Source of the DNA: Candidatus Zipacnadia bacterium
Lineage (GTDB): Bacteria > Armatimonadota > Zipacnadia > Zipacnadales > Zipacnadaceae
Assembly: GCA_029821195.1 (NCBI GenBank)
Contig: JALGTU010000009.1
Location: 1-41,439 of the forward strand
Direction: 5' to 3'
Length of the DNA stretch: 41,439 nucleotides
In this document: positions 1 through 41,439 of the stretch, one piece after another
Position numbering within the stretch: the first letter of the stretch is position 1
Layout of the letters: the number at the start of each line of letters is the position of its first letter
The notes under the pieces: model-generated
Seen by the model: only the letters and a program-made list of their open reading frames with translations
Databases searched by the model: none
Told to the model about the DNA's origin: nothing
Program-made: the position numbers and the translations under genes

Positions 1-534
1 TTCAGTCAGGATGGCCTCGGGATGGAACTGCACACCCTCGACGGGGCATGAGGTGAACTCACGGTGGCGCAGGCCCATAATCTCGCCCTGGTCGGTCTGG
101 GCGGTGACCTCCAGACACTTCGGCACCGTGTCGGGGGCAACCACCAGCGAGTGATAGCGCGTCGCGCGGAAGGGCGTGGGCAAATCGCGGAAGACGCCGA
201 CCCCGGTGTGGTGGATCAAGGAGGTCTTGCCGTGCATAATCCGCGACGCCCGGATAACCTTCCCACCGAAGATGTGCCCGAGACACTGATGTCCCAGACA
301 GACGCCGAGAATCGGTATCCGGCCCGCAAACTGGACGATTACCTCGTTGCTGATGCCCGCCTCCAGCGGCGTACACGGACCAGGAGAGATGATGATGTGC
401 GAGGGCCCCAGCTCGCGAATCCCGGCGCAGTCAATCGCGTCGTTGCGAAAGACCACCGGCTCGTGGCCCAATTCGCCAACGTACTGGTAGAGGTTGTAGA
501 CAAACGAGTCATAGTTATCTATCAGCAGCACCAT
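1..534 (-). CDS. pabA: Aminodeoxychorismate synthase glutamine amidotransferase subunit (partial at window edge)
   Basis: Class I glutamine amidotransferase subunit that hydrolyses glutamine and feeds ammonia to the chorismate-using partner. The N-terminus [11 protein letters not shown] is typical of PabA/TrpG. The nucleophile lies in GVCLGHQ (Cys79), and the His-Glu pair of the triad in VQFHPE sits close to the window edge. About 178 residues are visible of a family length near 190, so only the last residues are missing. ATG at 534 gives the family-like N-terminus. An in-frame ATG at 543 would instead form an ATGA overlap with the pabB stop, so the two genes are translationally coupled either way. 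Sequence alone cannot separate PabA from TrpG, and many bacteria use one amphibolic protein for both. The pab assignment comes from the partner gene. Confidence 0.9.
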
Positions 535-539
535 ACCCC

Positions 540-2021
540 TCATTGCTCCCCGCCCCTCGCCGGCGGCTGGCACAGGGCGTCCCACAGTGCTTGGCCCTTG
601 TCCAGAGTCTCCTGGTACTCGGCAGCAGGATCAGAGTCGGCGACAATGCCTCCGCCCACCTGGTAGTAGACATTGCCGTGGGCCGCAATCATGGTGCGAA
701 TCACAATACTGAGCTGCATGTGCCCATCGAAGCCGAGGTAGCCGATGTTGCCGGTGTAGACACTGCGCTGGGTCGGCTCCAGCTCGTCAATGATCTGCAT
801 CGAGCGGACCTTGGGCGCACCGGTGATCGAGCCCCCCGGGAAGACGGCGCGCATAAGGTCAATAGCATCGCAGCCATCTACCAGCGTCCCGGTGACTGTC
901 GCGACCAGATGATGAACCGTCGGGTAGCTCTCCAGGACCACCAGGTCCGGCACACGGACAGTGCCGAATTCGCAGACCCGGCCCAGATCGTTACGCTCCA
1001 GGTCTACGATCATCACCAGCTCGGCGTTGTCCTTTTCGCTGTTGACAAGCTCGTTGGCCAGTCGTCGGTCTTCGTCAGGGGTCTGGCCGCGAGGCCGAGT
1101 GCCCTTGATGGGCCGCGTCTCCACATGCCCATCGGTCACCTCCAGGAACTTCTCCGGCGAGGCGCTGACCACCTGACCATCGCCGAAGTCGAGGTAGGCG
1201 GCAAACGGCGCCGGATTGATCTCCCGCAGCCGCAGGTACAACTCCCAGGAGCTGATCTCCAGCGGTGCCTGGAAGCGCTGCGACAGGTTGACCTGGAAGA
1301 TATCACCAGCAGCAATGTATTCCCTGGCCCGCATCACCGCCGCCAGGTATTGCTCACGAGTGAAATTGCTCTGCGGCTGGTGCCCCGCCGCGGGCCCAGC
1401 CGAGGTCGGTGACGCTAGCGCAGCCGCCTCGATGCGGCACAGCAGTTGCTCAGCGCGTGCCTCGGCGCGCGCTCGCCGCTCCCGCCCAGCCGGCGCGGGC
1501 AGACCCGTGCTCAGCAGATAACCGCACTGGTCGGCCTCATCGTAGGCGTAGACGACATCATAAAGGGCCATGTAGAGGTCGGGAATACCGAGGTCATCAA
1601 CCGCGGTGCGCGGCAGCCGCTCGACGAAGTGGCACAGATCGTAGCCAAAATAACCGACCGCACCACCACAAAAGGGCACCGGAGCTTCCACACGGGGCAG
1701 TTTGTGGCGACGTAAGATTCTCTGGAGCAGCGCGAAGGGCTCACCCTGCTGAACTGAAGTCGTGCCGCCAGAAGCAATCGTGATTTGCGGGCCTTTGCTG
1801 GTAGCTACCAGGAACGGATCGCACCCGGCATAGGAGTAGCGGCCATAACGGGCCATCGGCATCGCACTGTCCAGCAGGAAGGGATGCTCGTCAGCCTGGA
1901 GCGCGGCGCAGACGACGTATGCCGGCGGGCTTTCAGGCAGCTCGATGATGAGCAGCTCGTCTAACCAAGTTGTAGTCGCTAGCACAGGCATCAAGCTGTT
2001 GGGTAGGAGCCCGGATAACAA
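540..2021 (-). CDS. pabB: Aminodeoxychorismate synthase component I
   Basis: Chorismate-utilising enzyme that makes 4-amino-4-deoxychorismate, a precursor of p-aminobenzoate and folate, in the cytoplasm. The C-terminal chorismate-binding domain is clear, including [12 protein letters not shown] and [10 protein letters not shown]. The key discriminator is PIKGTRPRG at about residues 304-312. The lysine (Lys306) is the PabB nucleophile, whereas anthranilate synthase TrpE has alanine there (PIAGT). The preceding region (residues about 20-200) is the usual N-terminal domain. The start used is a TTG six bases after the ychF stop. An in-frame ATG at 1991 (MPVLATTTW) is an equally good start, and neither has a strong Shine-Dalgarno sequence. 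It lies directly upstream of pabA. A pabC lyase was not seen in the window. Confidence 0.9.
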
Positions 2022-2027
2022 CGCGGG

Positions 2028-3086
2028 TCAGCGGGTGAAGCGAATCTGGAGGATGTCGCCGTCCTGGACCACGTACTCGACGCCCTCGACCCGCATCACA
2101 CCTGCTTCCCGGCAGGCCGCCATTGACCCGTACTCGTCGAGGGCAGTGAATGGTACGACCTCGGCGCGCACAAAACCAGCCTGCATGTCGCTGTGAATCT
2201 TGCCGGCGGCCTCCGGGGCCGTGGCACCGGCCGATATCGTCCAGGCGTGCGCCTCGTTCTCATTGACGGTAAAAAATGTGATGACGTCGAGCAGGTCGTA
2301 CGCGGCGCGAATGAAGCGCTCGCGGCCCGGCTCCTCCAGGCCGAAGTCAGCGAGGAACTCGGTCTGCTCGTCAGCCGGCAACTGGGCAATCTCTTCCTCC
2401 AACTCGGCGCACAAGGCAATTCGCCCCAGGTCTTTCCCGTTAGCGAACTGCCGGGCCTCCCCGGCACCTGCGCCCGCCAGATCATCTTCAGCTACGTTGA
2501 GGACCGCCAGCAGCGGCTTCATCGTCAGCAGCGAGAAGCCGCGCAGGAGCTTGCTCTCTTCGGTAGTGAAAGACTCGCCCAGCAGGCGGTCGCCACGAGC
2601 AAGAATGGCACGGCAGCGGCTGAGCACCTTCTCTTCCCATTGTTCATGGGTGCCTAAGTCGCCCCGCTTCTTCGCCAACCGGGCCAGCCGCCGCTCGACA
2701 ATGGCCAGGTCAGTCAGCGACATCTCCAGCAGTACCGTCTCCAGGTCGCCCTTCGGGTTCAACGGCTCCCCACGGGAGTCAAGATCGCCAAAGCACTGGA
2801 CGACGATGGCAAAGGCGTCAGCATCGCCTGCCACCTTCACCAGCTCCAACTCCTCGCCAGCAGAACTGTCGCCGCTGTGCAGCGCCAGCAGGTCCACAAA
2901 GGTCATCTCCGGCTGGACCATCCGCTTGGGCTGGCACAGCTCGAATATGCGCGCGGTGCGCGGATCAGGCACCTCGACGACCGCCACCTGGGAGCGCCGG
3001 CCGTGCTGGTCAGTCTCCTGCCCACTGAGCATGCGGAAATACGTGGTCTTGCCACTGCCGGGAAGACCCACCAATCCGATCTTCAT
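2028..3086 (-). CDS. ychF: Divergent YchF/OLA1-family P-loop NTPase with TGS domain
   Basis: Member of the Obg-HflX-like superfamily related to YchF, which binds ribosomes and usually prefers ATP. The P-loop is GLPGSGKTT at residues 7-15, unlike the canonical GLPNVGKST of YchF. The base-recognition motif is NVAE, which in the YchF group replaces the guanine-specific NKxD. The C-terminal 85 residues match the YchF TGS/DUF933 domain, with AHAWTI, AAGKIHSDM and EGVEYVVQDGDI. The ASKGEGLGN-type segment after the P-loop of ordinary YchF is not recognisable. I chose ATG 3086 because AGGTGA lies just upstream and the protein then starts MKIGLVGLPG; this gives 352 residues. It is followed six bases later by pabB. 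It may be a second YchF-like paralogue instead of the conserved one. Confidence 0.85.
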   Translation of the reverse strand: MKIGLVGLPGSGKTTYFRMLSGQETDQHGRRSQVAVVEVPDPRTARIFELCQPKRMVQPEMTFVDLLALHSGDSSAGEELELVKVAGDADAFAIVVQCFGDLDSRGEPLNPKGDLETVLLEMSLTDLAIVERRLARLAKKRGDLGTHEQWEEKVLSRCRAILARGDRLLGESFTTEESKLLRGFSLLTMKPLLAVLNVAEDDLAGAGAGEARQFANGKDLGRIALCAELEEEIAQLPADEQTEFLADFGLEEPGRERFIRAAYDLLDVITFFTVNENEAHAWTISAGATAPEAAGKIHSDMQAGFVRAEVVPFTALDEYGSMAACREAGVMRVEGVEYVVQDGDILQIRFTR

Positions 3087-3199
3087 CCCGTCACCTGCCT
3101 CGTTTGCAGGACTTTCAGGAATCCCTATTTCGCCGGGCACAGGTCGGTTACCTGCATGGAACTGACAGTGGATAGTGGCGGCGAGCAGAGCCGGCTGTG

Positions 3200-3877
3200 T
3201 TATCCGATGGTAGGAGCGACATTCTTGTCGCGACCGATGACAGCTTCAATATCCGGCCAGGAGATCAGCCCGGGCCGGAGGATGCGCGGAGGAGAGCAGG
3301 TGACGTCCAGTACAGTCGAGGGATGGCCACCAGGGCAACGGCCGTCGTCAATAAGCATATCAATCGCGCCACCCAGACCAGTCAGCACATCACCGGGAGC
3401 GGCCGCCTCCGCATCTCCAGATGGATTAGCACTGGTAACCGCGACAGGGAAGTCGGCCCCACGCAGAATGTCACGGGTCAGATCGTGGTCGGGTACGCGG
3501 ACCCCCACGGTGGGCCGGCCCGCGGAGACCAGATCAGATATCGCTACGCACTTGCGCAGGACCAGGGTCAGCGGACCGGGCCAGAAGTGCTCTGCTAGCT
3601 TATGTGCGACTGGAGAGATTTCAGCGGCAACCTCGTCAAGCTCCCCGACGTCGGCAATCAGGATCGGGAGGGGCTTGTCGGCCGGTCGCTGCTTGATAGC
3701 GAATAGGCGGCGCACCGTCGAATCCAGCGCGGCATTAGCGGCCAGGCCGTAGACGGTGTCGGTGGGCACGGCAACCAGACCGCCCGCCGCCAAACTCGCT
3801 ACGGCGCGGGCGGCAATTTCTTCCGCAGGGACGCTGCCCGTGTCAAGAACCCGAGTTGCCTCACCATGCTGGTTCAT
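3200..3877 (-). CDS. tsaC: L-threonylcarbamoyladenylate synthase (YrdC/Sua5 family)
   Basis: Makes threonylcarbamoyl-AMP from threonine, bicarbonate and ATP, the first step of the universal t6A37 modification of tRNAs reading ANN codons. The YrdC fold signature is clear: VPTDTVYGLAA at about 37-47, KQRPADKPL at 62-70 (the KxRP nucleotide-binding motif) and SANPSG further on. At 225 residues it is the short single-domain form without the Sua5 C-terminal extension. The ATG at 3877 overlaps the prmC stop by four bases (ATGA), so translation is coupled. A 113-base gap without a clear terminator separates it from ychF. Confidence 0.93.
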   Translation of the reverse strand: MNQHGEATRVLDTGSVPAEEIAARAVASLAAGGLVAVPTDTVYGLAANAALDSTVRRLFAIKQRPADKPLPILIADVGELDEVAAEISPVAHKLAEHFWPGPLTLVLRKCVAISDLVSAGRPTVGVRVPDHDLTRDILRGADFPVAVTSANPSGDAEAAAPGDVLTGLGGAIDMLIDDGRCPGGHPSTVLDVTCSPPRILRPGLISWPDIEAVIGRDKNVAPTIG

Positions 3878-4743
3878 ATCTGCGTTATTACAACCCGTTC
3901 TATGCCGGCCAAGTCAGGTATGATCTCGATCTGCGCGGCCCCAAGGTGCTCGACGACCAGGGCCGAGACGGCTTCGGCCTGGCCTGCGCCGATTTCCACT
4001 ATCAGCAGGCGCAATCGCGGCAGCTCCGAGCACGCCATCAGCAGCTCGCGGTAACAGTCAAGCCCATCCGGGCCGCCATCAAGCGCCTGCCGTGGCTCGA
4101 AGCGGCAGATCTCCGGCTGAAGCTGATCTATGTCCCCCGTGGCTACATAAGGCGGATTGGCGACGACAACCTCGATCTGGTCGGCAACGCCGTCCTCGTA
4201 GAGTGGCGCCAAAAACGGGCCGGGCGGCAGGAGCGTGATGCGTTCGGCCAAGCCGTGCCGCCGGACGTTCTCCCCGGCCACAGCAAGCGCCCCGGGCGAA
4301 ATATCCGTGGCGTAGAGCTGTGCGCCTGGCAGTGCCTGAGCCAGCGAGATGGCGATTATGCCCGCACCCGTGCCGATGTCGGCAATGACCGCATCATCTT
4401 TCAGCGCACCGATGCGGTCAATTGCTGCCGCCACAAGCGTCTCGGTCTCAGGACGGGGCACCATCGCCTGGGCATTGCACTTGAACGCCAGGCCGTAGAA
4501 CTCGGTATCGCCGGTGATGTACTGCAGCGGCTCGCGTTCGGCCCTGCGGGAGACATAGGCGATGAACAGGCGCTTCGCCTCGGCTGAGACCACATCGTTG
4601 CGCATGACCGGAATGCAGCGCAGTTCGACCTCCAGCACACTGGCCAGGAGGCTGCTCGCGTCAAAGTCCGGGCTGTCTATCCCGGCCGCAGCCAGTCGCT
4701 TGGTGCCCTGGGCAATCAGCTCAGCAACATTGGGAGCCGCCAT
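3874..4743 (-). CDS. prmC: Peptide chain release factor N5-glutamine methyltransferase
   Basis: Methylates the glutamine of the GGQ motif in release factors with S-adenosylmethionine. The N-terminal helical domain (about 1-90) with PLQYITGDTEFYGL is typical of PrmC/HemK. The SAM-binding motif is DIGTGAG (122-128), and the substrate-glutamine motif NPPY is at 196-199. Length is 289 residues, normal for the family. It lies three bases after the stop of prfA, which encodes its substrate RF1, and overlaps tsaC by four bases. Confidence 0.95.
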   Translation of the reverse strand: MAAPNVAELIAQGTKRLAAAGIDSPDFDASSLLASVLEVELRCIPVMRNDVVSAEAKRLFIAYVSRRAEREPLQYITGDTEFYGLAFKCNAQAMVPRPETETLVAAAIDRIGALKDDAVIADIGTGAGIIAISLAQALPGAQLYATDISPGALAVAGENVRRHGLAERITLLPPGPFLAPLYEDGVADQIEVVVANPPYVATGDIDQLQPEICRFEPRQALDGGPDGLDCYRELLMACSELPRLRLLIVEIGAGQAEAVSALVVEHLGAAQIEIIPDLAGIERVVITQI

Positions 4744-4746
4744 ACG

Positions 4747-5826
4747 TCAAGCCTCGGTAAGGTCGGCGAGCCGCTGCTGATTCTCGTATTCCCGGAGCGC
4801 TTCGATAAGCTCGTCAATTTCGCCGCTGAGGATCGCCGGCAGATTGTGTAGAGTCAAGCCGATGCGGTGATCGGTAAGGCGGTCCTGAGGGAAGTTGTAG
4901 GTGCGGATCTTCTCGCTGCGGTCGCCGCTTTTGACCTGCTCACGTCGCTGCGCCGCCAGCTCCTGCTCGTGGCGCTGGCGCTCCTGTTCATAGAGCTTCG
5001 CCCGCAGTAGGCGCAGCGCCCGCTCGCGATTCTGGCGCTGGGAGCGCTGGTCAGAGCAGGTGACGGAAATACCGGTGGGCGCGTGCGTGATACGCACGGC
5101 GGTCTCGTTCTTTTGCATATGTTGACCGCCGGGGCCCCCTGCTCGGAAGACGTCAGTTTTTAGGTCGCCCGGGTCCAGCTCGACGTCAATCTCCTCGGCC
5201 TCGGGCAGCACCGCTACCGTGGCCGCGGAGGTGTGAATGCGCCCCTGCGATTCGGTCTCTGGGACGCGCTGGACGCGGTGGACACCACTCTCGTACTTGA
5301 GAGTGCCGTATGCCCCCGGACCGTCCACCGCGAAGATGACCTCCTTGAAGCCGCCCATTTCCGAGAGACTCTGGCCCAGCACCTCCAGCTTCCAGCCCTG
5401 CCGCTCGGCGAAGTGCTGGTACATGTCAAACAGGTCACCGGCGAACAGCGCCGCCTCATCACCCCCGGTGCCCGCGCGAATCTCGACGATGACGCCCTTG
5501 CGATCCAACGGGTCCTTGGGGATCAGCGCCACCAGCAGCTTCTGGTGCAGCTCCTCGGCGCGGATCGTCGCATCTTGAACCTCGGTCTGGAGGAACTCTT
5601 GCATCTCTCCGTCTTCGCTTTCCGCCAGCAGCGCCTGGGCCTCCTCCGCATCAGCTCTCGCCTGCTCGTACTCCCGGTACATCTCCACGGGCGACGCCAG
5701 CTCGCCGTAGCGCTGAGACAGCTCGCGAAACAGATTCTGGTTAGCAATGACCACAGGATCGCTGAGCTGCTCCTGAACCTGCTCGAGCTCTGTGGCCATA
5801 TTCTCAAACGCCTTCTGCCATTCCAT
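4747..5826 (-). CDS. prfA: Peptide chain release factor 1
   Basis: Recognises UAA and UAG stop codons and triggers peptide release. The codon-recognition tripeptide is of the PxT type (PET, residues 189-191, within [17 protein letters not shown]), which marks RF1, not the SPF of RF2. The catalytic GGQ is at 233-235. ATG 5826 was preferred over the upstream TTG 5847 because AGAGGA lies upstream and the resulting 359 residues match the family length near 360. The start lies inside the 3' end of the yqhQ-like gene (23-base overlap), so expression is coupled. prmC follows three bases downstream. Confidence 0.95.
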
Positions 5827-6835
5827 TTCCCATTTCCTCTGCAGCAATCGGATTCAAGGCAGCGTCAACCCGGCGGGGAGCCGGACAGTCCGCCGGCAGC
5901 GAGACATCAGGTGCCAGCGCCGCCAGCGCATATACCGCCGTCTCAATCTGCTGCTCGTCGGGCGGGCGAGTGGTCAGCCTCTGGAGCATCAAGCCCGGGT
6001 AGGCCAGCACCTTGGCCAGCACCGAATCGCGGTGCCTGCCCGCATACCGCAGGATCTCGTAGGAGATCGCGGCAATCGGGGGCAATACCGCCAGCCGCAG
6101 CCCCAGACGCAGCCACAGCTCCGGCCAGCCCAGAAACGAGTTGACGATAATCTTTACGACGATCACCAGCAGAATGAAGGCAGTGCCGCAGCGTGGATGC
6201 AGGGGACTAAACCGGAGGCAGTCAGCCACAGTGACCGACCCGCCCAACTCCTGGCAATTGATCGTGGCGTGCTCCGCCCCGTGGTACTCAAAGACCCGCC
6301 GCACATACGGCATCAGGGATATGCCCAGAATATACCCGACAATCACCAGCAGCCGCGCCCCGCCCTCGATAACGTTCTTGGCCGTGGGGCTCAGCGTCTC
6401 CGACCCGGGCAGTAGGTCCACCGCCCAGGCCGGCAGCAATACGAACAGCCCCAGGCCCAGGGCCAGCGACACTGCGATCGTCAGCGTCATCAGAATCCGA
6501 CTCAGCATACCGGGCTGCTCGTCGGCGGCTGGCTCCGCCTCTGCCGCGGCCTTCTCCTGCTCTTCCTGCATCGCCACGTTGGCGGAGAACTGCAGCGCCT
6601 TCATACCCAACGAGAACGCCTCGTACAGGGCATAGTTGCCGCGGATCAGCGGCCACCGCAGCCAACTGCCCTCGTTGGCATACGCGGGCAGGGGCTCGTG
6701 CAGCAGGACGACCTGACCGTCCTGTCGGCGGACCGCCACGGCGTAATCATCTTTACCCCGCAGCATTACCCCTTCCAGGACGGCCTGTCCCCCGTAATGG
6801 TGGTCGTCTTTCTCCGCTCTCATCTGGGCCAACAT
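5804..6835 (-). CDS. DUF1385 membrane protein (YqhQ-like)
   Basis: Multi-pass membrane protein of the DUF1385 family, whose biochemical role is not established. Family marks are GGQAVLEGVMLRG near the N-terminus and the mid-protein FEYHGAEHATINC, followed by FSPLHPRCGTAF. About four hydrophobic segments are visible (around residues 110-140, 155-180, 215-240 and 245-270), separated by charged loops. The start is uncertain: TTG 6850, ATG 6835 and ATG 6823 are in frame and none has an ideal Shine-Dalgarno sequence. The placement between rpmE and prfA is a gene order seen in Firmicutes-like and related genomes. Its 3' end overlaps prfA. Confidence 0.88.
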   Translation of the reverse strand: MLAQMRAEKDDHHYGGQAVLEGVMLRGKDDYAVAVRRQDGQVVLLHEPLPAYANEGSWLRWPLIRGNYALYEAFSLGMKALQFSANVAMQEEQEKAAAEAEPAADEQPGMLSRILMTLTIAVSLALGLGLFVLLPAWAVDLLPGSETLSPTAKNVIEGGARLLVIVGYILGISLMPYVRRVFEYHGAEHATINCQELGGSVTVADCLRFSPLHPRCGTAFILLVIVVKIIVNSFLGWPELWLRLGLRLAVLPPIAAISYEILRYAGRHRDSVLAKVLAYPGLMLQRLTTRPPDEQQIETAVYALAALAPDVSLPADCPAPRRVDAALNPIAAEEMGNGMAEGV

Positions 6836-6901
6836 CCCTGGCAGCAGCAAACCCAGGCTGACTTCGCCCGGGCCTGAAGGTGAGAAGCTGTTCGGTTGCA
6901 G

Positions 6902-7156
6902 CTACTGCTGTTCGGTGTTGTTCTCCTCTTCCGGCGACTCTCCCTGCCTGTAGCGGTCCTGCAAGCCGTAGCGACGGATGAACTGCTCCACGCGACCTTC
7001 AGAATCTACAATCTTCTGCTGGCCGGTGAAGAAGGGGTGGCACTTGCTGCAGATTTCCACGCGCAACTCCGGCTTGGTCGCCCGCGTTATGAAGCTCTCA
7101 CCGCAGGCGCAGGTGACCTGACACTCCACGTATTCAGGATGGATTCCTGTTTTCAT
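6902..7156 (-). CDS. rpmE: Large ribosomal subunit protein bL31, zinc-binding type
   Basis: Structural protein of the 50S subunit. It is the C+ (zinc ribbon) form, with cysteines at 16, 18, 36 and 39 (CAC and CSKC). The core KTGIHPEY...[10 protein letters not shown] is diagnostic. At 84 residues it carries a short acidic C-terminal tail ([13 protein letters not shown]) beyond the usual end. Being the zinc-binding form, it is the type often replaced by a C- paralogue under zinc starvation; no paralogue is in view. It is the first gene of the minus-strand train reaching to the window start and has its own promoter at 7215-7243. Confidence 0.96.
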
Positions 7157-7214
7157 TGACTCTGTTCACTCCCGGGCACGATAGCGCCCGCCAAATCCTC
7201 AACTGTGGCTCTAC

Positions 7215-7243
7215 AGTATAGCACAAACGCCACTAAGCAGCAA
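7215..7243 (-). promoter_or_regulatory. Sigma-70-type promoter of rpmE train
   Basis: On the minus strand, TTGCTG (7238-7243) is followed after 17 bases by TATACT (7215-7220). Transcription would start near 7208, giving a leader of about 50 bases before rpmE. It is divergent from the queD promoter some 60 bases away. Confidence 0.7.
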
Positions 7244-7276
7244 CCAATTCGCGCACCACAGCCCCTCGTGCGTTTG

Positions 7277-7304
7277 TTGACGCCGCCAGCAGCTATGGTA
7301 TAAT
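7277..7304 (+). promoter_or_regulatory. Sigma-70-type promoter of queD-queC
   Basis: TTGACG (7277-7282), 16-base spacer, then TATAAT (7299-7304) preceded by TGG, an extended -10. Start would be near 7311, so the leader is only about 22 bases and carries AGGAG at 7323-7327 before the ATG at 7334. There is no room for a preQ1 riboswitch in this leader. Confidence 0.75.
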
Positions 7305-7333
7305 TACGGCATCCGCAGTTTCAGGAGTTCCCA

Positions 7334-7705
7334 ATGTACGAGCTGGATGTCGAGCTGGAGTTTTCCGCCGCCCACCATTTGCGCGACTATCCTGGCAAGT
7401 GTTCGCGCCTGCACGGGCATAACTACCGCGTGGCGGTGGGCGTGATTGCTGCCGAACTGGATGAGTACGGTATGCTCATTGATTTCGGCCGCCTCAAGGA
7501 CCTATGTCGGGAAGTCGTCGCTGAACTGGACCACACACTGCTCAACGACCATCCGTTCTTCCAGCAGTGCAACCCCACGAGCGAAAACATCGCTCGCTAT
7601 ATCTTCGGCGAGATGGGGCAGAGGCTGGCTGATACGCCGGTAGTGGTGGCGTCGGTACGGGTCTGGGAGTCGGCTAGCTCGTCAGCTACTTATACGGAGG
7701 ACTAA
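7334..7705 (+). CDS. queD: 6-carboxy-5,6,7,8-tetrahydropterin synthase
   Basis: Converts dihydroneopterin triphosphate to 6-carboxytetrahydropterin, the second step of 7-deazaguanine (queuosine) synthesis. Zinc-binding and catalytic residues are visible: AAHHL near residue 14, CSRLHGHNY with catalytic Cys23 and zinc ligands His27 and His29, the LDH motif, PTSENIA and the substrate-binding glutamate in VWESASSSATY. Length 123 residues is normal for QueD. AGGAG at 7323-7327 supports the ATG. The queC start lies one base after its stop. Confidence 0.94.
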   Translation: MYELDVELEFSAAHHLRDYPGKCSRLHGHNYRVAVGVIAAELDEYGMLIDFGRLKDLCREVVAELDHTLLNDHPFFQQCNPTSENIARYIFGEMGQRLADTPVVVASVRVWESASSSATYTED

Positions 7706-7706
7706 G

Positions 7707-8405
7707 GTGCGTGCGGTCGCGCTACTGTCCGGAGGGTTAGACTCGGTGGTCGCTACCGCAGCCGCCTGCCAACAGCATGAGGTCATCCTGGCGCTGACCT
7801 GTGACTACGGTCAGCACGCCGTCCGGCAGGAGATTGCCGCCGCCCAATACATCGCCCGGTCCCTGGGCATCGAACACACTGTTATCGCCTTGTCCTGGCT
7901 GGCGGAGATCACGCAAAGCGGGCTTGTCGCCGGCGCCGAGGATATCCCGCAGGCAACGAACAAGTCCCTGGATGACCCGGACACGGCACAAGCAGTTGCG
8001 CAGGCTGTTTGGGTGCCCAACCGCAACGGCATCTTTCTCAACATCGCCGCCGCTTACTGCGAGGTGCTGGACTGCACGGGGATCGTCGCCGGATTCAACG
8101 CCGAGGAGGGCGCGAGCTTTTCCGACAATACCCCGGAGTTTGCCCAGGCTGCCGAAGCGTGCTTTGCTTATTCGACCCGCCGCGGAGTGCACGTCATTGC
8201 GCCGACCGTCAACCTCGACAAGACCGAAATCGTCGGGCTTGGCTACGAGATCGGCGCGCCCCTGCACCGGGTCTGGAGCTGCTACCGCGATGGGGAAGAG
8301 CACTGCTGGAACTGCACCTCATGCCTGCGGCTCAAACGCGCCCTGGAGCAGGCGGGGCGCTGGGAGCAGTGGCAAGAGCAACGCCGGGCCACCGGCGCGG
8401 CCTAG
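7707..8405 (+). CDS. queC: 7-cyano-7-deazaguanine synthase
   Basis: ATP-dependent conversion of 7-carboxy-7-deazaguanine to preQ0. The PP-loop SGGLDS is at residues 8-13. The C-terminal zinc site is CYRDGEEHCWNCTSC, with four cysteines in the spacing normal for QueC. The GTG start at 7707 follows ACGGAGG (7694-7700) at good spacing and sits one base after the queD stop, so the pair is an operon. queE and queF are not in the window, so the rest of the pathway is encoded elsewhere. Confidence 0.95.
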   Translation: MRAVALLSGGLDSVVATAAACQQHEVILALTCDYGQHAVRQEIAAAQYIARSLGIEHTVIALSWLAEITQSGLVAGAEDIPQATNKSLDDPDTAQAVAQAVWVPNRNGIFLNIAAAYCEVLDCTGIVAGFNAEEGASFSDNTPEFAQAAEACFAYSTRRGVHVIAPTVNLDKTEIVGLGYEIGAPLHRVWSCYRDGEEHCWNCTSCLRLKRALEQAGRWEQWQEQRRATGAA

Positions 8406-8414
8406 GGGTCAGCA

Positions 8415-9074
8415 ATGCTCTGCAATCTGGCACAATACCGAAACAGGTACGGCTTCACCCTGATTGAGCTACTGGTGGTGATAAGCATCATTGCCATTCT
8501 CGCCGCCATCCTCTTTCCGGTGTTCAGCCGCGTGAAAGAAAAAGCTCTGGCCACCTCCTGCCTGAGTAACATGCGTCAGATTGGCATGGCCCTGCGTATG
8601 TACTGCACCGCCAACGACGAGACTATGCCGCCCCGGTTTCACGAAGACACGCTGCCCCGCCAGCGCTACTGGGATATGGTAGACCCGTGGATAAACAACG
8701 AGGACGTCTGGTACTGTCCGACCGAAATGCGCATGCCCCCGACCCAGCGCCATTACGGTATGAACTGTTATGATAGGGACCCTGATGATGACCAGTTCGA
8801 CCTGGGGATCAGTGGCGCCAGACTGGTCAAAATCGGCCGCCCCAGCCGCACTATCGCCCTGGCGGAGAGTGATCCCCGCGACGAGCGCGAAGCTGTCCCC
8901 ACGCCCTGGGATATCGGCGCCTCCGAGAGTGGCAACTGGTACTGGCCGCTAACCAGCCTGGCCCAGGACCGCCACCACAACGGCTTTAACGCCCTGTATG
9001 TGGACGGGCACGTCGCCTGGCTGCTCAATGAAGACCGCGGCGACAGCGAGTGGTCACTGGAGGCGGACGACTAA
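8415..9074 (+). CDS. Prepilin-type N-terminal methylation domain protein of the H-X9-DG group
   Basis: Secreted pseudopilin-like protein. A type IV prepilin signal is seen at residues 11-35: [14 protein letters not shown], with processing expected after the glycine and glutamate at mature +5. A hydrophobic helix follows. The C-terminal half holds the H-X9-DG motif ([12 protein letters not shown]) that names a large group abundant in Planctomycetes, Verrucomicrobia, Lentisphaerae and Armatimonadota; their function is not established. AGGGG lies about seven bases before the ATG. It follows queC by nine bases and could be read from the queD promoter, although it has no known link to queuosine. 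Processing would use a GFxxxE-type prepilin peptidase, different from the TadV-type enzyme encoded at 17942. Confidence 0.88.
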
Positions 9075-9099
9075 CGCGAATTATTCATGAACGGCTTGT

Positions 9100-9136
9100 G
9101 GAAAACCCGCTTTTTAGGCAAAAAAAGCCGGTTTCC
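9100..9136. repeat. Near-perfect inverted repeat downstream of the pseudopilin gene
   Basis: The arms 9100-9115 and 9122-9136 pair over about 14 bases with one bulge and one C-C mismatch around a six-base loop. Pairs run from GGAAA/TTTCC through GC/GC to a TTTTT/AAAAA inner stem. It lies 26 bases after the stop at 9074. It could act as a transcription terminator, although no T-run follows the hairpin, or as a protein-binding palindrome for the sulfatase gene downstream. Confidence 0.5.
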
Positions 9137-9343
9137 CACACCCTTCCGGCAAAAACTCTGAAAGTTGAGTAACGCAGTTGATAGTTGCATCGTGTCGCTG
9201 CTCACAACGAACTGTGAACTACCGTCCATGGCTTTTGAGGGGCACCTACACATCTTTCGAAGGCTCATCCCTTTTATCTTCGTGCATAATGCAGGCTAAG
9301 CAAATCCACACAGCCTAGCAATTCTTTGCAGCAGGAGCTAATC

Positions 9344-10879
9344 ATGACAAGCCAGAGCAGTGACAAGCGGCCTAACGTACTGTTCGTAATCTCTGACGAG
9401 CACAACGCCAAGGTAATGGGCTGCGCCGGTCACCCAGACGTGCAGACGCCCAGTATGGATCGGCTGGCGGCCGAAGGGGTGATGTTCGAGCGAGCTATCA
9501 CCCAAAGTCCCATCTGCACGCCCACTCGAGCCAGCATCTATTCGGGCCAGTACTGCCTGAACCACGGCTACTACGGGCTGAGCGGGCCAGCGGAGAGTGA
9601 GCCGGACTTGAGCAGCCTGCCCAACCTCTTTGCCCGGCTGCAGAGCGCCGGCTATGCCACAGGGGTTGCCGGCAAGATCCATACGCCCACCGGCTGGCTG
9701 GAGCCGCACCTGGACTTCGGCAAGTTTAACGAGCACTACCACCGCCACGTCGAAGAGATCGGCGGTTACTACAACGAGGCCGTAGGCCGATACGACGACA
9801 GCCACCTGCCCATGAGCAAAACCGGCCCGGGCAGCTTCGGCCACGACGGCGGGCCCTCGCCCATGCCCTACGAGGAGACCTTCGAGGGCTGGTCGGCGCG
9901 GACGGGGATTGAGTTCCTCGATCGGTTCGGCGACCGGCCCTTCTTCCTGCAGGTCGGTTTCAAGCGCCCGCATTCCCCTTATACGCCCGCGAAGCGCTTC
10001 TGGGATATGTACGACGAAGAGAGCATCGCTCTGCCCCCGAACGCCGACTACGATATGTCGCTCAAGCCGCCGCACCTGCGTGCCAAGCGCCAATCTCTGG
10101 AAGGCCTCGGCGAGAGGTGGGCATATGAACCCAAGACGTACGAGGCGGGGCGCCAGCGCAATCTGCGCGCGTACCTGGGCTGCGTCACCCAGGCCGACTA
10201 TGCTCTCGGCGAACTGCTCCAGGCGCTCGAGGAGCGCGGGCTGGCCGAAAACACTATCGTTATCTATAGCACGGATCACGGGCAGTACGCCATCGAACAC
10301 GGCATCATCGAAAAGGCACCGGGGATCAGCTCGGATGCGGTCACCCGCATACCCATGATCTGGCGCTGGCCCGACCGCGTTGCCGCTGGCCGCCGCTGTG
10401 AACGGCTGGTCGAGTGGGTAGATTTCGCCCCGACCATCTGTGCGCTACTGGGCATCGAAGACATGAACACGGTAGATGGCTGCGACATTACACCCCTGCT
10501 GAAGGGCGGCAATGAACCGCTGCGCGACGTGGCCGTGACCGAGTGCCCCTGGAGCCGCTCAATTCGCGACGAGCGTTGGCGCTACGTGCACTACCAGCCC
10601 GAGATGTTCGGCATGGACGACTATGGCGAGTTGTATGACCTAGAGAATGACCCCTGGGAGATGAATAACCTGTATTTCGAGGCAGCCTACCAGGACAAAG
10701 TCAACGAAATGCGCCACCGGCTGCTGGATTGGCTGGTCAAAAAAGTCCGGATTCGGACAACCTTGCCGTCCTTGAATCGTGGGGGCGAACCGTTCCGGCA
10801 CCAGGTGGATGAGGACGGTCGCATCGGCGAAGCCCGCGTGCGCCAGCTAGTGGCCAAAGGCAGCATATCTTACCTGTAA
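9344..10879 (+). CDS. Cys-type sulfatase (alkaline phosphatase superfamily), apparently cytoplasmic
   Basis: Hydrolase for sulfate esters; substrate not predictable, though relatives act on sulfated glycans or choline sulfate. The maturation motif is CTPTR (Cys58 to formylglycine, Arg62) in PICTPTRASIYSG. The metal-binding start motif is DEHN (residues 18-21), where DDQ is more common, and the later metal site is STDHG. ATG 9344 follows AGGAG (9333-9337), giving 511 residues. There is no signal peptide or lipobox, so it would act in the cytoplasm unless exported by an unseen route. A formylglycine-generating enzyme is not in the window. The C-terminal segment ELYDLENDPWEMNNL is typical of family sulfatases. 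The URO-D-like gene follows closely. Confidence 0.9.
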   Translation: MTSQSSDKRPNVLFVISDEHNAKVMGCAGHPDVQTPSMDRLAAEGVMFERAITQSPICTPTRASIYSGQYCLNHGYYGLSGPAESEPDLSSLPNLFARLQSAGYATGVAGKIHTPTGWLEPHLDFGKFNEHYHRHVEEIGGYYNEAVGRYDDSHLPMSKTGPGSFGHDGGPSPMPYEETFEGWSARTGIEFLDRFGDRPFFLQVGFKRPHSPYTPAKRFWDMYDEESIALPPNADYDMSLKPPHLRAKRQSLEGLGERWAYEPKTYEAGRQRNLRAYLGCVTQADYALGELLQALEERGLAENTIVIYSTDHGQYAIEHGIIEKAPGISSDAVTRIPMIWRWPDRVAAGRRCERLVEWVDFAPTICALLGIEDMNTVDGCDITPLLKGGNEPLRDVAVTECPWSRSIRDERWRYVHYQPEMFGMDDYGELYDLENDPWEMNNLYFEAAYQDKVNEMRHRLLDWLVKKVRIRTTLPSLNRGGEPFRHQVDEDGRIGEARVRQLVAKGSISYL

Positions 10880-10895
10880 GCGGGAGACTTCCGGA

Positions 10896-10946
10896 ATGAA
10901 ACTTCGCCAGAATATGCTTGACGCACTGCAATTTCGCAACGAGTGA
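10896..10946 (+). other. Short upstream reading frame, probably the detached 5' end of the URO-D-like gene
   Basis: An ATG at 10896, with GGGAG at 10882-10886, opens a 16-codon frame (MKLRQNMLDALQFRNE) that ends in TGA at 10944-10946. The frame is the same as that of the following URO-D-like protein, and the encoded residues resemble the usual N-terminus of such proteins (a start, basic residues, N-LxAL). A single base change in the TGA would join both into a protein of 334 residues. Alternatives are a real leader peptide or chance. Confidence 0.55.
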
Positions 10947-10952
10947 CCCTTT

Positions 10953-11900
10953 GTGCCGACCTGCGAGCTTGCGTTTTTTCAACTTGGTAAGTTCTACGAT
11001 GATCCTAATCCTCCGGACCTCGACAAAATCGCCGAGACAAGCGGCAAGAAGCGCAAGCGCCTGCTGCGCCATTATTGCCGCAACATAGCGGAGGCAATCG
11101 AGCGCCTCGAGCATGGGCAGATCTGCGTATGGAACCGGGACTTGCGCCTGGAAATTACCGAGACGCTGGCGGAGGTCTCCGCCGGGCGCTACGCCGTGGC
11201 TGTGCCGATTGACCATACACTGCGCATCCCGGCAGGGGAGAGGCTATCCGAGCTGTGCTTTCGGATCGCCGATGAACCCGACGCAATACTGGCTGAATGC
11301 GAGCGGGGAGTCGAAGAGGCGATAGTGGAGGCCCGGCAGGCATGCGAACATGGGGGAGAGATCATCTGGATGTGCGCGGACTACTGCTTTAACCAGGGCC
11401 CGTTCCTCTCGCCGGAGATGTTCGCCAAATTTGTTACACCTTTCCTTCAACGCCAGACCGCCGCGTTCAAGGAGATGGACTTAATCACGATCAAGCACAC
11501 CGACGGCAATATTATGCCGGTTCTCGACCAGATCTTCTCGGCTAAACCCCACGCCCTACACTCGATTGACGCCCAGGCCGGGGTGGACATCGCCGAGGTG
11601 CGCCGGCAGGCTGAACCCCTGGGGATATGCCTGATCGGCAACGTGGAGCACCAGTACATGGAAACCGGCACGGAGGATGATCTGCGTCGGAGTGCCAAGT
11701 ATTGCCTGGAGCACAGCGGCGCGGGCAAGCCCGGATACATCTACTCCACCAGCAATGCCATCAACGAGTACAGCCGCATGGACCGCTACCTGCTAATGCA
11801 GCAGATCCGCCACGAGAAGATGCGGCAGTTAGGCTACCAGGGGCCGGAGTACCCCAGTCAGACGCTGCGCAACGTTTCACGGGGTCTTGACTATTACTGA
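10953..11900 (+). CDS. Uroporphyrinogen decarboxylase (URO-D) domain protein, 5' end interrupted by TGA
   Basis: Cytoplasmic TIM-barrel protein of the URO-D/methylcobamide:CoM-methyltransferase-like superfamily. Recognisable segments are the IIWMCADYCFNQGPFLSP stretch, FVTPFLQRQ, IKHTDGNIMPVLDQ and HSIDAQAGVDIAEVR, followed by LIGNVEHQYMETGT. It lacks the RQAGRY motif of true HemE, so heme synthesis is unlikely; a corrinoid methyltransferase or a demethylation role is more likely. GTG 10953 is the first possible start after the in-frame TGA, has no good ribosome-binding site and leaves the protein 19 codons shorter than a start at ATG 10896. The sulfatase stop is 16 bases before that ATG, suggesting a two-gene operon. 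Confidence 0.75.
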   Translation: MPTCELAFFQLGKFYDDPNPPDLDKIAETSGKKRKRLLRHYCRNIAEAIERLEHGQICVWNRDLRLEITETLAEVSAGRYAVAVPIDHTLRIPAGERLSELCFRIADEPDAILAECERGVEEAIVEARQACEHGGEIIWMCADYCFNQGPFLSPEMFAKFVTPFLQRQTAAFKEMDLITIKHTDGNIMPVLDQIFSAKPHALHSIDAQAGVDIAEVRRQAEPLGICLIGNVEHQYMETGTEDDLRRSAKYCLEHSGAGKPGYIYSTSNAINEYSRMDRYLLMQQIRHEKMRQLGYQGPEYPSQTLRNVSRGLDYY

Positions 11901-11903
11901 ACC

Positions 11904-11923
11904 GCCCGGGCAGCGGTCCGGGC
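11904..11923 (+). terminator. Weak GC-rich hairpin after the URO-D-like gene
   Basis: GCCCGG (11904-11909) and CCGGGC (11918-11923) can pair around an eight-base loop, three bases after the stop codon. No T-run follows, so it is at best a weak intrinsic terminator. Confidence 0.3.
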
Positions 11924-11966
11924 TTCCGCCGACAGCTCGTCGCGGGCTGGTTGGTAGGGTGTGCAG

Positions 11967-11995
11967 TTGACAAAACGCGGCGTTTGTGCTATTTT
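11967..11995 (+). promoter_or_regulatory. Promoter of groES-groEL
   Basis: Perfect -35 TTGACA (11967-11972), 17-base spacer, -10 TATTTT (11990-11995). Transcription would start near 12002, inside the CIRCE operator, so HrcA binding would block it directly. Confidence 0.85.
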
Positions 11996-12020
11996 AGCAG
12001 TCACCTGTTGAGAGTGCTAA
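11994..12020 (+). promoter_or_regulatory. CIRCE operator for HrcA
   Basis: TTAGCAGTC (11994-12002), nine bases, GAGTGCTAA (12012-12020). This is the CIRCE inverted repeat with one mismatch (G for C at position 7 of the left arm). It overlaps the end of the -10 box and the expected start site. The repressor HrcA is encoded at 38448-39509 in the same window. Confidence 0.93.
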
Positions 12021-12071
12021 GACATTGCCGAGATGACGAGCAGTGCTGATTCCGAAGGGAGGTAACCACCA

Positions 12072-12353
12072 GTGGCTCTGAGAATACTCGGTGACCGCGT
12101 AATGATCCAAGTGGATGAACCCGAAACAACTGAAGGGGGTATCCACCTGCCAGAGTCTGCCCAGGAAAAGCCACAGCGGGGTACGGTAGTGGCCGTCGGC
12201 GAAGGCCGGCGGCTGGAGGACGGAACCCTGGTCCCACCAGATGTTGAAGAGGGTGACCAAGTGATATTCGCCAAGTACGGCGGAACTAACATCACCGACG
12301 AAGACGAAGAATACCTGATCCTGGACAGCGACCAGATTTACGCGAAGCTGTAG
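12072..12353 (+). CDS. groES: Co-chaperonin GroES
   Basis: Ten-kilodalton lid of the GroEL folding chamber. Full-length at 93 residues, with LRILGDRVMIQVDEPE, the mobile-loop region TEGGIHLPESAQEKPQRG and the C-terminal YLILDSDQIYAKL. The GTG start follows GGGAGGTAA (about 12057-12065). The CIRCE-controlled promoter lies upstream and groEL follows after 72 bases, so this is the normal heat-shock operon. Confidence 0.97.
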   Translation: MALRILGDRVMIQVDEPETTEGGIHLPESAQEKPQRGTVVAVGEGRRLEDGTLVPPDVEEGDQVIFAKYGGTNITDEDEEYLILDSDQIYAKL

Positions 12354-12425
12354 AGACGCATCGCTGGCCCCAGAGAATGGGGCTCAGATCAAGACAAACA
12401 ATGATGAGGAGGCGAACTATCGCCA

Positions 12426-14078
12426 ATGCCTGCGAAACAGATACTATTTGATGAGGCGGCCCGGCGCGCCCTGGAAAGCGGCGCGAATGTTGTCGCCGAT
12501 GCTGTGAAGGTGACCCTGGGGCCCGCTGGCCGTAACGTGCTGGTCGAGAAGAGCTTTGGCTCTCCTACCATCACCAAAGACGGCGTGACGGTTGCCAAGG
12601 AAATCGAGCTGGAAGACCACGTCAAGAACACCGGGGCGCAACTGCTCATCGAGGTGGCCTCGCAGACCAATGATGTCGCCGGCGACGGCACCACCACGGC
12701 CACGGTTCTGGCTCAGCAGATGCTGGCGCGGGGCCTGAGGTCGGTGGCCGCCGGTGCCAATCCGATGCTTATCAAACGCGGAATGGATAAGGCCGTAGCG
12801 GCAGTTATTGAGGTACTCCGCGACCGGGCCATCGAGGTCAAGAGTGCCGACGAGATGAGAGATGTGGCTGCCATCGCCGGCAATGATTCCGAAATCGGCG
12901 AGTTGGTCGCCGAGGCAATGCAGGAAGTCGGCAAAGACGGCGTCATCACCGTCGAAGAATCCCGGGGCATCGAAACCACCCTAGAGCTGGTCGAGGGTAT
13001 GCAGTTCGATAAAGGCTACCTGAGTCCCTATATGGTTACCGAGACCCAGACGATGTCCGCAGTGCTGGAAGAGCCGTATATCCTGCTTTATGAAAAGAAG
13101 ATCAGTGCTCTGAACGACCTCGTTCCGCTGCTGGAGAAAATCGTCCAATCCGGCAAGCCCCTGCTGATCGTGGCTGAGGATGTCGAGGGTGAAGCGCTGG
13201 CCACACTGGTCGTCAACAAGCTGCGCGGGGCCCTCAACGCCGTAGCCGTCAAAGCTCCCGGCTTCGGGGACCGGCGTAAAGCCAGCCTCGAGGACATGGC
13301 CATTGTCACAGGTGGGACCTTCCTGTCCGAAGAGCTCGGCGTCAAGCTGGAGAACATCAGCCTCGACATGCTGGGCACCGCCACAAAAGTGGTTGTGACC
13401 AAGGATGACACTACTATCATCGAAGGCGCCGGTAGCGCGGACGCCATCAAAGGCCGCATCGAGCAACTGCGCCGCCTCATCGAAGAAACCGACTCCAACT
13501 ACGACCGGGAAAAACTCGAGGAGCGGCTGGCCAAGCTCGCCGGGGGCGTCGCCGTCATTAACGTCGGCGCTGCTACTGAGACGGAACTCAAAGAGAAACA
13601 ACACCGCTTCGAAGACGCCCTGTCGGCCACGCGGGCAGCCGTCGAAGAGGGGATTCTCCCCGGCGGCGGGGCGGCCTTCGTCCACGCCATCCCCGCGCTC
13701 GACGATGTCGAGGTGGAAAACGAAGACGAATCGGTCGGCGTCAATATCGTCCGCGAAGCACTGGAAGCGCCGCTGCGCCAGCTCGTCAACAACGGCGGCT
13801 TCGAAGGCTCCGTCGTGGTCCGGCGAGTCGCAGAGAGCGATGATAACACCGGCTTCGACGTGCTCACCGGCGAGTATCGGGATATGGTCAAGGCCGGCAT
13901 CGTTGACCCCTTGATGGTCACCCGCGCCACCCTCGAGAACGCCGCCAGTATTGCCAGTATGATCCTAACTACCGAAAGCGTACTGGCCGACCTGGAGACC
14001 GAAGAACCGCCTACGCCGCCTGCTGGCGGGGGCATGCCCGGCGGTGGCATGCCCGGCGGCGGTATGCCGATGATGTAG
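12426..14078 (+). CDS. groEL: Chaperonin GroEL
   Basis: ATP-dependent folding chamber subunit, 550 residues, as usual. Visible marks are [16 protein letters not shown], the ATP-site motif [11 protein letters not shown] and the region [12 protein letters not shown]. The C-terminus is the flexible Gly-Met tail, in the form of repeated GGGMP units ending in MM. AGGAGG at 12407-12412 is the ribosome-binding site, spaced 13 bases from the ATG, slightly long. A strong terminator follows at 14111. Confidence 0.98.
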
Positions 14079-14110
14079 TATATATAGTGTAAGAAAGGCG
14101 AAAGCGCATT

Positions 14111-14143
14111 GAGAGCAGAGGCCGAGTGCCTCTGCTCTCTTTC
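14111..14143 (+). terminator. Intrinsic terminator of groES-groEL
   Basis: A perfect 12-base stem (14111-14122 with 14128-14139), beginning GAGAGCAGAGGC, with a five-base loop and then TTT. It lies 33 bases after the groEL stop and before the convergent glycosyltransferase gene. Confidence 0.85.
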
Positions 14144-14172
14144 GTGGGGACCACACAAATCAGCAGGCCGGT

Positions 14173-15767
14173 TCAGTGGCCGGGTGCTGGGATGAGAATA
14201 AGCTGCCCGCCGGGCCCCAGCGTGAGCGAAGCGGCTGGGTCAAGCGGCACCACACTTATTTCGGCCACGCCATCCTCCCAAATCGGCGTAGTCTGCGCGC
14301 CGGCAGGCAGGCGATCGCGCAACTCCGGGTCCAGCAGCAAGAGGTTACGGATGCCGCGCAGGGTAACTGGGGGCCACGCCCTGCCGCTGGTCATCTGATA
14401 ACCGTAGTTGGGCGCGCCGCCACCACGCAGGGAGACCTCCACCGGAAAGTTGTAAACGGGGATGTGCGGCAGCAGGTACATCGCCAGACGGATGCTCAAC
14501 ATCCGCCGCTCACTGCGGGGCTCTCCCAGTCTGGGCAGACTGGTCAGCGCGACAGTCTCAGCACCGCTGTAACCGGCCAGGGCCTGGGATACCCCGGTGA
14601 AAGTGGCTTCCAGCGCCCGGTCGTTGGCGAGGAGCGTTGACCAGGTAAAGGCGAAATTCAGCGTGATAATCAAGGCTAGCAGGATGCCAAGCTGCGCGGT
14701 ACTGAGCGACTCGGATAACCGCACCACTCCTGCAGTCACTACCAGTACCGCCGGGGGCAGCAGAAGCATCATATACCCCGCCTGGCCCAAATGCACAACC
14801 AGGTAAAAGAGCATAGCTGGGACTGACCAGATCACCAGGAACAACCAGGCTCGCGGGTCATTCATAATGCGCGGCAGGTAGCGTCTGCCAGCGAACAGCG
14901 CTAGCGGCCAGGCCGCCAGCAGCAGCGCCGCCGCCGAGCCCACGAAGTATGAAGCAAAAACGCGGAACCCCGCGACATTCCCCTTCAGCAGCGATAACCC
15001 CACAACCATCTGCGACAGTTGCCGAGAGACAGCTTGATAACCGGCCACCCCGCCAGCGCTCGCTACCATCGGAAGCGCCCACGCCGCAGATACCACCCCG
15101 AAGACTATCAGGCCCAGCACTATCCGACTCACCCGACGATGCCGCATCGCCCATAGCCACAGGGGGAACAGAAAGAGGGCATCAGTGGGGCGAAAGCCAC
15201 CTGCCAGTCCTAACGCCAGGGCCGCAGGCCAAACCGGCGTGCCCTCGTCAGCGAGCATCCGCCACAACAGAGATAGCCGGTCAGGAGCGAGAAGAAGCCG
15301 GAGACTGCATAAGTGTCGCCGTGGGTGGCGTATACCCAGGCCAGCGGACTAAAGATGGCCAGGAGCGCAGCCACTACAGCGCCGCACCGGCCTGCCAATC
15401 GCCCACTCCACCAGGTCAGCAGCGCAACCGTCAGCCCCCCCGCCAGCAGACTCATTACCACCAGGGCCGCGTACGGTGACAGTCCCAACCCGTGCAGTAG
15501 CTTGGCGGTGTGGACGTACAGGAAGTACCCCGGAGGATGCGGCTGGTGCAAGGTGATATCGTAGTGCCTTACCCCCAGGACGTACTGCACACTGTCCCAG
15601 CTCAGCGGCAGGCGCGTCGCAAAGGGCGCGCGCAACGCAACTGCTGCCAGCCCAGCAATACCCGCCGCCAGCAGCAACCGGCCAGGCGCTAGCGGCACCC
15701 CCTCGGGTGACAGCTCGCGCCCCGCACGATGCTGCGGACCACTCACTTCGTTCTCTACCTCAGCCAT
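14173..15767 (-). pseudogene. Membrane glycosyltransferase, GT39/ArnT-like (split by a frameshift near 15265)
   Basis: Two overlapping frames encode one polytopic membrane protein of the dolichyl- or polyprenyl-phosphate-sugar transferase type. The N-terminal part runs from ATG 15767 (GGAG upstream; TTG 15788 is an alternative) to 15210. It has the loop LPLSWDSVQYVLGVRHYD and HQPHPPGYFLY, as in PMT-like enzymes, then several hydrophobic helices ending in HGDTYAVSGFFSLLTGYL. The C-terminal frame, open across 15267 and ending at 14173, continues with LWRMLADEGTP, GGFRPTDALFLFP and more helices. The join needs a one-base shift between about 15258 and 15275. It is either a recent inactivating mutation or a sequence error. 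The rest of the gene looks intact, with no other stop. Donor and acceptor are unknown. Confidence 0.75.
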
Positions 15768-16183
15768 AGCGGACGACTCCGCGGTCAACCAGCGTGCCTT
15801 ACCACACCCCGCCGAAGAACTGCTTCCCTACCAAACCACTACCCACCTCCGCCCCGGCAGATTCGCCCGTAGAAGCATTGGCGCAGACCAGAGGATGAAC
15901 CAGCCTAGAGAAGATCACATCGCCAGTTACGCTGAGTCATTCCCGGCGTGTAAAATCTTGGAAACTCATGTTTAGGAGATTAGATGCGTAGGTATACTTT
16001 AGGTGTCCCTGATAATTTCGGGAGAGGGCCTTGACAAGTTTCTGCGATTATGCTACAATACTAAACGAAAGCTAAGCGCCGAGTAAGATGGCGGGCAAGC
16101 TATCACAGTTTTTTGTTGCACTGACATAGAGAATGATCTGAGCAAGTGCGAGCGTGGCGGAAACGGTACCTGGAGGGATACCA
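15768..16183. other. Intergenic region between the glycosyltransferase and the pilin cluster
   Basis: No coding frame was recognised in these 416 bases. The right part is poorer in GC than its surroundings and holds the promoter at 16031-16059. The leader from about 16066 to the first pilin is about 118 bases and can form a small hairpin (GGTA/TACC) around the pilin's ribosome-binding site. No known riboswitch was recognised. Confidence 0.5.
16031..16059 (+). promoter_or_regulatory. Near-consensus promoter of the Flp pilin cluster
   Basis: TTGACA (16031-16036), 17-base spacer, TACAAT (16054-16059). It is the only strong promoter seen before the pilin genes and would start near 16066. Its strength fits the high demand for a major pilin. 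Confidence 0.85.
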
Positions 16184-16333
16184 ATGAGCGAAATCATGTA
16201 CAGGGCCGCAGCAGAGCAGGGCGCACTGGTCTTAACCCAGTATGCCCTGATGATTCCCCTGTTAGTCGCCGCCGTATTGGCGGGATGGCGAGCAGTGGGC
16301 AACGTGCTGCGGTCAGACCTAAGTCAGTTGTAA
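16184..16333 (+). CDS. Atypical Flp-family pilin-like peptide (flp copy 1)
   Basis: A 49-residue peptide starting MSEIMYRAAAEQG and continuing ALVLTQYALMIPLLVAA, with the hydrophobic helix of Flp pilins. GGAGG at 16172-16176 supports the ATG. The family normally has G followed at mature +5 by E then Y; here the residue before Tyr is Gln and lies at +6 after the only plausible glycine. It is therefore either a minor or non-processed pilin or an early stage of decay. It is the first gene after the promoter and is followed by a long hairpin. Confidence 0.65.
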   Translation: MSEIMYRAAAEQGALVLTQYALMIPLLVAAVLAGWRAVGNVLRSDLSQL

Positions 16334-16335
16334 CA

Positions 16336-16404
16336 GCTTCGCCAGTGGACTCTGTGGCTGACGACCGAAACGCAACAAGCGGTCAGATGCTCGACTGGCG
16401 AAGC
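16336..16404 (+). repeat. Hairpin between flp copies 1 and 2
   Basis: GCTTCGCCAGT (16336-16346) and ACTGGCGAAGC (16394-16404) form a perfect 11-base stem. The 47-base interior holds a second, bulged stem (CTGA and CCG with CGGTCAG). No T-run follows, so it looks like an RNA-processing or 3'-stabilising structure, not a full terminator. It begins two bases after the copy 1 stop. Confidence 0.75.
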
Positions 16405-16444
16405 ACCCAGCACCCAAGACTAATGTGGGAAAGGAGGGACCAAA

Positions 16445-16618
16445 GTGGAGAAGATCAAGGCTCTGTGGCACGACGAAGATGGTGTCACCACGGTGGAATA
16501 CGCGTTGCTGCTTGCTGTTCTGATCGTTGGCGCCGTTACGATCTGGACCGCGCTGAAGGGCAGCATCCAGACCGCTGTTGACGCCGCGGGTAGCGAACTG
16601 GAAAGCCCCGGCGCCTAG
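16445..16618 (+). CDS. flp: Flp-type pilin (flp copy 2), probable major pilin
   Basis: A 57-residue prepilin. A short leader ending in WHDEDG precedes mature VTTVEYALLLAVLIVGA, with Glu at +5 and Tyr at +6 as required by TadV-type peptidases. A single hydrophobic helix is followed by a short polar tail (TALKGSIQTAVDAAGSEL). GTG start with AGGAGG at 16432-16437, the best ribosome-binding site of the cluster. With its fully canonical sequence it is the best candidate for the main Tad pilus subunit. It is too short for most gene-finding cut-offs. Confidence 0.9.
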   Translation: MEKIKALWHDEDGVTTVEYALLLAVLIVGAVTIWTALKGSIQTAVDAAGSELESPGA

Positions 16619-16988
16619 TTAGAGAACGACGCGACTTTCACCATCTCGCGTGACCAGCTAGGTCTCGCGAGAACCGGAGAGAACGATGCTCGTAGCCAGC
16701 GTCTGGAAAACTGGCAGCAAAACCACGACCGGCTCAGACCCGACCGACAACTTAATGCCGTTTGACTCACCACAACCCAAAAACCAAACGGGTCGCGAGC
16801 AAGTTCTCGCCCGCAGCTACAATCCAAGTCCCACTGACGTGCTAAGCTGCGGAGAATACAGTGGCGGGGGGGAACTGGCAAACCACAATACCCTGCGAGA
16901 GTGGGCAATAGGCGAGCAGGTTTGTCCAGCTGGTTCTCCCCGCCAATCTTTTAGCAGCAGCAACAAGCACAGAAAGTAGCTTGGGGAC
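16619..16988. other. Gap between flp copies 2 and 3
   Basis: No convincing gene in 370 bases. A 97-codon frame (16686-16979) has a fair ribosome-binding site (GGAGAG) but a composition of Ser/Thr/Asn/Gly without a family match, and is probably chance. Two hairpins are present: the strong one at 16644-16672 and a short one (GCGAG/CTCGC) near 16795-16810. No promoter was seen. Confidence 0.45.
16644..16672 (+). repeat. Strong hairpin after flp copy 2
   Basis: TCTCGCG, T, GACC (16644-16655) pairs with GGTC, T, CGCGAGA (16661-16672) around the loop AGCTA. This is 11 pairs with one T-T mismatch. It starts 25 bases after the stop codon and lacks a T-run. It could halt exonucleases and keep the pilin message abundant, or cause partial termination. 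Confidence 0.75.
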
Positions 16989-17183
16989 ATGGGAGTACTC
17001 AGCTTCAAGCAAGCAATAGCTGAATTCTGGAACGACCAACGCGGTGTTACCAGCGTCGAGTACGCCGTCCTGCTGTGCGGCTTGCTAATTGGTGCGGCAA
17101 CGATCTGGATGATCCTCACCACCAGCCTGGAAACGGCGGCGGGTAACGCCGGTACGAGCCTGGATGAAGCTAGGGGCCTGTAG
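16989..17183 (+). CDS. flp: Flp-type pilin (flp copy 3)
   Basis: A 64-residue prepilin with a leader ending in FWNDQRG and mature VTSVEYAVLLCGLLIGAA, with Glu at +5 and Tyr at +6. The tail is longer and more acidic than copy 2 (TSLETAAGNAGTSLDEARGL), and the helix contains a cysteine. The ribosome-binding region before the ATG is weak (GGGG placed very close). It is probably a minor pilin or an alternative subunit. Confidence 0.85.
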   Translation: MGVLSFKQAIAEFWNDQRGVTSVEYAVLLCGLLIGAATIWMILTTSLETAAGNAGTSLDEARGL

Positions 17184-17547
17184 AGGTTGCTGACCCGGCT
17201 CGAATCATTCTCGTCCTGATGAGCTCAGCATCAACCGACAACGCTTAAGCTGCTGGCCAACGTACCAACTAATTAATCATGCATATCACCGATTGGCTAC
17301 AATTGTTTATAAGGGTAGGATTACTAATCAAGCGGAAGCAACTCCGTTGTGAGCACCTCGCAACCTTCGTATTCTGGCGGCTCTCGTGGCGGGGGAAGCT
17401 CAGGGAACACAAGGAATTCCGCTGCCGGCTAAGGGATCCCTTGCTGGGGGAGCGCGTTTCGCCGTGGCGAACCTGCCGCCTATGTGAGCATAAGAAGGTT
17501 GTTGCCGGAACTGCCCAAAGAGTAGCAGCATTGATAACGGACGGAAT
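17184..17547. other. Gap between flp copies 3 and 4, locally AT-richer
   Basis: No gene was recognised in 364 bases. A frame at 17279-17563 runs through but resembles no family and overlaps the degenerate pilin in another frame. The stretch 17260-17340 is clearly AT-richer than neighbouring genes. The eight-mer TGTGAGCA occurs at 17348-17355 and 17483-17490, and again at 17699-17706. The region probably contains decayed sequence. Confidence 0.4.
17185..17236 (+). repeat. Bulged hairpin after flp copy 3
   Basis: GGTTG plus CTGA (17185-17193) can pair with TCAG plus CAACC within 17225-17236, leaving a three-base bulge and a loop of about 31 bases. It starts two bases after the stop, in the same relative place as the copy 1 hairpin, but is weaker. 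Confidence 0.4.
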
Positions 17548-17655
17548 GACGAGCACGGGCTGACGACGATTGAATATGCGCTGTTACTGTCAGCCCTAGC
17601 CGTGGCGCTGACCGTCACATGGCACGCCTTAGGCGATAGCATGCGGTGTTGTTGA
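17548..17655 (+). pseudogene. Degenerate Flp pilin (flp copy 4)
   Basis: The frame reads NDEHG followed by LTTIEYALLLSALAVALTV, an obvious Flp processing site with Glu at +5 and Tyr at +6. It stops after HALGDSMRCC, about 15-20 residues early for the group. Upstream in this frame there is a TAA at 17491-17493 and no ATG, GTG or TTG between that stop and the pilin motif, so the leader has been lost. It has no recognisable hairpin behind it, unlike the intact copies. Rescue by a frameshift from the frame that ends at 17563 cannot be excluded. Confidence 0.75.
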
Positions 17656-17709
17656 CGATACCAATAAGATTCTCGCTCCCAATCAAAGTGGAGTACGCTG
17701 TGAGCAAAG

Positions 17710-17895
17710 ATGACCGAGAAGACCAGAATAATGCTCAGCCAGCTCTGGAAAGATGAAGCAGGAGTATCAACCGTTGAGTACGCGCTGCTCACCGCGGTGC
17801 TGGTAGGCGCCGGGGCGGCAATGTGGACGGCCCTGCGCGGATCGGTTTCATCCGTAATGGCCGACATCGCTCAAGCCTTCAGCGAAGGCCAATAG
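17710..17895 (+). CDS. flp: Flp-type pilin (flp copy 5)
   Basis: A 61-residue prepilin with a leader ending in LWKDEAG and mature VSTVEYALLTAVLVGAG, with canonical Glu +5 and Tyr +6. The tail MWTALRGSVSSVMADIAQAF resembles copy 2 (WTALKGS), so these two are the closest pair by eye. The start ATG 17710 has only a weak upstream GAGC; an in-frame ATG at 17731 is also possible. The prepilin peptidase gene follows 46 bases later. Confidence 0.9.
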   Translation: MTEKTRIMLSQLWKDEAGVSTVEYALLTAVLVGAGAAMWTALRGSVSSVMADIAQAFSEGQ

Positions 17896-17901
17896 CACAG
17901 G

Positions 17902-17917
17902 CCTGCCTCACGGCAGG
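17902..17917 (+). repeat. Hairpin after flp copy 5
   Basis: CCTGCC, loop TCAC, GGCAGG: six perfect GC-rich pairs starting seven bases after the stop codon and 25 bases before the prepilin peptidase start. It could lower read-through from the pilins into the assembly genes. Confidence 0.6.
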
Positions 17918-17941
17918 ACATTGTGATGGAGAAAAACGACA

Positions 17942-18466
17942 GTGATTACGACGGTTCTTACAGCTCTGACAATACTTCTGGTGGTTGTGGCGGCCTACAC
18001 CGACATCCAGTGGGGCAGGATACTCAATGCTCTGACCATGCCAGGAATCCTGCTGGGCCTGATTCTCAACTCGGTCCGGGCCGGCTCAGAAGGACTCTTA
18101 CTGAGCCTGGGGGGAATCGCCTTGGGCTTGTGTCTGTTCCTGGTGAGTGCCGTCTTCGGGCGGATTGTGGGCGGCGGCGACGTTAAGCTGCTGATGGCCG
18201 TCGGCGCCCTGCAAGGACCATCAATTCTGGTCTGGGCACTGTTTTATGCCGCCATTATCGGGGGCATTCTCGCCATTCTCATCGCAGTGCGCCACGGTAT
18301 CCTGATGGATAAGATCAAGGCGCTGTTTGCCAGTTGCTACTTGCGGTTGGCCTGCAAAGTACCCATGGATATTCAAGAAGGCCCGGCCGGCGGGCCGCGC
18401 CTGCCCTACGCCATCGCCATCAGCTCCGGAACCCTGGTGGCTATGCTCATGTCCCACGTATCCTGA
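17942..18466 (+). CDS. tadV: Prepilin peptidase of the Tad type (A24 family, short form)
   Basis: Inner-membrane aspartyl protease that cleaves Flp and TadE-like prepilins; also called CpaA. The catalytic pair is Asp21 in AAYTDIQWGRI and Asp80 in GGGDVKLL (GxGD motif). At 174 residues it is the short form without the methyltransferase domain of PilD. About five hydrophobic helices are visible. GTG start with GGAG about 11 bases upstream; no ATG is in frame nearby. It lies between the pilins and tadE, as in many Tad loci. Confidence 0.92.
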   Translation: MITTVLTALTILLVVVAAYTDIQWGRILNALTMPGILLGLILNSVRAGSEGLLLSLGGIALGLCLFLVSAVFGRIVGGGDVKLLMAVGALQGPSILVWALFYAAIIGGILAILIAVRHGILMDKIKALFASCYLRLACKVPMDIQEGPAGGPRLPYAIAISSGTLVAMLMSHVS

Positions 18467-18518
18467 GGATAGTTGCCGGGGATCACAGATGTGATGCAGC
18501 CAGCGAGGGGGAGGACAG

Positions 18519-19034
18519 ATGAGACAATACAGCACAAAGGGTCCATCGGCTCGCCTGAAGGTGCGACGGCAGGTGATCGTCGGCAGCATATCCGTGGAGA
18601 TGGTCCTGGTCACCCCCGTGCTGCTCGTACTTCTGTTCGGGATTATCGAGTTTGGCCTTGCCTTCAAGGACATTGCCATGTTGAGGCAGGCCGCCCGCGA
18701 GGGAAGCAGAGCTGGTGCCGTGGGCGCGGTGACCAGTGCGATTACCGATCGTGTCACCGCCAGTGCGGCTACGTTGAACCCAGAGAACCTTGAAATCGAG
18801 ATGAAGTATCGGGTCTATGCCGGGGGCTGGCCGTCATGGGACCAGGCAGCTACGCTTGGCGATACCGGTAGCGGCGCGGACGCCCAGAACAACGCCCCCC
18901 AAGGCGCCCAGATCAGGATCCGGATTACCTACCCGCACAGCTTGATCAGCGGCCGGCTGTTCTCGCATTGGGCGGACGATCCGGAGGGCCAGACTATGAC
19001 TCTCGTCTCGTCCGCGACTATGAGAAGGGAGTGA
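18519..19034 (+). CDS. tadE: TadE-like pseudopilin
   Basis: Single-pass membrane pseudopilin of the Tad system. Residues 22-48 carry the TadE signature: ISVEMVLVTPVLLVLLFG followed by IIEFGLAFKD. A periplasmic domain of about 120 residues follows with no other recognisable motif (171 residues in total). GGGGGAGGACAG precedes the ATG. It is the only TadE/F/G-like gene seen in the locus, where two or three are common. Confidence 0.88.
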   Translation: MRQYSTKGPSARLKVRRQVIVGSISVEMVLVTPVLLVLLFGIIEFGLAFKDIAMLRQAAREGSRAGAVGAVTSAITDRVTASAATLNPENLEIEMKYRVYAGGWPSWDQAATLGDTGSGADAQNNAPQGAQIRIRITYPHSLISGRLFSHWADDPEGQTMTLVSSATMRRE

Positions 19035-19425
19035 GATTGACTGTGGCAGTGGCCCTTGCTGCCAACAGCATCACTCCAGCTTCGCGTGTTGATGCGTTTG
19101 CACCGAGCACGCCCTCCGCCTGTCTGGCAACAACCGGCAGCAACAAGATGCCGGCAAAGGCACAGCGGAGAGCGTCTCTTTTCGTCATCGCCAGAGAGGC
19201 TGAAGCATGCCGGCAGAAAGCCAGGAATCGCTCACTGGGACCAAAAATCGCCCCATACCGGCTAATTGCGCAGGCCAAGACGCCCCGTATACCCCGCAAG
19301 GGCTTCCCTTTTGTGACGGTTGTGTGGTATAATTATGGTGCTCTAAGTGGCACTGCCATGCTACCAGGCAAAAAAAGGAGTAAGTATCGGGAGAACAAAC
19401 ACAATAGGGAAGGGGCACTTCGAAG
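19035..19425. other. Gap between tadE and cpaB, possible dispersed-repeat remnant
   Basis: No gene was recognised in 391 bases. The stretch about 19170-19235 (around TTCGTCATCGCCAGAGAGG) resembles the 'CGTCATTGCGAG...AAGCAATC' type of dispersed repeat known from several bacterial lineages, but whole-genome copies would be needed to say so. The right end holds an extended -10 promoter for the assembly genes. Confidence 0.4.
19325..19333 (+). promoter_or_regulatory. Extended -10 promoter in front of cpaB
   Basis: TGG directly before a perfect TATAAT (19328-19333). The -35 region at normal spacing (TTCCCT, 19304-19309) is poor, as is common with extended -10 promoters. Transcription would start near 19340, giving a leader of about 85 bases. 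This would let the pilus assembly genes be expressed separately from the pilins. Confidence 0.55.
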
Positions 19426-20391
19426 ATGAGAATGACCCGGCGCTTAGCGATAGGAATAGCTGTCGTGTGCGGAGCGCTGGCAGCGCTGCTGACGTACATC
19501 TGGCTCAGCAGCCTGCAGCAACAGACGCAGCTCAGCGAAACAGTCAAGACAGCACAAGTGATCACACCCCTCCAAGACATCGAGCCTGGCGTCCTCATCC
19601 AGGCCAGCATGCTGGTAAAGAGGGAGGTGGCAGAAGAGGACGCGCCAGCCGATGCCGCCAAGAGCATTAGCCAGCTCAGTGGCAAGCTGAGTCTTGTAGC
19701 TCTACCCCAGGGGGAGCCGATTCGACTCGCGCAGGTCCAGTCGTTGGTCGGCGCGGGACTTTCCTATGTTGTCCCCGAAGGAATGAGGGCAGTTACCGTC
19801 GCCCTCGACCCCGTCGTTGGTGTAGCCGGGTACCCCAAACCAGGGGACCGGGTTGATGTTATTGCCACCTTCGCCCACCACGAAGTAACCGTAACCCGCA
19901 CTGTCCTGCAGAACGTGCAGTTGCTCGCACTGGGCAAGAGCGCGGTTATCAGCCAGAAAGAAGCAAAGCCCTCCGAGGATAAGGCCGAAGGCGAAGTCAA
20001 GGGCGAGCCCGAAGTGCAACCCAACGCGACTCTGGCCGTTACCCTCAAGCAGGCGCAGCGACTCATCCTGGCCGATGTCCGCGGCGAGCTGCGCTTGGCA
20101 CTCCGCCCCAAGTTCGAAGAGCAGTATATCGCTGTTCAGCCAACCACCAGCATCGAAGTAATCGGCAAGGAATTCGAGAAGCTCCGAGTGGAAGAGGCCG
20201 AAGCGCTGACCACACCACCGGGAATGCCCCCCCAGCCGACGCTCGGCCGGGCCGCTGAGATCACCCCCCCGGCAGCCCTGACCAGAGAACCCAAGTTACC
20301 TACGGTCGAGGTGATTCGCGGCAACGTGCGAGAGACGGTGGTAATCGGCGGCCCAACCAGCTCGGCACCGAAGGGGGGTGTCCAGCAATGA
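19426..20391 (+). CDS. cpaB: Flp pilus assembly protein CpaB/RcpC
   Basis: Envelope protein of the Tad apparatus that works with the secretin. Residues 6-27 form an N-terminal transmembrane helix. A SAF domain follows at about 41-105 (TPLQDIEPGVLI, then LPQGEPI), and the RcpC region starts at about 115 (VPEGMRAVTVALDPV, then GYPKPGDRVDVI). The C-terminal 90 residues are Pro- and Glu-rich and probably flexible. Length 321 is typical. Its stop overlaps the secretin start by four bases (ATGA). Confidence 0.93.
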   Translation: MRMTRRLAIGIAVVCGALAALLTYIWLSSLQQQTQLSETVKTAQVITPLQDIEPGVLIQASMLVKREVAEEDAPADAAKSISQLSGKLSLVALPQGEPIRLAQVQSLVGAGLSYVVPEGMRAVTVALDPVVGVAGYPKPGDRVDVIATFAHHEVTVTRTVLQNVQLLALGKSAVISQKEAKPSEDKAEGEVKGEPEVQPNATLAVTLKQAQRLILADVRGELRLALRPKFEEQYIAVQPTTSIEVIGKEFEKLRVEEAEALTTPPGMPPQPTLGRAAEITPPAALTREPKLPTVEVIRGNVRETVVIGGPTSSAPKGGVQQ

Positions 20392-22256
20392 CAAGCTCAG
20401 AATACACTCGAGACAACCTAATATCAAGGCGGTTGCGCCAGCTGACTCTCACCGGGCTCGCGCTGGCGCTGGCCGTGGTCTGCTGCGCCGGGATTGTTAA
20501 TGCGCAGAGCAGCCAGAGCCTGGTCCTGCAAGAAGGCGGCAGTCGCGTGCTTACGTTCGACCAAATGAAGCGGGTGGTACTGATCGATCCGACCGTGGCG
20601 GATGTGGTCGTCTCCTCCACTGCCGAACTGGTGGTGTACGCCAATGAGGTCGGCACTACCCAGATATACATCTGGGACAAGCACGGTCGGCACCAGTACA
20701 ACGTGCAAGTGACCCCCGCCCCTTACGCCCGGCAATTGACCCTGGAGCTCAAGCAGGCTCTCGGACCCCAGTTCTTCCGCTACGAGATAATAAGCGGCCA
20801 AACACTGCTGGTGGACGGAACGGTCAGGAGCGCCGCAGAGCTGGACCGGGTTACGAGAATCATCGAGGGGCTGGCCAAGCAAGCAGACGTGATCAATCTG
20901 ATCGCCGTCGAGGACGCTAACCTTAATCCAGCCCAGCGCAAAGCCAAAGCCCTCCAGAAGTTGCTGGGTGATCAATACACCTACCTGGCCTGGGACGATA
21001 AGACCGTGCTGATTACCGGCAGAAGCACCAGCTATGCGGACCTGGACCGGATCGAGGAGATTGCCCGAGCGGCCAGCAGCGCGGAGGTTAAGATTAGCAA
21101 CCTGGTGACGGTAGACCCCAGCCAGGCTCGCCCACCGGTTGAGGAGATTGCGACGGCCATCGGCCCCGATTATACGGTCTGGGCAATGCGGGGAAAGACT
21201 GTCGTCGTCGAAGGCGAAGCGCGCAACGAACTAGCCAAGCAGCGCGTTGACCAGATCCTGGGCGCCTTCGAAGACGTGGATATCGTTAACCTGGTCACGG
21301 TAAGCGATATGCCCGAGGTGCCGCTGGCCGCGCAGCGTGACCTGCTCCAGTCGGCCTTGGGCGGGGGGCTTCAGGTCAGGGTAGTCGAAGGCAAGGCCCT
21401 GCTGGTGGAGGGGTTGGTCGCCGACGACGCAGAAGCCGCCAAGGTCCAGAAGATCATTGGGTTATTTAAGAAGACCAATGTCGTGGACCTGACCTCTGTC
21501 GCGGACCCGGAGCGGCAGCAGGTACTCGTCCGCGCCAAGGTTGTGGAGATCAATCGCACCAACCTAGACAAGCTGGGCGTGAACTGGGGGCAGATTGCTG
21601 CCGGCGCGTTCCTGGACCAGCCCTTCCTGGTCCAGGTCGAGGGCCCCGACACGAATAATATCTACCCGATTGGGGCTCAGTTAGATGCCCTGGTTAGCAA
21701 CGACCTGGCCCGCATTCTTTCGGAGCCTAACCTCCTGGTGAACGATGGTGAAACGGCCGAAATGAACGTCGGCGGTGAGCTACCCATTCCGGTACCGCAG
21801 GCCGCTGGGGGAGTGTCCAACGTCACCATCGAGTACAAGACATATGGTGTACAACTGAAGATCAGTCCCCGGATCCTGCCAGGTGGCGAGAAGATAGAGT
21901 TGGAGGTGCATCCGAAAGTATCGGCGCTGGATTATGCCAACGCCGTGACCATTAGCGGGTTCAACGTCCCGGCCTTGCGCACCCGGGAAACCGATACTAC
22001 GGTCACGGTCAGGAGCGGCCAGCCCCTGATCATTAGCGGTCTGGTCCAGCGCGAGCAGTCGGAGAACACAAGGAAGATACCACTGTTGGGTGACTTGCCG
22101 ATTATTGGCGAACTGTTCAAGAGCAAGGAATTCCAGGAGGGCAAGACCGAACTGGTCATCCTGGTTACTCCCGAGATAATGGCCGGGGGGCCCAGCGAGA
22201 TTCCAGGAGCCACTGAACCAGAGATCGTTAATCCGGAAGCCGACACAAACCAATGA
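20388..22256 (+). CDS. cpaC: Tad outer-membrane secretin (CpaC/RcpA) with four BON-like repeats
   Basis: Forms the outer-membrane channel for the pilus. A signal segment at about 19-40 ends in VNAQ. A pilus-formation N-terminal domain (about 41-112) has LVLQEGGSRVLTF and VSSTAELVVYA. Four repeats of the BON type follow at about 117-174, 188-242, 250-305 and 317-371, each ending in a strand like DVINLIAV, ISNLVTV, DIVNLVTV or NVVDLTSV. The secretin domain spans about 378-590, with LGVNWG, SEPNLLVNDGETA and KIPLLGDLPIIGELFKS. At 622 residues it is longer than most CpaC proteins because of the extra repeats. It overlaps cpaB and cpaE by four bases each. Confidence 0.93.
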   Translation: MTSSEYTRDNLISRRLRQLTLTGLALALAVVCCAGIVNAQSSQSLVLQEGGSRVLTFDQMKRVVLIDPTVADVVVSSTAELVVYANEVGTTQIYIWDKHGRHQYNVQVTPAPYARQLTLELKQALGPQFFRYEIISGQTLLVDGTVRSAAELDRVTRIIEGLAKQADVINLIAVEDANLNPAQRKAKALQKLLGDQYTYLAWDDKTVLITGRSTSYADLDRIEEIARAASSAEVKISNLVTVDPSQARPPVEEIATAIGPDYTVWAMRGKTVVVEGEARNELAKQRVDQILGAFEDVDIVNLVTVSDMPEVPLAAQRDLLQSALGGGLQVRVVEGKALLVEGLVADDAEAAKVQKIIGLFKKTNVVDLTSVADPERQQVLVRAKVVEINRTNLDKLGVNWGQIAAGAFLDQPFLVQVEGPDTNNIYPIGAQLDALVSNDLARILSEPNLLVNDGETAEMNVGGELPIPVPQAAGGVSNVTIEYKTYGVQLKISPRILPGGEKIELEVHPKVSALDYANAVTISGFNVPALRTRETDTTVTVRSGQPLIISGLVQREQSENTRKIPLLGDLPIIGELFKSKEFQEGKTELVILVTPEIMAGGPSEIPGATEPEIVNPEADTNQ

Positions 22257-23500
22257 TACGAGTACTGATCTCGGAAAACACACCCGGCGAAGCCGACGAG
22301 ATTGCCCACAAGCTGGCCAGCGCCGAGGATATCCAAGTAGTCGGCTACGCCCGCGACGGCCTGGAAGCCGCGCAGATGGCGGCACAGCTCCGCCCTGATG
22401 TGGCCTTGATCCATACAAGGCTGGCGGGCATGGACGGGTTTCAAGCCTGCCAAATGGCGAGGGTGGCGGCCGTGGAAACGGGTTGCGTACTGCTCGCTCC
22501 TCCAGGCGAAGAGGACGAAGACACTTGGCGCCGGGCGATGGTAGCGGGCGCACGGGGCCTGCTTTCAACCGAAGCCAGCGCGGCTCACCTTCTCTCCGTG
22601 GTACAGGAGGTCGGCACCGCCAAGCAGTCCAAGGACCAGCACGAGTATCAGTTGGTCACTGATCCCAGCAAGATGCCGGTAACCATCGCGATTACCGGTG
22701 CCAAAGGCGGCATCGGCAAGACAACCCTGGCCACCAACCTGGCCATCTGCCTGCAGCACCAATTCCCCGGGCAAGTGGTACTGGTCGACTTCGTGGGGCA
22801 ATACGGCGACGTACCGCTGCTGCTGGACATGCGCCCCCGGGTCGGCCTCGGCGAGTTGATGCTGCACGAGGAGTTGGATGCTGATCTGGTTCAGTCGCAC
22901 CTGACTGAGCACAGTTCGGGCCTACAGATACTGGCGGCGCCTAATGGCACCGATATCGGGCGCATGGGCACTCAGATTGATGTGACCTCTGCTGCCAACC
23001 TGGTCAGCATTCTGCGCAGCGAGTATCGCTTTGTCGTATTCGACCTTCCCGCCCTAGCCGGCAACGTCAGCGCTTACCTGTTTTCCCGCTGCAACTTCGT
23101 AGTGGTGGTTACCTACCTGCTGGACCTGGCTGCCATTCGCGACACCAGCACCTTGATTGAGAGCCTTGCCCAGACGCAAATGCCCAACGACCGCATCAAA
23201 CTCGTGGTCAACCGCCGTAGCCAGCGCAATCCCTTCTCGATTGCCGATTTGCAGCAGACAGTAAACCATCCCATTGACGCTCAGGTGCCCGAAGACGTGG
23301 TGACGGTGACCTCGGCTCTCAACGAAGGAATCCCGGTGGTGCTCAAAGCGCCGGGGTCAGCGGTAGCCAAGGCAATCAAGAAGCTGTGCAACTCGCTGAT
23401 CGCCGAGCTGCCTACCCAGGCGCAGGCTACGCCCCGCGCGGCGGCCCAACCAGCACGGGACGTTGACCTGCAAGGCAAGCCTGCGGTAACCGTGAATTGA
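22253..23500 (+). CDS. cpaE: Pilus localisation ATPase CpaE/TadZ
   Basis: ParA/MinD-like ATPase that places the Tad machine at its site in the cell. Residues 1-120 form a receiver-like domain. The phosphate-accepting Asp is replaced by His54 (VALIHTRLAGMDG), so it cannot be phosphorylated there, as in many TadZ proteins. The ATPase domain begins at about 142 with the Walker A box KGGIGKTT (151-158), followed by VVLVDF and FVVFDLPA. The C-terminal 35 residues are Ala/Pro/Gln-rich. It overlaps cpaC by four bases (ATGA). Confidence 0.93.
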   Translation: MIRVLISENTPGEADEIAHKLASAEDIQVVGYARDGLEAAQMAAQLRPDVALIHTRLAGMDGFQACQMARVAAVETGCVLLAPPGEEDEDTWRRAMVAGARGLLSTEASAAHLLSVVQEVGTAKQSKDQHEYQLVTDPSKMPVTIAITGAKGGIGKTTLATNLAICLQHQFPGQVVLVDFVGQYGDVPLLLDMRPRVGLGELMLHEELDADLVQSHLTEHSSGLQILAAPNGTDIGRMGTQIDVTSAANLVSILRSEYRFVVFDLPALAGNVSAYLFSRCNFVVVVTYLLDLAAIRDTSTLIESLAQTQMPNDRIKLVVNRRSQRNPFSIADLQQTVNHPIDAQVPEDVVTVTSALNEGIPVVLKAPGSAVAKAIKKLCNSLIAELPTQAQATPRAAAQPARDVDLQGKPAVTVN

Positions 23501-23541
23501 CATGAACAACACACCCATGCGGCGCAAGAACTGGTGAAGCT

Positions 23542-24876
23542 ATGAGAATGGACACGATGATCGATACGTACCAAGAGGACACCGAAGAACGGCAGGATAC
23601 ACTCGCCGAGCTCAAGAGCACGGTGCATCACCTGCTACTCACTGAGACGGAATTCTCAGTGCTGCAGCGGATGACGCAGGAGCAGCTTGCCGAGCGCATC
23701 AGGTACTTGACCGAACAGGTTTCCGCTGACTCCGGTCTTACTCTCTCGTCGCGGGATCGAGGCAACATCGAGCAGGAAGTCATCTACGAGGTGCTCGGCT
23801 ACGGCCCGATACAAACGCTCCTCGACGACCCCGAGATAAACGAGGTAATGGTCAATGGCCCCTATCAAGTCTTCATCGAACGCCACGGTGTGCTGGAACT
23901 GACCAACCGTAGATTCGCCGATGACGGGCACGTTATGCGGATCATCGAGAAGATCATCGCGCCGCTGGGGCGGCGGCTGGACGAAAGTATGCCGATGGTA
24001 GACGCCCGGCTGCCCGATGGTTCGCGAGTCAACGCGATTATCCCGCCACTTGCGATCAACGGCCCCACTGTGACCATCCGCAAATTCTCGCCAGATCCGT
24101 TCACGCCCGCAGACCTGGTCAACTTCGGGACGATGTCGCCGACGATGGAGGCGTTTCTGGATGCTTGTGTTAAGTCGCGCGTAAATATACTGGTTTCCGG
24201 GGGAACGGGCAGCGGGAAGACGACGACTCTGAACGTGTTGTCCTCGTTTATTCCGGAGAGTGAACGAATTATCACCATCGAGGATGCCGCCGAACTGCAG
24301 CTCCAGCAAGACCACACCATAACGCTGGAAAGCCGGCCGCCCAACGCCGAGGGCAAGGGTGAAATCACCATCCGCACGCTGGTCAGAAACGCGCTGCGGA
24401 TGCGCCCGGACCGCATCATCATTGGCGAGGTCCGCGGTGCCGAGGCCCTCGACATGCTCCAGGCCATGAACACCGGGCACGACGGATCAATGAGCACCTT
24501 GCATGCCAACTCGGCGCGCGACGCTCTGGCCCGAATGGAGACCATGGTCATGATGGCCGGGATGGAACTGCCCAACAGCGCCATCCGCGAGCAGATCTCC
24601 GCAGCGTTGCACTTGATAGTGCACCAAAACCGCCTGCGCGACGGTTCGCGGCGGATTACCTCAATCACTGAGGTACAACGAATGGAAGGTGAAGGGATAG
24701 TACTGCAGGATATATTTGTCTTCGAGCGACACGGCGTGGACCGCAACGGCAAGGTCATCGGCGAGCACACCGCCACCGGGGTGCGGCCGCTGTTCATGGA
24801 TATCCTGGAAGCGGAAGGATACGAACTGGGTCCTGACACCTTCGCGCCAAGTTCCAAACCGGATAGGAGGTTCTGA
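23542..24876 (+). CDS. cpaF: Tad secretion ATPase CpaF/TadA
   Basis: Hexameric cytoplasmic ATPase of the VirB11/PulE superfamily that powers Flp pilus assembly. N-terminal helical domain with IYEVLGYGPIQTLL and EINEVMVNG. Walker A is SGGTGSGKTT (219-228), the Asp box lies around TIEDAAELQL, Walker B is RIIIGEVRG and the His box is GSMSTLHANS. Full length at 444 residues. It lies 41 bases after cpaE, with tadB three bases downstream. Confidence 0.96.
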   Translation: MRMDTMIDTYQEDTEERQDTLAELKSTVHHLLLTETEFSVLQRMTQEQLAERIRYLTEQVSADSGLTLSSRDRGNIEQEVIYEVLGYGPIQTLLDDPEINEVMVNGPYQVFIERHGVLELTNRRFADDGHVMRIIEKIIAPLGRRLDESMPMVDARLPDGSRVNAIIPPLAINGPTVTIRKFSPDPFTPADLVNFGTMSPTMEAFLDACVKSRVNILVSGGTGSGKTTTLNVLSSFIPESERIITIEDAAELQLQQDHTITLESRPPNAEGKGEITIRTLVRNALRMRPDRIIIGEVRGAEALDMLQAMNTGHDGSMSTLHANSARDALARMETMVMMAGMELPNSAIREQISAALHLIVHQNRLRDGSRRITSITEVQRMEGEGIVLQDIFVFERHGVDRNGKVIGEHTATGVRPLFMDILEAEGYELGPDTFAPSSKPDRRF

Positions 24877-24879
24877 GTA

Positions 24880-25842
24880 ATGGGCATACTAGTGACCGTC
24901 CTCGTCATGGTGCTGCTGGCCGCAACTGTGGCTGCCATAGTGTACGTGGTACTGAGCACGCGGACACGGGAACAGCAGCGGTTGGCAACGCTGACCACCA
25001 GCGGTACTGGGCATGATTCAACACCCGCCGCGCAGGTCCAGTGGCAGGGCACCGCAGACCGGGCCCCACTCATCACCGGACTGCTGCGCAGGACGGCCAT
25101 CATGGAGGCCCTGCAACTGGATATACTGCGCGCCGGGTGGCTGCTGCGCCCCTCGGAACTGGTGGCCATCACCCTGGGGGGCAGCCTGCTCGGAGCTGCG
25201 GTCGGGTTGGGCACCACCCAGCGCTGGGGCATGGGCGCGCTTGGTGCGCTGATCGGCGCCGCCATTCCCTGGGTAATGCTGCGGGTCCGTCAGTCAACTC
25301 GAGCCAAGGCGCTCAGCGCCCAGATTCCCGGCGCGATGGATATGCTCGCCTCGGCCCTGCGAGCGGGCTTCGCCTTCCTGCGCGGGTTGCAACTTATTGC
25401 CAGCCAAATGCACCCGCCGATCTCCGAAGAGTTCGAACGGGTGGTCGAAGAGATCCAGTTCGGCGCCTCGGTCACCGAGGCACTGGACAATCTCATCCGC
25501 CGCACGCAGGACTACGACCTGGAACTGGTGGTCGCCGCGGTGCAGACGCAACTGGAGATCGGGGGTAATCTCGCAGAGATATTGGACAACATCGGGGATA
25601 TGATCCGCGAGCGGGTCAAGCTGGCCGGCGAGATCGCCACGGCCACTGCCGAAGGGCGGTTCTCCGCCGGGATTCTCCTGGCCCTGCCGTTTGGCGTCTC
25701 GTTTATGATGAATACCATCAATCCCGGATATATGGATCCGCTGTTTACCACCCGTCTGGGTCTGATACTGCTGGCAATTGGCATCGGCCTGATGCTGGTG
25801 GGTTTCGCGGTCATCAAGAAGCTGATCACAATCGACATTTAG
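24880..25842 (+). CDS. tadB: Tad inner-membrane platform protein TadB
   Basis: Type II secretion F-domain protein, one of the two inner-membrane platform proteins. An N-terminal helix (about 3-25) is followed by two helices at about 90-130. The T2SSF domain starts around residue 150, with ALRAGFAFLRGLQLIA and the later IGGNLAEILDNIGDMIRER. Two further helices close the protein. Length 320 is typical. ATG 24880 follows AGGAGG immediately after the cpaF frame end, so the two are tightly linked. Confidence 0.93.
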   Translation: MGILVTVLVMVLLAATVAAIVYVVLSTRTREQQRLATLTTSGTGHDSTPAAQVQWQGTADRAPLITGLLRRTAIMEALQLDILRAGWLLRPSELVAITLGGSLLGAAVGLGTTQRWGMGALGALIGAAIPWVMLRVRQSTRAKALSAQIPGAMDMLASALRAGFAFLRGLQLIASQMHPPISEEFERVVEEIQFGASVTEALDNLIRRTQDYDLELVVAAVQTQLEIGGNLAEILDNIGDMIRERVKLAGEIATATAEGRFSAGILLALPFGVSFMMNTINPGYMDPLFTTRLGLILLAIGIGLMLVGFAVIKKLITIDI

Positions 25843-25891
25843 CCCGCGCTGAACTGCGCTTTCCGCCAGCCAGCCAGGGGAGAAGCAAACT

Positions 25892-26833
25892 ATGATAGCC
25901 TTGTTTGCGTTAATCGTTATACTCGTCTTCGCTGCTTTCGCCGTCCTCGTGGCCGGATTTGCGACCGAGAGCAGAGCCGTGCGCCTTAGCGAACGCGTCG
26001 AGAACGTTCAGCGTGCTACCGTGGTGGTCCGGGGCACCCACCTCGACGCTGAGTTATCCAAATCGATCAGTGCCCGGCTCATCCTGCCGGCGTTGGGGCG
26101 ACTGCGCGAGCGGATTATGCAGCTAGCCCCCTCGCAAGCCGTGCAAGCGGCCCGGATGAAGCTGGATCGAGCGGGCAGTCCCGCCTCCTTGACCGTGGGC
26201 ACGTTCTTGACAATACGGCTTGTCTCAGTGCTAGTCGGTGTCACCACTGCTGCTGCCTTCCTCCTGCTGTGGCACGGGCCTCTCCTGCCGAAGCTGGTCG
26301 GCGCCGGCTTCCTCATACTGGTCGGAGCGCTGGGACCGGATTACTTCCTGGATGCCAAGATCAAAGCGCGTCAGAACACGATCCGTAAGGCGCTCCCGGA
26401 TGTCATTGATCTACTCGTAGTCAGCGCCGAGGCCGGCACCGGTCTGGACGGCGCGCTGGCCGCGGTCATCAAGCGCAAAACCGGCCCCCTGGTGGACGAA
26501 TTCAACCGGCTGCTGACGGAGATACGCCTGGGCAAGAGCCGTCCGCAAGCCTGGGAAGACCTGGCAATCCGCGTTGACCTCGACGAGCTGAGAATGCTCG
26601 TTGCCGCCCTGCGCCAGGCAGAACAGCTCGGTGTCAGCATCGCCAAGACGCTGCGTACCCAAGCCGATTCCCTACGCACCCAGCGCAGCCTGCGCATCCG
26701 CCAGATCGCCGCCAGCCTATCTATCAAGATGTTGTTCCCCCTGATCTTCTGTATCCTGCCCGCGCTGTTCATTGCTGTGCTCGGCCCGGGTCTGATGCAA
26801 CTGGCCAGCACCTTCAAGGACCTCGGTTTGTAG
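25892..26833 (+). CDS. tadC: Tad inner-membrane platform protein TadC
   Basis: Second T2SSF platform protein, normally paired with TadB. Residues 1-25 form a helix and about 110-150 two more. The domain core has RKALPDVIDLLVVSAEAGTG and later LRQAEQLGVSIAKTLR, followed by RIRQIAASLSIKMLFPLIFC, all hallmarks of TadC. AGGGGAG lies before the ATG. It is the last structural Tad gene; a TadD (TPR) gene does not follow. Confidence 0.93.
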   Translation: MIALFALIVILVFAAFAVLVAGFATESRAVRLSERVENVQRATVVVRGTHLDAELSKSISARLILPALGRLRERIMQLAPSQAVQAARMKLDRAGSPASLTVGTFLTIRLVSVLVGVTTAAAFLLLWHGPLLPKLVGAGFLILVGALGPDYFLDAKIKARQNTIRKALPDVIDLLVVSAEAGTGLDGALAAVIKRKTGPLVDEFNRLLTEIRLGKSRPQAWEDLAIRVDLDELRMLVAALRQAEQLGVSIAKTLRTQADSLRTQRSLRIRQIAASLSIKMLFPLIFCILPALFIAVLGPGLMQLASTFKDLGL

Positions 26834-26917
26834 GCCACCCGACTAGAAGTAGCCCGAGACCAGTCTAACCGGGACAGCAAAGCGACTGGGGGAGAACAGA
26901 CCGACCAAGCCAAAACT

Positions 26918-29002
26918 ATGAGAATTGTGATCGCCTACGCAGGCGAACAACCGGCGCAAGCAGTCGTTGCCGAAGTCCACAGACGGGCGCCCAATTGGGA
27001 GGTAACCCATTGCACGGCGATCTCTGTGCTCGAAATGCTGCTTACTGAGCAGGAATACGACCTCATCGTCGCCGATCTAGACCTGTTCAAAGGAACCAGT
27101 CTGGAAGACCTGGCGCCAATCAAGGCTCTGGCTCCTGACGCGTATTGGATCGTCGTCGCCAGCCCTGGCGATCAACTACTGGGCGCCCGCGCCCTCTCAG
27201 CCGGTGCCGACTACCATCTCACCAAGCACGACCGCTGGCCCAGCGAGCTATTGCTGGTGGCTAAGTACGCCGAAGGGGTCATCAGCCAGCGGCGGCAAGT
27301 GCGCCGGACCGCCGAATTAGCGCGCCGCCTCGTTGACCTGGGTACCACCATCGCTACAGATAACGACCTGCCTGACGTGCTGGCAGTCATCGGCGAGACA
27401 GCAATTAGCATAACCGACGCTGTCTGCTGTTGGCTGGGAATCCTAGACGAAGAGGGAAGCGAATTCGCAGAGCACTACACCTACGGCGATACCAAGACTG
27501 CCGCGGCCTGGCGAAGCCAGATTCTCGACGCTGCCTGGACAACAGCACATTACAATGACCTACTGGTGTCCCAGCTCGAGGGCCCCCACGGCGGGCCTGG
27601 CCGCATAGTGAGCGTACCTATCACCGCCGGCGGCCTGCAAGCCTCGGGAACGGTGGTTCTGATCACCCCACGGCTGGAACCCCTCTCCGAGCTGCACCGC
27701 AACGCCTTGCAATTCCTGGCTGCCCATGCGGCCATAATCCTGCAAACCGAGCGACTTCATCAACTCGTCGAGCAACGCACCCGACAGATGGAGGCAGCCG
27801 CCACTCAAGCCGGGGAAGAAGGGGCCCGCGCCCGGACGTTGCTCAGCGCCGCCGTAGCGGTAACCAATACCCGCAAGGCCTCCGAGGTTCTGGAGAAGAT
27901 CGCCACCAATGCCGCCGTCGAAATTGGCTTTGACCGCGTCAGCATCTATCTGGCCGACAGTGACCACGAAGTGCTCCAGGGCGCCCTGCAAGCCGGGGCC
28001 GACGGCACGGTAGTTGATATCTCCGACCGCAGCTTCCCGCTCAAAAGCGACGACAATGTCTTGGCCCATGCTGCCCTGGGCGACGCTCCGTTTGTCACCT
28101 GTTCGGCAGCAGAGATGGACCAGGATCCCGACAGTCAGGGCGAAGACAACCAGAGATTGCTTGTGCCGCTACGTACGCAAGGTAACCTGGTCGGCATAAT
28201 GTCCGCTGATAATCGCGACAGCGGCGCGCCCATATCAGCGCAGCAGATCCGCCTGCTGCGCTCACTGGCCGCTATGGCCGCCGTCGCCCTGGAGCGGATT
28301 CGGGTGGATAAGCTCCGCGAACTGTTCGTATCCAGCATCTCCCACGAGCTGCGCGCCCCCCTCGCCTCCATGCAAGCAACCAACGAACTAGTGCTGGAAG
28401 AAGAAGTCGGCCAACTTAACCAGCAGCAGCGCGAATACCTGTCCCGAATAGACTCCTCCTGTCAGCACATGCGGCGTATTCTCGATGACCTCACCGACTG
28501 GTCACACCTGCAGGCCGGTAAAATATCGGTGCGCAAGCAACCCGTGGACGTGCGAGAATCGGTCCGTCGAGCCGCTGAAACGCTTTACCCGCGAGCCGAC
28601 CACGCCGGCGTCGAGCTTCGGCTTAGCTTGCCCGCGGAGCACCTGGAATTGTTTACTGATCCCCAGCGCCTTGAGCAAGTCATTATAAATCTGGTAGACA
28701 ATGCCATAAAATTTAACTATACTGGAGGGCAGGTAGAGGTATCCGCCTCTGTGCAAGCCGAGGAAATGATCATCAAAGTTGCCGACACGGGTCCCGGGAT
28801 ATCAGCCGGGCTCCACGACCGGATATTCGAAGCCTTTAACCGCGGCAGTGACGAGATCAGCCGCGCAGTCGAAGGAGTCGGACTCGGTCTGGCCATCGCC
28901 GCGCAAATAACCAAACTGCTGGGCGGGCGCCTTAGCTTGGAAAGTCAACTCGGCGAGGGCAGCACCTTCGCCATCCACCTACCATTCACTGGCAGTACAT
29001 AA
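26918..29002 (+). CDS. Sensor histidine kinase with N-terminal receiver-like and GAF domains
   Basis: Soluble multi-domain kinase of 694 residues. Residues 1-120 form a receiver-like domain with Asp53 and Lys103 in place but without the acidic pair near the N-terminus (IVIAYAGEQ). Two GAF-like regions lie at about 145-270 and 310-450, the second clearer (ASEVLEKIATNAAVEIGFDR). The phosphate-accepting His is about residue 476 in SSISHELRAPL. The ATPase domain shows LVDNAIKFNY, DTGPGIS and GVGLGLAI. No transmembrane segment was seen, so it would sense an internal signal. It is read with the Tad genes and lies 38 bases before a response regulator, its likely partner. Confidence 0.92.
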   Translation: MRIVIAYAGEQPAQAVVAEVHRRAPNWEVTHCTAISVLEMLLTEQEYDLIVADLDLFKGTSLEDLAPIKALAPDAYWIVVASPGDQLLGARALSAGADYHLTKHDRWPSELLLVAKYAEGVISQRRQVRRTAELARRLVDLGTTIATDNDLPDVLAVIGETAISITDAVCCWLGILDEEGSEFAEHYTYGDTKTAAAWRSQILDAAWTTAHYNDLLVSQLEGPHGGPGRIVSVPITAGGLQASGTVVLITPRLEPLSELHRNALQFLAAHAAIILQTERLHQLVEQRTRQMEAAATQAGEEGARARTLLSAAVAVTNTRKASEVLEKIATNAAVEIGFDRVSIYLADSDHEVLQGALQAGADGTVVDISDRSFPLKSDDNVLAHAALGDAPFVTCSAAEMDQDPDSQGEDNQRLLVPLRTQGNLVGIMSADNRDSGAPISAQQIRLLRSLAAMAAVALERIRVDKLRELFVSSISHELRAPLASMQATNELVLEEEVGQLNQQQREYLSRIDSSCQHMRRILDDLTDWSHLQAGKISVRKQPVDVRESVRRAAETLYPRADHAGVELRLSLPAEHLELFTDPQRLEQVIINLVDNAIKFNYTGGQVEVSASVQAEEMIIKVADTGPGISAGLHDRIFEAFNRGSDEISRAVEGVGLGLAIAAQITKLLGGRLSLESQLGEGSTFAIHLPFTGST

Positions 29003-29040
29003 TAGATAGAGGAGCTATCACGCCCGAACTGGAGAAGCAA

Positions 29041-32556
<3,516 letters not shown>

Positions 32557-32581
32557 CTGTCAGCATCCCCTGTTGCGTGGC

Positions 32582-33601
32582 CTACGCCAGAATAGAGAAG
32601 CGCTCGTAATCAACCGCGCCCTGAACCGGCCGGCCCGCAAAACAGTCGCGCAAGGCCTGCAAAGCAGCCTTACCGATTCCATGATAGCCGTACTTGCCGG
32701 CCCCTGATACGTGCGGCAGCAGATGGATAGTCTCAGCGCTGCGCAGCGGACTATCCGCCGCGGGCGGCTCGGGATCGGTGACATCCAGGCAGATCTTCAG
32801 CCGCGGAGCTTCCTGGACCAGGGCCTCCTCGTCAATCACGCTGCCCCGCGAGGTATTGACCAGAGTGGCGCCATCTCTAAGCAGCCGGAGCTGCTCGGCA
32901 CCGATCATCTTGTCGGTTTCGGGGAGCTTGGGGGCGTGAATGGTGACAATGTCCGAGCGCTCAAACAGTTCGTTAAGCTCGACCTTCTCGGCACCCAGCG
33001 CCCGCGCCTGCTCGGCATCCACGTACGGATCGTGCAGCAATATCTCAACATCCCACGGCCCTAGGAGACGCAACACCTGGCGGCCGACCTTACTGGCGCT
33101 GACTACACCCACCGTGCTCCCTAGCAGGTACTGCCCGGAGGGCGGCAGATCCGGATTACGCCACTCTCCGCTCTCGCGGATGTAGTTGGCGTGCTCGATC
33201 CACTGGCGGACGGTCATAATCATCATGCCGATGGCACCTTCCGCCACATTGTAAGCGATCTCGTCCGCGCCGCTGAAGACGACGATGTTGCGGGGCAGCA
33301 GGTAGTTGTCCACGATTTCCTGCGAGAACATGTGCCTCACACTACCCGCGGAATGAGCGATGATCCGCAGCTTCGACGCATTCTCAAACACCTCGGCGGG
33401 TAGCGCCGGCGAAGCGCCCCAGCCGGTGATCAGAGCATCGTAGTCGCCGATGACCTGCGCCAGATCCTCGACAGACATACAGGTATCATTGGGGTTGACG
33501 GTCACGTCGAATTCGTCCAGTAGCTCCGCGAAGACAGCCGGATCAAAGACTCGGTCGGTGTGCGCGGCGTTCGGCAAGTACAAGACCTTATGTTTCTGCA
33601 T
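32582..33601 (-). CDS. D-isomer-specific 2-hydroxyacid dehydrogenase family protein
   Basis: NAD(P)-linked dehydrogenase; substrate unknown. The catalytic set is visible: Arg in NTSRGSVIDE, Glu in DVTDPEPP and His in LLPHVSGAG. The nucleotide-binding loop reads VGVVSASKVGR where most members have VGIxGxGxxGR, so two of three glycines are replaced by serine. Related sequences with VGAS-type loops are known in some phyla, so it need not be inactive. GAGGAG lies seven bases before the ATG. Length 339 is normal. It probably heads the operon with the GT2 gene and ligA. Confidence 0.9.
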   Translation of the reverse strand: MQKHKVLYLPNAAHTDRVFDPAVFAELLDEFDVTVNPNDTCMSVEDLAQVIGDYDALITGWGASPALPAEVFENASKLRIIAHSAGSVRHMFSQEIVDNYLLPRNIVVFSGADEIAYNVAEGAIGMMIMTVRQWIEHANYIRESGEWRNPDLPPSGQYLLGSTVGVVSASKVGRQVLRLLGPWDVEILLHDPYVDAEQARALGAEKVELNELFERSDIVTIHAPKLPETDKMIGAEQLRLLRDGATLVNTSRGSVIDEEALVQEAPRLKICLDVTDPEPPAADSPLRSAETIHLLPHVSGAGKYGYHGIGKAALQALRDCFAGRPVQGAVDYERFSILA

Positions 33602-34031
33602 TGTATTACTCCTCTACATCCACGGGTAGGATATTGGCCCACTTCCGTGAACACTATGGTGGTATTGACAATGGTTGACTTCCCTAACTGGCAGCCTCTG
33701 ACCTTCTTTGATCAGCAGGGCAATAGTGCAACCGGTGGATACAGAGAACTGGCAGGTTCGTCCGCGCCAAGCCAAGCGACGCCAGAAGGAGTTGGCCCAA
33801 GCCATGAGGCTGGGCTCCGCTACTGCACAGAGCAGACACGCTGGGCGCAGTGCTGCGGACCCAGTCCGATACCTGTCCGCTATTCACCAGCCCCGGGCAC
33901 CGAGTTGACGTGCCTGGCTGTGTGCAGGTCATAATGAGCCTGACCGGGAACTATCGGTGGCCGGAACCTCTGCGCCAAGCCCGGCACCTGGCCCGGCAAT
34001 TGCGTACCGAAGATGACGAGGGCGCCCAAGC
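33602..34031. other. Divergent intergenic region before the GT4 genes
   Basis: No gene with a family match in 430 bases. A frame of 35 codons (ATG 33934 to the TAA at 34039-34041) overlaps the first GT4 start; it may be a leader peptide or chance. TTGACA occurs at 33665-33670 but without a -10 box at correct spacing. A possible promoter lies at 33905-33935. Confidence 0.4.
33905..33935 (+). promoter_or_regulatory. Possible promoter of the GT4 gene pair
   Basis: TTGACG (33905-33910) and CATAAT (33930-33935) with a 19-base spacer, longer than usual. The leader would be about 90 bases. Confidence 0.35.
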
Positions 34032-35210
34032 ATGTCGCTAATCATTCTGGCCAACGATTTCCCCCCGAGCACCGGCGGGATTCAGCGCTACCTTTATGAA
34101 CTGGCCGCCGCGCTGCAAAGGCGTGGCGAGGAGTTGCTGGTGATCGCCCCCGACCAGCCCGGTGCTCAAGACTTCGACGCCAGCAGCCCAGTGCCAACTG
34201 TCCGCGTTCCGGCGGGTAACCGGCTCCAGAGCGCCCGCGCACTGGCCCAGGCAGCTACCCAGTCTATCCGCCGCCGCCAACCAGACAATCCCGTGAAGGC
34301 GACTGTCGCCGGTAACTGGTGGCCCGACGGGCTCGCCGCGTGGCTGGTGCGCCGTCGCACTGCCACGCCCTATGTGGTGATGGGCTACGGCCGCGAGATG
34401 ATCCAGACCGGCGCCAACCCCGTCAAGTGGCTGATACAGAATCTGATCATTGGCGGGGCCGCCGGGGGCTTGGCCATCAGCCGCTACTCCGCCCAGCAAC
34501 TACAGCGCCGGGGGCTGAAAGCGGGCCGCCTCGCCGTGATATACGGCGGGGCCGACCCCAGCACGTTTGAAGCCGACGAGCACCAAGTCGCCCAGGTGCA
34601 GGCCGAACTGAACCCCGCCGGGCGACCCGTGATGCTCACCGTCAGTCGCCTGGTGCAGCGCAAAGGCCACAGCCAGGTCATCGCCGCCCTGCCCCAGGTC
34701 ATAAACCAAGTGGGCCCGGTGCGTTACCTGATCGTCGGCACCGGCCCCGAAGAGCAAGCGCTGCGCCGCCTCGCCGACCAACACAAGGTGAGCCAGTTCG
34801 TCGAGTTCTTAGGGCAAGTTGACAACCGCAAACTGCCCGCCCTGTACCGGGCAGCCAGTGTGTTCATTATGCCCAGCCGCGATCTGTATGGGCACCCTAT
34901 CGAGGGTCTGGGCCTGGTCTACTTCGAGGCCGGCCTGGGGGAGCTGCCGGCAATCGGCAGCACCACCGGCGGCATCCCGGAGGCCATCGCCGACGGCGAG
35001 ACCGGCCTGCTGGTCAATCCTGAGGAGCCCGACCAGATAGCCGCCGCCCTGGTGCGCCTACTCTCCAACGAGGATTTCGCTGCCCAGCTCGGCAAGGCAG
35101 CGCGCGCCCGCGTGCTGCGCGATTTCACCTGGGACCGCGTGGCCGAGCGCTTCCAGAAAGCCCTGGAAAAATGGGGCCTGGCCGAGGGCTGGCCGCCGGA
35201 GGCAGCATAA
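34032..35210 (+). CDS. GT4-family glycosyltransferase (PimB-like)
   Basis: GT-B fold retaining glycosyltransferase, usually a mannosyl or glucosyl transferase for lipids or polysaccharide. The N-terminal acceptor domain opens with ILANDFPPSTGGIQRYLYEL, the donor domain has VSRLVQRKGH and the catalytic EX7E is EGLGLVYFE, followed by GGIPEAIADGETGLLV. Full length at 392 residues. The stop overlaps the next gene's ATG by one base (TAATG), so the pair is coupled. Confidence 0.92.
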   Translation: MSLIILANDFPPSTGGIQRYLYELAAALQRRGEELLVIAPDQPGAQDFDASSPVPTVRVPAGNRLQSARALAQAATQSIRRRQPDNPVKATVAGNWWPDGLAAWLVRRRTATPYVVMGYGREMIQTGANPVKWLIQNLIIGGAAGGLAISRYSAQQLQRRGLKAGRLAVIYGGADPSTFEADEHQVAQVQAELNPAGRPVMLTVSRLVQRKGHSQVIAALPQVINQVGPVRYLIVGTGPEEQALRRLADQHKVSQFVEFLGQVDNRKLPALYRAASVFIMPSRDLYGHPIEGLGLVYFEAGLGELPAIGSTTGGIPEAIADGETGLLVNPEEPDQIAAALVRLLSNEDFAAQLGKAARARVLRDFTWDRVAERFQKALEKWGLAEGWPPEAA

Positions 35211-36391
35211 TGCCGGACGACCAGAAGCGCAAGCGGATCGGGTACGTGGACCACGCCGTGGACATCGGCGGTGGGGAAAACAGCCTCATCGAGTTGATTA
35301 GCCGGCTGGACCAAAGCCGCTTCATTCCGGTCCTGCTCCACACCGCCGGTGCCAAGTGGCTGGACCGACCCGAGCTCAGCGACATTGAAAAGGTAGCAGC
35401 CTTTCAGCCCATGTCGCTGCTCGAGAAAAAACGAGACGAGGTGGCGGCGCGGCGCTGGCCGCTGATCTGGAATGCCCTTACGACGATCCAGCCGGCCTGG
35501 CTCTTGCACCGGGCATTGCGGCGGGCGAAGATTGATCTGGTGCACACTAACTCGCTCAAAGCTCACTTCATCGGAGGCCTGGCGGCGCGGCTGGCCCATC
35601 GGCCGCTGGTCTGGCACGTGCGGGACCTGCTCGGCGAAGATGAAGGCCTAAGCCTGCTGCGCCGAGCGACCCGCATGTTCACCCCCCGGGTTATCGCCAT
35701 CTCCGAAGCTGTGGCTGGACAGTTCGCCGGCCTATCGGCCAAAGTGACCGTGATCCCCAACGGCATACCTCTGGACAAGTTCACCCCCGGCCCTGCACCG
35801 CGAGGACTGCGCGCCGAGTTGGGACTGGCCGAAGCCGATAAGGTGATCGCTGTGGTGGGCCGGCTGACACCGTGGAAAGGACATATGAACTTGCTGGAGG
35901 CAGTCAGCGACATCACGAGCTCCTGGCCCACGGTGAAGCTGGTGGTGGTCGGCGAGGTGGCGTTCTGGGAACCAGAGTACGAGCAGCAACTCAAGCGCAG
36001 AGCAACCGAGCTGGGACTGGCCGAGCAGGTGATCTGGGCCGGCTTCCGCACCGATGTGCCCGACATCCTGCGCCTGTGCGACGTATTCGTGCTGCCCTCA
36101 GTCAATGAGCCGTTCGGGCGAGCGATAATCGAGGCGATGGCGGTGGGCCGACCAGTAGTGGCAACAGCCTCCGGCGGCGTGCCCGAGATAGTCGTTGACG
36201 GTGAGACGGGCCTGCTCGTGCCACCGGAGGATCCTCACGCCCTAGCCCAGGCAATAGACGCCATGCTGAGCGATCCACACAAGTCAAAAGAGATGGGACG
36301 GCAGGGGCTGGTGCGCGCCCGGGAGAAATTCGGCGCCGATCGGGTCGCCCGGCAGGTGCAGGAGCTATACGAGGCTATGCTAGGCGCGTGA
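35210..36391 (+). CDS. GT4-family glycosyltransferase
   Basis: Second GT-B enzyme, probably acting after its neighbour on the same glycan. The acceptor domain starts with HAVDIGGGENSLIEL, then NSLKAHFIGGLAAR and WHVRDLLG. The donor domain has GRLTPWKGH and the EX7E motif EPFGRAIIE, then SGGVPEIVVDGETGLLV. The start ATG 35210 has GGAGG at 35198-35202, giving 393 residues. A more upstream TTG in frame is not needed. It is followed by a convergent ftsZ with only 69 bases between. Confidence 0.93.
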   Translation: MPDDQKRKRIGYVDHAVDIGGGENSLIELISRLDQSRFIPVLLHTAGAKWLDRPELSDIEKVAAFQPMSLLEKKRDEVAARRWPLIWNALTTIQPAWLLHRALRRAKIDLVHTNSLKAHFIGGLAARLAHRPLVWHVRDLLGEDEGLSLLRRATRMFTPRVIAISEAVAGQFAGLSAKVTVIPNGIPLDKFTPGPAPRGLRAELGLAEADKVIAVVGRLTPWKGHMNLLEAVSDITSSWPTVKLVVVGEVAFWEPEYEQQLKRRATELGLAEQVIWAGFRTDVPDILRLCDVFVLPSVNEPFGRAIIEAMAVGRPVVATASGGVPEIVVDGETGLLVPPEDPHALAQAIDAMLSDPHKSKEMGRQGLVRAREKFGADRVARQVQELYEAMLGA

Positions 36392-36460
36392 AGGCGAGTT
36401 GACTCTCTGGGGCAGGAGCATCCCTGCGCTGATAGATGGGACCAATGCGGGGATTACCTG

Positions 36461-37567
36461 TTAATGGCGGCGTAGGAAGGCCGGAATGTCAAGGTCGTCT
36501 TCGTCGTAAGTAGGAAGCTCTTCCTGGAAGGCAGATTCCGCAGCAGTAGCTGGCGCCTCGGTCTCGCTGGCCTCTTCAGTACCAGTCAAACGCCGCCGCA
36601 TCGCCGGCCGGCGCGCTTCGTCAAAGCCGGTGGCCACTACCGTCAGCCGCAAGCTGCCCTCCATCTGATCATCAATTACCGCCCCCAGACTCATATCCGC
36701 ACTGTTGCCCTCGCCCTGCGCCGCCTCCTGGATTAAATGGGCGGCCTCATGGACCTCCCGCAAGGCCAGGTCAGGGCCGCCGGTAATGTTGACCAGCAGG
36801 GCGCGAGCGCCCTCGATGCTGGTTTCGAGCAGCGGACTTGAAATGGCCATGTTGGCGGCTTCCACGGCGCGGTTGTCCCCCTCCGCCTCGCCGATGCTCA
36901 TGATCGCAGTGCCCGCACCCTTCATAACTGAGCGAACGTCGGCAAAGTCCAGATTGACCAGGCCGGGCACGACAATGACCTCGCTGATGCCACGTACGCC
37001 CTGGTGCAGTATCATATCAGCCAAGGCGAACGCTTCCCGCAAGGTCAACTCGGCTTCGCTAAGCTCAAGCAACCGGTCGTTGGGTATGACGATCAGAGCA
37101 TCCACCTGTTCCTTGAGCCGCTTGATGCCTTCGTCGGCTACTTCCGAGCGCCGGGTGCCTTCGACGGCGAACGGTTTGGTGACGATGCCGACAGTAAGAG
37201 CATCGAGCTCGCGCGCAATCTCGGCGATGACCGGGCTGGCCCCGGTGCCGGTTCCGCCGCCCATTCCCGCGGTGATGAAGACCATGTCGGACTCATCGAG
37301 GCCCATCAGGATGTCTTGCCGACTCTCCTCGGCGGCCTGGCGACCGATATCGGGGTTGCCCCCCGTACCCAGTCCGCCGGTCAGCTTCTCGCCGACCTGG
37401 AGCTTCTTGTCGGCTGCCGACAGCTCCAGGACCTGCAGATCCGTGTTCACCGAGATGTACTCCACACCCATCACTCCTGCCTCAATCATCCGGTCCACGG
37501 CGTTGGACCCGCCGCCGCCGACCCCGATCACTCGGATCTTGGCGTAGTCTTCGACATTGCTCAGCAT
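36461..37567 (-). CDS. ftsZ: Cell division protein FtsZ
   Basis: Tubulin-like GTPase of the division ring. GTP-binding signature GGGTGTG in ITAGMGGGTGTGASP, N-terminal IRVIGVGGGGSNAVDRMI and the T7 loop NLDFADVRSVM. The C-terminus has the short linker and the conserved tail DIPAFLRRH that binds FtsA/ZipA-like partners. I chose ATG 37567 (MLSNVEDYAKI), which fits the family; the frame is open further upstream, but that part overlaps the promoter. 368 residues. It is not next to ftsA, ftsQ or mur genes, which is unusual, and has its own consensus promoter. Confidence 0.97.
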   Translation of the reverse strand: MLSNVEDYAKIRVIGVGGGGSNAVDRMIEAGVMGVEYISVNTDLQVLELSAADKKLQVGEKLTGGLGTGGNPDIGRQAAEESRQDILMGLDESDMVFITAGMGGGTGTGASPVIAEIARELDALTVGIVTKPFAVEGTRRSEVADEGIKRLKEQVDALIVIPNDRLLELSEAELTLREAFALADMILHQGVRGISEVIVVPGLVNLDFADVRSVMKGAGTAIMSIGEAEGDNRAVEAANMAISSPLLETSIEGARALLVNITGGPDLALREVHEAAHLIQEAAQGEGNSADMSLGAVIDDQMEGSLRLTVVATGFDEARRPAMRRRLTGTEEASETEAPATAAESAFQEELPTYDEDDLDIPAFLRRH

Positions 37568-37631
37568 AGTCACCGGCCCCTTCCTCGGGCAACCTGCTCT
37601 CAGGAATGCGCGCAAAACCGCGAGTACTGGG

Positions 37632-37660
37632 ATTATAGCTTGGCCTTTGCTACCTGTCAA
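37632..37660 (-). promoter_or_regulatory. Perfect consensus promoter of ftsZ
   Basis: On the minus strand, TTGACA (37655-37660), 17-base spacer, TATAAT (37632-37637). All twelve bases match the sigma-70 consensus. Transcription would start near 37625, about 58 bases before the ftsZ ATG. It sits between grpE and ftsZ, so ftsZ has independent expression. Confidence 0.92.
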
Positions 37661-37761
37661 CAACAGCCCCGGCGCGGCACGCCCCCTCAACTCACTACAC
37701 GGACATCCCTACTTTCGGCATCGGCGCCGCGGATTCCTCCCCCGGCGTCGGCTCGATCTTC

Positions 37762-38319
37762 CTACTGGTTTTCGCCGGTGTCCTCGGACGCCTCGCTCTT
37801 CACACAGACACACACCTCCGCCGGGCGCACCACCCGATCGTGCAGCTTGTAGCCCGGCCGAAACTCCTCGATAATCTGGCCCGCGCCGATCTGCTCGTCT
37901 TTGACAGGTCTGCGCTCAATAGCCTCGTGTAGGCGGGGATCAAACTGCTCGCCGACTGTGGCCAGCCGCGTCAGACCAAACTGCTCGAGCACGCTAAGGA
38001 GCTGGCGAAATGTCATCTCGACACCGGACACGACTTCCTGCGGCGACTGCTCTTCGCTGCGGGCCGATTCCAGCGCCAGCTCCAAATGATCCAGTACCGG
38101 CACCAGCGCCGTCACGACCGCCTCGTGAGCGTATTGCATTTGCTGCGCGTGCTGCCCGACCACACGTTGCCGGTAGTTGCGCAGCTCCGCGGCGGCGCGC
38201 AGGTAGCGGTCCTCCGCCTCGGCAAGCTCCTGCTCCAGCTCAGCAATACGCGTCTCAAGCTCCTCCTGAAGGGCGCTTGCGCTTTCGGCCGATTCGTCAT
38301 GCTGCTTGTCGTCAAACAC
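37762..38319 (-). CDS. grpE: Nucleotide exchange factor GrpE
   Basis: Releases ADP from DnaK. The N-terminal coiled coil (about 15-60, Glu/Ala/Leu-rich with LRNYRQRV) leads to the head domain with VLDHLELALESA, FGLTRL and FDPRLHEAI, ending in RPAEVCVCV. 185 residues, normal size. The GTG start follows GGGAGG at good spacing. It lies 128 bases after hrcA, in the usual hrcA-grpE order, but dnaK and dnaJ do not follow; ftsZ does. Confidence 0.95.
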   Translation of the reverse strand: MFDDKQHDESAESASALQEELETRIAELEQELAEAEDRYLRAAAELRNYRQRVVGQHAQQMQYAHEAVVTALVPVLDHLELALESARSEEQSPQEVVSGVEMTFRQLLSVLEQFGLTRLATVGEQFDPRLHEAIERRPVKDEQIGAGQIIEEFRPGYKLHDRVVRPAEVCVCVKSEASEDTGENQ

Positions 38320-38360
38320 TCAGTCAACCTCCCGCGTGCCTTAGTCCCACCGACAAACAT

Positions 38361-38381
38361 CTGGTGAGGAACCATCACCAG
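38361..38381 (-). repeat. Hairpin between hrcA and grpE
   Basis: CTGGTGA (38361-38367) and TCACCAG (38375-38381), a perfect seven-base stem with a seven-base loop. On the minus strand it lies about 67 bases after the hrcA stop and 42 before the grpE start. There is no T-run. It could adjust grpE level relative to hrcA. It does not match CIRCE. Confidence 0.5.
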
Positions 38382-38447
38382 GCGCGGTCATACGAAGGCA
38401 GGTAGCCCGTCGTGGCGCAGCACAATCACCAATGAAAAGCGGCCTCA

Positions 38448-39509
38448 CTAGCCGGTCTCAGCACCGGACAGGACGGCCCCCGCCTGCTGCGCCACGCACT
38501 CCACCGCCGAGATTACCTCATCATACGCCATCCGCATCGGCCCCAGTACCCCCAGAATACCCCGGAGGTCACTGCGCCCCACAAAGGTGGACAGTACAGA
38601 GCTGCACTGCTCCAAGCGGGGAATCGCGTGCTCCGAACCGATTATCACGCTCAATTCCGCACCCTCTGCGGCCATACTCAGCAGCTCACGCAGCGCGGGC
38701 TGCTCGCCCAGAGTCTCGACCACCGCCTGCAGGTGCGACAAATCTTGAAACTCCGGAGCATCCAGGATGTAAGCGGTGCCCTCTACGTAAACCCGGCTGC
38801 CCGCACCAGCCCAAAGCTGCTGCCGTACCGCGCGCAACAGGTCGGCGGGAATGCCCGCCTCGCCCACCGTCCCCCCAGCCGGGCTATCCGGCGCCCAGGT
38901 AGATAAGCCAGTGCTAAGCCGATGCCGTATCGCCCTCCCCAATTGCTCGACCTGCTCGACAGTAATGCTCTCCGCAGAGCGGACTACAAACTCCTGTCGC
39001 CGGCCCGCCGAGTAAGTACACAGGACCCGGACGGTGTGCGCACTCACCGGCCGCGCCTCGACGTCCATCAGCTGATCTGCTTCCCGGCCCGGTTCCAGGG
39101 CTACCGCTGGGTGCTTGACAATGTCCGCCAGCAGCTTCGTGCTCAACCGCAAAATCTTGTCAGCGTCCCGCTCGACCCGCCGATACTGACTGTGAATCCA
39201 GCTCAGCTTATCAATGGGTAGCTTCTCGTGCGCCGCCAGATGATTGACGTGGAAACGGTACGCCTTCTCCCCAGGCACCCGACCCGCGGAGGTGTGGGGC
39301 TGAGATAAATAGCCCAGCCGCTCCAACTCTGCCATCTCGTTGCGAATCGTCGCCGAGCTTACCGACAACTCCTCGCAATGGGCCAGGGCTTTGCTTCCTA
39401 CCGGACGCTTGGTCGCGACGTGCTCGCGAACGATCGCGGAAAGAATGCACCGTTGACGTTCCGTCAACTCTTCACCAGCCGTTTTTGCTCGAGACTTGTC
39501 ATCAGACAT
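38448..39509 (-). CDS. hrcA: Heat-inducible transcription repressor HrcA
   Basis: Represses chaperone operons by binding CIRCE, with activity tuned by GroEL. The winged-helix N-terminus has LSVSSATIRNEMAELERLGYL and SQPHTSAGRVP. The GAF-like dimer region follows (KHPAVALEPG, then HTVRVLCTY), and the C-terminal VLGPMRMAYDEVISAVECV is diagnostic. ATG 39509 was chosen since GGGAGG lies 11 bases upstream; the alternative GTG 39521 would sit too close to it. 353 residues. Its expected target in the window is the CIRCE at 11994-12020. No good CIRCE stands before hrcA itself, so it may not autoregulate in the usual way. Confidence 0.96.
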   Translation of the reverse strand: MSDDKSRAKTAGEELTERQRCILSAIVREHVATKRPVGSKALAHCEELSVSSATIRNEMAELERLGYLSQPHTSAGRVPGEKAYRFHVNHLAAHEKLPIDKLSWIHSQYRRVERDADKILRLSTKLLADIVKHPAVALEPGREADQLMDVEARPVSAHTVRVLCTYSAGRRQEFVVRSAESITVEQVEQLGRAIRHRLSTGLSTWAPDSPAGGTVGEAGIPADLLRAVRQQLWAGAGSRVYVEGTAYILDAPEFQDLSHLQAVVETLGEQPALRELLSMAAEGAELSVIIGSEHAIPRLEQCSSVLSTFVGRSDLRGILGVLGPMRMAYDEVISAVECVAQQAGAVLSGAETG

Positions 39510-39553
39510 CGCCCATTCCACCTCCCGTGCCCCACACTCCCTCCCCAGCTAAG

Positions 39554-39582
39554 AGAATACCAAGCTCGCCCGGCGTTGTCAA
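39554..39582 (-). promoter_or_regulatory. Promoter of hrcA-grpE
   Basis: On the minus strand, TTGACA (39577-39582), 17-base spacer, TATTCT (39554-39559). Start would be near 39547, about 40 bases before the hrcA ATG. TTAGC and GAGTG fragments occur downstream of the -10 but not at CIRCE spacing. Confidence 0.8.
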
Positions 39583-39643
39583 GATTCCCGCCGCCACCAA
39601 TCGGCAGGAGCTGCGGGGGGTCGTGCCGAATATACCCAACAAT

Positions 39644-39964
39644 ATGACTATTCGCGAGTTTCAACAGTTGATCGAGCGCATCTATTACGACAAGGACAGC
39701 AGCCGCGGCCTACAGTCCACGTTTATGTGGTTCGTCGAAGAGGTCGGCGAGCTGGCCCAGGCCCTGCGCCGCCGCGATCAGAAGCAGCTTGCCGAAGAAT
39801 TCAGCGACGTGCTGGCCTGGCTGGCCACAACCGCCTCCATCGCCGGAATTGACCTGGAAGACGCCACCCGTAAGTACACCGGCGGTTGCCCGAAATGCGG
39901 GCAGATCCCGTGCACCTGTCCCGAGCCTGGTGGCGATCAGTCGGAATTATCCCCTCCGCGGTGA
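39644..39964 (+). CDS. MazG-like nucleotide pyrophosphohydrolase with C-terminal cysteine motif
   Basis: Small all-alpha NTP pyrophosphohydrolase, likely a house-cleaning enzyme for non-canonical nucleotides. The metal-binding motifs are EEVGE (32-36) and EEFSD (51-55). A C-terminal GCPKCGQIPCTC (cysteines 82, 85, 90 and 92) forms a probable zinc or metal knuckle, as in some archaeal-type single-domain MazG proteins. ATG 39644 was chosen because the upstream open frame overlaps hrcA and its promoter and shows no family features; the protein is then 106 residues. There is no Shine-Dalgarno before this ATG; TATACC lies nine bases before it, so a leaderless message is possible. It overlaps the convergent helicase gene by 28 bases. 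Confidence 0.88.
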   Translation: MTIREFQQLIERIYYDKDSSRGLQSTFMWFVEEVGELAQALRRRDQKQLAEEFSDVLAWLATTASIAGIDLEDATRKYTGGCPKCGQIPCTCPEPGGDQSELSPPR

Positions 39965-41439
39965 CATAGCTCTGTGTAGTCGCAACTCCCACAAGGCGCT
40001 CCCGGCGGGCAATCCGGCCACTGCCCCTCCGATTCGAGTTCGACAAGCCGGGCCAAAGCCTGCTCCAAACGCTGCTCCTGGCGCGCCAGCAGCGCTTCGT
40101 CCAACGGCACTTCCTTGAGGCCCTCCGGCGTGACATGCACCAGCACCGGCTCCCAGTCACCGCCATCGCCTTGCTCGGCGGCCAGCGCCTGCCGGTATAT
40201 CAGCATCTGGAGTGCATAGTCCTCCAACTCGCGCTCACCGAGCCACCGGTTGGTCTTGAAATCGGCGAACTGCCCCTGCTCCGCCACGACCAGGTCCAGC
40301 CGACCACTCACCGCAACAATCACTCTCCCGACCTCGCGCACCAGATGGACCGGCCGCTCCACGTCCTGACCGGGCGGGGCAAGCTCCGCCCACGGACTGG
40401 CCCGAAACGCCCCGATCAGCTCGTGCACCCGGGCCAGGTCATCCGCCTCCGCCTCGGCCAACACGGTGTCGCACAGACCCTGCAGGTAGGCGTCATCGAG
40501 CCCACCTCTGCTGCGGTAATGAGCCGCCACATACTCGTGAAAGCAGGTCCCAATCGCCAGCTCAATCGCCGGGCCAGCTTCTTCCCCCACCTCTTCCACC
40601 CGCCACTTGTGATTGATCCACCAGCGCCGCGGACAGGCGAGCACATCGCGCAGCGCGCTGAAGCTGGTGCGGATCACGGCGGGCCGCTGTATAAGCTCAA
40701 GACCCTCAGGCAGCCGCGCAGGCAGCAGCGGAGCGCCCGGCCCGTAGCCTGGGCCAGGGGTGACCCGCCCAGCCAGTTCCGCCCCGGACTCTTCGACCGC
40801 GCCGACCAGGTCCTCGCCCCAGGGAATCACCACTTCGCCGGTTTTGCCCACGGCATACGTGACGCACAGGAAGTGCTGGGCGCGGGTGAGCGCAACGTAC
40901 CAGAGCCGCTCTTCTTCCTGCAACTGTTTGTCCCGGCCAGTGAAGAGCTTGGAGACTATGCTCTTGGCTGAGCGTTCGCCCTCCACGGTGAAGCCCACCA
41001 GCCCGCAGGACTCATCATACACCGTGCTGCCCCGCCTCAGCCCATGCGGGTCCCAGGCCATCACGAACACCACCGGGAAGCCGAGGCCCTTGGCCCGGTG
41101 GATGGTCATAACCTGCACGGCATTACGAACAGGTATATCCGGAGCGGGCAGTTCCAGGCCGCTCTCGCCTTCGTACAGGTCAACCGCGCAGACAAGCTCC
41201 GCCAAGCCCGTAGCGACGCCACCACCGCTCAGCTCCTCGATAATCGCCTCGAAGGTCGCCTTGACCGCAGGTGCAGCCACCCGCTCCGCAGGCGTCATCC
41301 CAGCCTCGGGAATCGCCGCCAATAGCATCTCGAATACCGTGCGCGCGGGGTGCAGCAAGCTGGCCGCGCGCAGCCGCCTGATGAGTTCGTATAGCTCGCG
41401 GAGCTGGCCGACCGGCAGCTCGCCGCGCTCCGACGAGCT
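39937..41439 (-). CDS. UvrD-type helicase with RecB-family nuclease domain, C-terminal part (AddA/AdnB-like)
   Basis: The visible 500 residues are the end of a superfamily 1A helicase-nuclease involved in double-strand-break processing. Helicase motif V is VMTIHRAKGLGFPVVFV and motif VI is EEERLWYVALTRAQHF. The nuclease part starts at about residue 250 of the visible protein: GTCFHEYVAAHY, then SGRLDLVV and the active-site ADFKTN, then QMLIYRQAL. Four cysteines, one in ACPRRWW and three in CGSCDYTELC, have the spacing of the 4Fe-4S staple of AddB, AdnB and Cas4-type nucleases. The frame is open to the window edge; the Walker A part lies outside. A partner subunit gene (addB-like) may lie upstream. 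Confidence 0.88.
   Translation of the reverse strand, partial: SSSERGELPVGQLRELYELIRRLRAASLLHPARTVFEMLLAAIPEAGMTPAERVAAPAVKATFEAIIEELSGGGVATGLAELVCAVDLYEGESGLELPAPDIPVRNAVQVMTIHRAKGLGFPVVFVMAWDPHGLRRGSTVYDESCGLVGFTVEGERSAKSIVSKLFTGRDKQLQEEERLWYVALTRAQHFLCVTYAVGKTGEVVIPWGEDLVGAVEESGAELAGRVTPGPGYGPGAPLLPARLPEGLELIQRPAVIRTSFSALRDVLACPRRWWINHKWRVEEVGEEAGPAIELAIGTCFHEYVAAHYRSRGGLDDAYLQGLCDTVLAEAEADDLARVHELIGAFRASPWAELAPPGQDVERPVHLVREVGRVIVAVSGRLDLVVAEQGQFADFKTNRWLGERELEDYALQMLIYRQALAAEQGDGGDWEPVLVHVTPEGLKEVPLDEALLARQEQRLEQALARLVELESEGQWPDCPPGAPCGSCDYTELCHRGGDNSD

Follow-up and report, generated by a model that had tools for sequence, protein, structure and literature searches.

A conserved multi-helix RNA behind the probable major pilin gene in a Tad/Flp pilus locus of Zipacnadia

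Directly behind the gene of the probable major Flp pilin in a Tad/Flp pilus locus of an uncultured Zipacnadia bacterium (Armatimonadota; the class is described in PMC10290634), we observed a conserved multi-helix RNA of ~320 bases, a candidate RNA family that was previously unlisted. The element fills most of spacer 2, the DNA between the second and third of five tandem Flp-type sequences in the window, i.e. the whole stretch of 41,439 nt that was analysed (G000:C76). A sequence-only reading of this window had proposed that each intact pilin copy is followed by a hairpin and that mRNA segmentation at these hairpins sets unequal amounts of the pilin subunits. Unequal pilin output is still the best reading of the operon; the part that did not stand is one hairpin per copy.

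The pilin gene cluster

The pilin cluster is followed on its 3′ side by genes for a prepilin peptidase, TadE, RcpC/CpaB, a secretin and a CpaE-like protein. It was found also in all six further genomes of the genus that served as relatives, thus in seven of seven metagenome-assembled genomes with the window. Among named genomes the closest are those of Candidatus Zipacnadia / candidate division WS1 (Armatimonadota). The seven sequences fall into two clades: the window with G003, and the other five genomes. Coordinates of the features are given in Table 1. A few tens of bases 5′ of the promoter a second conserved block was seen in all seven genomes (~15990-16002, TAGGTATACTTTA); this block, AGGTATACTT with GTTTAG 5′ of it, may be another promoter or a regulator site.

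Four of the Flp copies had been taken as intact. This holds for copies 2, 3 and 5, in which the processing motif G|xxxxEY is present as GVTTVEYA, GVTSVEYA and GVSTVEYA, respectively; their matches to PF04964 have E-values of 8.6e-6 to 6e-4, under Pfam's curated cut-off. Copy 1 is not an intact Flp and is best regarded as a conserved paralogue of Flp-like type, because it has no Pfam match (at E 0.1) and lacks the motif in all seven genomes, Q replacing E and the glycine being displaced. In each of them the operon opens with copy 1, which codes for an Flp-like membrane peptide of 43-49 aa whose helix carries a conserved proline. Upstream of flp genes, homologues were seen in two or more further genera of the family (sites of copy 1: window 16184-16333; L038, L039, L040, L041, L042, L043; also L044, L045, L052, L054). 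Copy 1 is possibly an uncleaved partner in assembly or regulation.

Copy 4 was confirmed to be degenerate and to have no hairpin behind it: a common start codon is absent in frame, and the 3′ end is shifted relative to the intact relative in G003. Also confirmed was the claim that copy 2 has the best ribosome-binding site. Its predicted duplex with the anti-Shine-Dalgarno sequence has an energy of −16 to −17 kcal/mol, versus −1.5 to −10 kcal/mol for the other copies (six genomes scored).

Copy 2 together with its RNA is retained while the minor pilin copies turn over (window 17184-17655; L038; L039; L043): the window has a broken copy 4, G003 has a degraded copy 5, and G005 lacks copy 3. Copy 2 is partly duplicated in G001, perhaps by assembly. 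In L040 and L042 a similar leader precedes both copy 3 and copy 4 (GAATTGTC...GCAATACTTG...CAACAATGC); therefore gene and leader were probably duplicated together.

Table 1. Features of the pilin cluster and of the second tad locus (window positions unless a locus is named)
Feature	Position	Strand	Remarks
Promoter	16031-16059	+	TTGACA, 17 nt, TG-extended TACAAT; kept in 7 genomes
Copy 1	16184-16333	+	49-aa Flp-like paralogue without G|xxxxEY processing motif; first gene of operon
Inverted repeat 3′ of copy 1	16336-16404	+	Strong in window; not kept in relatives
Copy 2	16445-16618	+	Probable major Flp pilin; by far strongest ribosome-binding site, conserved
Structured RNA, whole element	16628-16951	+	Spacer 2; conserved in 7 of 7 genus genomes; single copy
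5′ hairpin	16644-16672	+	Hairpin here in most relatives, sequence changed
P1	16676-16811	+	17-pair long-range stem, arms 16676-16693 / 16795-16811; compensatory changes
P2	16737-16794	+	6-pair helix, GACCCG 16737-16742 / CGGGTC 16789-16794; adjoins P1; compensatory changes
P3	16813-16850	+	Hairpin, 8 pairs (7 in window)
P4	16863-16944	+	Terminator-like stem, then AATCTTTT in window; compensatory changes
Copy 3	16989-17183	+	Minor Flp-like pilin; weak ribosome-binding site; missing from G005
Weak inverted repeat 3′ of copy 3	17185-17236	+	No better than shuffles; not conserved
Copy 4 remnant	17557-17655	+	Flp core; no common start codon; 3′ end shifted; gene intact in relatives
Copy 5	17710-17895	+	Minor Flp-like pilin; G003 version degraded
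6-pair GC hairpin 3′ of copy 5	17902-17917	+	Not conserved
TadV-type prepilin peptidase (Peptidase_A24)	17942-18466	+	First downstream tad gene
Second-locus hairpin	L048 3961-4022		Equivalents in L049, L050, L051, L056, L057, L036

The structured RNA in spacer 2

Spacer 2 has a length of ~370-420 nt, with a core of ~300 nt conserved in all seven genomes. The hairpin reported here by the sequence-only reading is the first hairpin only of a larger structure, in which the helices P1 to P4 follow. The consensus fold of the spacer has a z-score of −12.1 against alignment shuffles, with none of 100 shuffles as good; the P1 part alone gave −11.5 and the P3/P4 part alone −7.1. For comparison, the same shuffles gave z-scores of +0.5 to −1.3 for spacers 1, 3 and 5, of −0.1 to −1.8 for pilin genes 1-3 and of −2.6 for the leader.

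Two-sided compensatory changes were observed in each of P1, P2, P3 and P4 among the seven sequences; many or most of them separate the window and G003 from the other five, and the independent events are fewer than the counts. Sliding the register lowers the pairing in P1-P4 from 89-91% to 34-61%; the covariation score was matched by 1-2 of 500 shuffles and stood above all register slides. Between the clades, 65% of paired positions are conserved versus 42% of unpaired ones. The junction segment adjoining P1 (alignment columns 22-41) is kept like the stems, at 63%, while the apical loops are poorly conserved. That stems are better kept than most loops favours a scaffold over a ligand-binding RNA.

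All of the reported hairpins had been said to lack a T-run; P4, a second hairpin of spacer 2 that had been overlooked, does have a short one in the window. The T-run after P4 is clear in five of the seven genomes (TTTCTTTTT-type), short or weak in the window and absent in G003. Thus, taking a Rho-independent terminator as a GC-rich stem directly followed by a T-run, five genomes fit, the window does so weakly and G003 does not.

With a covariance model of the element we obtained matches in 7 of 46 genomes of the class, all from one genus and one per genome; no match was found beyond the genus in this search, which used stricter filters, so that weak matches can be lost. A known RNA family was ruled out with Rfam (release 15): nothing matched at the gathering threshold, the best weak hit being atpB RNA (E 0.19; 19.9 bits, with 37.4 needed), and five relatives searched gave no match up to E 1. 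A mobile repeat was ruled out by the single copy in the window genome and the single covariance-model match per genome. Protein coding was rejected as well: a 97-codon ORF at 16686 is open only in the window and G003, substitutions by codon position are 41/30/33 (2/5/20 in copy 2), and there is no 3-base periodicity.

Repeats behind the other pilin genes and at a second tad locus

Inverted repeats do exist at all four positions reported, 16336-16404, 16644-16672, 17185-17236 and 17902-17917. To compare them with chance we folded the first 80 nt past each stop codon of the window against dinucleotide-preserving shuffles. An excess of folding was seen after copy 1 (z −3.4, p 0.003) and copy 2 (z −3.2, p 0.003). 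It was borderline after copy 5 (z −1.8, p 0.06; p 0.013 for the 46-nt spacer) and missing after copy 3 (z +1.1, p 0.90; p 0.84 for the whole of spacer 3). Pairing conserved in the relatives, which the segmentation idea had called for, was found with compensatory changes after copy 2, and not after copies 1, 3 and 5. With column shuffles the consensus folds of spacers 1, 3 and 5 had z-scores of −1.3, −1.1 (+0.5 with the window included) and −0.9, respectively, which left no conserved structure in the other spacers. When the relatives were folded one by one, none reached comparable significance after copies 3 and 5; after copy 1, G003 alone did so (p 0.017), in a sequence different from that of the window. 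A hairpin after each intact copy is therefore not a conserved design: the repeats behind copies 1 and 5 are unconserved, that behind copy 3 is at chance level and copy 1 has no processing motif.

A second, paralogous tad locus of the same genus has a single flp gene. Directly 3′ of it stands a GC-rich hairpin of 13 pairs that is conserved (z −6.1, with 90% of cells paired and weak covariation) and is not followed by a T-run. Throughout the class, strong folding (z < −2) right after flp genes was found in 22% of cases versus 12% for control genes (p 0.008, kinship not corrected for). What remains as a rule is that structure lies behind the major pilin gene, and not behind every copy. In G009, a member of another genus, long spacers stand between near-identical flp genes (L052 3000-4100) and hold large inverted repeats, in sequence unrelated to the spacer-2 element.

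Possible function and comparison with known systems

We lean, with confidence a little above even, towards the spacer-2 RNA being a 3′-end or partial-terminator element by which the operon mRNA is divided into two portions, a plentiful one for the major pilin and a scarce one for the minor pilins and the tad genes. Transcription would start at the conserved promoter (16031) and run through copy 1 and the strongly translated copy 2, which we infer to encode the major pilin. The folded RNA would form next, at the 3′ end of the major-pilin message, with the 5′ hairpin, the P1/P2 domain, P3 and the terminator-like P4 in this order. P4 would halt a share of the polymerases, and the folded 3′ end would block 3′-to-5′ decay, so that the major-pilin mRNA would be abundant and stable. 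Read-through would then provide the minor pilins (copies 3-5) and the Tad machinery at a low level.

Several observations argue for this partial-terminator reading. A conserved fold, as is looked for in the structure of a segmentation element, was found where a gene with strong translation signals gives way to genes whose signals are weak. The consensus fold (z −12.1), the covariation in P1-P4, the T-run of P4 in five of seven genomes and the ribosome-binding site of copy 2 point the same way, as do the noncoding nature of the spacer, the better conservation of the stems and the lack of any promoter-like site on the + strand between P4 and copy 3 in the window. Further support comes from the hairpin of the second locus (z −6.1), the folding excess behind flp genes and the precedents in PMC5927463 and PMC12075869. 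In the papers searched, nothing usable turned up on described terminators behind flp genes. Termination may be inefficient in the window and G003, where the T-run is weak and absent, respectively. Against a plain partial terminator speaks the size: a simple terminator does not need a multi-helix RNA of 320 nt, which suggests an additional task.

The size also counts in favour of the main rival, a conditional attenuator, which we hold to be possible though rather unlikely. Here P1 (1:2) would let the P4 terminator (3:4) form, the alternative to both being an antiterminator helix (2:3) of the 3′ arm of P1 and the 5′ arm of P4; a protein, a ligand or translation near P1 would alter read-through into the minor pilin and tad genes. 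The strand order, 1-2-3-4, is that of a classical attenuator, a 2:3 helix can be drawn for each of the seven sequences (−12 to −25 kcal/mol), and the junction next to P1 is conserved to the same degree as the stems. However, 27% of column-shuffled alignments yielded a stem kept as well as 2:3, in six of the seven sequences 2:3 is weaker than 1:2, apical loops are variable and a short ORF starting in P1 is not conserved. It is somewhat more doubtful still that the element belongs to a new class of regulated attenuators, which would sense a signal or a pilus-assembly factor via the P1/P2 junction and gate polymerase into the minor pilins and the Tad machinery; if true, production of the machine would be matched to the supply of pilin.

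A small RNA acting in trans, either derived from the 3′-UTR or independently transcribed, would agree with an element of ~320 nt that is folded, noncoding and present once per genome, and that has a terminator-like end, but no promoter-like site was seen at the start of the element in the window, and the element was found solely behind the major flp gene and within the genus; we consider such an RNA improbable. The original idea of a segmentation hairpin for every pilin gene has in its favour that in one genome the folding after copies 1, 2 and 5 exceeds that of shuffled sequence or comes close to doing so. With the failure of copy 3 in the same test and the lack of conservation after copies 1, 3 and 5, it was largely refuted by comparison and is now very unlikely. 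Fortuitous pairing without function, in GC-rich intergenic DNA, accounts for the inverted repeat behind copy 3 and may do so for those behind copies 1 and 5; as an account of spacer 2, with its structure of z −12 and covariation in all seven genomes, chance is refuted, and as a general explanation it is the hardest to credit.

The partial-terminator reading has its closest parallel in the intercistronic decay-blocking hairpins and differential mRNA decay of the puf and papBA operons, which are discussed in PMC5927463. There, too, a structure lies behind a highly needed gene of an operon and unequal amounts arise from one promoter, and papBA is a pilin operon as well. Unlike the puf and papBA structures, the spacer-2 RNA has ~320 nt, several long-range helices and a terminator-like end, and belongs to a different phylum and pilus type. 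P4, with a GC-rich stem and then a T-run in five of seven genomes, resembles a Rho-independent or partial terminator within an operon, whereas the conserved P1/P2/P3 domain preceding it would be superfluous for a terminator, and the T-run is poor or lacking in the clade of the window. With its folded domain upstream of a terminator-like stem and a possible alternative antiterminator helix, the element is reminiscent of leader attenuators and of riboswitches with a terminator platform. In contrast to these, it stands between genes of one operon and has no strongly conserved apical loops; it has neither a known ligand nor a match in Rfam.

For Tad pili, little has been described of how one operon delivers major pilin, minor pilins and machine at very different levels. 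With a large conserved RNA exactly at the boundary in question, and a simpler hairpin at the corresponding boundary of the paralogous locus, the question can be addressed with a reporter. For the Tad pilus of Myxococcus, with the major pilin KilP and the minor Flp pilins KilK and KilO of low transcription (PMC12075869), we found no description of a comparable RNA. Both systems appear to combine one major Flp pilin and Flp-like minor pilins at a low level, which in our case is presumed, with one Tad machine; unlike in Myxococcus, the Flp copies here form a single tandem cluster, in which the RNA separates the major copy from the minor ones.
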